NCBI RefSeq assembly: GCF_007993045.1
Contig: NZ_VOOR01000009.1
Location: 62,001 to 126,000 of the forward strand
DNA from: Phaeodactylibacter luteus
GTDB lineage: Bacteria > Bacteroidota > Bacteroidia > Chitinophagales > Saprospiraceae
Length of the DNA: 64,000 nt
Direction of reading: 5' to 3'
Shown: piece after piece, positions 1-64,000 of the stretch
Layout of the letters: each line of letters begins with the position of its first letter
Position numbering within the stretch: the stretch's first letter is position 1
The notes under the pieces: generated by a model
Seen by the model: the letters and a program-made list of their open reading frames with translations, nothing else
Databases searched by the model: none
What the model was told of the DNA's origin: nothing
Translations under genes and position numbers: made by a program

Positions 1-450
1 TATGAGACCCGGCAGCTCGCCAAGGCTTTTGATTTTACGGCCCTGAATACGGCAGGGGATACCGTGCGCATCAGCGACTTTGGGGCGCATGTCCTTTATC
101 TGGACACCTGGGCGTCTTGGTGCCCGCCCTGCATGCAGCAGCTGCCTTATCTGCACGAGCTGGCTGAAGCTTATGCCGATCAGCCCGGTTTCCTAATCGT
201 CACCCTCTCGTTCGACCGCTCCCTAAAAGCCTGGCGCAAAGCGCTGTCCCGGCAACCGGCCCACCCCAATATCGTGCCCCTCTTCATACCGGGCGGCATG
301 AGTTCGGATTACAGCGACTTGTACGCTGTATCAGCCCTGCCCGACTATGCACTGCTCGGGCGCCGCCTCCGAGTTATCGATATGGAGGCTGGCAAGCCTG
401 GCAGCAGCCACCTCCGCGAGCAGATCAATCAGGCACTGCGGGAACCCTAG
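1..450 (+). CDS. TlpA-like thioredoxin-fold protein, C-terminal part (5' end outside window)
   Basis: The frame is open from base 1, so the gene starts upstream of the window; 149 codons are visible. A WCPPC redox motif lies at visible residues 40-44 (cysteine codons at 121 and 130), inside the usual TlpA context of a beta strand ending in DTWASW before the motif. The segment SALPDY further on supplies the expected cis-proline region. This supports a membrane- or periplasm-facing disulfide reductase or resilience-type protein of the TlpA/DsbE class. In Bacteroidota such domains often end longer proteins with an N-terminal DUF4369-type region, which cannot be seen here. Substrate unknown. Confidence 0.85.
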   Translation, partial: YETRQLAKAFDFTALNTAGDTVRISDFGAHVLYLDTWASWCPPCMQQLPYLHELAEAYADQPGFLIVTLSFDRSLKAWRKALSRQPAHPNIVPLFIPGGMSSDYSDLYAVSALPDYALLGRRLRVIDMEAGKPGSSHLREQINQALREP

Positions 451-487
451 CCCGGCCATTGTTGTTTTCCGCAAGGATTATCTTTCC

Positions 488-1273
488 ATGAACTTTCCCC
501 AACCGACAAAAATGCCCAAAAAGACCATCAAACATTCAGCCCGCATCGACTTTCAGCTAAAAGTGGAAGGACAAGAAATACCCGCCCGCCTGTACCGGGA
601 ATTCCGCACCAATGTGCGGGCCAGCATAGGCAAAACTGCGGCCATCCTCCGGCTCCCGGTCCACCTTTCTAAAGCGGAACAAGACCGGCAGGTCAAGTGG
701 TTCACCTCTTGGGTTGCGCAGCGGGTCAGCCAAAGCAAAGCCCTCTCCGATCACTTTGAGCCCCGCACCTATCGAGATGGGGATATCCTGCAGGTTGGAG
801 AACGCCGATACTCCCTGAAGCTGCAATGGGAAGACCGCAAAACCCATACGGGCAAACTTTTGCCGGAAGGCAGCATCCTGCTCAAGCTGAGCCGGGAAGA
901 CAATGGGCACAGCCTTTCCAAAAACATACAGCACCTGCTCAGCCGGATTGTCGCTCAAGACTTCCTGCCGGCCATCACCCAGCGGGTGCAGGAGCTCAAC
1001 CAACAACACTTCCAACAGCCCATCAATGGCGTACACCTCAAGTACAACCACAGCAACTGGGGCAGCTGCTCCTCTGCTGGCAACATCAACCTCTCTACCC
1101 GTTTGCTGTTCGCCCCTCAGGAGGTTATAGACTACGTCATCATCCACGAGCTGGCGCACCGCTTGGAAATGAACCACTCGCCAAGGTTCTGGAAATTGGT
1201 GTCCGATGCTATGCCCGACTACAAGGACAAAGAGGAGTGGCTGAAGGTGAACGGCAGCAAGCTCACTTTTTGA
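488..1273 (+). CDS. YgjP/WLM-type zinc metallopeptidase-like protein (DUF45)
   Basis: The 261-residue protein ends with a zinc peptidase signature: HELAH at residues 220-224 and a downstream histidine in NHSPRF (H230), preceded by NWGSCS, the hallmark of the YgjP/DUF45 family. Family members are cytoplasmic gluzincin-like hydrolases of largely unknown substrate. I chose the ATG at 488; a second ATG at 512 in the same frame is possible and would remove eight residues. The reading frame extends further upstream to 347, but that part overlaps the previous gene. It is convergent with the ribosomal protein operon, with a shared hairpin between them. Confidence 0.85.
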   Translation: MNFPQPTKMPKKTIKHSARIDFQLKVEGQEIPARLYREFRTNVRASIGKTAAILRLPVHLSKAEQDRQVKWFTSWVAQRVSQSKALSDHFEPRTYRDGDILQVGERRYSLKLQWEDRKTHTGKLLPEGSILLKLSREDNGHSLSKNIQHLLSRIVAQDFLPAITQRVQELNQQHFQQPINGVHLKYNHSNWGSCSSAGNINLSTRLLFAPQEVIDYVIIHELAHRLEMNHSPRFWKLVSDAMPDYKDKEEWLKVNGSKLTF

Positions 1274-1292
1274 CCAGCCTGCCGGTGCCCAC

Positions 1293-1331
1293 AAAAAAGC
1301 CGGCTGCCCAGGTTGCCCCAGTAGCCGGCTT
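1293..1331 (-). terminator. Intrinsic terminator of the rpsF-rpsR-rplI operon
   Basis: Perfect 9-bp stem AAGCCGGCT (1297-1305) with AGCCGGCTT (1323-1331). On the minus strand it is followed by a run of six T (complement of 1293-1298). It lies about 60 bases past the rplI stop, so it serves that operon. There is no T run on the plus-strand side. Confidence 0.8.
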
Positions 1332-1388
1332 GCTTATGTAGATTGTTTATAGTTCAGCGGCAAAATTACGCTTTGCCGGATAGGCAGC

Positions 1389-1838
1389 TTACTCTGCGAT
1401 GACCTCGAAGTTGACCTTGATGTCCACTTCAGGGTGCAGGTTCAGCTGAGCAGTGTAAGTGCCGAGGGTTTTGATGTCCTCTTCAGGCATGACCACACGG
1501 CGGCGGTCCACCTCGATGCCCATCTGATCTTTCAATGCAGCAGCAATCTGAACATTGGTTACGCTACCGAAGATTTTTTCGCTTTGTCCTGCCTTCGCGC
1601 CAATTTTCAGCACTTCGCCTTTCAGCTTAGCCGCCATGTCTACGAATTCAGCTTTGCGCGCAGCCAGTTCAGCCTCTTCTTTGCGCTTAATTTCATCCAG
1701 CTTAGCCATATTGGCAGTATTAGCTACCAAAGCCAGGCCTTGAGGGATGAGGTAGTTGCGTGCATAGCCCGGCTTAACCGTTACGACTTCATGCTTGTCG
1801 CCTACCTTATCCATATCTTGCAACAGAATGATATCCAT
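1389..1838 (-). CDS. rplI: Large ribosomal subunit protein bL9
   Basis: The 149-residue protein begins MDIILLQDMDKVGDKHEVV and continues with the VKPGYARNYLIPQGLA signature of bL9. The domains are a small N-terminal 23S rRNA-binding domain, a long connecting helix (residues about 40-75, rich in K and E) and a C-terminal RNA-binding domain. The length is normal. It is the last gene of a minus-strand operon, 27 bases after rpsR, and is closed by the hairpin at 1293-1331. Translation starts at the ATG at 1838. Confidence 0.98.
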   Translation of the reverse strand: MDIILLQDMDKVGDKHEVVTVKPGYARNYLIPQGLALVANTANMAKLDEIKRKEEAELAARKAEFVDMAAKLKGEVLKIGAKAGQSEKIFGSVTNVQIAAALKDQMGIEVDRRRVVMPEEDIKTLGTYTAQLNLHPEVDIKVNFEVIAE

Positions 1839-1865
1839 CTTTCAAAAATTTAGAGGGCTAGAGAA

Positions 1866-2132
1866 TTACTTCAGCAAGTCGGTTACATAAGGCAGGATAG
1901 CCAAGTGGCGGGCCCGCTTCACCGCAGTAGCGACTTTGCGCTGATACTTCAGAGAGTTGCCAGTGATACGGCGGGGCAGGATTTTGCCCTGCTCGTTCAC
2001 GAACTGAGTCAGGAAGTCTGCGTCTTTGTAATCGATGTACTTGATACCGAATTTGCGGAAGCGGCAGTATTTGGTGCGCTTCTGGCCAATCTTCGGGTTG
2101 CTGAGGAACTTAATATCGTCTCTTGATGCCAT
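1866..2132 (-). CDS. rpsR: Small ribosomal subunit protein bS18
   Basis: The 88-residue protein contains the bS18 core: [15 protein letters not shown], then the [15 protein letters not shown] segment and the [20 protein letters not shown] tail. It binds the central 30S domain as a heterodimer with bS6, whose gene lies 38 bases upstream. The order rpsF-rpsR-rplI is the widespread bacterial arrangement. The start is the ATG at 2132. Confidence 0.98.
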
Positions 2133-2170
2133 GATCTTTCAACTTTGAGGATTAAACAATGTAGCGCGGC

Positions 2171-2626
2171 CTACTCTTCTTCTTCGCTTTTCTTAGCAGG
2201 TGCCGGCTTAGCCTGTGGCTTGCCACCTTTGCGGCGGTCGTCGCGGCGATCACTTTTCTTGTCATCGCTTTTCTTAGCGGCTTTCTTCACCTTGCCAATT
2301 TTGCCGGCGCGCTTGTCTGCGTTGTACTTTACGCCGTACTTGTCCAGTGCGACGCTCAGGAAGCGCATGATGCGCTCGTCCCTGCGGAAGGCAAGTTCCA
2401 TCGGGTCGATAAGCTCGCCGTTAGGCGCTTCGAACTCAACGCAGTAGTAAATACCGGAAGTACGCCGGTTGATTGGGTAAGCCAGCTGACGCAGGCCCAT
2501 TTCGTCCACATGTACGATCTGGCAGCCCTCATTCTTGAGGTGATCGACATATGTCTGAGCTGTCGCTTTGATCTCGTCCCCCGACAGCACCGGGTCTACG
2601 ATGAATGTTACTTCGTAATTCTTCAT
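2171..2626 (-). CDS. rpsF: Small ribosomal subunit protein bS6 with charged C-terminal tail
   Basis: Residues 1-100 carry the ferredoxin-like bS6 fold, starting MKNYEVTFIVDPVLS and including RQLAYPINRRTSGIYY. bS6 is usually 95-135 residues; here a lysine/arginine-rich tail from about residue 104 ends in a run of glutamates at 148-151, giving 151 residues. E. coli bS6 is known to carry a C-terminal glutamate tail added by RimK; an encoded acidic end is an analogous feature, though that comparison is inference. First gene of the operon, with a good Bacteroidota promoter 110 bases upstream. Confidence 0.97.
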   Translation of the reverse strand: MKNYEVTFIVDPVLSGDEIKATAQTYVDHLKNEGCQIVHVDEMGLRQLAYPINRRTSGIYYCVEFEAPNGELIDPMELAFRRDERIMRFLSVALDKYGVKYNADKRAGKIGKVKKAAKKSDDKKSDRRDDRRKGGKPQAKPAPAKKSEEEE

Positions 2627-2735
2627 TTTGGATCAGACATATTAATGAATAATAAAAAACGCCCACAAGGGCTTTAAACAGCTGAACACCAAGCTGCTGT
2701 GCAAACACAACAGGGCCTTGAGCATTTAGCGGCTG

Positions 2736-2767
2736 CAAAGATAGGCAAACCCTTTGATTTACACAAG
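2736..2767 (-). promoter_or_regulatory. Promoter for rpsF operon (Bacteroidota type)
   Basis: On the minus strand the sequence reads CTTG (2764-2767), 20 bases, then TATCTTTG (2736-2743). That is a full match to the -7 consensus TAnnTTTG and three of four at the -33 TTTG box. It lies 110 bases before the rpsF start codon. Confidence 0.6.
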
Positions 2768-2815
2768 CTTTGCAGCGCTTGCCTTCAGGCATTGGAAGGT
2801 AGTTCCGTTTATGGT

Positions 2816-2846
2816 TTTGCACGGTACCCCGGATTGCTTATCTTTC
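2816..2846 (+). promoter_or_regulatory. Promoter for pyruvate carboxylase gene (Bacteroidota type)
   Basis: TTTG at 2816-2819, a 19-base spacer, then TATCTTTC at 2839-2846 (seven of eight to TAnnTTTG). It predicts a 5' untranslated leader of about 130 bases and lies back to back with the rpsF promoter. Confidence 0.55.
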
Positions 2847-2984
2847 CCGCTCTGTAGAAGCTTGCTGGGGTTTTGGCCTTCTAGCCAAAAAGCAGCAGCA
2901 AGCACGAAACGCCCCTATGCGCACCGCAAAAGCCAAAGGGGCCAGCCCTGCCCAGAACACTACAATCACACGTTACAAGGAATT

Positions 2985-5900
2985 ATGAAGCCACAAAGAA
3001 AGCGATTTAAGAAGCTACTGGTCGCCAACCGGGGCGAGATTGCCATCCGGGTGCTGCGCGCCGCATCTGAGCTCAACCTGCGCACCGTTGCCATATACAC
3101 CTATGAAGACCGCTACTCCCTGCACCGCTACAAAGCGGACGAGGCTTATCAGGTTGGCGCAGATGATGACCCCCTCAAGCCTTACCTCGACATTGAGGGG
3201 ATCATTCAGATAGCCCGCGAGAACGAAGTGGACGCCATACATCCGGGCTACGGCTTCCTTTCGGAAAATGTCAACTTCGCCCGCCGCTGCCGGGAAGAAG
3301 GCATCGAGTTTGTCGGCCCCAGCCCCGAAAGCATGGAGCGGCTGGGCGACAAAGTAGCGGCCAAAGCCCTTGCCCGCCAGGAAGAAGTGCCCCTCATCGA
3401 AGACAGCCAAGAGCCATTGGCAGATGTGGAGACCGCCCTGCGCGAAGCAGCGCGCATCGGCTATCCTATCATGGTAAAAGCAGCAGCCGGCGGTGGCGGC
3501 CGGGGCATGCGCGTAGTGCGTTCAGCCGATGGCCTTCCTGCTGCCTTCCAAGAAGCCAAGCGGGAAGCGGGCAACGCCTTTGGCGATGACACCATTTTCC
3601 TCGAAAAATTCATCGACCAGCCCAAGCACATCGAAGTGCAGCTCCTAGGGGACAAATACGGCAACCTTGTGCACCTCTACGAAAGGGACTGCTCTGTGCA
3701 GCGACGGTTCCAAAAGGTGGTGGAAGTCGCCCCCTGCCCTTCCATCAACGAAGTGACCAAACAAAAACTGTACGACTACGCCATCCGCCTCGGCAAAGCG
3801 GTCAACTACAGCAACGCCGGCACCGTAGAATTTTTGGTAGACCGCAACGAGAACATCTACTTCATTGAAGTGAACCCCCGCATACAAGTAGAACACACCA
3901 TCACAGAAGAAATAACGGGGGTTGACATCGTGCGCTCGCAGATCCTCATTGCCATGGGGTACGAGCTGAGCCATCGCACCATTTACATCCGAAACCAAGA
4001 TGATGTGGAGTGCAGTGGCTTCGCCGTGCAGTGCCGGGTCACTACAGAAGACCCCAGCAATGGCTTCAAGCCAGACTACGGCACCCTCATTGCCTACCGC
4101 TCTGCCTCTGGCATGGGCATCCGCCTCGACGCAGGCAGCGCCTTCCCCGGAGCAAAAATCTCGCCCTACTTCGACAGCATGCTGGTGAAAGTGACCGCCT
4201 GGGGCCGTACCCTCAAAGGCGCTTCCCAGCGCCTGCACCGCGCCCTGCGCGAGTTCCGCATCCGCGGCGTGAGCACCAACATCGGTTTCTTGCTCAACCT
4301 ACTGCAGGACGAGACCTTCCAAAGAGGGGATGCCACAGTCAATTTCATACAAGACCACCCGGAGCTGCTCGCTATGCCGGATTGGCGCGACCGGGGCACC
4401 AAGCTCTTGCGCTACCTGGCAGAGGTGATCGTCAACGACAACCCCGATGTCAAGTTCAAAGACCCGAGCAAGATTTTCCTAGAGCCGGTAGTCCCCTCCT
4501 TCGACCCCCTGGCCACCCCGCCGGATGGCACCCGGCAGATACTCCAAAAGCTGGGCCCGGAGCGGTTTGCTCAATGGCTGAAGGAACAAAAATCTATTCA
4601 GTACACGGACACGACCTTCCGGGATGCCCACCAATCGCTTTTGGCCACCCGTATGCGCACCTACGATATGGAGAAGGTGGCCCACAGCTTTGCCCAGCGC
4701 CATGCCAACGATGTATTCTCTATGGAAGTATGGGGCGGTGCCACCTTCGATGTCGCTATGCGGTTCTTAAAGGAATGCCCGTGGAAACGGCTGGAATTCC
4801 TACGGGAGGCCATCCCTAATATCTGCTTCCAAATGTTGCTGCGGGGCTCTAATGCTGTAGGCTACACCGCCTACCCCGACAACCTTATCGTTAAGTTTGT
4901 AGAAGAGGCTGCCGCCGCCGGTATCGATATCTTCCGGATCTTTGACTCCCTCAACTGGGTAGAGGCCATGAAGACCAGCATCCGCGCGGTGCGCGAGCGC
5001 ACCAACAGCGTGGCCGAAGCTTGTATCTGCTATACCGGCGACATCACCGACCCCAAGCGCGCCAAATACAACCTACAGTACTACATCGATCTTGCGCGGC
5101 AGCTGGAAGACGAAGGCGCTCACATCATTGCCATCAAAGACATGGCAGGATTGCTGAAACCGCTTGCCGCACAGGAGCTCATCGGGGCCCTGCGCAGCCA
5201 TATCGAAGCACCTATACATCTGCATACCCACGATACCTCTTCCATACAGGCCAGCACTTATATTAAAGCCATAGAGGCTGGGGTAGATGTAGTGGATGTC
5301 GCCATCAGCTCTATGTCTGGCCTCACCTCACAGCCCAGCTTCAACGCCGTGGCCGCCATGATGCAACAGCACGAACGGGAGCACCCTGTAGACCTGCATT
5401 CGCTCAATGAGTTCTCCACTTATTGGGAAGCCGTACGCCGGTACTACTACCCCTTCGAGACAGAGCTGCGCGCAGGCACAGCCGAAGTCTATGAGCACGA
5501 AATCCCCGGTGGGCAGTACTCCAACCTGCGGCCCCAAGCGCGGGCGCTCGGGCTGGAAGAACAGTTTGAGGCCATCAAAAAGAACTACCGCATCGCCAAT
5601 CAGCTGTTCGGCGATATCGTCAAAGTGACGCCTAGCTCCAAAGTAGTGGGCGACATGGCCATGTTCATGACCGCCAACAACCTCACGGAGCAAGACATTT
5701 TCGAAAAAGGGGACAAGCTCGCTTTCCCAGATAGCGTAAAAGCGCTGATGAGGGGCGACCTGGGGCAAACCCCGGGCGGTTTCCCTGAAAAAATCCAACA
5801 GCTCATCCTCAAAGGCGAAAAGCCGTATACGGAGCGGCCTAATGCCCACCTCGAGCCTGTCGATTTTGACAAGGAGGTCCCTGCATTCCGGCAAAAATTC

Positions 5901-6437
5901 GGACAGCACCTCGATATGCGCAACTTCCTAGCTTACAAGCTTTACCCTAAAGTTTACGAAGACTACCGCGAGCATTATGAGACCTACGCCTTGGTACGGG
6001 CGCTGCCCACACCGGCCTTCTTCTTCGGGCTGAAGCCCAACGAGGAAATCATGGTCACCCTGAGCAAAGGGAAAAGCCTGCTCGTGAAGTACATCAATAT
6101 GTCTGAGCCAGACGCACAGGGCGTACGCCTCGTCTTCTTTCAGCTGAACGGGCAGACCCGTTCTGTGCCTGTGCGGGACAAGAGCGTACAAACAGAGGTT
6201 GTCCTCAACCGCAAGGTAACGCATGACAAGCAGGTAGGCGCCCCGCTACAAGGCAACATCTCTAAAATCTTGGTGGAAGAAGGCCAAGAAGTCGCCCTCA
6301 ATACCCCCCTGTTCACCATAGAGGCCATGAAAATGGAATCTACCATTACCTCCCCTGTAGCAGGCAAGGTAAAGAAGGTCTACCTTACCGAAAAAACCTT
6401 GGTAGAGCAGGATGACCTTGTGATCGAGCTGGAGTAA
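2985..6437 (+). CDS. pyc: Pyruvate carboxylase
   Basis: This 1150-residue single-chain enzyme makes oxaloacetate from pyruvate, bicarbonate and ATP (anaplerosis, gluconeogenesis). Visible order: biotin carboxylase domain from residue 9 (LLVANRGEIAIRVLRAA), ATP-grasp glycine loop AAAGGGGRGMRVV near 165-180, carboxyltransferase domain beginning with TTFRDAHQSLLATRM near 540, and a C-terminal biotinyl domain with the EAMKMES site, the biotinylated lysine being K1116. The full single-chain length excludes separate acetyl- or oxaloacetate-decarboxylase-type subunits. The frame is open upstream to 2754, but the ATG at 2985, preceded by AAGGA, fits the conserved start. It is divergent from rpsF. No operon partner is seen downstream. 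Confidence 0.97.
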   Translation: MKPQRKRFKKLLVANRGEIAIRVLRAASELNLRTVAIYTYEDRYSLHRYKADEAYQVGADDDPLKPYLDIEGIIQIARENEVDAIHPGYGFLSENVNFARRCREEGIEFVGPSPESMERLGDKVAAKALARQEEVPLIEDSQEPLADVETALREAARIGYPIMVKAAAGGGGRGMRVVRSADGLPAAFQEAKREAGNAFGDDTIFLEKFIDQPKHIEVQLLGDKYGNLVHLYERDCSVQRRFQKVVEVAPCPSINEVTKQKLYDYAIRLGKAVNYSNAGTVEFLVDRNENIYFIEVNPRIQVEHTITEEITGVDIVRSQILIAMGYELSHRTIYIRNQDDVECSGFAVQCRVTTEDPSNGFKPDYGTLIAYRSASGMGIRLDAGSAFPGAKISPYFDSMLVKVTAWGRTLKGASQRLHRALREFRIRGVSTNIGFLLNLLQDETFQRGDATVNFIQDHPELLAMPDWRDRGTKLLRYLAEVIVNDNPDVKFKDPSKIFLEPVVPSFDPLATPPDGTRQILQKLGPERFAQWLKEQKSIQYTDTTFRDAHQSLLATRMRTYDMEKVAHSFAQRHANDVFSMEVWGGATFDVAMRFLKECPWKRLEFLREAIPNICFQMLLRGSNAVGYTAYPDNLIVKFVEEAAAAGIDIFRIFDSLNWVEAMKTSIRAVRERTNSVAEACICYTGDITDPKRAKYNLQYYIDLARQLEDEGAHIIAIKDMAGLLKPLAAQELIGALRSHIEAPIHLHTHDTSSIQASTYIKAIEAGVDVVDVAISSMSGLTSQPSFNAVAAMMQQHEREHPVDLHSLNEFSTYWEAVRRYYYPFETELRAGTAEVYEHEIPGGQYSNLRPQARALGLEEQFEAIKKNYRIANQLFGDIVKVTPSSKVVGDMAMFMTANNLTEQDIFEKGDKLAFPDSVKALMRGDLGQTPGGFPEKIQQLILKGEKPYTERPNAHLEPVDFDKEVPAFRQKFGQHLDMRNFLAYKLYPKVYEDYREHYETYALVRALPTPAFFFGLKPNEEIMVTLSKGKSLLVKYINMSEPDAQGVRLVFFQLNGQTRSVPVRDKSVQTEVVLNRKVTHDKQVGAPLQGNISKILVEEGQEVALNTPLFTIEAMKMESTITSPVAGKVKKVYLTEKTLVEQDDLVIELE

Positions 6438-6676
6438 GCAGTGCGCTCCACCAAAATCGAGTAGGAGAAAGTTAATCCACGCCATCAGTGCTGCAGGCAC
6501 TCCAAAGATGGCTGGGTTAGCTTTCCTCTGCTCACACTGAGATGTGTTAAAAAATCAGGACATCAAATTCTCTTAAATTTGTGTTCTTCTTCCATCAGCG
6601 AAAGAAAGGGAAACATAGGGCGGAGGGAAGATTTGTCAAGTTGAGAACGCTAATTGTATACATTTTATCAAGCCAC

Positions 6677-8413
6677 TTAGAAATACAACTGTAAGCCCAG
6701 GCCAAACTGGTAGTAGCCCAGACTAAATGGATTGCGAAAGTTTTTTCCGTACAGTAGCACACGCTCTTCCCCTTGTTTGGCTATTACCTCCAACTTATTA
6801 TACATACTGAAGGGAAGGTAGCTGTCCAAGGCCAGGTAAGAACGGGCACCTACTCGGTATTTCAATTGCAATCCGGTGATCAAATTTATCTGTTGAGAGG
6901 ATTCGTTGACCTGCACAGCTTCCTCTTGTAGGGTAGTATTTTGCAATAAATCACCAAAGGGCAATCCCTCGCCGGTTTCCAAGTCAGCTTCAAAATAATT
7001 AGCACCTGCGCTGATTCCAATCAGGCATCTTTGATTTTTTGTTATAGGTTGACTCCTGGTCATCAAAAGGGAATGCGAGTTTACCTTTCGGGTAAAACCT
7101 ATGGAAGCTCCCCCAGCATACCCTATCCCCCAAACGTTATTGAGGCGGTAATTCACTTGGAAAGCCAAAACAACCTCATTCACACCACTGCGCAATTGGC
7201 CGTCAAGACCGGATTCGTACAGTGCGGACAGCTCGCTCCAGGGCTTGTACCTCAGCAAGCCAAGCCCCACATTATATGATATATTTTTAAATACCCCCTG
7301 AAAGCCCCTACCTTGCAATTGCGCAGTTTCACCTTTAGACAACTCCTGTACGAGTCTGTCATTATAATGAACTTGGTCTTTAAAAGAAATTAGGTCTGTT
7401 GAAGGAGTATGCCTGTTCAAATAGAAAAAATTATTCAGGTATATGCAGTTAGCGGGTTCCACATCTTTTTCTGAAAACCCAGTCCGGTAATTGATGAAAC
7501 TCAGCCGAAAGAAACGATCCTCTTTAAAATACTCGATGGTGAAGTGGCGAAAGAGCCGGCTGGAATATCTATTTTGTACAAAGCTTTGTAATTTTTCTTT
7601 CTTGGTTGTGTATTCTGCTCTTACCAGAGCATAAGTGCTATCCTGAATATACAATGCACCATAATACCCCGGGGTTTCAAACTCCATTTTGAACAAGGCC
7701 CCACCCATATAACTGAGGGTATCCAAAAGCTTGAACCGGTATTTCTCCGCAAAGATATCATCTAAGGGGGCCTCTCGGGCAGCCACAACATCAAAACGGT
7801 GTACATTGTGCGCCCCTGCTATAATTGTTGTAAAAGGCGAATACCCGGGCTTTTGAAATTCGACCTCTCCATCAAGGATTCGAACGGTGCTATACTTATT
7901 CGGCTTGGAATAGGTCAGCTTATCTGCTTCGATAATAGCATCAGCTGAGTAAATCAGATCTTGGTACAAGCTATCGGCAGCCAATTGCTCAATTACACGC
8001 CCGGTGATTCGTTCGCTTTGCTGTGGGTAGTTCTCCGGAATGGCGTCTAACACTTTTTGAAGCAGGTCTCTTTCGCGGTCTACGTAAGTGACGACTACTT
8101 CGGAAAGCGACAGAGAAGCAGCATGTAGCCCGATAATGTTGGGGGCACCTACAGTAAGCTCTGCTCTCTTGGGTTCATAACCAATTGCAGTGATCATGAC
8201 TTCTATCTTCTGCTCATCTGCCCGGTGCGAAAAAGTACCGTTCAGATCAGCGACAAAGCCGGATTGACCTTCGGGCAGTATTTGAAAGTGTGCATAAGGT
8301 ATTAACTCCTTACTATCCACATCTTGTATTTCTCCATAAAAAGTATGCTCCTGAGCCGAGATAGCCAAAGACATCAATTGCAAAATAAGCACAATCAAAG
8401 TAATCCCTTTCAT
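6677..8413 (-). CDS. Carboxypeptidase-regulatory-like domain protein, probable outer-membrane or surface protein
   Basis: The 578-residue protein starts with a signal peptide (MKGITLIVLILQLMSLAISA) at the ATG at 8413. A carboxypeptidase D regulatory-like beta-sandwich follows at about residues 24-100 (YGEIQDVDSKELIPYAHFQI and an FVADLNGTFSH loop), as in many Bacteroidota surface proteins. The remainder is beta-rich with alternating aromatic strands and ends in YYQFGLGLQLYF, resembling a membrane barrel with a terminal aromatic residue. The family may be DUF5686-like, but I cannot confirm it. By eye it is clearly more AT-rich than its neighbours. It is followed and preceded by non-coding DNA; a dispersed repeat lies 32 bases upstream of its start codon. 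Confidence 0.7.
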   Translation of the reverse strand: MKGITLIVLILQLMSLAISAQEHTFYGEIQDVDSKELIPYAHFQILPEGQSGFVADLNGTFSHRADEQKIEVMITAIGYEPKRAELTVGAPNIIGLHAASLSLSEVVVTYVDRERDLLQKVLDAIPENYPQQSERITGRVIEQLAADSLYQDLIYSADAIIEADKLTYSKPNKYSTVRILDGEVEFQKPGYSPFTTIIAGAHNVHRFDVVAAREAPLDDIFAEKYRFKLLDTLSYMGGALFKMEFETPGYYGALYIQDSTYALVRAEYTTKKEKLQSFVQNRYSSRLFRHFTIEYFKEDRFFRLSFINYRTGFSEKDVEPANCIYLNNFFYLNRHTPSTDLISFKDQVHYNDRLVQELSKGETAQLQGRGFQGVFKNISYNVGLGLLRYKPWSELSALYESGLDGQLRSGVNEVVLAFQVNYRLNNVWGIGYAGGASIGFTRKVNSHSLLMTRSQPITKNQRCLIGISAGANYFEADLETGEGLPFGDLLQNTTLQEEAVQVNESSQQINLITGLQLKYRVGARSYLALDSYLPFSMYNKLEVIAKQGEERVLLYGKNFRNPFSLGYYQFGLGLQLYF

Positions 8414-8444
8414 AGGTGGTGATATTACAAAATTGCTCGCCCTT

Positions 8445-8648
8445 GGACACAAACCAGACTACCCTTTTTAAAGGCCTGCCCCCTCCGCAAGGATAGGGGC
8501 CTGCCCCTGCCAGCAGGCAGGTGCCGCTATGCTCCGGGGCTCGCTGTCCGCTCGGCCCTGTCGGGCTTGCCACCCCTGCGCAGCGCTAGGCCAAGGCTAG
8601 CCTAAAGCCCGAAAAGCATCAACACCTGCAGCATTTTGGTTGACGCCC
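8445..8648 (+). repeat. Dispersed intergenic repeat, copy A
   Basis: One of eight copies in the window. Core TGCCGCTATGCTCCGGGGCT (8521-8540) is followed by CGCTGTCCGCTCGGCCC and CAGCGCTAGGCC. The left end contains ACAAACCAG and the right end GCATTTTGGTTGACGCCC, which are imperfect inverted repeats of one another. It sits directly upstream of the surface protein gene that starts at 8413. Confidence 0.8.
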
Positions 8649-9095
8649 TTTTCCCTTTCTATTAATATTGATCTCCAACTTGAATCTATCATCAAGCAGA
8701 TTATATATCAGCTGGGCATGCTGCCGCTGCAAGCAGCCCCTGCTCAAGGTAGTACACTCCTGACCTTAGACTTCCAAAATAGGGTTTCTCCGTCGATACT
8801 GGAAGTTTTGATTTCATCTGCGGCTTTAATCTTAACTTGGCAAGCCCCTCTCTCAAATGGCCTTCTACACAATAAGGCTTCCTCAGGCCAGGGCTTTGCG
8901 GACAGCTCCCCTCACGAAGAGAGCCCTCTTGCTATTCACTGATATACCCCTCCTGCCCAACCTGTAGCAGCCTGCCCCCAAGCTACGCCCAAAGTAAGTG
9001 GACGAACAGAAGGCTGTACTGCTTCCTGCCGGACACCCTTTCAGGTTTCAGGAGCAGCCCGGGGCTGTACAAGCGGCACCTCCCAGAGCGAAAAG
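8649..9095. other. Non-coding stretch with no recognised feature
   Basis: 447 bases between copy A and the 3' end of the EF-G paralogue. A 100-codon plus-strand frame (8640-8942) starts inside the repeat, shows no domain-like character and no ribosome-binding site, and is not accepted. I see no tRNA-like fold, promoter or clear hairpin. Confidence 0.5.
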
Positions 9096-11225
9096 CTAGG
9101 CCTCTGCTGTAGCCTCCTCGTGCGCCTTCATCAGCTCGGCCTGCAGATCGCCAGGGACGGGCTGATACGCCAAAAACTCCTGATGGAATTTAGCGCGCCC
9201 CTGAGAAAGGGAGCGCAGGCGGGAAGAGTATTCGTACAGCTCTGCCAGTGGCACATGAGCCGTGATTTTCTGATAGTGCCCATCGCTGTCCATGCCCATA
9301 ATCATGGCCCGGCGGGTCTGAAGATCTCCCATGATATCCCCCATCGACTCATCAGAGCAAAGGATGTCTAATTGATATACCGGCTCCAGCAATTGAGGGG
9401 ATGCATCCCGGAAGGCTTGCCGGAAAGCTTGTTTTGTGGCCAGCATGAAGGCCATGTCGTTGGAGTCTACCGCATGCATTTTGCCATCGTAAATGCACAC
9501 GCGGATATCCTGGCAGGGCGAGCCAGTGAGCGGCCCTTCCTCCATGCGCTGCATCAGCCCTTTCTTGATGGCATTAGCATACTTGGCATCGATTGAGCCC
9601 CCTACTATACACCAGTAGAACGCCAGCTTGCCGCCCCAAGGCAGTTCCTCTACTTCCTTGTTGCGCACACTAAGCCCCTGTGGGTCAGCCATGCCTTCCT
9701 CCCAAGGATCTATCCGGAGGTGTACTTCGGCAAATTGGCCTGCGCCGCCAGATTGCTTTTTATGGCGGTACATACTATCTGCTGCCCGGGTGATGGTTTC
9801 GCGGTAGGAAATGCGCGGCCGGGCAAACTCCATGCTCACCTGATTGACTTTCTCGATCCGGTAGCGGATAAGGTCGAGGTGGAGCTGCCCCTGCCCGTGG
9901 AGTATCGTTTGGCGGAGCGCTGCAGACTGCTCCACGATCAACGTGGGGTCTTCCTCCTCAATCTGATGAAGGGCCTTGATCAGCTTCTCCATATCGTTTG
10001 CGTTCAACGGCTGTACCGCTTCCCGGATGCGGGGCTCGGGGAAATCTATCAAGCGTATCTGCCGGTCTATACCTTTGATATTGAGCGTATTGTTAGTATG
10101 GCTGTTCTTCAGCTTGACCGTCACGCCGATATCTCCGGCTTTAAGCCGGGGCACCGCCTCCCGGTTTTTGCCCTCTGCGATAAAGAGCTGGCCAAAGCGC
10201 TCTGCCGTGCCATTCTTTGCATTGATCAGCTCATCGCCTGCGCTCAGCGTACCAGCGTACACTTTGAAGTAAGAGACCATGCCCACCTGCGGCTCTGTCA
10301 TGGTTTTGTAGATGAACACCGTAGTGTCCTCCTCTGCATCACAGGGCAAAGTCGCCTCCTCCCCTTCCAATCGCGCGGCCGGGCGGTCGGCAGGTGAGGG
10401 GCAAATGTCATTGATGAAACCCATAATCCGGCCACTGCCCATATTCCTTACCGCCGAACAGACAAAAACAGGGAACAGCTGCTGATGGGCAATCGCAATG
10501 CGCAGCCCTTCCGTCAGCTCTTCCTCAGTGAGGGAGCCTTCATCGAAAAAACGCTCCATCAGCCCTTCGTCATTCTCGGCCGCAGCCTCCACCAAGGCGT
10601 TGTGCATTTCTTGTGCCCGGCCCAGCTCTGCCTCAGGGATAGGCACTTTCTCTGGCTTGCCGCCCCCATCCGGGAAAACGTACATCACCATCCGCAGGGC
10701 GTCTACAATCGTATGGAAACCCACCCCTGTACTGATCGGGTACTGCACCGGCACCACTTTCTCGCCAAAGCGGGCCTGCGCCTGTGCCAGGGTCTGCTCA
10801 AAGTCCGCTTTCTCATGATCTACTTGATTGATGACAAACAGGCAGGGCGTTTCAAAACGGCTTACGTAGTCCCAAATGAGCTCAGTGCCCACTTCCACAC
10901 CGTTTTGCGCATTGAGCATCATGATACCGGTATCTGCTACCTTGAGCGCGGAGACCACCTCCCCTACGAAATCATCAAAGCCCGGGGTATCTATAATGTT
11001 GATTTTAGAGTCCTTCCATTCCGCGTGTGTAAGGGAAGCAAAAATAGAGTTGCCCCGCTCCCGTTCGATATTTGTGTAATCAGACTGCGTATTCCGCTCT
11101 TCCACACTGCCCATGCGGGTGATATCCCCTGCTTCAAAAAGCATACATTCGGTAAAGGTCGTTTTGCCACTGCCTGTATGGCCCAATAAAGCGACGTTGC
11201 GGAGGTTTTGGGTTTCGAAACTCAT
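9096..11225 (-). CDS. Elongation factor G paralogue (EF-G2-type translational GTPase)
   Basis: The 709-residue protein has the five-domain EF-G layout. G1 is GHTGSGKT (residues 15-22), G3 is DTPGFDDF (79-86) and G4 is NQVD (133-136). Canonical EF-G has GHIDAGKT, DTPGHVDF with a catalytic histidine, and NKMD, so this is the divergent second EF-G class. Domain IV (RISYRETITRAAD near 485) and the C-terminal EF-G domain (VYQLDILCSDESMGDIMGDL) are present. The open frame extends to 11378, but the ATG at 11225 matches the family start. Its role is probably ribosome-associated yet distinct from normal translocation. The true fusA, normally in the str operon, is not in this window. Confidence 0.88.
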   Translation of the reverse strand: MSFETQNLRNVALLGHTGSGKTTFTECMLFEAGDITRMGSVEERNTQSDYTNIERERGNSIFASLTHAEWKDSKINIIDTPGFDDFVGEVVSALKVADTGIMMLNAQNGVEVGTELIWDYVSRFETPCLFVINQVDHEKADFEQTLAQAQARFGEKVVPVQYPISTGVGFHTIVDALRMVMYVFPDGGGKPEKVPIPEAELGRAQEMHNALVEAAAENDEGLMERFFDEGSLTEEELTEGLRIAIAHQQLFPVFVCSAVRNMGSGRIMGFINDICPSPADRPAARLEGEEATLPCDAEEDTTVFIYKTMTEPQVGMVSYFKVYAGTLSAGDELINAKNGTAERFGQLFIAEGKNREAVPRLKAGDIGVTVKLKNSHTNNTLNIKGIDRQIRLIDFPEPRIREAVQPLNANDMEKLIKALHQIEEEDPTLIVEQSAALRQTILHGQGQLHLDLIRYRIEKVNQVSMEFARPRISYRETITRAADSMYRHKKQSGGAGQFAEVHLRIDPWEEGMADPQGLSVRNKEVEELPWGGKLAFYWCIVGGSIDAKYANAIKKGLMQRMEEGPLTGSPCQDIRVCIYDGKMHAVDSNDMAFMLATKQAFRQAFRDASPQLLEPVYQLDILCSDESMGDIMGDLQTRRAMIMGMDSDGHYQKITAHVPLAELYEYSSRLRSLSQGRAKFHQEFLAYQPVPGDLQAELMKAHEEATAEA

Positions 11226-11517
11226 AATGCGGATGCTTTTGGTTAGTAATTGTGGGCGCGGCCAGCGCACTGCAGAACTGTCCAAAAATGAAGCGGACAG
11301 CTCGCTGCATACCTGAGCCCGGGCATATTTTCCACGACAAGATCCCTCATCGCCTGCCTGTCGCTGATGACCTTTCACAACACATCAAATGATATTTGAC
11401 AGCCATCTATCAACAAGCAGGAGAGAGAAATAATAAACTGCCAAAATAAAATTAACAGTATTAAATCAGGAAAACAAACCTTAACGCAAAACAAAGGCAA
11501 CAAAACACTACCTCTTC

Positions 11518-12438
11518 TCATTCCGCCTCATAAATGGCCGTTACCGGGGGCGCTCCTGCCCGGGCCCAGCCCCGGTACATCCCCTCCGAGTTGAAGGGCA
11601 GCGCCACCTGCCCTTGGGCATCCACTGCGATCAGCCCGCCATCACCGCCAAGGGCCAGCTGCTTCTCCAAAATGACCCGCTCGGCGGCCTGCTGCAGGCT
11701 TAGCCCAGCGTACTCCATAAGGCAAGAGACGTCATAGGCTACCACCCCGCGCAGGTAGTACTCGCCAAAGCCAGTACAGGAGACCGCGCAGGTCCGGTTG
11801 TTGGCATAATTCCCAGCACCAATCACAGCGCTATCGCCTATGCGGCCAAACTGTTTGTTCGTGAGCCCGCCCGTGGAGGTCGCTGCGGCCAGATTGCCGT
11901 GCAAGTCGAGGGCCACGGCCCCTACCGTCCCAAACTTGTCGCTATGGTCCAATTGAATTTTCTTGGCCGCCCGGGCCTGCTGCAGCTGCTCGTGCCGCAG
12001 AGGGGTAAAAAAGTAATCAGGGGAAGCTTCAGGCAGCCCAAGCTCGCGCGCAAAAGCCATAGCGCCGGGACCGCTGAGGAAAACATAAGGGCTCTGCTCC
12101 ATCACTGCGCGGGCCAGCAGCACGGGGTTTTTCAAGTGCTCCACCAAAGCGACAGCCCCAGCCTCAAGCGTGCGGCCACACATGATGGAAGCATCCATTT
12201 CGTGGCGGCCATCGTGGGTGAAGACAGCCCCACGCCCGGCATTAAAGCAGGGGGCATTCTCCAGGACGGTCACCGCCCGTGCCACGGCATCAACGGCAGT
12301 GCCCCCCTCTGAGAGCACCGCCGTACCGGCATTCAGTGCAAGCCTAAGCGCATCGTGATGGGCTGCCTCCTGTTCTGTGGTCATCTGGGTACGCCGGATG
12401 GTGCCCGCCCCGCCATGAACAGCTAAAGTATACGACAT
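11518..12438 (-). CDS. iaaA: Isoaspartyl peptidase / type 2 (plant-type) L-asparaginase, Ntn hydrolase
   Basis: The 306-residue proenzyme has the LAVHGGAGTI start and the autocleavage site FGTVGAVALD, with the nucleophile threonine at residue 171 and the TSTGGLTNKQFGRIGDSAVIG substrate loop split over about 190-210. Family members cut beta-aspartyl (isoaspartyl) dipeptides and asparagine. No signal peptide, so it should act in the cytoplasm. It lies 51 bases after susD on the same strand and is probably the third gene of the susC-susD operon. With the cyanophycinase-like gene nearby, beta-Asp-Arg is a plausible substrate (inference). I chose ATG 12438; a TTG at 12447 is an alternative. Confidence 0.9.
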   Translation of the reverse strand: MSYTLAVHGGAGTIRRTQMTTEQEAAHHDALRLALNAGTAVLSEGGTAVDAVARAVTVLENAPCFNAGRGAVFTHDGRHEMDASIMCGRTLEAGAVALVEHLKNPVLLARAVMEQSPYVFLSGPGAMAFARELGLPEASPDYFFTPLRHEQLQQARAAKKIQLDHSDKFGTVGAVALDLHGNLAAATSTGGLTNKQFGRIGDSAVIGAGNYANNRTCAVSCTGFGEYYLRGVVAYDVSCLMEYAGLSLQQAAERVILEKQLALGGDGGLIAVDAQGQVALPFNSEGMYRGWARAGAPPVTAIYEAE

Positions 12439-12489
12439 CTGTTCCAAGTTTAAAGCTGGTGAGGAATGGTGAATGTGCTGCCAACCGTG

Positions 12490-13836
12490 TTATTGGTCCC
12501 ACCAAAAGCGGTCTTGCAGGTTCGGGTTTTCTGTTGGGAAATTATTGTTGAACAGGCGCTCATTTTGTGGATAGACGAACCGCCGGGGTATGCCGCCGCC
12601 GGGGTTCTGCGGGTTGGCCCCTCCTGCATTGGGCACTAGCTCAGGAAAGCCCGTACGCCGGTAGCCTGTCCAGCCCTCTATTTGGGTAAAGTGGATAATA
12701 TACAATTGCTGCAGGGCCTGTGCAAGGTCTTCCCCAAAATTTCCGGACAGGGTGGTTTGAGCATCCAGGTAAGCGGCAAGGGCTTCCTCTGCCAGCCCAG
12801 GCACTACACTGCGGATATGTGCTTCCACCCCAGCCTTCAAGGCAGCTTGCGCACCATCGCCCCCTGTGCGCAGTAAGGCTTCTGCTTCCAGCAGCTTAAG
12901 CTCTGCATAGGTCATTAGGGGTACCGCAGCATCTGTAGCAGCATAGTAGTCCCCTACCCGCTCTATGCCGAATGAACGGCGGATCAGGGCTGACCGGCGG
13001 GGGTCGCCAGTGCTTTCCAAGAGGTTGGAAAAGTAGGGGTCCACTTCCACATAGGGCGTATTTTTGAAGTAAACGAACCAAGGGTTCTGCTCAGCTTCCG
13101 TAAAACCAAAGGGGTAGGACAGCTCCGCCTCAGGCGATTGGAAGGCCTCTGCTATGGCACCTAATGCCAAAGCTGCCGCTTCCGGGCGCTGCTTGATGGT
13201 GTGCAGGTAATATCGGGCTTTAAGGGCATGAGCAGCCTGCACCCAGCGCTGCAGGTCGCCCTGATAAATCACATCGTCGTCTCCCGGGCTGACCGGGCTG
13301 TCTGCTTGCAGCTGTGCAATGCCTTCGTCCAACAACTGCTGAACGGTGGTGTACACCTCTTCTTGTGGGTCATAAGCAGGGCTGAAGCGCTGCCCGCCCT
13401 GCAAGGCTTCGCCGAAAGGCACATCCCCCCAAAGGGAAGTCAGGGTGCCCAAATTGAGCGCCAAGAGCACATTGGCCACCCCCGCATAATGAGGCTGCCC
13501 CTCTTCCAGGGCTTTATCCCTGATGATGCGCAACTGGTTCAGCGGGCCATTGTAAAAATCCTGCCATACCGGGTTCATATTGAAGGCTTCGTCCAGCAGA
13601 TAGGCTTCTACGGTCACCGCCCGGTTGTCTACCCCTTCAAAGTACTGCGCAAAAATGCCCGCGATGACAGCAGCCTCTCCAGACATCAGCTCCGCCGTCT
13701 CTTCCATAGCAGTAGGGAGGAGCACCTGCACGGGCACGTCTGTAGGGTCGTTGGGGTTGATGTTGGCCTGCTCTAGGTTGCAGCCTGCAAAAATAGTTAG
13801 GAGCAGGCCCAGTAGGATATATCGGTAGTAAGTCAT
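12490..13836 (-). CDS. SusD/RagB-type nutrient-binding outer-membrane lipoprotein
   Basis: The 448-residue protein begins with a lipoprotein signal (LLLTIFAGC, lipidated cysteine at residue 19), followed by the NINPNDPTDVPVQ start typical of the SusD_like/RagB group and helical TPR-like repeats. The C-terminal part contains the usual EGWTGYRRTGFPEL segment. SusD proteins form a lid over a partner SusC channel; the partner gene is 32 bases upstream. Substrate cannot be read from sequence. Context with the isoaspartyl peptidase and the secreted cyanophycinase-like enzyme suggests a peptide rather than a glycan. Confidence 0.93.
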   Translation of the reverse strand: MTYYRYILLGLLLTIFAGCNLEQANINPNDPTDVPVQVLLPTAMEETAELMSGEAAVIAGIFAQYFEGVDNRAVTVEAYLLDEAFNMNPVWQDFYNGPLNQLRIIRDKALEEGQPHYAGVANVLLALNLGTLTSLWGDVPFGEALQGGQRFSPAYDPQEEVYTTVQQLLDEGIAQLQADSPVSPGDDDVIYQGDLQRWVQAAHALKARYYLHTIKQRPEAAALALGAIAEAFQSPEAELSYPFGFTEAEQNPWFVYFKNTPYVEVDPYFSNLLESTGDPRRSALIRRSFGIERVGDYYAATDAAVPLMTYAELKLLEAEALLRTGGDGAQAALKAGVEAHIRSVVPGLAEEALAAYLDAQTTLSGNFGEDLAQALQQLYIIHFTQIEGWTGYRRTGFPELVPNAGGANPQNPGGGIPRRFVYPQNERLFNNNFPTENPNLQDRFWWDQ

Positions 13837-13868
13837 CTCGTGTTGGTTTTTATGGTTGAAGGGCCAAA

Positions 13869-16800
13869 CTAAAGCCCGATTTTCAGGTTCACGCCCAGGC
13901 TTCTGGTATTGGGGCTATTGAAATAATCGCGCCCGAAGCTGTTGCTCGCACCAGCCAGATTGGTCTCCGGGTCAATGCCGCTGTAAGGGGTAAACAAAAA
14001 CAGATTGCGCCCGCTCAGCCCTAGCTCCAAGCTGCGCACCGGCAGGCGGGCAGTCACCGCTTCCGGGAAACGGTAGCTGATGGTCAGTTCGCGCAAGCGC
14101 ACCCAAGAGCCATCTTCGATAGCGGCTTCCGACACTCCGGCAAAAGGGTAACGGCTGTAATAGCGGGAATCTCGCCTCACTGCAGTACGGTTGGGCTGCC
14201 CGCCCACCTCTTCCCCATCTATGACGGTGCCTGGAGCATACACCCCTTCAATCACTACTTCCTCCTCCCGCTGCTCGGTGCTCTTGTGGGTGCCCAAGTT
14301 TTTCATCACGCCTACGGTGCCGTTGAAGATGTCGCCCCCCTGCCGGATATCAAGCAGGACAGAGGCATAGAGCCCTTTCCAGGAAAAGCTGTTGCGGAGC
14401 CCAGCGAGCCAGTCCGGGTTGGGATCGCCCACTATGCCGGGGTCCTGAGGGTCGTACACAGGGTAGCCATCAGCGTCTATCAGCAGGTCTCCCGCTTCGC
14501 TCCTCGACCACCGGGTGCCGTACAGCACGCCAAAGGGCTGCCCCTCGATAGCCCGGTTGTTGGTAGACGCAACACCAGCTGAGCCGAAGGAGAGGTCGGG
14601 CACCCCTTCGCCCAGGGATTCCACCGTATTTTCATTGGCGGTAAAATTCAGGTCCACGTCCCAGCTAAAGCTTTCGGTTTGCAAAGGCGTAGCATTGAGC
14701 TGCAGCTCGACCCCCCGGTTGCGCACCCGGCCTGCATTGGTAATGACAGTCGAAAAGCCCGTAGAAAAGGTGACCGGCACCGCGAGGATTTGGTCGGTGC
14801 TCTCCAGGTCGTACCAAGTCACGTCTAGCCCCAAACGGCTCTGAAAAAAACGCAGGTCAGCCCCGATCTCCATGGTCCGGGTCTGCTCTGGGCGCAGTCC
14901 TGGATTGCCAATACTCGTGGAGGGGGAAAAAGCCGTCTGCCCTTTCACCGGGCTGCCCAGCACAAAGAAATTGTCGAGGGCATAGGCGAAAGCATCCTTC
15001 CCGATACGGGCATAGGACAGCCGAAGCTTGCCGAATGAGAACACGGGGTCTGTAGCCAGCCCCAAAGGCTCTGTAAATACAAAGCCTAAGCTGTAACTGT
15101 CGTAGAAAAATGGGACATTCTCGGTAGGCAGGGTCGATGACCAGTCCCAGCGCCCGGTAAAGCTCAGGTAGAGGTAGTCCCGGAAACCCACCTGCCCGTC
15201 GTAGAAAGCGCCCGCAATCCGCCGCCGGGTCTCGCTATCGTCCACGAAAGTGACCTGAGAAACGTTGGAGATGTCATAAAAACCCGGGATGATGAAGTTT
15301 TCGCCTTCCTGCACGCTAGAATATCCGCGCTCGCTGAAATAGTTGTGGCCCGCCGTGAGCCGGGCGGTAAAAGACTCGCTCAGGCGGCTTTCTGCCGTCA
15401 GGAGGAAGTCCGAATTGACACTCCGGTAAGCATAAAGGTCATTGAAAATGACGCCAGTGCCAAATTCATTGCTCTGATTGTCCCAGTGGGAAGTGCGCTC
15501 CTCAAAGTAAAAGTCGGTGCCCAAGCGGTAAACTGCATTCAGCCAGGGCGCCAGCTCGTAGCTGAAGCCGGCATTGCCGATAATACGGTTGACACGGTCC
15601 CGGCTCAGGTTGCGGTTGACCGACCAGTAGGGGTTGTCATAAGCGCCCCAATAGGTACGCGGGGTGCCATCGGGCAGCAGGTAAGCGCCGGTTTCGTCTT
15701 CTGCATCCTCATACCCATTGGCCAAATCAAAAGAGGCCGGCGCCCGGGCCAGGCCCAGCATAACGCCAGAAAGGTTGCTGCCCCGGTTGGTACGGTCACC
15801 CCCAGAGTTGATGTAGTTGGCAGAAGCCTGCACCTTGAGTTTTGGGGAAAGCTGTGCATCGCCGCTGACTTTCAGGGTGATGCGCTCAAATGTGCTATTG
15901 GGCACAATGCCCGTTTGCCTAAGGTACCCCCCGGAAGCAAAATAGCTGGCCGACTCCCCTCCCCCGCTCGCACTGAGGTAAGTGCTGGAGGTCACTCCTG
16001 TATTAAAAAAGTTGCCCAGGTTGTCGAAGGGCGCTACTGCTGCTGCTGTAGCTGTGGGGTCGCTCTGCCCTACAATGCGGCCAAGCCGGCTGTAGCGGTA
16101 GGTGGGGTCGCCATCATAGCGCAGGGTATCCATGCGCGGCCCCCATGAGCGGTTCGACTCTCCCGGGGCTGCATATACAGGCACCCCTCCTGAGAGGTCG
16201 CCCTGTGCAAAAAGCTGCTGCTGCTCTGGCAGCTTATTGACCTGATCGAAGGTGATGGACTGAGCAAAAGACAGCCCGCCTTTTTTCCGGCCTTTTTTGG
16301 TCGTGATCACCACGGCCCCATTGGCCGCACGCACCCCGTACAAAGCAGTCGCCGCACCGCCCTTGAGGATATTGAGGCTTTCGATATCATCCGGGTTGAT
16401 GTCAATGGCCCGGTTCGACTGATCGGTGAAGTTGGAGCCGGCAAAACTGTTGTCTATGGGCACGCCATCAATGATAAACAACGGGGAGTTCTCCCCCAGG
16501 GATGTCCGCCCCCGGATGACAATATTAGCCGACGCCCCAGGATTGCCCGAACTGCTGACCACCTGTACGCCCGCTACTTTGGCGCTAAGGGCATTGACCA
16601 GGTTGCCCTCCCGGGCATTGGAAAGCTGTTCGCCGCCAACTTCCTGTGCAGCATAGCCCAAAGCCTTCTGGCTCCGCTCTATCCCGACTGCTGTCACTAC
16701 GACCTCATCGAGCAAAGCCGCCGCCTCTGACAGGCGGACGTCGATACGCTCGCGCCCGCCTACCGGCACCTCGAGCCGGCGGTATCCAATATAGGTGAAA

Positions 16801-17021
16801 ATCAAAACAGCCTCCTTTGAGCCTGCCTCAAGGGTATACCCCCCATCTATATCAGTAACCGTGCCGGCCGAAGGGTCATCTTTAACAAATACACTTACCC
16901 CGATCAGGGGCTGAGGAGAGGGCTGCCCATCTGTTACCGTGCCGCTTACGGTATGCTGTGCGTGCACAGGGAGCATGCCCATCACTGTGCACAGTATTGC
17001 TAGTACATAATCTTTGGCCAT
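13869..17021 (-). CDS. SusC/RagA-type TonB-dependent outer-membrane transporter
   Basis: The 1050-residue protein has, in order: signal peptide (MAKDYVLAILCTVMGMLPVHA), carboxypeptidase-like regulatory domain (HTVSGTVTDG to about residue 100), TonB-box-like region with DEVVVTAVGIERS, plug domain with GVQVVSSSGNPGASANIVIR and PLFIIDGVPIDN, and a long beta barrel ending SLGVNLKIGL. The frame is open to 17126, but the ATG at 17021 places the signal peptide at the start. First gene of the probable operon susC-susD-iaaA, with a full-consensus promoter about 240 bases upstream. It drives energy-dependent uptake of a substrate across the outer membrane. Confidence 0.95.
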   Translation of the reverse strand: MAKDYVLAILCTVMGMLPVHAQHTVSGTVTDGQPSPQPLIGVSVFVKDDPSAGTVTDIDGGYTLEAGSKEAVLIFTYIGYRRLEVPVGGRERIDVRLSEAAALLDEVVVTAVGIERSQKALGYAAQEVGGEQLSNAREGNLVNALSAKVAGVQVVSSSGNPGASANIVIRGRTSLGENSPLFIIDGVPIDNSFAGSNFTDQSNRAIDINPDDIESLNILKGGAATALYGVRAANGAVVITTKKGRKKGGLSFAQSITFDQVNKLPEQQQLFAQGDLSGGVPVYAAPGESNRSWGPRMDTLRYDGDPTYRYSRLGRIVGQSDPTATAAAVAPFDNLGNFFNTGVTSSTYLSASGGGESASYFASGGYLRQTGIVPNSTFERITLKVSGDAQLSPKLKVQASANYINSGGDRTNRGSNLSGVMLGLARAPASFDLANGYEDAEDETGAYLLPDGTPRTYWGAYDNPYWSVNRNLSRDRVNRIIGNAGFSYELAPWLNAVYRLGTDFYFEERTSHWDNQSNEFGTGVIFNDLYAYRSVNSDFLLTAESRLSESFTARLTAGHNYFSERGYSSVQEGENFIIPGFYDISNVSQVTFVDDSETRRRIAGAFYDGQVGFRDYLYLSFTGRWDWSSTLPTENVPFFYDSYSLGFVFTEPLGLATDPVFSFGKLRLSYARIGKDAFAYALDNFFVLGSPVKGQTAFSPSTSIGNPGLRPEQTRTMEIGADLRFFQSRLGLDVTWYDLESTDQILAVPVTFSTGFSTVITNAGRVRNRGVELQLNATPLQTESFSWDVDLNFTANENTVESLGEGVPDLSFGSAGVASTNNRAIEGQPFGVLYGTRWSRSEAGDLLIDADGYPVYDPQDPGIVGDPNPDWLAGLRNSFSWKGLYASVLLDIRQGGDIFNGTVGVMKNLGTHKSTEQREEEVVIEGVYAPGTVIDGEEVGGQPNRTAVRRDSRYYSRYPFAGVSEAAIEDGSWVRLRELTISYRFPEAVTARLPVRSLELGLSGRNLFLFTPYSGIDPETNLAGASNSFGRDYFNSPNTRSLGVNLKIGL

Positions 17022-17262
17022 CGTTGCACCAAATTGTACCCCTCCGAACACCCTTCGAAAGCGCAGGAAGGAGTGGATTAAACAGAAATCATAATTGGGG
17101 AAATGTGCGGCAGGAGATCGCCGCAAGGAAGATCAAGAACTGGGCTAGCAGTCAAAGATGGGCTGTAGCCCGCGCAGGCTAGGCGCCTCTTGGCAGCCTC
17201 CCCCGGCAGGAGGCAGCGCAATGAAAGGCGGCACGTGTATTTTATTTTCTTTATTCACCTGA

Positions 17263-17293
17263 CAAAAGTAAGCACCACTTTTTTGATTTCAAA
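17263..17293 (-). promoter_or_regulatory. Promoter for susC-susD-iaaA (exact Bacteroidota consensus)
   Basis: On the minus strand: TTTG (17290-17293), 19-base spacer, TACTTTTG (17263-17270). Both boxes match the consensus TTTG / TAnnTTTG exactly. The implied leader before the susC ATG is about 230 bases, long enough for regulation. Confidence 0.6.
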
Positions 17294-17719
17294 ACGAATG
17301 CCTGCAATACCTCTTTTTTACCGCTCAAAGCAAACCGATGGCAAAAAAGCCCCGGTATTTCTATGGCACAAAACCTATTTTACCTTATATTTGCTGCTCA
17401 ATATTTCTGCAAAAATAAGATTTACGTGCAAAAGCGGCTTACTCCATCCTTCCTCAAGCCCACCCACAAGCAGCTCAGCCTGATGGGCCTGCAGCCTATA
17501 TTCGACTGCTAAGCCAAGCACGGGGAAACCGCCTCGCTCTGCAGTCTTTCCATCACAGACATTACCATGTACTTTAGCGTTCTTGGCTCTGCCCGGCGGT
17601 GCAGCCTTGAACGATAACAGGCCCAATGCAGCAGCAAGCCGCAGCCCTTTTCCGCATACCTCATTGCCCGTACGGGCAATACGCAATACTCCAATTCTTT
17701 ACCACTACAAACTTATGCC
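17294..17719 (+). other. Intergenic region of the divergent nutrient locus, with a weaker plus-strand promoter candidate
   Basis: No credible gene. TATG (17362-17365), 20 bases, then TATATTTG (17386-17393) matches the -7 consensus exactly and three of four at -33; it could drive the plus-strand arm starting at 17720, with a leader of over 300 bases. Short frames here look random. Confidence 0.35.
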
Positions 17720-18589
17720 ATGAAAGGACCAATACAACTCCTTATCGTATTGCTGCTTGCAGCAGGCTCCTTCTCTGCTCAAGCACAGGAGACCATTGTT
17801 TATGATTTTGAAGACGGCCTGATGCCTGAATCTTTCACCCTGATCAACCGGGACATGCTGGTGCCCAACTCGCCAGAAGACGCTGGCTTCGCCGATACCG
17901 CTTGGATGGTCATTGAAAGCGGGCTCCTAGAGAGCTTTGCCGCCCTAAGCCTCTCTTGGTACGTAGACGATGCCGGGCCAGCCGATGACTGGATGATCTT
18001 GCCCAAAATCACCGTGGCAGAGGGCTCTACCCTCAGCTGGACAGCCATTTCCACCACTTCTTCTGGCAACTTCCCAGACAGCTACCAGGTGCTCATCAAT
18101 GCTGGAGAGCCTACTTTTGAAAGTTTCGAGGCCAACGGCGCCATCCTCCTCACCGTAGACCCGGAAGAGTCGGAATCGCCCCAAATGCGGGACATCAGCC
18201 TGGCAGATTATGCCGGCCAGGATGTGCACATTGCCTTCCGCAATATCACACCTAGCGGCGATGCCCTGCTCATAGACGACATCACGATCACAGAGGGCAT
18301 CCTCTCCAGCACTCCAGCGCTGGCTCCTGATCATTTTCAGCTTCAGGTGCAGCCCAACCCCGTACAGGGCCAAGCCATCATCCAATATACCCTGGAGCAC
18401 AGCAGCCCTGCCCAGCTGATTGTCCGCAATATAAACGGGCAGCAGGTCATGCAAGCCAACCTCGGGCAGCAAGGGGCCGGGCAGCAGCATGTATACTGGG
18501 ACACCGCCGGGCTCGCAGCAGGGCTGTACACCATCACGGTACAAACCGCTGAGGCCGTCGGCACCATCAAAGCCATGGTACAACCCTAA
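17720..18589 (+). CDS. T9SS-secreted protein with choice-of-anchor/cleaved-adhesin domain
   Basis: The 289-residue protein has a signal peptide (MKGPIQLLIVLLLAAGSFSAQA). A jelly-roll domain follows at about residues 24-195, with the typical DFEDGLMP opening, paired DDWMILPKI motif and LLIDDITI closing strand seen in choice-of-anchor J and cleaved-adhesin domains. The C-terminal sorting domain, about residues 205-289, has VQPNPVQGQAIIQY and GLAAGLYTITVQT. It should be exported by T9SS and kept at the surface or released. Such jelly rolls often bind substrates. It heads the plus-strand arm divergent from susC; a binding partner role for the locus substrate is inference. Confidence 0.8.
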   Translation: MKGPIQLLIVLLLAAGSFSAQAQETIVYDFEDGLMPESFTLINRDMLVPNSPEDAGFADTAWMVIESGLLESFAALSLSWYVDDAGPADDWMILPKITVAEGSTLSWTAISTTSSGNFPDSYQVLINAGEPTFESFEANGAILLTVDPEESESPQMRDISLADYAGQDVHIAFRNITPSGDALLIDDITITEGILSSTPALAPDHFQLQVQPNPVQGQAIIQYTLEHSSPAQLIVRNINGQQVMQANLGQQGAGQQHVYWDTAGLAAGLYTITVQTAEAVGTIKAMVQP

Positions 18590-18599
18590 AGCTCGAAAA

Positions 18600-18778
18600 G
18601 GGCGCAAACCCAATTACCTTTTGGGGCCTGCCCCTGCCCCAATGGGCAGGTGCCGCTATGCTACGGGGCTCGCTATCCGCTCGGCCCTACCGGGCTTGCC
18701 ACCCCTCCGCAGCGCTAGGCCGGTGCCACCATAGTGCCGATAGCACCCAAAAGCTTGCGATATTGGGATCACCACCCT
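18600..18778 (+). repeat. Dispersed intergenic repeat, copy B
   Basis: Starts GGGCGCAAACCC (18600), has the core TGCCGCTATGCTACGGGGCT (18651-18670) and CAGCGCTAGGCC, and a diverged right half (TTGCGATATTGGGATCACC). It lies between two plus-strand genes of the nutrient locus, 11 bases after the stop at 18589. Confidence 0.75.
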
Positions 18779-18883
18779 TGACGATGGGCTGCTCAGCCTG
18801 CTGCCTGCCTGTGCCGGCAGCAGGCTATATTGCCCCAACAAGTAGAAAACCTTATCTTTTCCAACCTCAACCAAAATCCGCCC

Positions 18884-20182
18884 ATGCGCCTCATCCTACT
18901 AGCCAGCCTTTGCCTTTTAGCTGCCGCCGCCCGCACACAGAGCTACACCTCTTTTTTCACCGGCGACACCACCGATGTGGCCACAACCACTGTGCCGGGC
19001 ATCGTCCTCGCAGGCGGCGGGGGCGACAATGACGAAGCCATGCAGTGGATGCTGCAGCGGGCCGGCGGAGGGGATGTCGTCGTCATCCGTGCAAGTGGCG
19101 CGGATGGGTACAATGATTACTTTTTTGAAGACCTTGGCGTAGACGTCAACTCCGTCGAGACCATCCGCTTCGAATCCGCAGCAGCAAGCACAGACGAATA
19201 CGTCATACAGCAGATCAGGAATGCAGAGTGCCTCTTCATTGCAGGAGGAGATCAATACGACTACTACTCCTATTGGCAGGGCAATGCCATCGGGGAGGCC
19301 ATCAACTACCTGCTCAATGAAAAAGGGGTGCCCGTAGGCGGCACAAGTGCTGGCATGGCCATTTTGGGCGGCTGGTACTATGCCCCTTCCGGCTCCGCGC
19401 TCACTGCGGAAGAGGCCCTCTCCGACCCTTTCCACCCAGATTTTGAAGTACTGGGGCAAGGCGATTTCCTACAGGCGCCCTACCTTTCCCAGATCATTAC
19501 CGATACCCACTACGAACAGCGGGAAAGGCCTGGCCGCCACCTCGCTTTTCTTGCCCGTATGCTACATGCCGGGGCCAGCCAGGCTTTTGGCATTGCTGCC
19601 AATGAGTATACAGCGGTCTGCATCGATGAGCAAGGCACCGCCCGCGCGTTTGGGGAGTACCCCGCCTATGCTGAAGATCTCGTCTACTTCCTACAAGCCA
19701 ATTGCCAGGATGAGCGGCTGCCAGAAGCCATGCAGGCCGGCCAGCCCCTGACCTGGGACCGCGGGCAAAGCGCAGTGAAAGCTTACGCCCTGCCCGCCCG
19801 CCCGGGGGGCGCTGGCGCCATAGACCTGGCCAGCTGGTCGGGCTTTAGCGGAGGGAGCTGGGAAAACTGGTATGTGACAGCAGGCGAGCTGCACCGTGTA
19901 CAGAGCCCCAACGGGGACTGTGCGGATATACTGAGCACCACCGAATACAAGGAGCTGCCGCCCCAAACATTCCGCATATCCCCCAACCCTGCCCGCGGGC
20001 AGCTCCAATGGCAAGGGCCTCAACCAGAGCACATCCGCATCTACGGCCTCACCGGCCAGCTGAAACGGAGCTGGGCGGCCCCGACTGCCCCATTGCCCCT
20101 GGGCGGCCTCCCGGCCGGGGCGTATCTGCTCGAAGCCGTGTTCCAAGGTAAAGCTCAGGCCCTGCGCCTATTGGTTTATTGA
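18884..20182 (+). CDS. Secreted cyanophycinase-like S51 peptidase with T9SS sorting domain
   Basis: The 432-residue protein has a signal peptide (MRLILLASLCLLAAAA), an S51 peptidase domain (about 35-290) and a C-terminal sorting domain (FRISPNPARGQ to the end, about 362-432). The nucleophile elbow is GGTSAGM with S155. The histidine motif DTHYEQRERPGR (207-218, H209) keeps the arginine pattern R-x-R-x-x-R that follows the catalytic histidine in cyanophycinases, and NEYTAVCID holds the likely acid E241. Cyanophycinase cuts multi-L-arginyl-poly-L-aspartate to beta-Asp-Arg dipeptides. S51 also contains other peptidases, so substrate is inferred from motif and context. The frame opens at 18830, but the ATG at 18884 begins the signal peptide. 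Confidence 0.82.
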   Translation: MRLILLASLCLLAAAARTQSYTSFFTGDTTDVATTTVPGIVLAGGGGDNDEAMQWMLQRAGGGDVVVIRASGADGYNDYFFEDLGVDVNSVETIRFESAAASTDEYVIQQIRNAECLFIAGGDQYDYYSYWQGNAIGEAINYLLNEKGVPVGGTSAGMAILGGWYYAPSGSALTAEEALSDPFHPDFEVLGQGDFLQAPYLSQIITDTHYEQRERPGRHLAFLARMLHAGASQAFGIAANEYTAVCIDEQGTARAFGEYPAYAEDLVYFLQANCQDERLPEAMQAGQPLTWDRGQSAVKAYALPARPGGAGAIDLASWSGFSGGSWENWYVTAGELHRVQSPNGDCADILSTTEYKELPPQTFRISPNPARGQLQWQGPQPEHIRIYGLTGQLKRSWAAPTAPLPLGGLPAGAYLLEAVFQGKAQALRLLVY

Positions 20183-20219
20183 CCCTAGCGGCTGGAAGCT
20201 GCAGCTCAAAAATACCCAC

Positions 20220-21602
20220 ATGAAAAAATTCCCCGATACGCTGGTTATTATTTTGGGAATCATGGCGGTCTTCGCTGCCCTGACCTGGATCATCCCTGCC
20301 GGAGAGTTTGCCCGGGCAGAAAGCGGGGGGCGGGCAGTGATCGTGCCTGGCTCCTATGAGCTGACTGCATCTAGCCCGCAAGGGCTGGGGGCCGTGCTCA
20401 TGGCACCAGCCCGGGGCTTTATCTCTGCTGCGCAGATCATCGCCTTTGTCTTCCTTGTTGGCGGGGCTTTCGGGACCATCACCCGCACCGGCGCTATCGA
20501 TAGCGGGCTGCAGCAAATTGTAGCCTTCAGCCAGTCCAACCCGCGCTACAAACGCAGCATCCTCCCTCTGGTCATTACGCTTTTCTCCTTGGCCGGGGCT
20601 ACTTTCGGCATGAGCGAAGAAGTGCTGGTGTTCGTCCTCATCACCATCCCATTAGCCCGTGCGCTGGGCTATGACACCATTACAGGAGTAGCCATATCTT
20701 TCGTTGGGGCAGGGCTAGGTTTTGCAGGAGCTTTCATCAACCCGTTCACAGTAGGCGTCGCACAAGGTATTGCAGAGCTACCGCCCGGCAGCGGACTGGG
20801 CTACCGCCTAGCCGCCTGGGGCTGCATAACGCTTACCGGCATTGTATACATCATGCGCTACGCAGGCAAGGTAGAGCAGCACCCGGAAATGAGCCCAGTC
20901 TACGAAGCCGGCGGCGAGGACAAGCCCACTGCTGGCACAGCCCCTCAGCACCACTTTACAGCAGCGCACAAAGCCATACTGCTGCTGTTGGCGGCAGCTA
21001 TTGGGCTGCTCGTCTATGGAGTCAGCAATTGGGGCTGGTACATCAATGAGATAGCGGCCCTGTTTATCGCCACAGGCCTCATAGCAGGGGCAGCAGGCCG
21101 GCTGGGCTGGGGCAAAGGGGCAGCAGCCTTCAAGGAGGGGGCAGGGGACATGCTGACCGCAGCGCTCGTGATTGCCATGGCAAAAGGGCTGATCGTAATT
21201 GCAGAGGACGGGAAGATCATAGACACCCTGCTGCATGCTATGGCTAGTGCTACTGCTGGCTTGCCCAAAGCAGTCACGGTAGAGCTGATGTTTGCGCTGC
21301 AGACTGCACTCAACTTCTTCGTCCCTTCCGGGTCCGGGCAGGCCGCCCTTACGATGCCGATCATGGCACCGCTGAGCGACCTGCTGGGCATCGGGCGGCA
21401 GACCGCTGTCTTGGCTTTTCAGTTTGGGGATGGGCTCTCCAACCTGATCATCCCTACAAGCGGGGTAACGATGGGCGTTTTGGCTATTGCACGCATCCCT
21501 TATCAGGTATGGGCCAAGTGGTTCCTCCCCCTTTTCCTATGGCTGTGCCTGGTCTGCATGCTCCTGCTGCTGCCCCCCGTACTCTGGTTCGAATGGGCTT
21601 AG
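20220..21602 (+). CDS. YfcC-family membrane transporter (arginine/ornithine or dipeptide carrier-like)
   Basis: The 460-residue protein is almost entirely hydrophobic, with about twelve membrane segments. The N terminus (ILGIMAVFAALTWIIPAGEF) and the ATFGMSEEVLVFVLITIPLA and FINPFTVGVAQGIAELPPGS segments are characteristic of the YfcC/DcuC-related family. Members are predicted inner-membrane carriers of amino acids, peptides or C4-dicarboxylates. The gene follows the cyanophycinase-like gene by 37 bases on the same strand, so the pair is probably co-transcribed. Import of beta-Asp-Arg dipeptides or arginine across the inner membrane would complete the locus (inference). A repeat copy follows its stop. 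Confidence 0.85.
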   Translation: MKKFPDTLVIILGIMAVFAALTWIIPAGEFARAESGGRAVIVPGSYELTASSPQGLGAVLMAPARGFISAAQIIAFVFLVGGAFGTITRTGAIDSGLQQIVAFSQSNPRYKRSILPLVITLFSLAGATFGMSEEVLVFVLITIPLARALGYDTITGVAISFVGAGLGFAGAFINPFTVGVAQGIAELPPGSGLGYRLAAWGCITLTGIVYIMRYAGKVEQHPEMSPVYEAGGEDKPTAGTAPQHHFTAAHKAILLLLAAAIGLLVYGVSNWGWYINEIAALFIATGLIAGAAGRLGWGKGAAAFKEGAGDMLTAALVIAMAKGLIVIAEDGKIIDTLLHAMASATAGLPKAVTVELMFALQTALNFFVPSGSGQAALTMPIMAPLSDLLGIGRQTAVLAFQFGDGLSNLIIPTSGVTMGVLAIARIPYQVWAKWFLPLFLWLCLVCMLLLLPPVLWFEWA

Positions 21603-21608
21603 GCTATT

Positions 21609-21840
21609 GGGCGTGAACCAAAATGCCGCAGGTGTTCAAGCTTTTCGGGCTTAAGGCACTAGCCTGGCAATGGCCTAGCGCTGCGCAGGGGTGGCCGAAG
21701 GCCAGACCCGACGCCTGCAGGGCGAGGGGCCGAGCGGATAGCGAGCCCCGGAGCATAGCGGCACCTGCCCATTGGGGCAGGTGCAGGCCCCTCACATGGT
21801 GCAGAGGCAGGCTCTAAAAAGCGATAATCCGTTTTGCGCT
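21609..21840 (-). repeat. Dispersed intergenic repeat, copy C
   Basis: Inverted copy between two convergent genes. Outer ends GGGCGTGAACCAAAATGCCG and GATAATCCGTTTTGCGC are imperfect inverted repeats. It contains AGCCCCGGAGCATAGCGGCA (the core, reversed) and an uninterrupted GGCTTAAGGCACTAGCCTGG, the site where copies D and E carry insertions. Confidence 0.8.
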
Positions 21841-21844
21841 TAGG

Positions 21845-22429
21845 CTATTCGCCTTTGTTGTTCAGGATACCCAGTACATCAGCGGTGATGTCGTAGCTAT
21901 CTTTAGCCCCAAGGATGCCTGAGCCCTGGCCGTACTGCAAGATGTAATCATAACCACGTGCTTCCTGCAGGCTGTCCATAAGCCGCATCAGTTTTTCCTG
22001 AAATGCCCCGAGCAGCAGTTGCTGTTCGCTCCCTAACTGGCTGGACAGTTGCTCCTGTTCGGCCATCAGCTCCTGCTGTTTCTGCCCCAGGCGCTGCTCC
22101 TCCGAAGCGATCTGATTGGGCGCCAACAAGCCCTGCTGAATCTTGGCCTGCACCTGGCGGAACTCCGTTTCCAGGGCCTGCATCTGCTGGTTCAGGCGCT
22201 GAGAAGCCTCCTTCTGCCGGGCCGCGAGCGCCTGCTGCTTTTCCCGGAAATCCTCGTACTTGCTCAGCAGGGTATCTGCATTGAGGTAAACGATCTGCCC
22301 GGCGGCAGCCCCATCACCGGCTGTAGCGGCAGGGGCGCTGGGGGTGCTGCTGCCCCCTTGCTGGGTGAACAGGTAGGCTACCGCGATGATCAATAAGGCA
22401 TTAAGCGCTAATGAGATGTTTGCTTTCAT
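21845..22429 (-). CDS. OmpH/Skp-like periplasmic chaperone
   Basis: The 194-residue protein has an N-terminal membrane or signal segment (ISLALNALLIIAVAYLFTQ), an alanine/serine linker, then the Skp start IVYLNADTLLSKYEDF. A long, glutamine-rich coiled coil follows at about 65-150. The C-terminal YDYILQYGQGSGILGAKDSYDIT is the conserved end of the OmpH family. Skp proteins hold unfolded outer-membrane proteins in the periplasm. The frame opens at 22459, but the ATG at 22429 precedes the signal segment. It lies 51 bases after dnaE on the same strand. Confidence 0.9.
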   Translation of the reverse strand: MKANISLALNALLIIAVAYLFTQQGGSSTPSAPAATAGDGAAAGQIVYLNADTLLSKYEDFREKQQALAARQKEASQRLNQQMQALETEFRQVQAKIQQGLLAPNQIASEEQRLGQKQQELMAEQEQLSSQLGSEQQLLLGAFQEKLMRLMDSLQEARGYDYILQYGQGSGILGAKDSYDITADVLGILNNKGE

Positions 22430-22480
22430 AGTTGTCAAATTTGAGGCGAATATCGGCAAAGCAAGGCTGTTGTCCCCTTT

Positions 22481-25400
22481 TTAAGGCCGGTTTGTTTCAA
22501 AAGGGCCTGCTTCTGTTGGGTAGCCAAGCGGCCCAAGGTAGGGCAGGCGCTCCAGCTCAAGCACCTCCACTGTGGGGAAACCAAATTCCAAAACCACCTT
22601 GCCCCTGACCCGGTACACCCCTTTTCCCCGAAAGGGGTATTTCCCCAAGCTGGCCGGGAAATGCACCGTATCCCAGAAGTGCCCGTCTTCCCCTAGCCAG
22701 GTGCCAAAAGCCATCCGCTTGCCCCCTGCCGTGCGCACTTGCTTTTGGCAAACATAATACCCTAGCAAAGTGACTACCCGGCCCGCTGCCTCCCGGAGCC
22801 GCCCGGCACAGGAAAGGCTGTTGGCCCGGTAGCGCTGATCAATAAGGCGGAAAGGCGGACAAAGCGGGAACCCGAACAGCTCCATTTCGTCCATAGCATC
22901 TTGCAACTGCTGCTGTTCAGGGGGCACCTCATCTGGCACAAAAACAGGGGCGGCACGCTCCTCCTCCGGGAACAGGCCCATGCCGCCCCCTTCGGCCTGC
23001 TGCCCGGCTACCTGTTCCCACAGCAGCGCTGCCTTAGCGCGGGCTGTAAAGCGGAATGCCCCCGCCCGGATAAGCAGGCCGGTCTGCTCTTTCCCGGCAT
23101 CTACCCGGCTCATGAAGTCGGCCAGCCCCCGGAAGGGGCCGCCTGCAGCCCGCTCCCGGGCCACTCTGCCGGCTACCTCAGCTTCCAGCCCTTTAATGTG
23201 CACAAAGCCCATATAAACGGCCCGGCCTTCTACTGTAGTCAGGTACGAGCTGTGGTTGACACAGGGCGCATGCAGCTCGCCCCCGCAACGGCGCAGCTCG
23301 TGAAAGTAAAACTCCGCTTGGTAAAAACCGCCAAAGTTGTTGATGACCGCTACCATAAATTCAATCGGGTAATGTGCTTTAAGGTAGAGGCTTTGGAAGC
23401 TCTCTACGGCAAAACTGGCAGAATGGGCTTTGCAGAATGCATAGCCCGCAAAACTTTCCATCTGCTGCCAGACCTCAGCGGCAAGCTCCTCGGGATACCC
23501 CCGCGCCCGGCAATTGGCCTGGTACTGCTCCCGGATGCGCGCCAGGCCGAGCCCGGCTGTACGCTTCCCGCTCATAAGGCGGCGCAGGACATCGCCCTCG
23601 GCCAGGCCGAGCCCGCCAAAGTGGTGGGCAATTTTCATAACGTCTTCCTGATAGACCATGATGCCAAAGGTCTCGCTCAGGTGCTCTTCAAATACCGGAT
23701 GGGGATAGGTAAATGAGTAAGGGTGGTGAAAACGCCGGATATACTCTTTCATCATCCCAGAGCGGGCTACACCGGGCCGGATGATGGAGCTCGCAGCGAC
23801 CAAATGGATATAGCTGTCGCACCTCAGTTTGCTCAGCAGCCCCCTCATAGCAGGGGATTCGATATAAAAGCACCCCATGCACTGCCCCTCCCGCAGCAGC
23901 GCCCTGGCCTTTTCATCCTTTTTGATCTGTTCCAGGTTTTGGAGCTCTACCGTACGCCCAGTGTTCTGCTTGATGAGGCCCACGGCCTCTTTCAAATGCC
24001 CAAGCCCCCGCTGGCTCAGTATATCGTACTTGTGAAAGCCCAGCGCCTCAGCATGGTGCATATCGAAGTGAGCCACTGCAAAGCCTTTGGGCATCATCTG
24101 CAGGGCGGTATGGTAGTACAACGGCTGCTGTGCAATGAGCACGCCCCCTGCATGGATGGAGAGGTAATTGGGGAACCCCTCTAATTTTTGGCCATAGTGC
24201 AGTACTTTGCCCGCCAGCCCGTGGTGCCGGGCTGATCCTGCGGGGGAAGCAATGATGGCATCAATCTCCGCTTTGGGCAGCCCATATACCTTGCCCAGCT
24301 CACGGATTACAGCCCGCCCCTGAAAAGTGACATAGGTGGCCAGCAAAGCGGTATAGCCCCGCCCATAACGCTTGAAGATGTAATCCGTTACGTCGTCTCG
24401 TTCATCCCAAGAAAAATCAATATCAAAATCAGGGGGCGACTGCCGGTGGGGGTTGATGAAACGTTCGAAATACAGCCCCAGCTCAACAGGGTCGACATCC
24501 GTGATGCCCAAGCAATACGCTACAATGGAGTTGGCACCGCTGCCCCGCCCTACGTGCCGGTAGCCCATAGCAGCTGCGTAGCGCACAATGTCCCAAGTAA
24601 TCAGGAAATAAGGGCAGAACGATTGCCCAGCTATGGCTTCAAGCTCCTGCCGGACCCGCTGCTGTGCATTTTGGTACTCCGGGCTGCCAGTGCCCAGGTG
24701 GCCGTAGCGGCGCTCGCACCCGTTGTGCGCCAGCTTTTCCAACAACTGGAAATCCCCCTGCACACTGCCCGTAAAATTTTGCCGGTTGAGGTGCAGCCCT
24801 GGCTCAAACTGAATATGACAGGCAGCAAGCAGGGCCTCGGCTTGTTCGAGAAGGTAAGGCTGGCTTTGGTAGAATGTCTGCAACTGCTCCGGTGGCATCA
24901 GCCGCTCTGAGGCTTTACAAACCGTGGCGGCCGGCAACTGGCTGAGCAGAGCGTTTTCGTCAATCGCGCGGAGTAGGCGGTGCAGCTCAAACCCCTCATT
25001 GTCTACAAAAAAAACCGGGCTTAGAGCGACCAGCTTATGGCGGTGCGCCAGCAGCTCGTGCCCAAACAGGCGGGCCACATGCTCAGGGCGTATCCCAAGG
25101 TATTCCTCCTTACGGAAATCTGTGATGGGCTTCACCAAGCGGGGGTACACAATGAAAGCGTGCTCCATGGGCGGGGCCACATCAGGAAGGGGCTTGTTGT
25201 CTATTGATGACTCACTGAGCAGCTGGTTCAGCTCCCGGAAGCCTTCCAGGTTGCGGGCAAGCCCGATATAAAGGCAGCGCTGCCCCCTGCGGAACTCCAC
25301 GCCCAGTACAGGGTGCAAGCCCGCCTCCCGGCAGCAGTTCCAAAACTCAAGCGCACAGCTCGTATTGTTGACATCCGTAAGCGCCAGAGAAGCATACCCT

Positions 25401-25483
25401 AGGCCTTTGGCCCGCCGGACGAGCTCAGCCGGCGGCAGGGTGCCCATTCTAAGGCTATAGTAGGTGTGCGTATTGAGCAGCAT
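22481..25483 (-). CDS. dnaE: DNA polymerase III alpha subunit, short DnaE (error-prone type)
   Basis: The 1000-residue C-family polymerase has a PHP domain at the start (MLLNTHTYYSLRMG and ALTDVNNTS), the active-site region PPDFDIDFSWDERDDVTDYI near 370, a helix-hairpin-helix region and an OB-fold end. The replicative DnaE of Bacteroidota is typically about 1200 residues or more. This length and the HTYYS PHP start fit the second, DnaE2/ImuC-like group used in damage-tolerant synthesis. No imuA, imuB or lexA is next to it, unlike the usual cassette. The frame opens at 25576, but the ATG at 25483 matches the family start. Confidence 0.9.
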   Translation of the reverse strand: MLLNTHTYYSLRMGTLPPAELVRRAKGLGYASLALTDVNNTSCALEFWNCCREAGLHPVLGVEFRRGQRCLYIGLARNLEGFRELNQLLSESSIDNKPLPDVAPPMEHAFIVYPRLVKPITDFRKEEYLGIRPEHVARLFGHELLAHRHKLVALSPVFFVDNEGFELHRLLRAIDENALLSQLPAATVCKASERLMPPEQLQTFYQSQPYLLEQAEALLAACHIQFEPGLHLNRQNFTGSVQGDFQLLEKLAHNGCERRYGHLGTGSPEYQNAQQRVRQELEAIAGQSFCPYFLITWDIVRYAAAMGYRHVGRGSGANSIVAYCLGITDVDPVELGLYFERFINPHRQSPPDFDIDFSWDERDDVTDYIFKRYGRGYTALLATYVTFQGRAVIRELGKVYGLPKAEIDAIIASPAGSARHHGLAGKVLHYGQKLEGFPNYLSIHAGGVLIAQQPLYYHTALQMMPKGFAVAHFDMHHAEALGFHKYDILSQRGLGHLKEAVGLIKQNTGRTVELQNLEQIKKDEKARALLREGQCMGCFYIESPAMRGLLSKLRCDSYIHLVAASSIIRPGVARSGMMKEYIRRFHHPYSFTYPHPVFEEHLSETFGIMVYQEDVMKIAHHFGGLGLAEGDVLRRLMSGKRTAGLGLARIREQYQANCRARGYPEELAAEVWQQMESFAGYAFCKAHSASFAVESFQSLYLKAHYPIEFMVAVINNFGGFYQAEFYFHELRRCGGELHAPCVNHSSYLTTVEGRAVYMGFVHIKGLEAEVAGRVARERAAGGPFRGLADFMSRVDAGKEQTGLLIRAGAFRFTARAKAALLWEQVAGQQAEGGGMGLFPEEERAAPVFVPDEVPPEQQQLQDAMDEMELFGFPLCPPFRLIDQRYRANSLSCAGRLREAAGRVVTLLGYYVCQKQVRTAGGKRMAFGTWLGEDGHFWDTVHFPASLGKYPFRGKGVYRVRGKVVLEFGFPTVEVLELERLPYLGPLGYPTEAGPFETNRP

Positions 25484-25658
25484 GAAATATGAAGTGGTGG
25501 GGAAAAGCGGGGGGTGGCACAATAAAAAACTTTTTGTTTTCAAATCAAACCCCATGGAAACATAAATTAAAAACAAATTATTTTACCTTGCATTCGAAGC
25601 CGAATCTGCACACCGGAAAAAAGGAGCGATTTATTCCCTGCCCTTTGCCCGCTGTACT

Positions 25659-25689
25659 TTTGCAATTCGGCTCCTGAATTGTATCTTTG
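25659..25689 (+). promoter_or_regulatory. Promoter for carA (exact Bacteroidota consensus)
   Basis: TTTG (25659-25662), 19-base spacer, TATCTTTG (25682-25689). Both boxes match the consensus exactly. The carA ATG is at 25710, giving a very short leader of roughly 15 bases. Confidence 0.65.
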
Positions 25690-25709
25690 CGCGAAATTCC
25701 TCAAGATAA

Positions 25710-26813
25710 ATGAGCGACATTCAGCAAGTTCCCGCCGTACTCCTCCTTGAAGACGGCACGGTATTTCACGGCCTCTCGGCTGGAAAAATCGGCACGACTA
25801 CAGGAGAGATCTGCTTCAATACCGGCATGACCGGCTACCAGGAGATTTTCACAGACCCCTCTTACTATGGGCAGCTCATGGTGCTGACAAATGCCCACAT
25901 CGGCAATTACGGCACCAAGCGGACCGAGTCAGAGTCTTACAGCATCAAAATCAATGGGCTGATCTGTAAAAACTACACCTACGAGTACCACCGCCCCCTT
26001 GCAGACCAGTCTATACAAGCTTATTTTGAAGAAGAGAACTTGGTGGGCATTTGCAATATCGACACCCGCGCGGTCGTCCGCCACATCCGTAGCAAAGGGG
26101 CTATGAATGCTATCATCTCTTCAGAAGAGACCGACCTTGATGCCCTGAAAGCCCGCTTGGCGGAAGTCCCTTCCATGGATGGGCTGGAGCTGGCCTCTAA
26201 GGTGAGCACCAAAGAGACGTACACCTTCGGCAGCCCGCAGGCCAAGTACCGGGTAGCGGTGCTCGATTTTGGGATCAAGCAGAACATCCTCAACAATTTT
26301 GCGGAGCGCGACTGCTACCTGCAGGTATTTCCGGCCCAGACGCCTATTGAGGAGCTGCGTGCTTGGAACCCCGACGGCTATTTCCTTTCCAATGGGCCTG
26401 GAGACCCCGCCCCTATGGCGTATGCGGTAAGCACTGCCAAAGCTATTTTGGAAGAAGACAAGCCGCTTTTTGGCATCTGCCTTGGCCACCAGCTGCTGGC
26501 CCTTGCGGTAGACATCCCGACCTACAAAATGCACCACGGCCACCGTGGCATCAACCACCCGGTCAAAAACTTGGCTACCGGCAAATGTGAGATCACCAGC
26601 CAAAACCATGGCTTCGGGGTGTCGCCAGAAGCCATTGAGGCCAATACCGACAAGGTAGAAGTGACCCACATCAACCTCAACGACGGCACGATCGAAGGCA
26701 TGCGCATCAGAGGCAAAAAGGCGTTTTCGGTTCAATACCACCCCGAAGCCTCCCCTGGCCCCCACGATGCCCGCTACCTCTTTGATGAGTTCGTAAAATT
26801 AATGGAAAATTAA
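25710..26813 (+). CDS. carA: Carbamoyl-phosphate synthase small (glutaminase) subunit
   Basis: The 367-residue subunit hydrolyses glutamine and passes ammonia to CarB for carbamoyl phosphate (pyrimidine and arginine synthesis). It has the N-terminal CPSase domain (LLLEDGTVFHG, NTGMTGYQEIFTDPSY) and a class I glutamine amidotransferase domain with nucleophile C257 in LFGICLGHQ and H344/E346 in VQYHPEASPGP. Length is normal. carB is not adjacent, so the large subunit must lie elsewhere. It has its own strong promoter and ends before an intrinsic terminator at 26921. Confidence 0.97.
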   Translation: MSDIQQVPAVLLLEDGTVFHGLSAGKIGTTTGEICFNTGMTGYQEIFTDPSYYGQLMVLTNAHIGNYGTKRTESESYSIKINGLICKNYTYEYHRPLADQSIQAYFEEENLVGICNIDTRAVVRHIRSKGAMNAIISSEETDLDALKARLAEVPSMDGLELASKVSTKETYTFGSPQAKYRVAVLDFGIKQNILNNFAERDCYLQVFPAQTPIEELRAWNPDGYFLSNGPGDPAPMAYAVSTAKAILEEDKPLFGICLGHQLLALAVDIPTYKMHHGHRGINHPVKNLATGKCEITSQNHGFGVSPEAIEANTDKVEVTHINLNDGTIEGMRIRGKKAFSVQYHPEASPGPHDARYLFDEFVKLMEN

Positions 26814-26920
26814 TCCGGCCGGGATAGCTTGTTTTGTGCCGGAGCGCTACTTTGAGCCCTAATGGCTATCCCAAAGGAAACCGCCCTTGCCATATACCCA
26901 AATTATGGGAGAACCGGACC

Positions 26921-26944
26921 AGCCCGGCCACAAGCCGGCTTTTT
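26921..26944 (+). terminator. Intrinsic terminator after carA, close to the eno start
   Basis: AGCC-GGC (26921-26928, with one bulged C) pairs with GCCGGCT (26934-26940), followed by TTTTT. It ends only 24 bases before the eno ATG, so it either ends carA transcripts or acts within the eno leader. Confidence 0.65.
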
Positions 26945-26946
26945 AA

Positions 26947-28257
<1,311 letters not shown>

Positions 28258-28260
28258 GCC

Positions 28261-28297
28261 AAAAGGGGGCGGGCATTTTGAGTCCAGCCCCCTTTTG
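28261..28297 (+). terminator. Intrinsic terminator after eno
   Basis: Perfect 10-bp stem AAAAGGGGGC (28261-28270) with GCCCCCTTTT (28287-28296), starting three bases after the eno stop. T-rich on both strands, so possibly bidirectional. Confidence 0.75.
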
Positions 28298-28365
28298 TCA
28301 GGATATATTAGCGGGTCTCTTTGCTTATTCGTAAGTTTAGGTGTCCAAAATCAACCTGTACGCTT

Positions 28366-28683
28366 ATGGCCAAGCGCCCCAACCCACTGCAGCCGCTCTT
28401 AGAACGGTTGCCCAAGCCCCTCCGGAACAAGTACTTCCTGACGTTGTCGCTGTTCTTGGGATGGATGGTCTTCTTTGACAACCATGACCTGCTCACGCAA
28501 ATCCGCTTGCAGCGCACGGTCAATCGTATGCACGAAGACAAAGCGATGTACGAGCAGCGCATAGAAGCGGCTAAACAGGACCGGCTCGACTTGGAAGTCA
28601 ACAAGGAAAAATTTGCCCGCGAGCAGTATTACATGAAGAAAAGCGGGGAAGAAGTATTCATTATTGAAGAGGAAGAAGACTGA
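28366..28683 (+). CDS. FtsB/DivIC-like septum formation initiator
   Basis: The 105-residue protein has a short basic cytoplasmic start, a single membrane segment (FLTLSLFLGWMVFF, about residues 24-40), then a charged coiled coil (about 45-90) and the REQYYMKKSGEEVFIIEEE end typical of the DivIC/FtsB family. Such proteins link FtsL and FtsQ-type partners in the divisome. The frame opens at 28321, but the ATG at 28366 gives the normal length. It lies between eno and sucD, an association seen in other Bacteroidota genomes (family knowledge, not verified here). Confidence 0.85.
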   Translation: MAKRPNPLQPLLERLPKPLRNKYFLTLSLFLGWMVFFDNHDLLTQIRLQRTVNRMHEDKAMYEQRIEAAKQDRLDLEVNKEKFAREQYYMKKSGEEVFIIEEEED

Positions 28684-28737
28684 TGGCTTCTTGCCTTTCG
28701 TACCCAACTTGAAAAATCAATCGATAAAACCATAGTT

Positions 28738-29610
28738 ATGTCAGTTCTTGTAAATAAGGATTCTAAGGTCATCGTTCAGGGCTTTACCGGAAAGGAAGGC
28801 TCCTTTCACGCTGAGCAAATGATCGAGTACGGCACGAATGTCGTAGGCGGTGTAACGCCGGGCAAAGGTGGCCAGGAGCACCTGGGCAAGCCTGTTTTCA
28901 ATACCGTAGCAGATGCTGTAAAAGAAGCAGGTGCAGACACTTCGGTCATTTTCGTGCCCCCTGCTTTCGCCGGTGACGCGATCATGGAGGCTGCAGATGC
29001 TGGCATTAAAGTCATCATTTGTATTACCGAAGGGATCCCTGTGCAGGATATGGTTAAGGTGAAAGCCTACCTCAATGGCCGTGACTGCCGCCTCGTTGGG
29101 CCCAACTGCCCGGGTGTCATCACACCTGGCGGCGCCAAGTGCGGCATCATGCCTGGCTTTATCCACAACCCGGGCCGTATCGGCATCGTTTCCCGCTCTG
29201 GCACACTGACTTATGAAGCAGTGGACCAAGTGACCAAGGCGGGCATGGGCCAGTCTACTTGTATTGGCATCGGTGGTGACCCCATCATCGGCACTACGAC
29301 CAAGGAAGCCGTTGAGCTCCTGATGAACGACCCGGACACGGACGGCATCATCATGATCGGCGAAATTGGCGGTGGCATGGAAGCAGAAGCTGCTCAGTAC
29401 ATCAAAGCGCACGGTACTAAGCCTGTCGTTGGCTTTATTGCTGGACAGACAGCGCCTAAGGGCCGGACTATGGGCCACGCAGGTGCGATCATCGGCGGCG
29501 CAGAAGATACTGCTGAGGCTAAAATGAAAATCATGGAAGAGTGCGGCATCCACGTTGTCGCTTCTCCTGCTACTATAGGCGAGACCATGAAAAAAGCACT
29601 TCAGGGCTAA
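28738..29610 (+). CDS. sucD: Succinyl-CoA synthetase (ADP/GDP-forming) alpha subunit
   Basis: The 290-residue subunit of the TCA-cycle enzyme interconverts succinyl-CoA and succinate with substrate-level phosphorylation. The CoA-binding start ([20 protein letters not shown]), VGPNCPGVI, and the phosphohistidine loop GHAGAIIGG with H247 are all present. Length is normal. sucC is not adjacent, so the beta subunit is encoded elsewhere. It is 54 bases downstream of the FtsB-like gene and is followed by a GC-rich hairpin. Confidence 0.97.
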
Positions 29611-29645
29611 GCGCCGCGCTTCCCTGCACAGGCTTGCACCACGAC

Positions 29646-29681
29646 AAACGGCCCGGCTCCTTCACAGGGGCGGGGCCGTTT
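29646..29681 (+). terminator. Hairpin after sucD
   Basis: Perfect 9-bp stem AAACGGCCC (29646-29654) with GGGCCGTTT (29673-29681), 35 bases after the sucD stop. The T run is short, so efficiency is uncertain. Confidence 0.5.
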
Positions 29682-29704
29682 GCCGTTTGGCATGTACTTC
29701 CGCT

Positions 29705-30072
29705 GGGCATGAACCCCAAATGCCATAGGCGTTCAAGCTTTTCGGGCTCTAGTGCCTCAAGCCATAAACCCTTGCCACCCCAAGTTTCGTTGTTTTCCGC
29801 CTACTCTTCGTTAAAGAACCGCTCCTTTAGCTCGGGCTAAAGTCGCGAACCTTCGCCTTGATTAGCCGGAAAACAACTTCAACTTAAGTATCAGAGATTT
29901 ATGGCTTAAGGCACTAGCCTGGCAGTGGCCTAGCGCTGCGAAGGGGTGGCCGAAGGCCAGACCCGACGCCTGTAGGGCGAGGGGCCGAGCGGACAGCGAG
30001 CCCCGTAGCATAGCGGCACCTGCCATCAGGCAGGGGGCAGGCCCAAAAAGACGACAATCTGGTTTGTGCCCC
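29705..30072 (-). repeat. Dispersed intergenic repeat, copy D (interrupted)
   Basis: Inverted copy between convergent sucD and the gene ending at 30078. Outer ends are GGGCATGAACC and CTGGTTTGTGCCC. The core AGCCCCGTAGCATAGCGGCA is at about 30000-30019. The copy is split by a 167-bp element at 29750-29916. Confidence 0.8.
29750..29916 (-). mobile_element. Nested 167-bp MITE-like structured element in repeat copy D
   Basis: Ends TAGTGCCTCAAGCCATAAA (29750-29768) and TTTATGGCTTAAGGCACTA (29898-29916) pair at 18 of 19 positions. An inner stem pairs GTTGTTTTCCG (29789-29799) with CGGAAAACAAC (29867-29877), and a small hairpin CTTTAGC/GCTAAAG sits in the centre. It shares CTACTCTTCGTT (29801-29812) and GCCTTGATTAGCC (29855-29867) with the element at 34640-34806. 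Too short for a transposase. Strand is set by the host repeat. Confidence 0.6.
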
Positions 30073-30077
30073 TTCCG

Positions 30078-30566
30078 CTAATAAGACAACAGCACGATGA
30101 TCGCAATCAGCAGCAAGATGATCAGGGTGATGGTGATGAGGGAATTGCTGTTGTTGCGGTATTTATTAAAAAGCAGCTCCAACACCTCCCGCCAAACTAA
30201 CCGGCTGCCTACCCTTTCATTAACCAGCACGAGGTATTCTGGGCGCCTCAGCTTTTTATTATCGCCATGCTTCGATAGGATGAAAAAGTCGGAATCCAAG
30301 AAAGCGAGGTCATAGAGCTCGGTATCGCCTAGAGAGATCATCAGCTTATTGGAGCTTGGCAGATAGCGCCAACTGCCCTCCTCTACATCTCCGTTCACGG
30401 AGCGGAGGTACTCGCCCTCTTCATTGAAGAAATGCAAAATGGCATCATGAAAGGCTTCGTCGTCGCGGAACTCCAGCCACGGGCGGTCCAGATAAAACTC
30501 CTGCTCCCGCAAATCTTCGCTCAACGGCCGTACGACCTTGAGTATATCGCGGAGGCTCTCATCCAT
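30078..30566 (-). CDS. Hypothetical protein with C-terminal membrane anchor
   Basis: The 162-residue protein is of no family I recognise. Residues 1-135 are charged and mixed, with strands suggesting a small beta domain (WRYLPSSNKLMISLGDTELYDLAFL) that resembles lipocalin-like or environmental-sensing folds only loosely. A C-terminal segment (SLITITLIILLLIAIIVLLSY, written in two parts across residues 142-162) is a tail anchor, placing the domain in the cytoplasm. I chose ATG 30566 because GGAG precedes it by nine bases; the frame is open to 30692. A TACCTTTG box (30680-30687, minus strand) could be its -7 element. Confidence 0.65.
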   Translation of the reverse strand: MDESLRDILKVVRPLSEDLREQEFYLDRPWLEFRDDEAFHDAILHFFNEEGEYLRSVNGDVEEGSWRYLPSSNKLMISLGDTELYDLAFLDSDFFILSKHGDNKKLRRPEYLVLVNERVGSRLVWREVLELLFNKYRNNSNSLITITLIILLLIAIIVLLSY

Positions 30567-30940
30567 AGCGGTATGCTCCGGCGGGGTTTCGTTGAAGGTT
30601 TGATTGACCTTGGCAAGGTATTTATTCTCCACGTGAAAAGTATCAGTGATTAGGATTGAGCAGGGCGAAACAGCCTCTCCAAAGGTAAGCACACTACAGG
30701 AGAAATGCCAGCCGCCTTGCCCCGCGCTGCTGCCTTTTAAGCACAGATTTGAAATACAGCCCGGTGTGCAGGCTAAATCTATAGTGGCTTGGGGGTATTT
30801 TCTGCCAGATCGGCATGGAGCATTTGGTCTCAGTGCTGCGCTGTGTGCCCGGTGCCGCTGTGCCTGTTACCGCCACGGAGACAGGGAGGTTCACAAAGTA
30901 TCTTGCCTTAGCGGGTAGTTTGTTAAGGGCCGAACCTGTA
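30567..30940. other. Intergenic region, 374 bases
   Basis: Lies between the start of the tail-anchored protein and the 3' end of the carotenoid operon. Apart from the TACCTTTG box on the minus strand (30680-30687) I see no feature. Short frames on both strands have no domain character. Confidence 0.4.
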
Positions 30941-31429
30941 CTAATGCTCTTTCTGCCCAGCCCACTCCGAGCGCTTCCGGAAGTATTTAGGATTGACGAT
31001 CAACAAGCCGAAGGACTCGCCGTCCTCTTTATCCTGTTTGGCGTGGTGGGCACCGTGCGCCCTCAGGATAGCGCGGGAATACTTGCTGTCCAGCTGCCTA
31101 AACCACTTGAAACGCTGATGAATATAGACATCATGGATCAGGAAGTAGATGAGCCCGTAAATGGAGATGCCAATGCCTACGAACAATAGCCAGAAGTAGC
31201 CTGGCACGGACAGGCCCACGATATAAGAAAAAGCGCTAGGGATAGCAAAAACCAAAAAGAACAAGTCGTTCTTTTCAAAAAAGCCATCTTTCTCATGGTG
31301 CGGCTTGTGATGGTCCTCGTGCCAGTCCCAAAGGAAACCATGCATGATGTACTTATGCGCAAACCAAGCCATAAACTCCATACCTACAACAGCCGCTAGT
31401 GTGACCAGCGTATAAATCAGGACATTCAT
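30941..31429 (-). CDS. crtZ: Beta-carotene 3-hydroxylase-like (CrtZ, fatty acid hydroxylase superfamily)
   Basis: The 162-residue membrane di-iron hydroxylase has the histidine clusters of CrtZ: HKYIMHGFLWDWHEDHH, then HDVYIHQRF and HGAHH. Four membrane segments surround them. It adds a 3-hydroxyl to the beta ring of carotenoids. I chose the ATG at 31429, where family similarity begins; an ATG at 31486 overlaps the cruF stop as ATGA and would add 19 residues with possible translational coupling. Last gene of the ribE-crtD-cruF-crtZ series on the minus strand. Confidence 0.85.
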   Translation of the reverse strand: MNVLIYTLVTLAAVVGMEFMAWFAHKYIMHGFLWDWHEDHHKPHHEKDGFFEKNDLFFLVFAIPSAFSYIVGLSVPGYFWLLFVGIGISIYGLIYFLIHDVYIHQRFKWFRQLDSKYSRAILRAHGAHHAKQDKEDGESFGLLIVNPKYFRKRSEWAGQKEH

Positions 31430-31482
31430 GCCGTTATTCAATTTTATGTCTTTCAGAATAGAACCCGTGCGCTTTGCCTGCT

Positions 31483-32163
31483 TCATGCGGTGCCCAGCAC
31501 TAACAAAATGGCAAAGAAAGCAACCTGCAGGAAAAACAAGGCTACCCCCACTTTGTTGCGCAGCCCGGGGTGAAGATAAGCAAACAGCAACTGCAAAGGC
31601 AGAGCGACTGCCATCCATCCTGCGAAATTCTGCAGCGGGATCTCTCCGCCGCCCCACGACCAGAACCCGAATGCCATAGCCACCGGCTCGATGATGACAT
31701 CAAGGGCCACCATCAGCACCGCAGAAAGGCTGCCCCTCCACCAAAAAGAGCGCCCGGGCAATAAACGATTGGCGAGCACCCCGGATGCATAGCCGAGCAT
31801 CAGCCAATTGACCCCGATCATAAGCGGAGTGCCCCACACCTTAGGCCCCAACACCTTACCGTAGGCATAGTCGCCAAACAGCAGCCCGGTCTGTACGCCA
31901 AACAATTCGGCACCAAAACCCACTACATAAGCCACTAGCAGATAAAACAAGGTTGGCTTGCCCCACCCCCGATGAAAAGAAAGCATTACCCCTACCGATA
32001 CCAGCAGGTTGAGCGGGGTAAGCAGTATAAAATCAGGGTGGACAGGGAGCAATATCCCCACTACGCCCACTGCATAGAGGATAGCAAGCACGGCTATGGC
32101 CCGGGGTGCTGTCCAGGCCCGCTTCCCGGCGGGTACAGAGGTAGCTGCTGCTGTAGGTTGCAT
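31483..32163 (-). CDS. cruF: Carotenoid biosynthesis protein, CruF-like 1',2'-hydratase (DUF422)
   Basis: The 226-residue protein has about seven membrane segments. The VGFGAELFGVQTGLLFGDYAYG stretch (split here between residues 82 and 104), together with PLMIGVNWLMLGYASG and ALDVIIEPVAMAFGFWSW, is the DUF422/CruF signature. CruF hydrates the psi end of carotenoids at C-1',2' in myxol and saproxanthin synthesis. It starts 11 bases after crtD and overlaps or nearly overlaps crtZ, so these three form one transcription unit. Confidence 0.85.
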   Translation of the reverse strand: MQPTAAATSVPAGKRAWTAPRAIAVLAILYAVGVVGILLPVHPDFILLTPLNLLVSVGVMLSFHRGWGKPTLFYLLVAYVVGFGAELFGVQTGLLFGDYAYGKVLGPKVWGTPLMIGVNWLMLGYASGVLANRLLPGRSFWWRGSLSAVLMVALDVIIEPVAMAFGFWSWGGGEIPLQNFAGWMAVALPLQLLFAYLHPGLRNKVGVALFFLQVAFFAILLVLGTA

Positions 32164-32174
32164 AAGTTCAGGTT

Positions 32175-33644
32175 TTAGCTGGCCATTTCTTCAGCCATGA
32201 GCTCTTCGACAATTTTGGCAGACAGCAAGCACAAAGGGATGCCGCCTCCCGGGTGGGCACTGCCGCCGCAGAAATACAGCCCGCGGATACGGCTGGAGAA
32301 ATTCGGATGCCGCATAAAAGCGGCCATACGGTTGTTGGAGCTCGTGCCGTAAAGCGCCCCAAGGTGCGACTGCGTGCGGCTTTCGATAGTGCGGGGCTCG
32401 AGCACATCCTCACAAGCAATGAGCGGCTCGACATCAGTGCCCAACATCCGGCTCACCTTTGCTAAGACCTGCGCCCGGCAACGGCTGATCAGCGCGTCCC
32501 AATCTTGCCCGCTGTTGTAAGGTACATTGATCATCGTAAACCAGTTCTCATGCCCGGCGGGCGCATCTGCCGGGTCGGCTTTACTGCTGATGTTGATATA
32601 GACCGTAGGGTCGTCAGAGACCGCTCCGGCCTCCAACAGGGCAAATTCTTTTTCGTAATCCTCGCTGAACAGGATATTGTGCAGCCCCAGTTCCGGAAAG
32701 CTCCGTTTGATGCCCCAATAAAAAATCAGGGCGGAGGTAGATTTTTGCTGCCGCAAAATGCGTTTGGGCTGCCGGGCGTTCGGCAACAGCTTTTTGTAGG
32801 TAAAGAAAACGTCCATATTGCTGACCACCCGGTCGAACGGCAGCTCTTCTTCCCCCACCCTAAGGCCAGCGGCCCGCCCATTTTCTACTAAAATCTCACG
32901 GACCGGTGCCCCAAAATGGAAAGCGGCCCCCTTGCGAAGCGCAAGCTCATAAACCGCTTCTGTGATGGCGTGCATCCCGCCGATAGGGTAATACGCCCCC
33001 TGCTCGTGCTCAAAATGAGGGATGATATTCAACAGGCCCGGCGCTTTGTAAGGGTTGGAGCCATTGTAAGTGGCAAAACGGTTGAACAGCTGCACCAGCT
33101 TCGGGTGCTTTGCCAACCGTTCGTTGACACGGTTCATGCTCGTGAACAGGTCTAGCCCAGGGATTTGCAGCATCGCCTTCAAGACTTTGGCATCGGCCCA
33201 GGTAGACCATTTGTGCAGCGATTTCTCCAGAAAAATCCGCCCGGTCACGCCATATTTGTGCGCACTGTCGGCCAATACCGCCCCCACCCGCTCAGCAGGC
33301 ACGCCCAACTGTTGCTCCACCTCCGCAGCGAAAGCCTCCTTATCGGAATGAGCATGCAGGCGCGTGCCGTCTTCCCAAAAATAATGGCACACTACATCCA
33401 GACGGTTGTACCTGAAATGCACATGCGGGTCCTCACCTGCAGCCCGGAACAAGTCATCTACATATTGAGGCATAGTGAACAAAGAAGGGCCCGCATCAAA
33501 ACGGTAACCCTCCAGCCAAAAAGCCGATAGCTTGCCCCCGGGGTAGCTGTTCGCTTCATAAACGCTGACCTCATGCCCCAATGATGCCAGCCGGGCCGCA
33601 GTCGCCAGCCCGGCTATCCCCGCTCCGATTACTCCTATACGCAT
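32175..33644 (-). CDS. crtD: CrtI/CrtD-family carotenoid (phytoene-type) desaturase
   Basis: The 489-residue FAD enzyme has a dinucleotide-binding start (MRIGVIGAGIAGLATAARL), a substrate region with FDAGPSLFTMPQYVDDLF, and the C-terminal FAD motif GLYFCGGSAHPGGGIPLCLL. FDAGPSLFTMP together with the adjacent hydratase gene points to 1-hydroxycarotenoid 3,4-desaturase (CrtD) rather than the primary phytoene desaturase CrtI, whose Bacteroidota form usually reads differently in this region. This choice is inference; NAD-free CrtI-type chemistry is common to both. The frame opens at 33743, but the ATG at 33644 is the family start. No crtB is nearby. Confidence 0.85.
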   Translation of the reverse strand: MRIGVIGAGIAGLATAARLASLGHEVSVYEANSYPGGKLSAFWLEGYRFDAGPSLFTMPQYVDDLFRAAGEDPHVHFRYNRLDVVCHYFWEDGTRLHAHSDKEAFAAEVEQQLGVPAERVGAVLADSAHKYGVTGRIFLEKSLHKWSTWADAKVLKAMLQIPGLDLFTSMNRVNERLAKHPKLVQLFNRFATYNGSNPYKAPGLLNIIPHFEHEQGAYYPIGGMHAITEAVYELALRKGAAFHFGAPVREILVENGRAAGLRVGEEELPFDRVVSNMDVFFTYKKLLPNARQPKRILRQQKSTSALIFYWGIKRSFPELGLHNILFSEDYEKEFALLEAGAVSDDPTVYINISSKADPADAPAGHENWFTMINVPYNSGQDWDALISRCRAQVLAKVSRMLGTDVEPLIACEDVLEPRTIESRTQSHLGALYGTSSNNRMAAFMRHPNFSSRIRGLYFCGGSAHPGGGIPLCLLSAKIVEELMAEEMAS

Positions 33645-33669
33645 CCCAATGTACTTTTTCTCTGTACGG

Positions 33670-34284
33670 TCAAACCTGCCGGGAGGCAGCCGGCCCGGCA
33701 TAAAGCCGCGCGTACCGTGCAATGTATTTTCCGATGATGTCAAACTCCAAGTTGACAGTGCTGCCTGCTGCGAGCGCCTTGAAATTGGTATGCTCGTACG
33801 TATACGGGATGATCGCCACAGAGAAACGGTCCTCTTCCGGCTCCACCACAGTCAGGCTTACCCCGTTTATACAAACCGAGCCTTTGTCTACTAGCAAATG
33901 CTCTTCCGTTGGCTGATAACGGAAGCGGTAATACCAGCTGCCATCGCGCTCCTCTACTTCCGTACAGACTGCCGTGGCATCCACATGCCCCTGTACCATA
34001 TGCCCATCAAGCCGGGCATCGGCTTTCATAGCGCGCTCCAAGTTCACCACACTGCCCAGGGCCCAGCCGCCCAAGTTGGTCCGCTTGAGGGTTTCCTCAA
34101 TGGCGGTCACCGTATGCTGATCGTCTTCCAGAGCGACTACCGTCAGGCAGACGCCATTGTGAGCTACGCTCTGATCAATCTTCAGTGCGGCGGAAATACT
34201 GCTGCGGATGGTGAAGTGTACGTTGGTGCCCTCCTCCTCTATTCGGGTAATTTCACCCAGCGATTCGATTATGCCTGTAAACAT
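33670..34284 (-). CDS. ribE: Riboflavin synthase alpha chain
   Basis: The 204-residue enzyme dismutates two 6,7-dimethyl-8-ribityllumazine into riboflavin. It shows the internal duplication of the family: MFTGIIESLGEI opens repeat one and LDGHMVQGHVDATAVC marks the start of repeat two near residue 96. SVAHNGVCLTVV and GSVCINGVSLTVV are the matching loops. Length is normal. It is 25 bases upstream of the carotenoid genes on the same strand, so a shared transcript is possible; no FMN riboswitch was seen upstream. Confidence 0.96.
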   Translation of the reverse strand: MFTGIIESLGEITRIEEEGTNVHFTIRSSISAALKIDQSVAHNGVCLTVVALEDDQHTVTAIEETLKRTNLGGWALGSVVNLERAMKADARLDGHMVQGHVDATAVCTEVEERDGSWYYRFRYQPTEEHLLVDKGSVCINGVSLTVVEPEEDRFSVAIIPYTYEHTNFKALAAGSTVNLEFDIIGKYIARYARLYAGPAASRQV

Positions 34285-34438
34285 GCTAGTCTCCGATTGT
34301 TCATGGCCAGCCGGCTGTACGTAACGTGCGGCAAGCCCTCATTTTCAGTTTTGATAACAGCGCTTCCTGCGTTTAGTTGCCGACGGGGGGGCAAAACCAG
34401 CAACCCCCTCTCTTTTGGCAACAGAGAAGAGCAAAGTA

Positions 34439-34857
34439 GGGCAAACCAGGTTGCCGTTTTTTTTGCCTGCCCCCCCCTGTAAGGATAGGGGCCTGCCTCT
34501 TCCGAAAGGATGGGGCCTGCCCCTGCCTGATGGCAGGTGCCGCTATGCTACGGGGCTCGCTGTCCGCTCGGCCCCTCGCCCTACAGGCGTCGGGTCTGGC
34601 CTTCAGCCACCCCTGCGCAGCGCTAGGCCAATGCCAGGCTAGTGGTCTGTCAAGTGTTAATTTATGGGTTGAGTGGGAGCGAATTTTGAGGCTAATCAAG
34701 GCGGATGTTCCCGCGCATAGCAGCGCTACGTAAGGGGTTGTCCAACGAAGAGTAGCCTCAAAAGTCGCCGCAGGCAACCCCTAGTTTTAGCCTTGACAGA
34801 CCACTAATGCCTTAAGCCATAAAAGCATAAACACCTGCGGCATTTTAGTTTAGGCCC
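34439..34857 (+). repeat. Dispersed intergenic repeat, copy E (interrupted)
   Basis: Forward copy between divergent ribE and the gene at 34929. Left end GGGCAAACCAGG, core TGCCGCTATGCTACGGGGCT (34538-34557), right end GCATTTTAGTTTAGGCCC. The copy is split by a 167-bp element at 34640-34806. Upstream (34285-34438) I see no gene. Confidence 0.8.
34640..34806 (+). mobile_element. Nested 167-bp MITE-like structured element in repeat copy E
   Basis: Exact 15-bp terminal inverted repeats TAGTGGTCTGTCAAG (34640-34654) and CTTGACAGACCACTA (34792-34806), with weaker pairing continuing inward. An inner stem pairs TTTTGAGGCTA (34684-34694) with TAGCCTCAAAA (34753-34763). Read on the minus strand, it shares CTACTCTTCGTT and GCCTTGATTAGCC with the element at 29750-29916 and has the same length. 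TA at both ends would fit a TA target duplication. No coding capacity. Confidence 0.65.
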
Positions 34858-34928
34858 GAGCAAAGTAAGGGAGGGCTGCGTGCTGCTTTTCCCAACTTTC
34901 GTTACTTTTGTAAAAACGAACCGACTAC

Positions 34929-35426
34929 ATGGAGTCTTTTGATGTTGAAGCCTTGTTCAGTGACCTCACCGCCTACCTGTCCGCTACCGGGCCTATGGAA
35001 TGGAGCATAGGCGGGGGTATCGCCCTACTGCTCCTTATTGCCGGGGCATCTACAGGGGGCAAACGCAAACGCAGGAAGAAGGCTGCTGCCATTGCCCCAA
35101 AATTGGCCATTGGCGACTTCCAGGTCTCCCCTCTCGGCAAAGATGCTTACTTCAAAATCTACAACCACGGCAACCTCGCCCGCCTGAGCCAGATCATCAT
35201 CAAAGGCAAGGGGCACATACAAGTCAAAAACGCCATTGCCGGGCACGAAATCGTCACCGGCGATTCCTACCGCATCTTCCTCGAAACTACTGGCAACCGC
35301 AAAATCAATACCGACTTTATTGTGGACCTGACCTATATCGATCAGGCCGGCAACGTTTACCAGCAGGATTTCCCAATGTCAAAACCCAAACCTCAGCCCG
35401 CCCGCCTGGTGAAGTTCGCCCCTTAA
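34929..35426 (+). CDS. Hypothetical single-pass membrane protein
   Basis: The 165-residue protein has one membrane segment (WSIGGGIALLLLIAGAST, about residues 25-42), followed by a basic stretch GKRKRRKK. By the positive-inside rule this puts the C-terminal domain in the cytoplasm. Residues 55-155 look like an immunoglobulin-like beta domain (YFKIYNHGNLARLSQIIIKG, DFIVDLTYIDQAGNVYQQDF). I do not recognise the family. ATG 34929 follows a TACTTTTG -7 box (34903-34910) without a clear -33 box. Function unknown. Confidence 0.7.
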   Translation: MESFDVEALFSDLTAYLSATGPMEWSIGGGIALLLLIAGASTGGKRKRRKKAAAIAPKLAIGDFQVSPLGKDAYFKIYNHGNLARLSQIIIKGKGHIQVKNAIAGHEIVTGDSYRIFLETTGNRKINTDFIVDLTYIDQAGNVYQQDFPMSKPKPQPARLVKFAP

Positions 35427-35570
35427 TCCGTAGCATAAGCGGAATCAACCGCTTTAGTGAAATAAAATTTCGCCATATTCCTGCCTGTTAGCTGGGAATT
35501 CTGTTTACATTTGCTTTGCCCCGTTAGTGTCAAATCAACACTTTGGGCATAAACGTAACACCAGCGATTC

Positions 35571-38500
35571 ATGAGGCTTACCTTCCCTACACTCCTGCTG
35601 CTGCTCCTGTTTAGCAGTTGCCAACAGGACTCCCCTGTAAATGCCGGCCTTCCCGAGCGCGGGCACTCCCCTTGGGCAGTGCGTTCTGTGCTAGACGGGC
35701 AGGCCCGTATGCTTTCTCTTGCACTTTCCAATGGCCACTGGGCGGCCTACAGTGCGCAGAACGGGCAGTTTTACAAGTTCTGGAAAGGCGGCATCAACTT
35801 TGACGGTGCTGTTTACACCACAGTGCACGGCCCTCAGCCCAGCAGTATCGGCGATGCTTACACCATACAGCCCAAAGAGGCACAGCAGTGGCGCCTGCGC
35901 ACCGCACAGGGCGAGGTTGCCCCGGCGATCAAGTACCTTGGCCACCGTTTCGAGAGCGGGCAGGTTTACCTAAAATACGAACTCCGTGCCCCGGGCAGCC
36001 CCCCCATAACGGTAGAAGAACGGCCCGAAATACTGGAGACCGGCAATGGGCAAGTGGGGCTTGAGCGGTCCTTCACCGCCACAGGCTTGCCCGAAGGGGC
36101 AACCCTTCTCCTTCATGCCTACTATCAATCCCTGCCCACTTTGCGCAGCCTGGAAACCAACGGCCAGCTTTCCCTTACCGATAGCCTGATGGAAGAAAAC
36201 AGTGGCAGACGGTCGTGGCAGGCAGAAGGCTGGCTGGCGCTCAACCCATCAGGCCCAACCCGGCTGGCCGCTACTTTCACAGCAGAGCCTACCATCCCCA
36301 ACCCTAATACTACCGTAGACGAAGCAGAAGCGGAGCTGCCGGAAGGTGCCCGCCTTATTGCCCGTAGCGACTGCAAAGCTTGCCACAATACCCATGTCAA
36401 AACAGTAGGCCCTGCCTACGTAGAAATCGCCCGCCGCTACCCCAACAATAGTGACAACGTTGCTATGCTGGCCGCAAAGATCAAAAATGGAGGGGCCGGC
36501 AACTGGGGGGAGGCCATGATGACGCCCCACCCAGACTTGGACGATGCTACGCTTGAAACCATGGCCAGCTATATCCTTGGGCTGGACGGAGAAGCAGAAG
36601 CAGGAGAAGAAGCGCAAAACAACATCGGCCCGGCTCAATTAGCGTTTGTAGATGCCGCGCCTGGCGTACAGAAAAACGAACTGCTGCCCGGGGTACTGGC
36701 CCAAGTCTTTCAGTACAATAAAAGCCTGCAGCAGCTCTCGGATATCAACTTCCAGGGCACGCCAGAGTACGAGGGCATTATGCCAAATATCTACATCGGC
36801 CCTAGCGAGTTCCAATCCCTAAGCGACAACTTCGCCATCAGCTTTCAAGGCTACCTGGCAGTGCCTAAAGACAACAACTATGTCTTCCGGCTGCGCAGCG
36901 ACGATGGCTCCCGCCTGATACTAGGGGGCAAAGAGATCATTGACCACGATGGCTGGCACGGGCCTTCTCCCAAAGACGGAGAAGTCGCGCTGCGTGCCGG
37001 GCTACACCCCATCCGGATTGAATTCTTCCAAGGCGGTGGCGGCAAGTTTGTGTCCCTAGAATGGAAATCTTTTGACGACGACAAATTCGCCCTCGTGCCC
37101 CCCACACAGTTTTTCCATACCAAAGCCGAACAGCCTGCCCCAGGGGCTGAGGCCCCGCCCATGGCACAAACCCTGCGCATACCGGGCCACAAATACCCGG
37201 TCAATGCGGTACACCCCAGCTACACCTTGTCTCAAGCCCGCCCAGACGCCTTTATGCCCAAAGTAGGCGGTATGGACTTCCTTAGCGACGGGCGGCTTGT
37301 GGTCAGTACTTGGGATGCGGAAGGCGCTGTCTACATCGTAGATGGTGTGCAGAGCGGAGACCCGGATAAAATGACCGCGCGCAAGATTGCTTCTGGCCTC
37401 GCAGAGCCCCTCGGCCTCAAAGTCGTGGACGACACCATCTACGTCCTGCAAAAGCAAGAGCTGACCCGGCTGATCGATCATGACGGAGATGAAGTGGCCG
37501 ACGAGTACCAGACCGTTTCCAACGATTGGGAGGTATCAGCTAATTTTCACGAATTCACCTTCGGCCTGGCTTACAAAGAAGGGTTTTTCTATGCGGCCCT
37601 GGCCATTGCGATACTCCCTGGGGGCGCGAGCGCCAACCCTCAGATACCCGACCGCGGCAGAGCCATCCGCATCTCCAAACAAACTGGAGCGGTAGACTTT
37701 ATCGCACGGGGGCTGCGCACCCCGAATGGCGTGGGCCTAGGTGTGGACAACGAGCTGTTTATCGCAGACAATCAGGGCGACTGGCTCCCTTCCTGCAAAA
37801 TCCTGCACATTACGGAAGGGGACTTTTTCGGCTCACGGGCGGTAGACTCCGCCACGGTAGCCCAGCTGCCGGTCAAGCCGCCCGTAGTGTGGCTGCCTCA
37901 AGACGAGATCGGCAACTCTCCGAGCACGCCCTTAGCCCTGAACGACGGCCCCTACAAGGGCCAAATGATACATGGGGAAGTCACACATGGCGGCGTGAAG
38001 CGCGTTTTTGTGGAAAAAGTAAAAGGCGAATACCAGGGCGCTGTATTCCGTTTCATACAGGGGCTGGAAGCCGGGGTCAACCGCATGGCCTGGGGGCCAG
38101 ACGGAGCACTCTACGTCGGGGGCATCGGCTCTACTGGCAACTGGCAGCATACTGGCACACAGTGGTACGGGCTGCAGCGGCTGCAGTACAACGAAAACCC
38201 TGCGTTTGAGATGCTTTCCGTAAGCGCCCGGAGCAACGGCATGGAAATCACCTTCACCGAGCCCCTTGAGCCGGGCACCGGCTGGCTACCCGGAGCCTAT
38301 ACGGTACAGCAGTGGTGGTACAAGCCTACAAGCAGTTACGGTGGCCCCAAAATGGACCTGGAAGACCTCACTGTAAAATCGGCTACTGTATCGGAAGACC
38401 GGCGCAAGGTCTTTCTCGAGCTGGATGGCATGAAAGCTGGCCACGTCATCTACATCCGTCTGCCCTATCAATGGGTAAGCGAAAGCGGGCTGGAGCTATG

Positions 38501-39248
38501 GTCTACCGAAGCCTGGTACACCCTCAACAACATCCCGGAGGGCAAGCTTGGCACCGTGAAAGCGCCACCGCCCGCGCAAGCGCCCAACACCCTTTCTGAT
38601 GCAGAACGGGCCGCCGGATGGCAGCTCCTCTTCGATGGGGAATCTACAACAGGCTGGCGCAACTTCAACGCTGATACGCTGGGCCGCGCATGGAAGGTGG
38701 ACAACGGCGCTTTGTACCTCGACCCCGGGCAAAAGCCAGAGGGCGCCTGGCAAGCCGATGGCGGAGGGGATATCATCACCGCTAGTATATACGAGGATTT
38801 TGAATTCAAAATAGACTGGAAAATAGCCCCCTGCGGGAATAGCGGTGTATTCTTCAATGTGCAGGAAGGGGAAGGCTACAGCTACGTCTGGCATACCGGC
38901 CCGGAAATGCAGGTGCTTGATAATACCTGCCACCCGGACGCCCAATACGAGACCCACCGCGCAGGCTGCCTTTATGACCTGATCCCCGTGAAGTACGAAG
39001 CGGCCCGCCCGGCGGGCGAATGGAACGAATCCAGAATTATTTCCCAAAACGGCCAAGTCAGCTTTTGGCTGAATGGCCGCAAGCTGGTTTCTTTTGAAAT
39101 GCACAACGACGAATGGAAAGACCGGATTGCTGCCAGCAAATTCCAGGAAATGCCTGATTTTGGGCTGGCGCGCAAAGGGCATATTGCCCTGCAAGACCAC
39201 GGTGACCCCGTATGGTTCCGCAACATCAAAATCCGCCCGCTCGATTAA
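35571..39248 (+). CDS. Multidomain surface lipoprotein: cytochrome c, PA14, beta-propeller and DUF1080 (3-keto-disaccharide hydrolase-like)
   Basis: The 1225-residue protein has a lipoprotein signal (LLLFSSC, C17). A beta-rich region lies at 30-250; a class I cytochrome c domain follows with CKACH (268-272) and a distal methionine in AMMTP (316/317). A PA14 domain lies at about 370-510 (LRSDDGSRLILGGKEIIDHDG), a glucose/sorbosone-dehydrogenase-like propeller at about 547-877 (GGMDFLSDGRLVVSTWD), and a C-terminal DUF1080 domain at about 1013-1225 (LLFDGESTTGWRNF). These parts usually occur in separate carbohydrate-oxidation and degradation proteins. Heme plus propeller suggests periplasmic or surface oxidation of a sugar. 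A TACATTTG -7 box lies at 35506-35513. The permease gene follows by 27 bases. Confidence 0.88.
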   Translation: MRLTFPTLLLLLLFSSCQQDSPVNAGLPERGHSPWAVRSVLDGQARMLSLALSNGHWAAYSAQNGQFYKFWKGGINFDGAVYTTVHGPQPSSIGDAYTIQPKEAQQWRLRTAQGEVAPAIKYLGHRFESGQVYLKYELRAPGSPPITVEERPEILETGNGQVGLERSFTATGLPEGATLLLHAYYQSLPTLRSLETNGQLSLTDSLMEENSGRRSWQAEGWLALNPSGPTRLAATFTAEPTIPNPNTTVDEAEAELPEGARLIARSDCKACHNTHVKTVGPAYVEIARRYPNNSDNVAMLAAKIKNGGAGNWGEAMMTPHPDLDDATLETMASYILGLDGEAEAGEEAQNNIGPAQLAFVDAAPGVQKNELLPGVLAQVFQYNKSLQQLSDINFQGTPEYEGIMPNIYIGPSEFQSLSDNFAISFQGYLAVPKDNNYVFRLRSDDGSRLILGGKEIIDHDGWHGPSPKDGEVALRAGLHPIRIEFFQGGGGKFVSLEWKSFDDDKFALVPPTQFFHTKAEQPAPGAEAPPMAQTLRIPGHKYPVNAVHPSYTLSQARPDAFMPKVGGMDFLSDGRLVVSTWDAEGAVYIVDGVQSGDPDKMTARKIASGLAEPLGLKVVDDTIYVLQKQELTRLIDHDGDEVADEYQTVSNDWEVSANFHEFTFGLAYKEGFFYAALAIAILPGGASANPQIPDRGRAIRISKQTGAVDFIARGLRTPNGVGLGVDNELFIADNQGDWLPSCKILHITEGDFFGSRAVDSATVAQLPVKPPVVWLPQDEIGNSPSTPLALNDGPYKGQMIHGEVTHGGVKRVFVEKVKGEYQGAVFRFIQGLEAGVNRMAWGPDGALYVGGIGSTGNWQHTGTQWYGLQRLQYNENPAFEMLSVSARSNGMEITFTEPLEPGTGWLPGAYTVQQWWYKPTSSYGGPKMDLEDLTVKSATVSEDRRKVFLELDGMKAGHVIYIRLPYQWVSESGLELWSTEAWYTLNNIPEGKLGTVKAPPPAQAPNTLSDAERAAGWQLLFDGESTTGWRNFNADTLGRAWKVDNGALYLDPGQKPEGAWQADGGGDIITASIYEDFEFKIDWKIAPCGNSGVFFNVQEGEGYSYVWHTGPEMQVLDNTCHPDAQYETHRAGCLYDLIPVKYEAARPAGEWNESRIISQNGQVSFWLNGRKLVSFEMHNDEWKDRIAASKFQEMPDFGLARKGHIALQDHGDPVWFRNIKIRPLD

Positions 39249-39275
39249 GCAACTGACCACACAAAAATCATACAC

Positions 39276-40550
39276 ATGAAATCAACTACGCGAATACAAC
39301 TCTCCTTCATGATGTTCCTGGAGTTTTTTATCTGGGGCGGATGGTTCGTGACGCTGGGCACCTTCCTGGGGAGCAACCTGGCTGCTACCGGCGCACAGAC
39401 CGGGATGGCTTTTTCTACACAATCTTGGGGGGCTATCATTGCGCCTTTCATCATCGGGCTTATAGCCGACCGCTACTTCAATGCAGAGCGCATCCTAGGA
39501 GTGCTCCACCTGGCTGGCGCATTCCTAATGTACCGCATGGCCAATGTGCCTGATTTTACAGCTTTCTACCCGCTGGTGCTGAGCTACATGATTTTGTACA
39601 TGCCAACGCTGGCTTTGGTCAACTCCGTATCCTTTAATCAGATGCAGGACCCCGCCAAGGAGTTCTCGCCTATCCGGGTTTGGGGCACTATTGGCTGGAT
39701 TGTAGCGGGGCTCACCATCAGCTTCATCTTCAGCTGGGATGCGCAGGAAGCAATTAAAGCCGGGGCGCTAAAGAATACGTTTTTGATGGCTGGGGGCGCA
39801 AGCCTTGTACTCGGCATTTTCAGCTTTTTCCTGCCCAAAACACCGCCCAAGGTGGAGCAGGGGGAAAAAGTGCGCATAGCTGACATCCTCGGCCTGGAAG
39901 CCCTGCGCCTGCTCAACAACCGCAACTATCTGATTTTCTTTGTCTCCTCTGTGCTGATCTGCATCCCTCTGGCTTTCTATTATCAGCAGGCCAACCCCTT
40001 CCTAGTGGAAATTGGGATGCAGAATGCTACTGGGAAAATGACCATCGGGCAGGTCTCTGAGGTCCTGTTCATGCTGTTGCTGCCCGTATTCCTCAAGCGT
40101 TATGGCATGAAGGCAACCCTGCTCGTAGGCATGGCCGCATGGACGATCCGGTACCTCCTGTTCGCTTTTGGAGATGTAGGCCAGTACTCCTTTATGCTGC
40201 TGCTGGGCATAGCCCTCCACGGCATCTGCTACGATTTTTTCTTTGTCTCCGGCCAAATTTTTACCGACTCCAAAGCCGGGCCTAAAATCAAAAGCGCAGC
40301 GCAAGGGCTCATCACCCTGGCCACTTATGGGCTGGGCATGCTGATCGGCTTCTGGGTAGCAGGAAAAATTTCCGATGCCAACCTGCTCGCCGACGGCACT
40401 CACAGCTGGCAGAATATCTGGGTATTCCCCGCTATTTTTGCAGCGGCTGTGTTTGTCTTGTTCGGGCTGCTGTTCAAAAATGAAAAGCTGGAAGCAGCAG
40501 AAGTGGAGGACGTGCCTGTCGTCCCTACCGAGCCAGGTGCGGTGGTTTAA
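39276..40550 (+). CDS. Nucleoside:H+ symporter-like MFS permease
   Basis: The 424-residue protein has about twelve membrane segments. The N-terminal LSFMMFLEFFIWGGWFVTLG and IIAPFIIGLIADRYFNAERI are characteristic of the NupG/XapB branch of the major facilitator superfamily. In Bacteroidota, members of this branch often sit beside DUF1080 and ThuA-type sugar genes, so the substrate may be a sugar derivative released by the upstream lipoprotein rather than a nucleoside (inference). It is 27 bases after that gene and is likely co-transcribed. A repeat copy follows its stop. Confidence 0.85.
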   Translation: MKSTTRIQLSFMMFLEFFIWGGWFVTLGTFLGSNLAATGAQTGMAFSTQSWGAIIAPFIIGLIADRYFNAERILGVLHLAGAFLMYRMANVPDFTAFYPLVLSYMILYMPTLALVNSVSFNQMQDPAKEFSPIRVWGTIGWIVAGLTISFIFSWDAQEAIKAGALKNTFLMAGGASLVLGIFSFFLPKTPPKVEQGEKVRIADILGLEALRLLNNRNYLIFFVSSVLICIPLAFYYQQANPFLVEIGMQNATGKMTIGQVSEVLFMLLLPVFLKRYGMKATLLVGMAAWTIRYLLFAFGDVGQYSFMLLLGIALHGICYDFFFVSGQIFTDSKAGPKIKSAAQGLITLATYGLGMLIGFWVAGKISDANLLADGTHSWQNIWVFPAIFAAAVFVLFGLLFKNEKLEAAEVEDVPVVPTEPGAVV

Positions 40551-40587
40551 GCGCTCGTTTTTTTTGCGGTTGGACCATAAAAACAGT

Positions 40588-40801
40588 GGGGCAAACCAAA
40601 ATGCCGCAAGCGTTTATGCTTTTCAGGCTTTAGGCGGGTATTGGCCTAGCGCTGCGAAGGGGTGTAAGCCCGATAGGGCCGAGCGGACAGCGAGCCCCGT
40701 AGCATAGCGGCACCTGCCCGCTGGCAGGGGCAGGCCCCTCCTCACGTCAACGGCAGGCCCATCCCGCTAAGCAGGCAAAAACGACAGCCTGGTTTGCGCC
40801 C
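40588..40801 (-). repeat. Dispersed intergenic repeat, copy F
   Basis: Inverted copy after the permease gene. Outer ends GGGGCAAACCAAAATGCCG and GCCTGGTTTGCGCCC; core AGCCCCGTAGCATAGCGGCA (about 40690-40711). Uninterrupted, with a diverged and shortened insertion-site region (GGCTTTAGGCGGG). Confidence 0.8.
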
Positions 40802-40950
40802 AACCAAGGGTTTTGCCGAAGCCACTAAATTTGAGTTTAGCGGGCTAAATAAAAAACCAGGGAGGAGGCCAGGTTCACAAAGCGTTGGCTTACAATAGGT
40901 AAGGAGCACCAAACACGCGCTAAGCCCTTCGGCTGATATAGACAGGCTGC

Positions 40951-40983
40951 AAAAGGGCCTGCCCGTAAGCACCGGCAGGCCCT
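40951..40983 (-). terminator. Intrinsic terminator of the small lipoprotein gene
   Basis: Perfect 10-bp stem AGGGCCTGCC (40954-40963) with GGCAGGCCCT (40974-40983). On the minus strand it ends in TTTT. It lies just downstream of the stop at 40988. Confidence 0.75.
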
Positions 40984-40987
40984 CTTG

Positions 40988-41455
40988 TTATTCAAACACT
41001 TCTTTCATTTTGCTTTTCAGCTCCCTCCAATCATTGCGGGCACCGCGGAGGGCGTCATCGAAGGCAGCTTCGGGGGAATCCCACAACGCTTCGACCGCCT
41101 CCTTCATGCGCTTAGAAGTACGGCTGCTGCCTTTTAGCTCTTTGGCTACACCGTCTCCATACCGTTGGTAGTAATAAGAAAGCGACCGCGACCAGAATTT
41201 CCGTCTTTCCCGCCGGCTCATAGCCGGTTCATGCACCTCGTAACACTCCTCCACGTAGGCCCGGAAGCGCTCGTCATACTTCCCCCAAGCAGGGTCAGAA
41301 ACAGGCAGGTCTGCTTGTTTGGCTTCGTCCAGCAATTCGTAATAAGCATGGAGGAAGCGCTCCTTGTCCGGCTGGCAGGGGCTAGTGCTGCAGCTCGGCA
41401 AGGATAAAGACAGCAAGCACGAAAAAGCCAACAGCAAGTTCTTAGATTGGGGCAT
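40988..41455 (-). CDS. Small putative lipoprotein of unknown function
   Basis: The 155-residue protein has a lipoprotein-like signal (LLAFSCLLSLSLPSCSTS, lipobox cysteine near residue 22). The mature part is helical, very charged and rich in arginine, lysine and glutamate, with YYELLDEAK and FRAYVEECYE helices. No enzyme motif. Such small helical lipoproteins are common in Bacteroidota, but I cannot name the family. It has its own terminator. ATG at 41455. Confidence 0.7.
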   Translation of the reverse strand: MPQSKNLLLAFSCLLSLSLPSCSTSPCQPDKERFLHAYYELLDEAKQADLPVSDPAWGKYDERFRAYVEECYEVHEPAMSRRERRKFWSRSLSYYYQRYGDGVAKELKGSSRTSKRMKEAVEALWDSPEAAFDDALRGARNDWRELKSKMKEVFE

Positions 41456-41624
41456 AACTCAAGTGGTTGGTTGAAAAGAGCTAACGAAAAACGGGGCAAA
41501 AAATTGGCAGCCGCCTGCTTTGTGCCCTCAAGCAAAGCGCATATCTAGACATTGTTGAAAACCCCAGCGTCATTTGTACCCGCCCTATCCGCCTTTCCGC
41601 CTGATTTTTATGCTATCTTAGCCC

Positions 41625-41672
41625 ATGGAAAACAGGAAGCCCTACCTTAAAGGCTATCAAAATAAAACATGA
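41625..41672 (+). other. Possible 15-codon leader peptide overlapping the pcrB start
   Basis: ATG at 41625 opens a 15-codon frame (MENRKPYLKGYQNKT) whose TGA overlaps the pcrB ATG as ATGA. The overlap would allow translational coupling. There is no proof that it is translated. Confidence 0.25.
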
Positions 41673-42427
41673 CCCACCCAGGCAAAATATACCAACAGAT
41701 TACCCAAGCCAAGCAAGCAGGCGAAAAGCGCTTCGCTTTATTGATCGACCCCGACGAAGTGTCTTTGGCGGGCCTTCCCGCCCTCGCAGAACTTGGGGCA
41801 CAGACCGGCGTCGATTTCCTCTTCGTTGGCGGGAGCTTGCTGGTCCACAACACCCTATCAGATTGTCTGTCGAAGCTGCGCAGCTCCTGCAGCCTGCCGA
41901 TTGTGCTATTCCCGGGCAGCCCACTGCAAATTGACGATAAGGCGGACGCCCTGCTGTTCCTCTCGCTGATCTCTGGCCGCAACCCGGAGCTGCTCATTGG
42001 GCAGCAAGTCATCAGTGCGCCCTATCTGCGGCATGCCGACCTGGAGGTCATCGGCACAGGCTATATGCTCATTGACGGAGGGGCCCCGACCACTGTATCT
42101 TACATGAGCAATACTACGCCTATCCCTGCAGACAAACCGGATGTGGCCATGGCAACCGCTTTAGCCGCAGAAATGCTCGGGCTGCGCATGCTCTACCTCG
42201 ATGCGGGCAGTGGCGCGCGCAACTCCATACCCGAGGCCATGATCAAGCGGGTCTCCGGCGCGGTCTCTATCCCCTTAATTGTAGGCGGAGGCATTAGGAC
42301 TCCCGAGCGGGCCTTTCAGGTCGCTAGTGCTGGGGCAGATGTGGTCGTAGTGGGCAATGCTATAGAAAAAGACAGGCAGCTGCTGCGGGCAATGGTAGAA
42401 GCCGTACACGCTGGCACAACGATTTGA
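41669..42427 (+). CDS. pcrB: Geranylgeranylglyceryl phosphate synthase (PcrB/GGGPS family)
   Basis: The 252-residue TIM-barrel prenyltransferase condenses a polyprenyl diphosphate with sn-glycerol-1-phosphate. Signatures include LLIDPDEVS near residue 25, VDFLFVGGSLLV, VIGTGYMLIDGGAPTTVSYM, LRMLYLDAGSGARNSIP and the phosphate-binding IVGGGIRTPERA. GGGPS is known from archaea and also from several Bacteroidota, where its lipid product is less clear. The next gene begins two bases after its stop, so the two are likely co-transcribed. Confidence 0.93.
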   Translation: MTHPGKIYQQITQAKQAGEKRFALLIDPDEVSLAGLPALAELGAQTGVDFLFVGGSLLVHNTLSDCLSKLRSSCSLPIVLFPGSPLQIDDKADALLFLSLISGRNPELLIGQQVISAPYLRHADLEVIGTGYMLIDGGAPTTVSYMSNTTPIPADKPDVAMATALAAEMLGLRMLYLDAGSGARNSIPEAMIKRVSGAVSIPLIVGGGIRTPERAFQVASAGADVVVVGNAIEKDRQLLRAMVEAVHAGTTI

Positions 42428-42429
42428 GC

Positions 42430-43434
42430 ATGCTCAGAAAATGGTTTTTCTCCTGCACCATAGCCCTTCTCCTTGCCCCCCTGGCTCATGCGCAGGAGCC
42501 GGTCTTGCTCCAAAATGCCTCTTTTGAAGGAGAGCCGGGCTATTCCCGCATCCCTGCCGGCTGGTACTTCTTCGGCGAGGCTGGGCAAACGCCCCCCGAT
42601 ATACACCCCCATCACCACCTTTATCCCTCACTTCCTCTACTCCCACCACGAGACGGCCACACTTACCTCGGCCTGGTGCTTAGGGAAGATGGCACAAGCG
42701 AAGGGCTTGGGCAGGCTTTATCGCGCCCCATGCAAGCCGGCTCCTGTTACCAGCTGATGCTCTACACCGCACGGCCTAAATTTTATCTCGCGCTCAGCAA
42801 ATCCACCATGCAGCTCACCAATTTCAACCAGTCAGGGCGGCTCCAGGCCATGGCCGGCTCTGAGCATGGCCAGCCCGAACAAACCCTATGGGAAGGCCCA
42901 GCCAACACCATAAACGACTGGCAGCCAATATATTTTTCCTTTAAGGCAGAAAAAAGCTATACCCATTTTTTCCTGAAGGCAGTACACAATAATGGAGCAA
43001 CCGCTTATGATGGCGGCATTTTTATAGACCAACTTTCCCCTATCTGGCCTGTAGATTGTGAGACCCTGGCCCCTGTGCCTGCCACAGCAGCACAATGGGT
43101 TGGGGAGCCCTTTTCTATTGCTGCCCTCAACCGCCTGCTGGGCCACCCCATTTTTACCGCCGACAACCAATTGGAGAACGCACTCCTCCACCTGCCCAAC
43201 GGGGATTTCCTGCAGGGCAACCCTGTTTTTTGGCAAATTGCACAGTGGCTCGCCAACAACCCCAAAGCTAAAGCCCGAATGGCCGGCCCCAACCCTGCGC
43301 TTTGGCAGCACGAGCTGCATTACCTGATGAAAGCGGCAGGCGCCTCTCCAAAACGGTATCGCATCAAAAGAGGCGTGCCCTTGGGGAAAAAATGGATTGC
43401 CGGGGACCGCTTCTACCTCAAATGGAAACCATAA
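42430..43434 (+). CDS. Secreted protein of unknown function (jelly-roll-like N-terminal domain)
   Basis: The 334-residue protein has a signal peptide (FFSCTIALLLAPLAHA). Residues 25-215 have the NASFEGEPG opening and the FFLKAVHNNGATAYDGGIFIDQ closing region (shown as fragments) of a carbohydrate-binding-like jelly roll. Residues 225-334 hold a helical end with LHYLMKAAGASPKRYRI and a basic, aromatic C terminus, somewhat like the OmpA-linked region of Bacteroidota 'NASFEG' proteins but without OmpA motifs. It is two bases downstream of pcrB. The ATG at 42430 is preferred over a TTG at 42424. Confidence 0.7.
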   Translation: MLRKWFFSCTIALLLAPLAHAQEPVLLQNASFEGEPGYSRIPAGWYFFGEAGQTPPDIHPHHHLYPSLPLLPPRDGHTYLGLVLREDGTSEGLGQALSRPMQAGSCYQLMLYTARPKFYLALSKSTMQLTNFNQSGRLQAMAGSEHGQPEQTLWEGPANTINDWQPIYFSFKAEKSYTHFFLKAVHNNGATAYDGGIFIDQLSPIWPVDCETLAPVPATAAQWVGEPFSIAALNRLLGHPIFTADNQLENALLHLPNGDFLQGNPVFWQIAQWLANNPKAKARMAGPNPALWQHELHYLMKAAGASPKRYRIKRGVPLGKKWIAGDRFYLKWKP

Positions 43435-43572
43435 CCGGGCAGCTCCGAAGCCTGAAGCGGGAAATAGCCGCTACTTTGTAGGGCGTATATTATTGCTACT
43501 CGGCTGCAGCCTGTATCTTCGCCCGGCAAGCCTTTTGCCAAAAGGCAAAAGCCAACTCAGGAACCTGCAGAT

Positions 43573-44706
43573 ATGGAATTTATTGCCAAGACATTAGCCG
43601 GGCTCGAGCCCGTTTTAGCTGAAGAGCTCCAACAGCTGGGCGCTTCGGAAGTCCTCCCCGTCAACCGGGCCGTCCGTTTTGAAGGAGATAAAGCCCTCAT
43701 GTACCGGGCCAACCTTGAGCTGAGGACCGCCCTGCGGGTCTTGGTGCCGGTGCATCAGGGGAAAGCGCAGAACGAAGAGGCCCTCTACCGGCTTATCCGG
43801 GAGGTAGACTGGTCTCAGTACATGGGCGTCAATGATACCCTTGCCGTAGATGCAGTCACCAACTCCGACTTTTTCCGCCATTCTAAGTATGCTGCACTGA
43901 AAACCAAAGATGCCATCGTAGACCAGTTCCGGGAAAAAAGCGGGCGCCGGCCAAGCGTCAACGTCTATGCGCCAAGGCTGCAGGTAAATGTGCACATCTA
44001 CAAGGATGAAGTGACCATAGCGCTAGACAGCTCGGGAGAGTCCCTACACAAGCGGGGGTACCGGGTCAGTACAGTAGAAGCGCCTATCAATGAGGTGCTT
44101 GCCGCAGGCATGGTACTGCTCAGTGGCTGGAAAGGGGAACAGCCTTTTATCGACCCTATGTGCGGGTCTGGCACCATACTGATCGAAGCCGGGCTCATCG
44201 CTACCCGCAGGGCCCCTCAGCTCACCCGCGAGCGTTTTGGCTTTATGCGCTGGCCCGATTTTGATGAAGGCCTCTGGAATTCCATCCTAGATGCTGCGCG
44301 AAGCCGCATTATCAAAGCCCCACACCCACTGCAGGGGAGCGATAAAGACTTTAAAGCCGTGCGGCTGACTGAGCAGAATGCCTCCCTGGCCGGGCTGGAC
44401 GGGCAGGTGGACGTGGTGCGCAAAAAATTTGAAAAACTAGAGCCAGAACACCCCAATGGAGTACTCATCATGAACCCACCCTATGATGAACGGTTAGAAG
44501 AAGATGACATCGGCGCACTGTATGAAATGATCGGCGACCGGCTTAAGCAGGCCTTCTCCGGCTATACCGCATGGATGATCAGCTCTAGCGGGGAAGGGTT
44601 TAAGCGGGTCGGCCTGAAGACGTCTAAAAAGCATATCCTCTTCAATGGCCCCCTCGAATGCCGGTTCGCAGCCTACGAGCTGTACGAAGGGAGCCACAAA
44701 AAATAA
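43573..44706 (+). CDS. THUMP-domain 23S rRNA methyltransferase (RlmL-type)
   Basis: The 377-residue protein begins MEFIAKTLAGLEPVLAEEL with a THUMP RNA-binding domain to about residue 155. A Rossmann methyltransferase follows, with the SAM-binding DPMCGSGTILIEAG near 195-208 and catalytic NPPYDER near 298-304, the motif of N2-guanine methyltransferases. It matches the RlmL half of the gammaproteobacterial RlmKL fusion and lacks the RlmK part. Predicted target is 23S rRNA G2445 (family knowledge). The small gene downstream starts five bases after its stop. Confidence 0.9.
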   Translation: MEFIAKTLAGLEPVLAEELQQLGASEVLPVNRAVRFEGDKALMYRANLELRTALRVLVPVHQGKAQNEEALYRLIREVDWSQYMGVNDTLAVDAVTNSDFFRHSKYAALKTKDAIVDQFREKSGRRPSVNVYAPRLQVNVHIYKDEVTIALDSSGESLHKRGYRVSTVEAPINEVLAAGMVLLSGWKGEQPFIDPMCGSGTILIEAGLIATRRAPQLTRERFGFMRWPDFDEGLWNSILDAARSRIIKAPHPLQGSDKDFKAVRLTEQNASLAGLDGQVDVVRKKFEKLEPEHPNGVLIMNPPYDERLEEDDIGALYEMIGDRLKQAFSGYTAWMISSSGEGFKRVGLKTSKKHILFNGPLECRFAAYELYEGSHKK

Positions 44707-44711
44707 CCTAC

Positions 44712-45101
44712 ATGAAGTACAATGCTTCTGCCTTATTAGTAGTCGGGCTAATTTTTTCAATATTTTTGGAAGGATATGCACAGGAAAGCTGGATGATATC
44801 CGGGCATTCCATACCGGAGCTAAAGTCAGCAGCAACGTATCCTGCGCTGAAAAGCCATTCACTTTGGCTGCTATTGCCTGCCAAGCGGCAAATGGTCACG
44901 CTCACGCCACCAAAAAGCCAACTGGAGCCCGAGGCTTTTCATAGCTTAGCCCTCATCAATCCAGATAATTCCTATAAAAATTTAGGAGTATTCTGCAAAT
45001 GGGAAGTACAGTTGGAGAAAGCCGCCCGCTTCCCTGTGCGCTTCCGGTTGGGCGAGTTCAATTACGTCGAGCAACTGGAAGGCAAACAACCTAGCTATTA
45101 G
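44712..45101 (+). CDS. Small secreted protein of unknown function
   Basis: The 129-residue protein has a signal peptide (MKYNASALLVVGLIFSIFLE, cleavage near GYAQE). The mature 105 residues contain HSLWLLLPAKRQMVTLTPP and PVRFRLGEFNYVEQLEG, suggesting a small beta protein. I do not recognise a family. It starts five bases after the methyltransferase stop and is therefore probably in its operon. The frame extends upstream to 44658, but the ATG at 44712 begins the signal peptide. The 237 bases after it contain nothing I can identify. Confidence 0.65.
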   Translation: MKYNASALLVVGLIFSIFLEGYAQESWMISGHSIPELKSAATYPALKSHSLWLLLPAKRQMVTLTPPKSQLEPEAFHSLALINPDNSYKNLGVFCKWEVQLEKAARFPVRFRLGEFNYVEQLEGKQPSY

Positions 45102-45338
45102 CACCGTCCGTTATGCACAATGCGTGCTGGCAACAACTACAGCCGCTCTAAGCTTAGTTTTAATCATCCCCCTTGTCACCAACCCACAACGGGGAGTTGC
45201 CCATAACAGCTACCTGAAAACACCAATAGGAACATGCAGCGCCTTAGCGTTCCCAATGGCCCGTTTTCAGGATCATAGACAACTCCCTGCGCCAAGGCCT
45301 TCTAAATGACACGGCCCGCTGGCAGATTTTGAAACATT

Positions 45339-46655
45339 ATGGAAAACGCTTACCGTTCCCGTTTCCTTCGTGAGCAGAGCCAAAAAACACGTATGTATGG
45401 CTTGATCACTACAGCTGTTGCCCTGCTCGCCATCCCTGTATTCTACTACATCGATGTGTACGAGCTGCAGCTGTCCGGCACGCTCCCCTGGCGCCTGCTC
45501 GGGCTTTCTGGAGTAGCCCTTTACCTGATCAGCCTGCTGTTCAAGCTTAAGCCCCGCCAACGCATCTTGGCCCACACGGCCTCTCTATCCATCTATCTGC
45601 TGATGATGCTGGGCCTGGCACTTGACATCCTGCAATCTCCTGCCTACAAACTGGACCATGGCTTTGCAGTGACCACAGGCGTACTCACCGTTTGGCTCGT
45701 CATTGTGATGGTCTCTAGAGGGGAGCGCATCTACCTTATGTGGACAGGCATAGCCCTTGCCCTATTTTTCGGCAGCATGCTGCTCCTGGGCCCTGTCCAA
45801 GATATCGGGTTCCCTATCACCATACTGCTCATTTCTGGGTTTGCAGCCTTCACACTTTACTCTCAGCACAGGCAGGAATTGCAAAAATCTATCTATCTCT
45901 ATCAATTGGAAGAGAAAGAGGAGCGCATAGCCCGCCAACGGGAAGAGCTGGCTACCGTAAACGCCAACCTCAACAGCTTTAACTATGCCATCACTCACGA
46001 CCTGAAGGCGCCGCTGCGGCGGGCACAGTCCTTTGCCCAGCTCATCGAAAGAAGACTGAGGAAAATGGGGCTGCATGATAAGGATACCGAGGAATTCATG
46101 GCCCACATCCACCACGACCACCAAAAGCTGTTTGAGATCATCGATGGGCTTACCCTGCTGAACCAACTGGGCGTGGCCCGCCCTAGCCCAACATGGGCCG
46201 ACGTACAGCTGCTCACAGCTCAAATCTGGAAAGAGCTGAAAGAGGAAGGGGGGCAACAGGCACACGCAAATATCGAGTACAGCCAGGCAGGGCCGGTTTT
46301 TGCCGATGCCAAACTCATCTGGCACGTACTGCACAACCTCCTGGCCAACGCCATCAAGTATTCGGCACTAGAAACCGCCCCTTGCATACAGGTGTCTACT
46401 TACGATGAAGCCCAAGAGCGGATACTCAAGGTGCAGGACAACGGCGCCGGCTTCCCTGCGGCCATGGCTGCAGAGCTCGGGCACCCCTTCAAGCGCCTGC
46501 ACGCCGCCTCAGAGTTTGAGGGCTCTGGCATCGGCCTGGCTATCGTCCGTTGTGTAGTAGAGCTGCACCGCGGCCGCTTTTGGGCAGAGGGCGAAGAAGG
46601 CAAAGGCGCTGCTTTTTACTGCAGTTTCCCAATGCCCGATCAAGGGGCTAGCTGA
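45339..46655 (+). CDS. Sensor histidine kinase with multi-span membrane domain
   Basis: The 438-residue protein has about six membrane segments between residues 20 and 175, with short loops. A coiled linker follows (EEKEERIARQREELATVNAN), then a HisKA domain with H220 in YAITHDLKAPLRR and an HATPase domain with the N box LLANAIKYS, G1 VQDNGAGFP and G2 GSGIGLAIV. The ITHDLKAPLR type is close to the bacteriophytochrome-like kinase group. No response regulator gene lies beside it, so its partner is elsewhere. The input signal is unknown. Confidence 0.9.
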   Translation: MENAYRSRFLREQSQKTRMYGLITTAVALLAIPVFYYIDVYELQLSGTLPWRLLGLSGVALYLISLLFKLKPRQRILAHTASLSIYLLMMLGLALDILQSPAYKLDHGFAVTTGVLTVWLVIVMVSRGERIYLMWTGIALALFFGSMLLLGPVQDIGFPITILLISGFAAFTLYSQHRQELQKSIYLYQLEEKEERIARQREELATVNANLNSFNYAITHDLKAPLRRAQSFAQLIERRLRKMGLHDKDTEEFMAHIHHDHQKLFEIIDGLTLLNQLGVARPSPTWADVQLLTAQIWKELKEEGGQQAHANIEYSQAGPVFADAKLIWHVLHNLLANAIKYSALETAPCIQVSTYDEAQERILKVQDNGAGFPAAMAAELGHPFKRLHAASEFEGSGIGLAIVRCVVELHRGRFWAEGEEGKGAAFYCSFPMPDQGAS

Positions 46656-46699
46656 GCGCTTCCGCATGGCCTTAGCCCCCCTTTTTCATCCCCCTCCAA

Positions 46700-47431
46700 T
46701 CAAAACAGCTCAAACAAGCTCCGCACGCCCGGCGTACGCGCCACATTGAACCCCTCGGCATAATCGAACCCTGCAGGCCGGCCATAGGCCGCCGCCTTCG
46801 CAGAAAGAAAATCCATAAAGCTCTTTGAAGAAATCGGGGAGTTCAGCTCCTCGGCGTATTCGGTAGCCTCCGGCACATAAAACTGAGAGCGGAAAGCCTT
46901 CACCAGCTCCAGCTTGCGCCCCATGAATGGGGTGATGTCCACGACAAAATCAGGCTTGAGGTTGTAATCTTGAATGTAATGGTAAACGGCCGACGGGCGC
47001 CAGCGCTCCTGCAGCTGCCCATCCTTGCCCCGGGTCTCTATTTTCGCCAGCCCCGCATAAAAACAGGCATCGGCCGTCAGCTTAGCCGCCCGGCCATGAT
47101 CAGGGTGGCGATCGTCCAAGGCATTGCAAAGGACAATCTCGGGCCGGCACTCCCGGATGACAGGGATGATCTTTCGGATATTCTCCTCCGAATACGCAAA
47201 GAAGCCATCTGCCATGCCCAGGTTCTCCCGGAATTTAGCCCCCAACAGTTGCGCAGCATCAGCCGCCTCCTGATCCCTGATCTCGGCAGAGCCCCGGGTG
47301 CCGAGCTCCCCACGGGTCAGGTCCAGCAGCCCTACGGTTTTCCCCTTCTCGATATGGCTGAGCAGAGTACCGCTGCAGCTGAGTTCCACATCATCGGGGT
47401 GTACCCCAATGGCCAGTATATCCACTTTCAT
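46700..47431 (-). CDS. bshB1: Bacillithiol biosynthesis deacetylase BshB1
   Basis: The 243-residue LmbE/PIG-L deacetylase has the metal site HPDD at 11-14 (ILAIGVHPDDVELSCSGTL) and a downstream HPDHGRA. The DLTRGELGTRGSAEIRDQEA segment and the AEGFNVARTPGV C-terminal motif are typical of BshB1. It removes the acetyl group from N-acetylglucosaminyl-malate in bacillithiol synthesis, a low-molecular-weight thiol known in Firmicutes and many Bacteroidota. It is convergent with the kinase gene, 45 bases apart. ATG at 47431. Confidence 0.93.
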   Translation of the reverse strand: MKVDILAIGVHPDDVELSCSGTLLSHIEKGKTVGLLDLTRGELGTRGSAEIRDQEAADAAQLLGAKFRENLGMADGFFAYSEENIRKIIPVIRECRPEIVLCNALDDRHPDHGRAAKLTADACFYAGLAKIETRGKDGQLQERWRPSAVYHYIQDYNLKPDFVVDITPFMGRKLELVKAFRSQFYVPEATEYAEELNSPISSKSFMDFLSAKAAAYGRPAGFDYAEGFNVARTPGVRSLFELF

Positions 47432-47678
47432 ATTCCTTTAAGATAAGCTATAGAAAAGAATGTAGCCCCAGCGGAGCAGCCTCAAGGGAGTTTGAGCCCT
47501 AATCGTTTGAAGCTTCCCCCCATTGCGCAGTAACACAACCCCCTTGCAGCAGGAAAGTTAAATAACAGCGTTAAAACTTTGAGCCCGCAGGCCGAAATAA
47601 CCTGCCCTTACGGTAAACCTTCAGCACGAGAAAGCGCTTACATCCATACCTCCGCCTAACCGGTAAGGCCTTTGATTT
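47432..47678. other. Intergenic region upstream of bshB1
   Basis: Together with repeat copy G and the 43 bases after it, this 402-base interval holds no gene. I found no consensus promoter for bshB1 in it. Confidence 0.4.
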
Positions 47679-47790
47679 GGGGCCTCCCCTCGCCTCCCGG
47701 CTCGGGGCGCTACGCTCCGGGGCTCGCTATGCGCTCGGCCCTATCGGGCTTACACCCCTTCGCATCGCTAGTCCGGCACGGCTAGCAGAC
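47679..47790 (+). repeat. Dispersed intergenic repeat, copy G (truncated, diverged)
   Basis: Only the central part is kept: GCGCTACGCTCCGGGGCTCG, CGCTCGGCCCTATCGGGCTT and CACCCCTTCGCATCGCTAGT. Neither outer terminal repeat is recognisable. It is the most decayed copy. Confidence 0.65.
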
Positions 47791-47833
47791 TGCAAAATCA
47801 CAGCACAGGCATGAACATTAAACTGAACACCGG

Positions 47834-48523
47834 TTAGTTCCACTGCCCATCATCATCATCTTCCGGGCGGAAACCAGGGTCCCAAAAACGCCGGTAAGTA
47901 GGGTCTACGCCATCTTCTTCCTCATCCTCTTCCCACTCGTCTTCCTCCTCGTACTCATACCCATAAGCATCTCCACGGTAGTAATAGGCATCCTGTTCAA
48001 TCGCGTTTTCCGCGTTCAGCAGGAAATCCGGAAGGCTGGCAGGGCCATCGCTCGGCTCAGGGCTGCTCTGCAATTGGTCCAGCCATTTTTCGTACACCTT
48101 GCACTGACAATAACGGGCGCCAAACGGGCAGGCCACGGTATCGTAATTGCAAAAATCGATCTGCCAGGTATTGTACTTCAAGACGGGCACCTCTTTGCGC
48201 AACTGCTGGGCCAAAATGGCATACCGCTGACGGGAGGGCAAGCCCAAAGGGAAGTTCAGGATGAAGCCGTATGCATCAAGGCAATCGTTCAAGGCATCGA
48301 GTATCTGCAGCAGCTGATCGTCCTCTAGCCGTTCTTCAGGCGGAAACCAATTCGGATCGAGCCCGGCAATGAGCCCAAGCGGCTTCCGGGGGGCATCCTT
48401 CGCCTCTTCATCCGGGGTAAGGAACTCGAGGTCTTCTTCTTCCTCATCTCCCATAAGATAATGGGGCACATTCTCCATGGCCGCGAGGATATCCTGAACC
48501 AAGTAGTTGACATACTTTTCCAT
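47834..48523 (-). CDS. Hypothetical acidic protein with cysteine cluster
   Basis: The 229-residue protein starts MEKYVNYLVQDILAAMENVP. It has a helical middle part with LTPDEE and GLIAGLDPNWFPPEERL. Four cysteines in FCNYDTVACPFGARYCQCK (about residues 130-150) could bind a metal. The last 50 residues are a low-complexity tail of aspartate, glutamate and tyrosine. No signal peptide, so cytoplasmic. No family is known to me. The frame opens at 48574, but the ATG at 48523 gives the natural start. Confidence 0.7.
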   Translation of the reverse strand: MEKYVNYLVQDILAAMENVPHYLMGDEEEEDLEFLTPDEEAKDAPRKPLGLIAGLDPNWFPPEERLEDDQLLQILDALNDCLDAYGFILNFPLGLPSRQRYAILAQQLRKEVPVLKYNTWQIDFCNYDTVACPFGARYCQCKVYEKWLDQLQSSPEPSDGPASLPDFLLNAENAIEQDAYYYRGDAYGYEYEEEDEWEEDEEEDGVDPTYRRFWDPGFRPEDDDDGQWN

Positions 48524-48640
48524 ACGGGCAGCGTCATTCCATTTTAAGGCAGGATGTCTCCTGCTTGTAAGCAAGGTAGTTAAAAAAGGGCTGCAATGCC
48601 AGCCCTTTCAAGCCCGAGTTATCCACATATTCCAGCCTGT

Positions 48641-49510
48641 CTAGTCTTTGAGTGCTTCCTGCACCTTATCCATCCGCTCGTTGGGCACCATGAGGGACAA
48701 ATCATAGTGGCGGATCCGCCAGCCTTCATCATCTAGGGCCAGCACACCGGAGCCACGGCAAGTGCCCATGTTCTTGGTGTCGAGCAGCTCTTCAAACCAA
48801 GCTGTCTTTCCATCCTTCGAGAAGTACAGCTGCCGGCTGTAGGGGCGGAAGTCCCAGGCTACTTCGCGCTCGAAAGCAAAAGCGGCCCACTCCCGGAGCT
48901 CATCCCTCAGCCAGCGCTCTGAAGCATCGGTGCCCAGGTAAATGCCTTCTTCGTGCATGCCCCCAAAAAAAGCAGCTGCATCGGCCGTGGCAGCAGCGCG
49001 GTGCCAATTGTCCAACAACTGCCCGATTTCGGCAGCATGGTCAGGGGCTTCCGTACGGCAGCCTTCCCGGTTGCGGGTATCTGTAATGTGGGAGATCTTC
49101 CACCCTTCAGCCGTTTTGAACAGCTCAAAGGCATTGGTGCCACAGTGCGATAGCTCCCCATTGTAGAAAAAAGTATAGTCGGTCCAAGCGGTGGCCAACA
49201 GCCCGTCTATCCGTATATCGTAGCTCCATATCTGCTCGTCCAATGCCCCTTTGGGCGCCTGCCCTACGCTCTGCACAAAACGCTCCAGGCTGCCGGCCCG
49301 CAGCACCGCCTCCCCTGTTTTATCGGCAACAGCCGTATACATGCCCGCACCGGGCAAAAAGGCAGCACGGACCTGAGTACTGTCGGAAGCCCGCATCCCG
49401 TCAAATAGCTGCTCGATAGGGGCTTTGACGGCCTGAAAAACGGACATAGGCTGTGCGCTGAGCTGCAGCAGCCCGGCCAGGGAAAATAGGGTTGAAAAAA
49501 GGTACCGCAT
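48641..49510 (-). CDS. Secreted protein with two NTF2/SnoaL-like domains
   Basis: The 289-residue protein has a signal peptide (MRYLFSTLFSLAGLLQLSA). Two tandem NTF2-like cone folds are visible: residues about 25-155 (IEQLFDGMRASDSTQVRAAF and WKISHITDTRN) and about 160-289 (LLDNWHRAAATADAAAFF and WRIRHYDLSLMVPNE). The second half resembles the nuclear-transport-factor-2 or SnoaL ketosteroid isomerase-like group without obvious catalytic acids. Periplasmic or surface binding role possible; substrate unknown. Single cistron by spacing. Confidence 0.8.
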   Translation of the reverse strand: MRYLFSTLFSLAGLLQLSAQPMSVFQAVKAPIEQLFDGMRASDSTQVRAAFLPGAGMYTAVADKTGEAVLRAGSLERFVQSVGQAPKGALDEQIWSYDIRIDGLLATAWTDYTFFYNGELSHCGTNAFELFKTAEGWKISHITDTRNREGCRTEAPDHAAEIGQLLDNWHRAAATADAAAFFGGMHEEGIYLGTDASERWLRDELREWAAFAFEREVAWDFRPYSRQLYFSKDGKTAWFEELLDTKNMGTCRGSGVLALDDEGWRIRHYDLSLMVPNERMDKVQEALKD

Positions 49511-49710
49511 CGTCGTTGGGGTTTGAGGGGTGATTGAAAATAAGTGCCGCCAACCGGGCGTTATACCCGGGCTGAAGGGCCGGCATGGCCAGCTCCAGGC
49601 TCATTGTCAGGGTAAATATGCCACAGTATCTGCAATTCCCCTACCTTGGCAGGTGAGATAATTGCTAAACCTTACCCCAACCCCTCTACAAAACGGCCAA
49701 CTACGCAGTC

Positions 49711-50883
49711 ATGGATATTTACAAACGAAAATCGAGATGGAAACTTTACCTCGGCGTAGCCGGGGCGCTCATCGTAGCCATCTCTATGGTCTACACCAGC
49801 TACCTGACCGGAAAACTGGCAGAGGAGGAGCGCAGCAAGGTCGCCCTCTATGTAGAAGCACAAGAACGCTTCAATAATCAGCTGGAAATGGAAGCCATAC
49901 AGGAAAATGGCTGCCCCGAGCCCGACTTCACCCTCCACCTGCTCATCCTACAGTCCAACAACACCATACCTGTTATCGCGGTAAATGAACAAGGCCGGGT
50001 AGACTTCACCGTTAATGTACGGGACACCAGCCAGGCTTATCTGCTTGCGGAGCTGGCCCAAATGGATGAGGAAGGCTTTCAGCCCATCCAAAGCTCCAAC
50101 CACCGTATTTACTACAAGGAGTCTACCCTGCTCCAGCAGCTGCGCTACTTCCCATTCGTACAGCTGTTCCTGATCGCCGCTTTTGTCGCCTTTGGCTACC
50201 TTGGCTTCAGCTCTACCCGCCGGGCCGAGCAGAACCGCGTTTGGGTGGGCATGGCCAAAGAGACCGCCCATCAGCTGGGCACGCCTATATCGGCCATCGT
50301 CGCTTGGATCGAGCACCTGAAATTGATACGCGACGAAGACGAAGAGGTACAGGAAGTGGTGACGGAGCTGCGGAACGACGTCAGCCGCCTTGAGCTGATT
50401 GCCGACCGCTTCTCCAAAATCGGCTCCGCCCCAAAACTCGACCCCATCAATGTGTTCGAAGAGCTCGAACAGTGCCGGGCCTATATGCAGCGGCGGGCTT
50501 CCCGTAAGGTGGCTTTCCAATTCCCAGACCCCGGCAGCCCGCCTCAGACTATCCACATCAATTCCCATCTCTTCGATTGGGTGGTGGAGAACCTGCTCCG
50601 CAATGCCCTCGATGCCATGGACGGGCAGGGCGAAATCAGCGCTGAAGTCTATGACGACAACGACTTTGTCTACATCGACATCACAGATACCGGCAAGGGC
50701 ATACCCGACAACCGCTTCAAGACGGTCTTCCAGCCGGGCTTTACCACCAAGAAAAGGGGCTGGGGCCTTGGCCTCTCACTCGCCAAGCGCATCATAGAAG
50801 AATACCACAATGGGAAAATCTTTGTCAAACGCTCGGAAGAAGGCGTAGGCACGACCTTCACAATTCAGCTGCCTAAGCTCTAG
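49711..50883 (+). CDS. Sensor histidine kinase with periplasmic sensor domain
   Basis: The 390-residue protein has TM1 at about 11-33, a periplasmic sensor of about 115 residues, and TM2 at about 148-168. The kinase core has H187 in the uncommon context KETAHQLGTPIS and an HATPase domain with N box LLRNALDAMDG, ITDTGKGIP and GWGLGLSLAKRI. The AHQLGTPIS phosphoacceptor box is typical of a Bacteroidota kinase group. No response regulator is adjacent. Followed by a strong hairpin at 50887. ATG at 49711. Confidence 0.9.
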   Translation: MDIYKRKSRWKLYLGVAGALIVAISMVYTSYLTGKLAEEERSKVALYVEAQERFNNQLEMEAIQENGCPEPDFTLHLLILQSNNTIPVIAVNEQGRVDFTVNVRDTSQAYLLAELAQMDEEGFQPIQSSNHRIYYKESTLLQQLRYFPFVQLFLIAAFVAFGYLGFSSTRRAEQNRVWVGMAKETAHQLGTPISAIVAWIEHLKLIRDEDEEVQEVVTELRNDVSRLELIADRFSKIGSAPKLDPINVFEELEQCRAYMQRRASRKVAFQFPDPGSPPQTIHINSHLFDWVVENLLRNALDAMDGQGEISAEVYDDNDFVYIDITDTGKGIPDNRFKTVFQPGFTTKKRGWGLGLSLAKRIIEEYHNGKIFVKRSEEGVGTTFTIQLPKL

Positions 50884-50886
50884 GGC

Positions 50887-50916
50887 TTGCCGCCTGCGGC
50901 TATCCGCAGGCGGCAA
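50887..50916. terminator. Long GC hairpin between convergent genes
   Basis: Perfect 13-bp stem TTGCCGCCTGCGG (50887-50899) with CCGCAGGCGGCAA (50904-50916) and a CTAT loop. No T run follows on either strand; it probably limits read-through both ways. Confidence 0.6.
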
Positions 50917-50922
50917 ATGCCC

Positions 50923-51070
50923 CTACTCTACCACTACCTTTTCTGCCAAGAGCAGCTCGCCCCTGCGGCCCTCTACCGTGAGCACGTATACCCCCGGAGG
51001 CAGGCTTGGCAGGGCAGCAGACCAATCTGCAGCGGGGGGCACTTCGGCCGGTAGGCCACCTGCCCCTGCA
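50923..51070 (-). pseudogene. Out-of-frame end of the T9SS sorting domain of the gene above
   Basis: In the frame shifted by one base, this segment reads LPAEVPPAADWSAALPSLPP followed by GVYVLTVEGRRGELLLAEKV and ends at TAG near 50923. It has the glycine-x-tyrosine strand and basic end of a sorting domain and restores the normal length. Confidence 0.65.
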
Positions 51071-52040
51071 AGCTTGACAGCTGAAGGATGGACAGCCCTT
51101 CCGGCGGAGCGGCCCACTGCAACTGAAGAACCTGCCCCCGCACGGGGTTGATCACCTTTACAGCGGGGCCGGCTTTGCCGCTCAGCACCACGCTCAACAC
51201 CTCGCTGTAGGCCGACTGCCCGTCGTAGTCTACCTGCAGCAGCCGGTAATACCAACGGCCTGGCCCGGGGCGGTCCATATAGCGGTAAGATGTTGTTTCC
51301 TGTGTGGTGCCCTGCCCGGCGACCTGCCCCACCGCTTCCCACCTACGCCCATCTGCGCTGCGCTCTATGCTGAAGTAGTCGTTGTTGAGCTCCTGCGCGG
51401 TAGCCCACTGCAGCAGGGCCGCCCCGCCTTCCTCGCGCAAGGCTAGGGCAGAGTAGGTGACGGGGAGAGGGGCGTTGCCTGTAGCTGCTGACATTCGCAT
51501 CTGATCTACATTGAGTGTACCCAAACCAAGTAAACCCGTAGAATAGCATTTTGCCTGTACCGTAGTAGTATTAAAATCTGCCCCAGTGATATCGCCTCCA
51601 CCTGGATTGGAAAACACAAACCTTAAGTCTTGATCAGCGCCACTAATCGAAAGCAACGTAGCACTGCTTAACATTGCTTCTAAATTGTTGTCAACCCATA
51701 ACTCCATGGTAAAACCAGAACCTAAACTGACTAGAGAGTTCCCAAAGCCCAGTACATCTACCCAAACCTCTGTTACCTCTAGTGTATCCAAGCTTGTAAA
51801 GTTAAATGTTGCAACAAGCTTATCTGTCCCCCCAAGTATTGGAGTTACAGAAACTTTTGCTAAGTCAAGTGACTCGAGAACTGCAGGACTAGACGTATTT
51901 AACCAACTTGGTAAAAGTACCCCTCTATTCTCATTTTCAACATCACCTGCATTCACCGTCTGTGAACTCTGCCCCCACCCCTGCACGCCAAGGCCAAGGA
52001 GGAGTGCGGCCGTCCAAAAAATGCATACTTGTTTTTTCAT
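50973..52040 (-). CDS. T9SS-type secreted protein, reading frame broken near its C terminus
   Basis: The 355-residue frame has a signal peptide (CIFWTAALLLGLGVQGWG), an N-terminal beta-rich domain (about 25-190) and a fibronectin-like domain with LQWATAQELNNDYFSIERS, the usual layout before a T9SS sorting domain. The sorting domain begins in frame (VKVINPVRG, ILQLSSLQGQV) but is cut off: the expected end, LPSLPPGVYVLTVEG...EKVVVE, continues in another frame from about 51070 to 50923. A one-base loss in the GGTGGCC stretch near 51055-51070 explains this. As written, the protein would not carry a complete sorting signal. The N-terminal half is visibly more AT-rich than the rest. Confidence 0.75.
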   Translation of the reverse strand: MKKQVCIFWTAALLLGLGVQGWGQSSQTVNAGDVENENRGVLLPSWLNTSSPAVLESLDLAKVSVTPILGGTDKLVATFNFTSLDTLEVTEVWVDVLGFGNSLVSLGSGFTMELWVDNNLEAMLSSATLLSISGADQDLRFVFSNPGGGDITGADFNTTTVQAKCYSTGLLGLGTLNVDQMRMSAATGNAPLPVTYSALALREEGGAALLQWATAQELNNDYFSIERSADGRRWEAVGQVAGQGTTQETTSYRYMDRPGPGRWYYRLLQVDYDGQSAYSEVLSVVLSGKAGPAVKVINPVRGQVLQLQWAAPPEGLSILQLSSLQGQVAYRPKCPPLQIGLLPCQACLRGYTCSR

Positions 52041-52713
52041 AAGCTCGATAGTTGCCAGCGCTGTGCACAGGCAGCCCGCCTGGCCACCACGGTGGTGCTC
52101 AGACGCTGAAGTTGTACATATTGGTTTAAAAAGCCAGCCTTAGTGCTGCCCGGCGGGGCCCACGCCAAACAGCAAACCCCTGCCCTGCCCAGCGGCCATG
52201 AGGCTGCCGGACAAGCAAGGAGAGCTGCGTTTTTGAGCTTATTTGTATTGGGTAAGACAAGGAGGAACGCCGTCCGGCAGAGCCGAGCGAAGATCTTTGC
52301 ATTAAATCGGGCGCTGATTGCTCAGCGCCCTACTGGGGCAAGTTTTTGTGTAAATAGATTGGGCTAAAATGGGCAAATGCCCCGGTGGGTGTATAGCACA
52401 ACCACAAGAACTGATGCAACATGAAATGCAGCTCAGCTCGAGAAGAGTACCATCCAAGCACCGCCGGGATAAGTCGTGCCCCCTTCTCAAGGAGAAAGGG
52501 ATGGAATTTAATTTCTACGGGAATGGTGAGCAATCACAACGGGAGGGGGACAGCACAGGGCGTCCGGACAACGTTTTTACCGCTTCCGTTGATTTTAGTG
52601 CTGTTCTAGTGATTTATTGGTTCAAATATCTATATAAAACCCTAGGGCTTTTCGATAAAAAAATATTTTTTGTGACATAACAACAGCCCCTAAAGCCTAA
52701 ATAGCCTGACACG
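52041..52713. other. Long intergenic region with one unexplained hairpin
   Basis: 673 bases with no convincing gene. A 103-codon plus-strand frame (52369-52680) lacks domain character, has mixed composition and is not accepted. A perfect 9-bp stem GGGCGCTGA (52309-52317) with TCAGCGCCC (52322-52330) and a TTGC loop stands alone, without a T run. Confidence 0.4.
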
Positions 52714-52739
52714 AAAAAAGCCTGCAGCAAGCTGCAGGC
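52714..52739 (-). terminator. Intrinsic terminator after aceA
   Basis: GCCTGCAG (52720-52727) pairs with CTGCAGGC (52732-52739). On the minus strand the hairpin ends in six T (complement of 52714-52719). It lies 38 bases after the aceA stop. Confidence 0.75.
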
Positions 52740-52777
52740 CGGACCAATCGAAACCAGTATTGTCTGAAAACTCAATT

Positions 52778-54061
52778 TTAGTGGGCGAACTGCGCCTCCT
52801 CCGTGCTGCCTTTCATAGCCACAGTGGAAGAGTTGCCTTGCTGCACTGTATTCTGCACATAATCAAAGTAGGTCGTGCCTACAAATGCCTGATGCTTCAC
52901 CGCTTGGAAGCCAGCCCCTTGCAAGGCAAACTCCCGCTCCTGCAGCTCGCTGTAGCCTGCCATGCCCCGTGCCTTGTAAGCTTGTGACAATTCGAACATG
53001 CTCGTATTCAGGGCATGGAAGCCAGCCAAGGTGATGAACTGAAAGCGGTACCCAAGGGCGGCGATGTCCTCACGGAAAGTCAGCATCTGCTTTTCGCTCA
53101 GGTTGGCGGCCCAGTTGAAAGAAGGCGAGCAATTGTAAGCCAGCAGCTTGCCCGGGAATTGCTCGTGTATAGCCTGTGCGAACTCCCGTGCCTGCCCAAG
53201 GTCAGGGTTGGAGGTTTCCATCCACAACAGATCGGCAAAAGGGGCGTAAGAGAGCCCACGGCTGATGGCTTGTTCTACACCGCACCTCACCTCGAAAAAG
53301 CCTTCAGAAGTGCGCTGTTGGCTGGTGACAAAGGGGCGGTCTCGCTCATCGATATCTGAAGTCAGCAGGCTGGCCGCATCAGCATCGGTACGGGCGATGA
53401 TGACCGTAGGCACCCCTGAGACGTCGGTTGCGAGGCGGGCAGCGACCAATTTATTAATGGCCTCCTGTGTTGGCACCAAGACTTTCCCGCCAAGGTGGCC
53501 GCACTTTTTGGCAGAAGACAGCTGATCTTCAAAGTGCACCCCGGCAGCCCCCGACTCGATCATGCCGAGCATCAGTTCATAGGCATTGAGGTTGCCCCCG
53601 AAGCCAGCCTCTGCATCGGCAATGATGGGCACCATATAATCGGTATTCCCCTGCCCGCTCACCGACTGTATCTGATCGCGGCGTCGCAGGGCGTTGTTGA
53701 TGCGGCGTACTACATTCGGTACGGAATTAGCGGGGTAGAGCGACTGATCGGGGTACATCGTCCCAGCCAGGTTGTTGTCCGCTGCGACCTGCCAGCCACT
53801 AAGGTAGATGGCATCTAGCCCGGCGGTCACTTCCTGTACCGCCTGATTCCCGGTCAGGGCACCGAGGCCTGCCACCCAATCCTGGGTGTGCAGCTTGTGC
53901 CAGAATTTCCGAGCCCCTTCCCGGGCAAGGGTATACTCCATGTTGACGCTGCCACGCAGGCGGAGTACGTCCTCCGCGCTGTAAGGGCGCTCAATACCCT
54001 CCCAGCGAGGGTTGGTCAGCCAATCGGCTTTCAGTTGCTGAATACGGATGTCTTGCTGCAT
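52778..54061 (-). CDS. aceA: Isocitrate lyase
   Basis: The 427-residue enzyme splits isocitrate to glyoxylate and succinate, the first step of the glyoxylate shunt. The active-site motif KKCGHLGGK has C187, and the metal-binding [14 protein letters not shown] and [10 protein letters not shown] segments are typical. Length is normal for the bacterial class. It lies downstream of aceB on the same strand with a 117-base gap, so it may be co-transcribed with it; a terminator follows. The frame opens at 54139, but the ATG at 54061 is the family start. Confidence 0.97.
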
Positions 54062-54178
54062 GACTAAAAGAATTTTATCGTTTGTCGTCAAAAATGAGGT
54101 TATAGGACGCCTGGGCTGTACGAGGAGATTTCCCCGCAAGCAAGGCGTTGTGGAATAAATTTTCTTATTTGTGCCGGG

Positions 54179-55792
54179 CTAGTCGATCAGCTCGTAGGCC
54201 GGCAGGGTCAGGAACTCGATGTACTCGTCCGAGCGGATCAGCTGGTCGAACAGCTCAATAGCTTCCGGGAAACGCCCTTTTGCGTAAGCATCCGCCCCGA
54301 CGTAGCTTTCGATTTTCTGCAACTCCTCGGGCAGCAGGCTTTGGCACAGCTCATAGGTAATCGTGCGCCCGTCGTCCAATTGGGCACCGGCTTGTATCCA
54401 CTGCCATACTTGTGTCCGTGAAATTTCTGCCGTAGCGGCATCTTCCATAAGGTGGTAAATGGCCGCAGCGCCCTGCCCCCTGAGCCAGCTTTCGATATAC
54501 AGTATGCCCACGTTCATATTGAGGCGCAGCCCAGCCTCGGATATGCTGCCCTGAGGGGGTGTCAGCAGGTCGTTGGCAGATACAGCGACATCTTCCCGTT
54601 TGTTGCTGATCTGGTTTTTTTGTGGCATGTACTCATCGAATACCGCCATTGCGATTGGCACCAGCCCAGGGTGGGCAACCCAAGTGCCGTCGTGCCCGTC
54701 CTGTGCTTCTCGGAGCTTGTCCTTTCGCACCTTCTCCAATGCAGCGGTATTGGCCGCGTCATCGCCCTTGATGGGGATCTGAGCCGCCATGCCGCCCATA
54801 GCGTGCACCCCACGGCGGTGGCAAGTTTGGATCACAAGCTGAGAATAGGCCTTCATAAAGCCAACGCTCATTGTGACCTGTGCCCGGTCGGGCAAGACAT
54901 AGCCTTTAAGGTTGCGCAGCTTTTTGATGTAAGAGAAAATATAGTCCCACCGTCCGCAGTTCAGCCCGGCAGAGTGGCCGCGCAGCTCGTACAATATTTC
55001 GTTCAGCTCAAAAGAGGCCAGGATGGTCTCAATGAGCACTGTGGCCTTGATGGTCTGTTGGGGTATGCCGAGGAAGTCCTGCGCAAAGACGAACACATCG
55101 TTCCACAACCGGGCTTCGAGGTGGCTTTCCAGTTTTGGGAGGTAAAAATACGGCCCAGAGCCATTGGCGAGCAGGCTCCGCACATTGTGGAAAAAATAGA
55201 GCCCGAAATCAGCCAAGGCACCGCTCATCGGCCGCCCATCAGCCAGCAAGTGCTTTTCCAGCAGGTGCCAGCCCCGAGGCCGCACGAGCAGTACGGCGGT
55301 CTGTTCGTTGAGGCGGTAAGATTTGCCCCTGCGGGCATCTTCAAAGGAGATATCCCGGTTGATCGCGTCCCTAAGGTTGATATGGCCGCTGATATTGTTG
55401 TGCCAGTTTGGGGTATTGCTGTCCTCAAAGTCGGCCATAAAGCACTTGGCGCCAGAGTTAAGCGCATTGATAACCATTTTGCGGTCTACGGGCCCGGTGA
55501 TCTCTACCCGCCGGTCGAGCAGGTCGGGCGGCAGTGGGGCCACCTTCCAATCGCTTTCACGGATGTGGCGGGTCTCGGGCAGGAAATCGGGCAATTGCCC
55601 CTCGTTTATAGCTTGCTGCCGGGCCTCACGGGCCTCCAGCAGTTCACACCGGCGCTCATCAAATTGGCGGTGCAAGGCCAGCAGAAAGCGCTGTGCATCT
55701 TCCGTTAGGATTTCGGCGAAAGCCGGCTCAAAAGTGCCTGTAATCTCCAGGCCTTCAATTTTTGGATAAGCGGTTTGTGTCATGGTCTCCAT
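54179..55792 (-). CDS. aceB: Malate synthase A
   Basis: The 537-residue enzyme condenses glyoxylate with acetyl-CoA to malate. Signatures: [54 protein letters not shown] (metal and substrate sites) and the [12 protein letters not shown] segment. Length agrees with the A isoform (about 530), not the 720-residue G isoform. Upstream gene of the shunt pair, divergent from the RamB-like regulator. ATG 55792 is used; an in-frame ATG at 55783 is possible. Confidence 0.97.
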
Positions 55793-55870
55793 CGCAAATA
55801 TTTTTCAGCTTTTAGCAGCCTGTTGGTAGCCAGCTGCCGGTCTATTGAGCACCCCACGGTGCGTAATTCT

Positions 55871-55940
55871 TCCACAATATCAAAAAACTATTCAAAAAGC
55901 GGAAATTCCGCTAATAGAAAATTTAATCTTTTTTTGTGGA
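55871..55940. promoter_or_regulatory. Concentric inverted repeats between aceB and the regulator gene (probable operator)
   Basis: Inner palindrome AGCGGAA-A-TTCCGCT (55898-55912), centred at 55905, is enclosed by an outer inverted repeat TCCACAA (55871-55877) / TTGTGGA (55934-55940), centred at 55905.5. The outer right arm overlaps the -33 box of the regulator promoter. The flanks are A/T rich. Confidence 0.55.
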
Positions 55941-55964
55941 TTTAGTTTAGCAGGCGTACATTTC
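55933..55964 (+). promoter_or_regulatory. Promoter for the RamB/ScfR-like regulator
   Basis: TTTG (55933-55936), 20-base spacer, TACATTTC (55957-55964; seven of eight to TAnnTTTG). Its -33 box lies within the outer inverted-repeat arm, which would allow repression by a bound protein. Confidence 0.55.
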
Positions 55965-56080
55965 CGTTTAGAAAAATCAGGTACTGCAATGCCCAGGCCG
56001 CTTTTGCGCGGGTTTGGGCTGCGGAAATAAAACTTTAGGGCCCGCCCGCAACCGGGCTGCCCTGCCTAACCAAGTGCGAT

Positions 56081-57568
56081 ATGGTCGACCCACAAGATGT
56101 CATCAAGATGATTTTTGGCTTCAAAGCCAAATACCTGCGGCAAAAGCTGGGGCTCTCCCTAGAAGAGCTGGCAGAGCGCGCCCACCTGTCCAAGTCTTAC
56201 CTCCACGATATCGAAAAAGGGAAGAAGTACCCGAAGGTGAATAAGATACAAGCCCTCGCAGCTGCATTGGGGGTAGATTACGACTACATGGTCTCCACGC
56301 GGGCGTCCAAAAAACTACAGCCCATCGTTGACCTGCTGACTTCTGACTTTATCAAGGAGTTCCCGCTAGATCTTTTTGGGATCAGCCCCGAAAAGCTATT
56401 TGAGCTGTTTTCTAATACCCCGGACAAAGTGAACGCCTTCATCAGTACAATCTTTAAGATCACGCGAAACTATCAAATGCAGCGGGAGCATTTGTACTTG
56501 GCTGCCCTTCGGTCTTATCAAGACATGTACGACAACTACTTTGCGGATTTGGAAGCTGCCGTTAAGGCCTTTAGGGAAAGTACTGGCCTTTATGCATCGC
56601 CGGGCAGCCCGCCGGAAGTGTTGGAACAAATACTCCAAGAGCGGTATGGCATCCGGACAGACTATACGGCCATGCCCAGGGCTGCAGAGCTGCGCAGCCT
56701 CCGCTCTCACTATCAGCCGGGCAGCAAAACGCTTTTCATCAACCGGGGGCTAAGCCCGGCACAAACCCGCTTTCTCCTCGGCCGGGAGCTGGCGTTCCAA
56801 TACCTGGAGCTTGGCGAGCGCCCCTATTTCACCCGTATTATAGAGATAGACTCTTTCGAGCGCCTGCTCAACAATTTCAAGGCCTCCTATTTTGCGGTAG
56901 CCCTGATGATGGATGAAGCGCATATGATAGCCGACCTGAAGGGCTTGGCAGGGCAGGCAGAATGGCGCCCTGAGCTGATTTCCGGCCTGCTGGAGCGGTA
57001 TGATGTTACCCCGGAGATGCTGCTGCAGCGCTGGAGCAACCTATTGCCACAGCATTTTGGCATTAAAGACTTGTTTTTCATCCGGCTTGTGGGGGCAGCT
57101 GGGCTACAGCATTTCCGGATGACAAAGGAGCTGCACCTTTCACAGATGCACAACCCTTATGCCAATCAGATGAACGAGCACTACTGCCGGCGCTGGGTTT
57201 CTGTCAACCTCATCAAGCAGTTGAAATCGGGGCAGCATACAGGGAGTGCCCCCATCATTGATGCGCAAATTTCGGAATACTGGCAGACCGACAACCGCTA
57301 CCTCTGCATCTCTCTGGCCAAGCCCGACTTCCATCAGCCGGAGCAGGGCGTGAGCGTCACGATAGGGCTGATGATCAACGAGCAGCTACGGCGGCATTTC
57401 AGGTTTATCGACAGCCCGGGCCTGCCTTCCCGCCTGGTACATACCACCTGTGAGCGGTGTGGCATCAGCGACTGCGAGGCACGGGCCGTCGCTCCTACAG
57501 TGCTGGAGCAACAACGGGCGAAAGAGGAAATATTGCGGGCAGGAGCAACGCTGCGGGCAGGAGGCTAG
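56081..57568 (+). CDS. XRE-type regulator with short-chain fatty acyl (RamB/ScfR-like) domain
   Basis: The 495-residue protein has an N-terminal HTH of the XRE class (about residues 16-70: LRQKLGLSLEELAERAHLSK and YLHDIEKGKKYP). The middle region is IrrE-like but lacks an HExxH zinc motif (RELAFQYL at the equivalent place). The C-terminal DUF2083-like region has the cysteine pattern TTCERCGISDCEARA. This layout is that of RamB/ScfR regulators. RamB of Corynebacterium is known to control aceA and aceB. Here the gene is divergent from aceB across 288 bases with concentric inverted repeats, so control of the glyoxylate shunt and of itself is a good inference. Confidence 0.87.
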   Translation: MVDPQDVIKMIFGFKAKYLRQKLGLSLEELAERAHLSKSYLHDIEKGKKYPKVNKIQALAAALGVDYDYMVSTRASKKLQPIVDLLTSDFIKEFPLDLFGISPEKLFELFSNTPDKVNAFISTIFKITRNYQMQREHLYLAALRSYQDMYDNYFADLEAAVKAFRESTGLYASPGSPPEVLEQILQERYGIRTDYTAMPRAAELRSLRSHYQPGSKTLFINRGLSPAQTRFLLGRELAFQYLELGERPYFTRIIEIDSFERLLNNFKASYFAVALMMDEAHMIADLKGLAGQAEWRPELISGLLERYDVTPEMLLQRWSNLLPQHFGIKDLFFIRLVGAAGLQHFRMTKELHLSQMHNPYANQMNEHYCRRWVSVNLIKQLKSGQHTGSAPIIDAQISEYWQTDNRYLCISLAKPDFHQPEQGVSVTIGLMINEQLRRHFRFIDSPGLPSRLVHTTCERCGISDCEARAVAPTVLEQQRAKEEILRAGATLRAGG

Positions 57569-57601
57569 CGAGCAGAACTGGTATGCTCTTTGGCACCTAC
57601 T

Positions 57602-57808
57602 GAGCGTGAACCAAAATATCGCAGGCGTTTATGCTTTTGGGGCGCTAGCTTGGCATTGGCCTAGCGCTGCGAAGGGGTGCAAGCCCGTTAGGGCCGAGCG
57701 GATAGCGAGCCCCGGAGCATAGCGGCACCTGCCCTCAAGGCAGGGGCAGGCCCCCATCCCACGAAGCAGGCTGGGCAAGCCAAAAAAACGACAATCTGGT
57801 TTGCGCCC
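57602..57808 (-). repeat. Dispersed intergenic repeat, copy H
   Basis: Inverted copy between convergent genes. Outer ends GAGCGTGAACCAAAATATCG and CAATCTGGTTTGCGCCC; core AGCCCCGGAGCATAGCGGCA (57708-57727). Uninterrupted, with GGGGCGCTAGCTTGG at the site where D and E hold insertions. Confidence 0.8.
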
Positions 57809-57811
57809 GGC

Positions 57812-59650
57812 CTACTCACCTTTAGCGCGCTCCATGGGCGGCAGCAAGGGGGCGCTTTTATCTTGGTGGGGCTCCATATCCTTCAAGATGCGGTCAAGGA
57901 GGCGTACAGCGTCGAGGATGTAAGGCCCTTTGTTGAGCATAACGCACTCAGCTCGTTGTGCCATCACTGCATCCGTGATTTCTGCCCGTGAAGGGATGCC
58001 CTTTTTCGCCAAGTTCTCTAAAACTTGCGTAGCCCAGATGTCGGGCAAATGAGCGGCCTGGCAGAGGGCCTGGATTTCTTCCTGTACCCGGCCAATATTC
58101 TCCCAGCCGCATTCCACAGCGAGGTCGCCCCTGGCTATCATGACCCCGACCGGATAGGCCTGCATCCCTGCGAGTAAGATTTGCGGCAGCTGGTCAAACC
58201 CCGCCTGAGTTTCTATTTTTAGGATAACGCCGAGCTGGCCTGTAGCGCCTAGCCCGTCAATGGCTTGCAGCAGCTCATCCACATCGGCTGCACTATTGAC
58301 GAAGGACAGGTTAACCACGTCTGCATGAGCCGAGACGAAAGGTAGATCTGCCCGGTCTTTTTCAGTGAGCCCGCTGATTTGAAGGCAGCTTTCAGGAAAA
58401 TTCATGCCTTTGTCTGCCCTAAGTAAGCTGCCGCCCGCCTTCGCCTGCTGTACCTTGGCCACAAAATGAGTGGGCTCAGCGGCCACAATTTCGGCTCTGA
58501 TTTTGCCGTCGTCGAACAACACAGGCTCCCCTACCCTCACAGAATCAAACACCTCTGGGGCTGTACAAGAGATGCAAGCAAGGGCAATCTGCTCCCCTTC
58601 TAGGCTGTACTGTGCGTTCTGTCCTGGCCGCCCGTCGCGGTACACTGCGAGCTCATCGCCCGGTTTTAACAAGATAGCGGCTTCAGCCGCCGGCAGTCCG
58701 CTAACAGCAAAAGCCGCTTTTTCCATGCTGGGGCTGGTAAAGAGGTAGCTGCCGTTTTCCAGATAAAGGGTACGGGAGGAGGCAGCCCAAACGCCCTGCG
58801 GCGACCAATCGGAAAGGGGCAGTTCCCTACTGCGTGCGCGTGTATCTGACAACCATATCGCAGGCTGGCCTTGCAAAGCTGCAACTTGTGTAATCGTAGC
58901 AGGTAGATGGAAAGCCCCTTTCTCGACGGGGGGCTGCGGGCCAATCCAAATGCGCGCAGGCTCAACGACCTGCCCCCAGGCATCTCGCTTAGGCTTGAAG
59001 CGGCGCACGGCGGGCCCAGGCAATAGGGCTCCGGTACGGATTTTAGGCCCGGCAAGGTCCATGGCCACTTGGCATCTGCAGCCCAAAGCTTCAGAAGCTT
59101 TCCGGACGTGAGCAATCATTTGCGCCCACTTTTCAGGACCATCATGGGCACAGTTGATCCGGGCACAGTTCATGCCAGCGCGCAGCAGTGCCTCAACCAT
59201 AGTATAGTCCTCGGCAGCCTCAGAAGGCAGGGTGACCATGATACGAGCGCGGCGCCCCTCAGTGCGATAGCCGAGCAGCTCCCGGGTATGGGTGCGTACG
59301 ACTGTAGTGGCCTCAGGTATACTGAGCCCTGCTGTGCCGCCAAGCTGCAGGGGCACTTCGTTCGACAGAGATTGTAGGGCAGCTTCGGCTGTATCGAGGC
59401 TGGCCAGGACATGGCCTTCTGCCCGGGCTAAGCGGGAGAGCCCCATCTGGCCGAGGCTGCGCTGCAAGGCCCGGATATCGAAGGTGCGCAAGGCACGATA
59501 ATGGACCAGGTTGCGGGCGGAAGGCTGCAGGCGCGGACAGGTACGCTCCACGGCATCAGCGTAGCGAGCTTCCATCTGTAGGGCATGGGCTTTGATTTCC
59601 TGGATTTGTGACAGCATCTGCTGCAGCACGTCCTTTTCGGGTATGATCAT
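57812..59650 (-). CDS. Atypical pyruvate kinase (N-terminal extension, no C-terminal regulatory domain)
   Basis: The 612-residue protein has a helical extension of about 130 residues, then a pyruvate kinase barrel. Motifs: ARIMVTLPSEA and GMNCARINCAHDG (near 135-170), MDLAGPKIRTG in place of the usual LDTKGPEIRTG, an enlarged B-like domain, LKIETQAGFDQLP (the catalytic lysine is kept), MIARGDLAVE and IWATQVLENL. It ends soon after the barrel with MLNKGPYI and lacks the usual C-terminal allosteric domain. A TAT-to-WAT change is seen in the T-A-T-Q loop. It may be a PEP-using kinase with altered control. Its start overlaps the HD gene as ATGA. Confidence 0.85.
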   Translation of the reverse strand: MIIPEKDVLQQMLSQIQEIKAHALQMEARYADAVERTCPRLQPSARNLVHYRALRTFDIRALQRSLGQMGLSRLARAEGHVLASLDTAEAALQSLSNEVPLQLGGTAGLSIPEATTVVRTHTRELLGYRTEGRRARIMVTLPSEAAEDYTMVEALLRAGMNCARINCAHDGPEKWAQMIAHVRKASEALGCRCQVAMDLAGPKIRTGALLPGPAVRRFKPKRDAWGQVVEPARIWIGPQPPVEKGAFHLPATITQVAALQGQPAIWLSDTRARSRELPLSDWSPQGVWAASSRTLYLENGSYLFTSPSMEKAAFAVSGLPAAEAAILLKPGDELAVYRDGRPGQNAQYSLEGEQIALACISCTAPEVFDSVRVGEPVLFDDGKIRAEIVAAEPTHFVAKVQQAKAGGSLLRADKGMNFPESCLQISGLTEKDRADLPFVSAHADVVNLSFVNSAADVDELLQAIDGLGATGQLGVILKIETQAGFDQLPQILLAGMQAYPVGVMIARGDLAVECGWENIGRVQEEIQALCQAAHLPDIWATQVLENLAKKGIPSRAEITDAVMAQRAECVMLNKGPYILDAVRLLDRILKDMEPHQDKSAPLLPPMERAKGE

Positions 59651-60198
59651 TGTGGAGCGGTATTTGCGAGTTGTGCCCCGGCCCAGTCGGCGGTTTGGTC
59701 AAACCATTGATCAAGGGCAGGGTTCTCACCTTTAATAAGAGCAGCAATTTGCCGGGAGTTTTGCAAATAGGCTGCTTTTTTTTCAACTGGCCAATCAATG
59801 GGGTAAGTAAAAATATCCCGGAGGTTGGCACCTTTGTCGGCGAGCCGGATTTTGCGGGCTTCTTTAGAAAGGGACGAGGCATTGGCCAACTGAAGTTCCT
59901 TGCGGGCAGCGTACGGCAGGCTCATGTCGTCGGTCAGTTCAGCTACAATGCCGGCAACGTTCGCGCCATAGTGCTGTGCCAGTTCTTCCTGGGTGACGGG
60001 CGTGTCTTCTAGGATATCATGAAAGAGGGCGGCGAGCAGGAGGGTCTCGTTGGTTTCACCAAAACGGGCTAGAATTTCTGCCACTTTAAGCAGGTGGTTG
60101 AGATAGGGCAGGCGGTCATATCCGGCGCGGCGCTGATACTGGTGCTGTTCCGCAGCAAATACAGCAGCCTTGAGCAAGCGGTGGCTGGTGTTGGGCAT
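59647..60198 (-). CDS. HD-domain phosphohydrolase (RelA/SpoT hydrolase-like)
   Basis: The 183-residue protein has the HD fold of small SpoT/MESH1-like hydrolases: YLNHLLKVAEIL, the metal pair in ALFHDILEDTPVT (HD motif about residues 59-60) and VAELTDDMS with a KIRLADKGANLRDI helix. In this family the HD site removes 3'-pyrophosphate from (p)ppGpp, but many small members have other phosphoester substrates. Its TGA overlaps the pyruvate kinase ATG, which implies coupled translation. The frame opens at 60216 (TTG), but the ATG at 60198 is preferred. The heptad tract begins 33 bases upstream. Confidence 0.87.
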   Translation of the reverse strand: MPNTSHRLLKAAVFAAEQHQYQRRAGYDRLPYLNHLLKVAEILARFGETNETLLLAALFHDILEDTPVTQEELAQHYGANVAGIVAELTDDMSLPYAARKELQLANASSLSKEARKIRLADKGANLRDIFTYPIDWPVEKKAAYLQNSRQIAALIKGENPALDQWFDQTADWAGAQLANTAPQ

Positions 60199-60230
60199 AC
60201 GCGTTTTTTTTTGCAATAGACGAAAAAAAT

Positions 60231-60554
60231 GGGAAAGGGGGAAAGGGGAAAGGGGGAAAGGGGAAAGGGGAAATAGGAAGTAGGAAATGGGAAAGGGGAA
60301 ATAGGAAGTAGGAAATAGGAAATGGGAAGGGGGAAATAGGAAATAGGAAGTAGGAAATGGGAAGGGGGAAATAGGAAATGGGAAGGGGGAAAGGGGAAGG
60401 GGGAAATAGGAAGGGGGAAATAGGAAGTAGGAAATAGGAAATGGGAAAGGGGAAGGGGGAAATGGGAAGGGGGAAATAGGAAGGGGGAAATGGGAAATAG
60501 GAAGTAGGAAATAGGAAGTAGGAAGTAGGAAATAGGAAAGTGGGAAAGTGGGAA
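60231..60554 (+). repeat. Degenerate 7-bp tandem repeat, purine-only plus T (GGAAATA-type)
   Basis: 324 bases made of about 45 heptads such as GGAAATA, GGAAGTA, GGAAATG, GGAAAGG and GGAAGGG. The plus strand contains only G, A and periodic T, with no C until the tract ends. A few 8-base units occur near the left end. It fills the divergent region between the HD hydrolase and MATE genes. A 185-codon minus-strand frame through it encodes only a P/F/L/S low-complexity sequence and is rejected. Confidence 0.9.
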
Positions 60555-60604
60555 GTTAACTATTCCGAAGGCAGGCAGGGGAACTAATTCGGCAGGAGAG
60601 GGGT

Positions 60605-62017
60605 ATGCAAAGCAATCACCTGACAACTATTATGAAGAAAATCGTAGCCCTTGTGCGACAGGCACTCTCAGGCCAAGAGGAAGATTACACCCAAGGCAGC
60701 ATACGCCGTGCAATTGTACTGCTATCCATCCCAATGATTATGGAAATGGCAATGGAGTCGCTCTTTGCCGTGGCCGATGTCTTTTTCGTATCGCGGGTAG
60801 GAGTAGCTGCTGTGACTACAGTAGGGCTGACGGAGTCTGTAGTCACCCTCATATATGCCCTGGCGATAGGGCTCAGCATGGCTGCCACTGCTATGGTATC
60901 GAGACGGATTGGGGAAAAGCGGCCAGAGGCAGCGGCACAAGCAGCGGCACAAGCTATGCTGATTGCCCTAGGCGTGAGCACCGTATTGGGCATACTCGGG
61001 GTTTGGTTCGCTGCCGACATTTTAAGGCTGATGGGCGGCACTGCAGAAGTGGTGGCGATGGGCACGCCTTACACCCGCATCATGCTTGGCGGAAACCTCG
61101 CAATCACATTTTTATTCCTGTTGAACGGTATCTTCCGAGGAGCTGGCGATGCAGCGATTGCAATGCGCTCTCTTTGGATTGCCAACCTCATCAATATCGC
61201 CCTAGACCCTATCTTTATTTTTGGCTGGGGCCCCATTCCTGAGATGGGCGTCACCGGTGCAGCCATAGCAACGACCATTGGGCGGAGCGTAGGCGTGCTT
61301 TATCAGTTGTACATTCTTTTTGGGCCCAAAGGGCGTATACAGCTCGACGGGCGCGCTTTCCTCCCAGCACCACATCTGCTCGCCAAGCTGGGCAAGATAG
61401 CGGCTACGGGTGCCGGGCAGTTTATGATCGCCTCAGCCAGTTGGATTTTCCTAATGCGCATCATCGCCACCCTTGGCAGTGAAGCCGTCGCCGGTTATAC
61501 GATTGCGATCAGGCTCATCATTTTCACCATTTTGCCTTCTTGGGGCATCTCCAATGCAGCAGCGACCCTTGTAGGCCAAAACCTTGGCGCCGGGCAGCCC
61601 CAAAGGGCTGAGGAAAGTGTGTGGAAAGCAGCTTGGTATAATATGATTTTCCTCTTCAGCGTATCCCTGGTTTATTTTGCCGGCTCGCACCAAATCTTAA
61701 GCTGGTTCGATACCAACCCCGCCGTACTGGAAGCCGGAGTTACAAGCCTGCGCATTATCTGTACAGGGTATATTTTCTTCGCCTATGGCATGGTGATCAG
61801 CCAAGCCTTCAATGGGGCTGGGGATACCCGTACCCCTACCTGGGTCAACTTCATCTGCTTCTGGCTACTAGAAATCCCCTTGGGCTATCTGCTAGCGGTA
61901 ACGCTTGGCTGGGGCTTGGCCGGCGTATGCTGGTCCATTGCGATCAGCGAAACCGTGCTCGCAGCTTTGGTAGTCCTGATATTCCGGAAAGGAAAGTGGA
62001 AAACAACAGAAATATAA
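60605..62017 (+). CDS. MATE-family multidrug/sodium or proton antiporter
   Basis: The 470-residue protein has twelve predicted membrane segments. MATE features: SIPMIMEMAMESLFAVADVF near the start, AMVSRRIGEKRPEAA, FRGAGDAAIAM, LVGQNLGAGQPQRAEE and FNGAGDTRTPTWVNF. It exports cationic or other toxic compounds in exchange for Na+ or H+. I chose ATG 60605 because GGAGAGGGGT lies directly before it; an in-frame ATG at 60632 lacks a ribosome-binding site. It faces the heptad-repeat tract. The 275 bases after it hold only a TATATTTG box (62078-62085). Confidence 0.92.
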   Translation: MQSNHLTTIMKKIVALVRQALSGQEEDYTQGSIRRAIVLLSIPMIMEMAMESLFAVADVFFVSRVGVAAVTTVGLTESVVTLIYALAIGLSMAATAMVSRRIGEKRPEAAAQAAAQAMLIALGVSTVLGILGVWFAADILRLMGGTAEVVAMGTPYTRIMLGGNLAITFLFLLNGIFRGAGDAAIAMRSLWIANLINIALDPIFIFGWGPIPEMGVTGAAIATTIGRSVGVLYQLYILFGPKGRIQLDGRAFLPAPHLLAKLGKIAATGAGQFMIASASWIFLMRIIATLGSEAVAGYTIAIRLIIFTILPSWGISNAAATLVGQNLGAGQPQRAEESVWKAAWYNMIFLFSVSLVYFAGSHQILSWFDTNPAVLEAGVTSLRIICTGYIFFAYGMVISQAFNGAGDTRTPTWVNFICFWLLEIPLGYLLAVTLGWGLAGVCWSIAISETVLAALVVLIFRKGKWKTTEI

Positions 62018-62292
62018 AGGCACTGACATGCAAACGTTAAAATATGGGGGTAAACTAGGCAGAGTATAAGATTATCCCTTATATTTGGAGCAAACAGCTG
62101 ATGGGGCAACCCATTACAGTTCATAATCCCTTAAATTAACATAATCCCATGACTGAACAGGTACAACTCCTGCGTTTAACGCTGTCCCTTTCTATCTGCT
62201 TTCCTTTATATCCATTCGGTTCCTAATTTTCAGCGCACCAGAGCATCAGCCTCTTTGTGCGCTAAAGTCATTTTCCTAAAAACCGATCAGAT

Positions 62293-63402
62293 ATGTTACT
62301 GAAGCAGCACTACGCAGTATTGCTATTGTGTACGTCACTGTACGCCAATCTTCTTTGCGCTCAAAAAGAAGCCGCCTTTCTTATTGGGGTACACCCTACG
62401 GTAAACTGCCAAGAAGAAATCCCATTAGTGCCGCCGGTATCCGCAAGCACAGCTGCCCAAGATTTGCGCTTTCAAGATCAATACTTTCCGATAGGCTGTA
62501 ACCACAGCGGTTTCCAAGGCTATTTCGCATGGGACCGCTGGTCTTACAGCACTGCAAAATATGGTGACGCTGGGGTAGATGTCACCGGAGCTCCCAATAG
62601 CGTATTAGTTGAAGGGGCTAATAGGGCTTCAATGATTCTGCCTCCTCACAGTGGTGCCGCTTACGAGCTGGCCATCCCTGCAGAGGGTTTTGTGCAGCTG
62701 GATTGGGGCTACGTTGGGGGCTCCTCTTTTTCTAACTCTGCTTCCTTTCAGATATTGGTCAACGGCAGCCCGGTGGATATGCTCCGGGAAGAACGGGACG
62801 GTGGCCGTTACTTTTCGGCCGTCCTTGATGCTGGCGACCTGCTGCGCTTCGAGGCTCAATCCGGAGCCCACGGGTTCGAAATCCGCTTGGGCAATTTTGA
62901 GTTCTACAGCAACGCCATTGGAGTGATCGCCCGGGAGTGGCAGGGCCATCAAGCCTACTTCACCCAACTCATCAGTATTGAAAAACCAGATTTCTCCCAA
63001 ATCATCTTTCCACCCCACTACGATGGTTTTCATGCACCGGTCATTGACCACCCCGACTTTGCCAGCCCAGAGGTGGCAGGTTACCCGGTTATCGACAAAG
63101 ACGGCCTGCTCGACACCACATACGATCAGCTGGCCCTAAAAGGTGAATCCTGCAGCTATCAGAGCAGCTGGGAAGATGAGCTCTTGTATGAGAACGGGCT
63201 GTGCATCATCTTCAGGAAATGGACGGTCCGCGACCTGTGCGGGCAGAACATCAGCGAGGCGACCCAATTATTAAGGGTACGTGGCGGCTGTCCAACAGAA
63301 GGCTTATATTTGCCGCCTGCTCAACAGGCAGACTCCCCACCCCTGCCCAACGAGGGGGCTGAGCCTTGTATCGTCATGCCTGGCAACCGATTTACCCTGT
63401 AG
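62293..63402 (+). CDS. Secreted protein of unknown function (HYR-like C-terminal part)
   Basis: The 369-residue protein has a signal peptide (YAVLLLCTSLYANLLCA). Residues about 50-210 form a beta domain with YFAWDRWSYSTAKYGDAGVD. Residues 235-330 contain PVIDKDGLLDTTYDQLALKG and IIFRKWTVRDLCG, which resemble the W-T-x-D-x-C-G strands of Bacteroidota HYR-type repeats, here in a single copy. No T9SS sorting domain is visible. It is flanked by terminators downstream and stands alone. Function unknown. Confidence 0.75.
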   Translation: MLLKQHYAVLLLCTSLYANLLCAQKEAAFLIGVHPTVNCQEEIPLVPPVSASTAAQDLRFQDQYFPIGCNHSGFQGYFAWDRWSYSTAKYGDAGVDVTGAPNSVLVEGANRASMILPPHSGAAYELAIPAEGFVQLDWGYVGGSSFSNSASFQILVNGSPVDMLREERDGGRYFSAVLDAGDLLRFEAQSGAHGFEIRLGNFEFYSNAIGVIAREWQGHQAYFTQLISIEKPDFSQIIFPPHYDGFHAPVIDHPDFASPEVAGYPVIDKDGLLDTTYDQLALKGESCSYQSSWEDELLYENGLCIIFRKWTVRDLCGQNISEATQLLRVRGGCPTEGLYLPPAQQADSPPLPNEGAEPCIVMPGNRFTL

Positions 63403-63431
63403 CGTCCACACCCTTTGTGGAGGCCCTAACG

Positions 63432-63470
63432 CCTACACACAGAGCGCTTTGCCTGTTCTGTGTGTAGGTT
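63432..63470 (+). terminator. Hairpin after the secreted protein gene
   Basis: 12-bp stem CCTACACACAGA (63432-63443) with TCTGTGTGTAGG (63457-63468), followed by a short TT. First of two tandem hairpins. Confidence 0.55.
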
Positions 63471-63503
63471 TGTAAAGGGTTTCTTATTACAGGACACTTT
63501 GAG

Positions 63504-63533
63504 GCGGAGAGCAAAGGCTCTCCGCTTTTTTTT
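63504..63533 (+). terminator. Intrinsic terminator before mutA
   Basis: Perfect 9-bp stem GCGGAGAGC (63504-63512) with GCTCTCCGC (63517-63525), AAAG loop and eight T (63526-63533). A textbook terminator, leaving only 35 bases before the mutA ATG. Confidence 0.85.
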
Positions 63534-63568
63534 ATCTTGCAGGCAAGCTCTAAAGAACCTGCGCTGAT

Positions 63569-64000
63569 ATGAAGAACCTATTAGAAGACTTCCAACCTGT
63601 TTCCAAAGCCGAATGGCTGGCCAAAATGGAAAAAGATTTAAAAGGGAAACCCCTCTCAGATCTGCAATGGCACATTAGCGAAACGGTGAGCACACCCCCA
63701 TTCTATCATCCTGAAGATATGAGCAGACCCGCCCCTCCCCTCCTAAAAGGGCGCAGCTCCAATGAATGGGCTATAGGGGAATACATCAATGTAAAAGCGC
63801 CTGAAGATGCACATACCGCACTGATGGAAGGCCTGAACGGTGGAGTGGAAGCCCCGCTATTCCGGCTGTACCAACCAATAGGCGAGGCTGACATAGCACT
63901 GCTCCTCAGCGGTGTGGCCCCTGAAATGGTCGCGCTCAATTTTGGAGAGTACTACACCAACAAAGCCCCGGAAGCCCTATTCCATACTTTTGCCAATTGG
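63569..64000 (+). CDS. mutA: Methylmalonyl-CoA mutase small (beta) subunit, 5' part
   Basis: The first 144 codons are visible and the frame runs off the window. MKNLLEDFQPVSKAEWLAKM, KDLKGKPLSDLQW and the YHPEDM segment match the N-terminal region of Bacteroidota MutA, the B12-independent subunit that pairs with the catalytic MutB. The complex interconverts methylmalonyl-CoA and succinyl-CoA (propionate and branched-chain amino acid metabolism). ATG 63569 follows the strong terminator at 63504 by 35 bases, so its promoter must be very close. mutB is expected just outside the window. Confidence 0.88.
   Translation, partial: MKNLLEDFQPVSKAEWLAKMEKDLKGKPLSDLQWHISETVSTPPFYHPEDMSRPAPPLLKGRSSNEWAIGEYINVKAPEDAHTALMEGLNGGVEAPLFRLYQPIGEADIALLLSGVAPEMVALNFGEYYTNKAPEALFHTFANW

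Follow-up and report, generated by a model that had tools for sequence, protein, structure and literature searches.

A locus of comparable layout is known from Paracoccus denitrificans. There RamB, a class 2 RamB of the ScfR family, is also encoded divergently from malate synthase-isocitrate lyase and activates aceB from the divergent intergenic site, where two near-identical boxes lie 18 bp apart (PMC10370305). Mycobacterium tuberculosis PrpR, the prototype of IsaR (PDB 6CYY/6CYJ/6CZ6), regulates the methylcitrate cycle through a double palindrome of 17 bp whose half-site is TTTGC(A/G)AA; MtPrpR activates and MtRamB represses icl1 (PMC6765138). The RamB proteins of Corynebacterium glutamicum and M. 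tuberculosis control the glyoxylate shunt. That of C. glutamicum has the motif A(A/G)AACTTTGCAAA (PMC4448153) and many target genes.

The aceB locus of Phaeodactylibacter luteus differs from each of these. Unlike P. denitrificans, it has one compact palindrome, of 18 or 19 bp depending on the lineage and in some lineages accompanied by one extra half-site, and its promoter overlap suggests repression. Its regulator is linked to aceBA rather than to the methylcitrate cycle, and its operator differs from that of PrpR in spelling and spacing. The consensus, TTAGCGGAA-W-TTCCGCTAA, is not the C. glutamicum motif and occurs as a single site in the genome. Little has been described of how Bacteroidota regulate the glyoxylate shunt, PEP carboxykinase and fatty-acid oxidation, and our literature searches turned up nothing on this regulator family in the phylum.

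The regulator and its neighbours

The window (the whole 64-kb stretch of DNA analysed) carries the following genes and motifs at the locus.

52719..52740, minus strand: terminator-like hairpin after aceA, 9 pairs and a T run
52778..54061, minus strand: aceA, isocitrate lyase (NF011645, 733 bits against a cut-off of 562)
54179..55792, minus strand: aceB, malate synthase A (TIGR01344, 831 bits against a cut-off of 594.5)
56081..57568, plus strand: ScfR/IsaR-type regulator, 495 aa, with HTH_3, an IrrE-like (M78) domain and a PrpR-like C-terminal half (Pfam and fold)
56189..56218, plus strand: recognition-helix region of the HTH, residues 37-46, SKSYLHDIEK
57449..57475, plus strand: C-x2-C-x4-C motif CERCGISDC, Cys457/460/465

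The regulator is divergent from aceB, and the two share an intergenic region of 288 bp. A strong hairpin follows aceA and no terminator-like site lies between aceB and aceA on the minus strand; thus, aceA is probably in one operon with aceB. Beyond the regulator and convergent with it lies a pyruvate kinase-like gene (57812-59650, minus strand, 612 aa), whose best match to the Pfam PK barrel covers residues 358-573. Its place near the regulator is curious, as it is the glycolytic counterpart of pckA. A G/A-rich tandem array (60227-60554; 8.4 copies of a 35-bp unit with a 7-bp subrepeat) directly precedes an ORF at 60605 that we judged by eye, from its translation, to encode a MATE-like transporter.

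By its predicted structure, the regulator is a diverged member of the ScfR/IsaR group. The HTH_3 domain (PF01381, 6.9e-15, residues 17-69) is present in 36 of 36 aligned relatives, and the middle domain is IrrE/M78-like (PF06114, 5.2e-9). The AlphaFold2 model (mean pLDDT 84) best matches M. tuberculosis PrpR (6cz6/6cyy/6cyj; Foldseek E ~1e-11, VIA Z 24.7-25.1). The like fold takes in residues about 137-470 of the regulator, and the top VIA match has a Z of 25.1 and an rmsd of 3.8 over 288 residues at 19% identity. Both proteins have a C-x2-C-x4-C motif, which is invariant in our alignments A1 and A2 and which in PrpR (Cys447/450/455) holds a [4Fe-4S] cluster (PMC6765138). Cys457, Cys460 and Cys465 of the regulator are thus likely [4Fe-4S] ligands, as predicted from this motif. 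Cys369 (EHYCRRW) is also invariant in relatives. The fourth cluster ligand of PrpR is Cys363, in its GAF-like domain.

Sequence profiles place the protein at a distance from the named families. A profile of its C-terminal region (A3) matched no PDB sequence. PF09856, the Pfam C-terminal domain of ScfRs, has no match in the regulator at the gathering score and in 14 of the 36 relatives reaches no better than E 0.005 to 1; this Bacteroidota branch falls outside the curated model, and we therefore claim membership of the fold superfamily only. Against the RamB equivalog NF038139 the regulator scores 40.2 bits, a weak match far below the cut-off of 700, and we do not class it as a RamB equivalog. 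Together, these results make it a diverged member of the PrpR fold family. The original prediction had assigned it to the group of RamB: the RamB/PrpR (ScfR/IsaR) superfamily holds by fold and cysteine motif, and close kinship with RamB is not supported.

The intergenic palindrome

Between aceB and the regulator we distinguish the following elements.

55871-55877 and 55934-55940: outer inverted repeat, TCCACAA and TTGTGGA
55874..55881, minus strand: probable aceB -7 box GATATTGT, inside a conserved CCRCAATAT block
55896..55914, no strand: candidate operator AAAGCGGAAATTCCGCTAA, 19 bp, genome-unique and conserved in relatives
55898..55912: perfect inner palindrome AGCGGAAATTCCGCT (AGCGGAA-A-TTCCGCT), core of the 19-bp element
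55933..55936, plus strand: possible regulator -33 box TTTG, not conserved among relatives
55957..55964, plus strand: probable regulator -7 box TACATTTC, with counterparts in two relatives

The inner arms (AGCGGAA 55898-55904, TTCCGCT 55906-55912) are as originally described. Of 2000 dinucleotide-shuffled versions of the 288-bp region, 161 (8%) contain a perfect palindrome with 7-bp arms, and there are 17 across the window. Thus, the window alone is no proof of function, and comparison between genomes has to supply it.

We searched 58 relatives for homologues and aligned the intergenic regions of those that have the pair. Relatives with the closest homologues have the identical divergent aceB-regulator arrangement. 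Their intergenic regions share two conserved blocks, TTAGCGGAA-W-TTCCGCTAA and CCGCAATAT, and the 19-mer sits between aceB and the regulator in all close relatives having both genes. Phylogenetic footprinting, which the original prediction had named as decisive, thus came out in favour of the inner palindrome. A scan of named genomes found the divergent pair in Hymenobacter, Fulvivirga, Chitinophaga, Flavihumibacter, Reichenbachiella, Arcicella, Flectobacillus, Marivirga and others; in almost all of them, the palindrome belongs to the same half-site family and is 18 or 19 bp long. The 18-bp form, TTAGCGAA-WW-TTCGCTAA, occurs in most of them (e.g., Hymenobacter, Fulvivirga, and Arcicella), and the 19-bp form in Saprospirales, Chitinophagia and Reichenbachiella. 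Eight of the 80 fetched loci have no such site in the stretch scanned; in several of these neither aceB nor pckA adjoins the regulator. From this comparison, we take the inner palindrome for a real element of deep conservation and a putative operator.

The operator is unique within its genome. A search for further copies of the inner 15-mer, as had been suggested, found one exact copy in the 6.0-Mb genome. Allowing one mismatch added none, and allowing two gave a count close to that of the reversed control. The full 19-bp element likewise has one copy per genome in P. luteus and related genomes (reversed control, at most 1). With up to two or three mismatches allowed, other matches to the aceB operator are about as numerous as in the control, and so we claim no wider regulon for it. 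We consider it very probable that the adjacent regulator uses the inner palindrome as its operator, a prediction from sequence that holds whether the protein represses or activates.

Promoters, outer repeat and proposed mode of control

The outer repeat is best read as two promoter elements that are near-symmetrical by accident. The original prediction had combined the inner and outer repeats into one concentric operator overlapping the regulator promoter. Both outer arms exist, as does the string TTTG (55933-55936)-N20-TACATTTC (55957-55964), and the right arm does overlap this -33 box. The centres of the inner and outer repeats, 55905 and 55905.5, differ by half a base, so the two are not exactly concentric, and the outer one is not conserved as an inverted repeat in relatives. 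Their aligned intergenic regions retain the left arm within the CCGCAATAT block, on the aceB side of the operator; at the right-hand position they have neither conservation nor a partner. In 128 of 5000 flank shuffles (2.6%), a 7-bp outer repeat arose whose centre lay no more than one base from the inner one, and pairs of boxes are frequent in known ScfR sites. Such a composite site is nevertheless highly improbable given the half-base offset and the partnerless left arm, and we reject the outer repeat as an operator.

Most of the outer left arm falls in the region of the probable aceB -7 box. Bacteroidota -7 boxes read TAnnTTGY or TAnnTTTG (PMC7366714, PMC9723704), the former from Flavobacterium psychrophilum. 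The CCGCAATAT block resembles these, and its register relative to the operator is that of the pckA -7 box at a paralogous locus; the block is thus most simply the aceB -7 box. A sigma-70 scan (TTGACA/TATAAT) gave nothing useful, as expected for Bacteroidota. Among 36 distant loci with the 18-bp form, 17 have a perfect TAnnTTTG aceB -7 box exactly 29 bases from the operator centre, and 26 have an extra half-site, GCGAA, between this box and the palindrome, at 17 or 18 bp. In Hymenobacter and its relatives, the palindrome edge CAAGCGAA provides a -33-like CTTG.

On the regulator side, counterparts of the -7 box (TACTTTTG at L003 and TACATTTG at L005) lie at the same distance from the operator centre, about 51 bases. 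The possible -33 box lies 18 bases downstream of the end of the inner palindrome. The operator is therefore clear of the regulator promoter, contrary to the original proposal; what it overlaps is the predicted aceB promoter. Relative to the aceB start, predicted near 55869, it covers roughly -27 to -45, including part of the -33 region.

The position of the repeat also bears on whether it acts as RNA. A simple scan flags a terminator-like site on the minus strand (55912-55898), which would make the repeat an attenuator or a hairpin terminator. Both genes have their probable -7 boxes downstream of it, however, so that neither transcript would include it. Furthermore, the one or two central bases of the repeat leave no normal loop, its letters themselves are conserved rather than pairing alone, and sites of the same family also lie in front of unlinked genes. 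We rejected the terminator on these grounds and regard an RNA element of any kind as exceedingly unlikely.

We propose that the regulator controls the divergent aceBA operon locally, with the palindrome as its DNA operator. It would bind as a dimer, or as half of a tetramer, and touch both TTAGCGGAA half-sites with the N-terminal helix-turn-helix. Bound there, it would block RNA polymerase at the aceB core promoter. The block would be lifted when the PrpR-like C-terminal domain binds a metabolite, most likely an acyl-CoA signalling growth on acetate or fatty acids; the ligand is probably of this kind by the precedent of PrpR.

Repression of aceBA is somewhat favoured over activation, since the operator lies over the aceB core promoter. 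In distant relatives, palindrome and extra half-site together cover the core promoter, an occupancy as for a repressor. Activation has to be taken seriously as a rival, since both P. denitrificans RamB, at its divergent ms-icl operon, and MtPrpR are activators. The same regulator, bound near -36 of aceB with an inducing acyl-CoA, would then recruit RNA polymerase, and the Phaeodactylibacter aceB promoter does lack a good TTTG at -33, the operator occupying that place. Against this, full occupancy of the Hymenobacter-type arrangement, with its extra half-site and its CTTG within the palindrome edge, would cover the core promoter. We therefore rate activation as possible and somewhat the less probable mode.

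Placement between divergent genes suits the proposal that one site serves both aceB and the regulator. Control of the regulator's own gene from this site may be weaker or indirect in this lineage. Relative to the regulator start, predicted near 55969, the operator sits at about -64, so that autoregulation suggests itself less readily than at pckA or in Hymenobacter; it is possible, and less certain than the original prediction had it.

Paralogous regulators and their candidate operators

The P. luteus genome encodes two further full-length homologues of the window regulator, each with its own palindrome.

L046, contig C223, 4919-6424, plus strand: pckA-linked paralogue, 56% identical, divergent from pckA
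L046, contig C223, about 3145-4758, minus strand: pckA, divergent from this paralogue
L047, 4188-5651, minus strand: stand-alone paralogue, 42% identical, with an 18-bp site at its own start

The site between pckA and its regulator is TTAGAGAAAATTTCTCTGG. In the pckA clade, a perfect palindrome, TTAGAGAAA-A-TTTCTCTAA, occupies the same position in 8 of the 8 loci first compared and recurs at further named loci of the clade, usually with an extra TTTCTC half-site adjoining it. The P. luteus genome has one site of this type. Outside this clade, a few pckA-linked regulators (L120, L135, L150) have the common 18-bp form instead. The extra half-site keeps a fixed distance, 11 bp before the core at pckA and 17-18 bp at Hymenobacter-type aceB. 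This constancy hints at a third contact with the DNA, which a tetramer could provide.

The stand-alone paralogue has a broader set of sites. Its 18-bp TTWGCGAAWWTTCGCWAA site, whose TTTGCGAA resembles the PrpR half-site (PMC6765138), occurs 12 times in the genome (L061-L072), against 0 in the reversed control. These sites mostly adjoin beta-oxidation genes and the regulator's own gene. The neighbours include two acyl-CoA dehydrogenases (one with twin sites), a 3-hydroxyacyl-CoA dehydrogenase, a 2,4-dienoyl-CoA reductase-like enzyme, an ETF subunit, an iron-sulfur protein, an aldehyde dehydrogenase, a fatty-acid hydroxylase-like protein and a TonB receptor; which gene is the target is ambiguous at some of the sites (ETF, symporter). 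In P. xiamenensis, we counted 10 such sites at no more than one mismatch (control, 0), and 7 of the 8 fetched adjoin orthologues of the same genes. Across 31 Saprospirales genomes, we counted 85 18-mer sites in the 19 with a full-length family regulator and 4 in the 12 without (p = 4.5e-6, only a guide because these genomes share ancestry).

These data also address whether an unlinked regulator binds the aceB palindrome, the adjacent gene being incidental. Linkage by itself is no proof of binding. Each of the three paralogue groups has its own operator at its own gene, however, and the 18-mer counts track the presence of the regulator family. Furthermore, in one relative (L056) 2.3 kb of other DNA parts aceB from the regulator, and each gene retains its own palindrome. 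This makes an unlinked regulator very unlikely and argues for the adjacent one.

Operator form follows the regulator phylogeny. We mapped it onto a tree built without the DNA-binding domain: all 19-bp forms fall within one well-supported clade, and the 18-bp form is found everywhere else. The recognition-helix region differs systematically between paralogue groups whose operators differ. Within the 19-bp clade, the (N/S)E that follows SY(L/V) becomes mostly H(D/N/S) or ND, with exceptions at L002 (HE) and L113 (NE), and its pckA group has Ala at the helix start and GAGAAA half-sites. At L013, which falls elsewhere on the tree than this clade, the aceB-linked regulator has the common helix and the common 18-bp operator. 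This pattern suggests that recognition helix and operator length change together. The switch from 18 to 19 bp occurred about once on the tree rather than in many independent events, so this covariation is suggestive and not proof.

We moderately favour a joint reading in which one ancestral Bacteroidota regulator gave rise, in Saprospirales, to three paralogues with mutually distinct operators. The beta-oxidation regulator would have kept the 18-bp spelling and its roughly 12 sites, and the 19-bp GCGGAA (aceBA) and GAGAAA (pckA) operators would have one site each. At the split, the operator would have changed in length by one base pair, and the recognition helix would have changed to match. 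The three would form an insulated control chain from fatty acids through acetyl-CoA and the glyoxylate shunt to sugar.

The regulator family itself is known; the operator, the three-way split and the fat-to-sugar role in Bacteroidota appear to be undescribed in the literature searchable here. The outcome is a set of operator sequences and named cultured species, with a clear prediction for each. The paralogues offer a natural case of duplicated regulators that may escape cross-talk through half-site letters and operator length. Together with the aceBA operator, the palindromes of the sister regulators at PEP carboxykinase and at fat-burning genes outline a putative fat-to-sugar control network.
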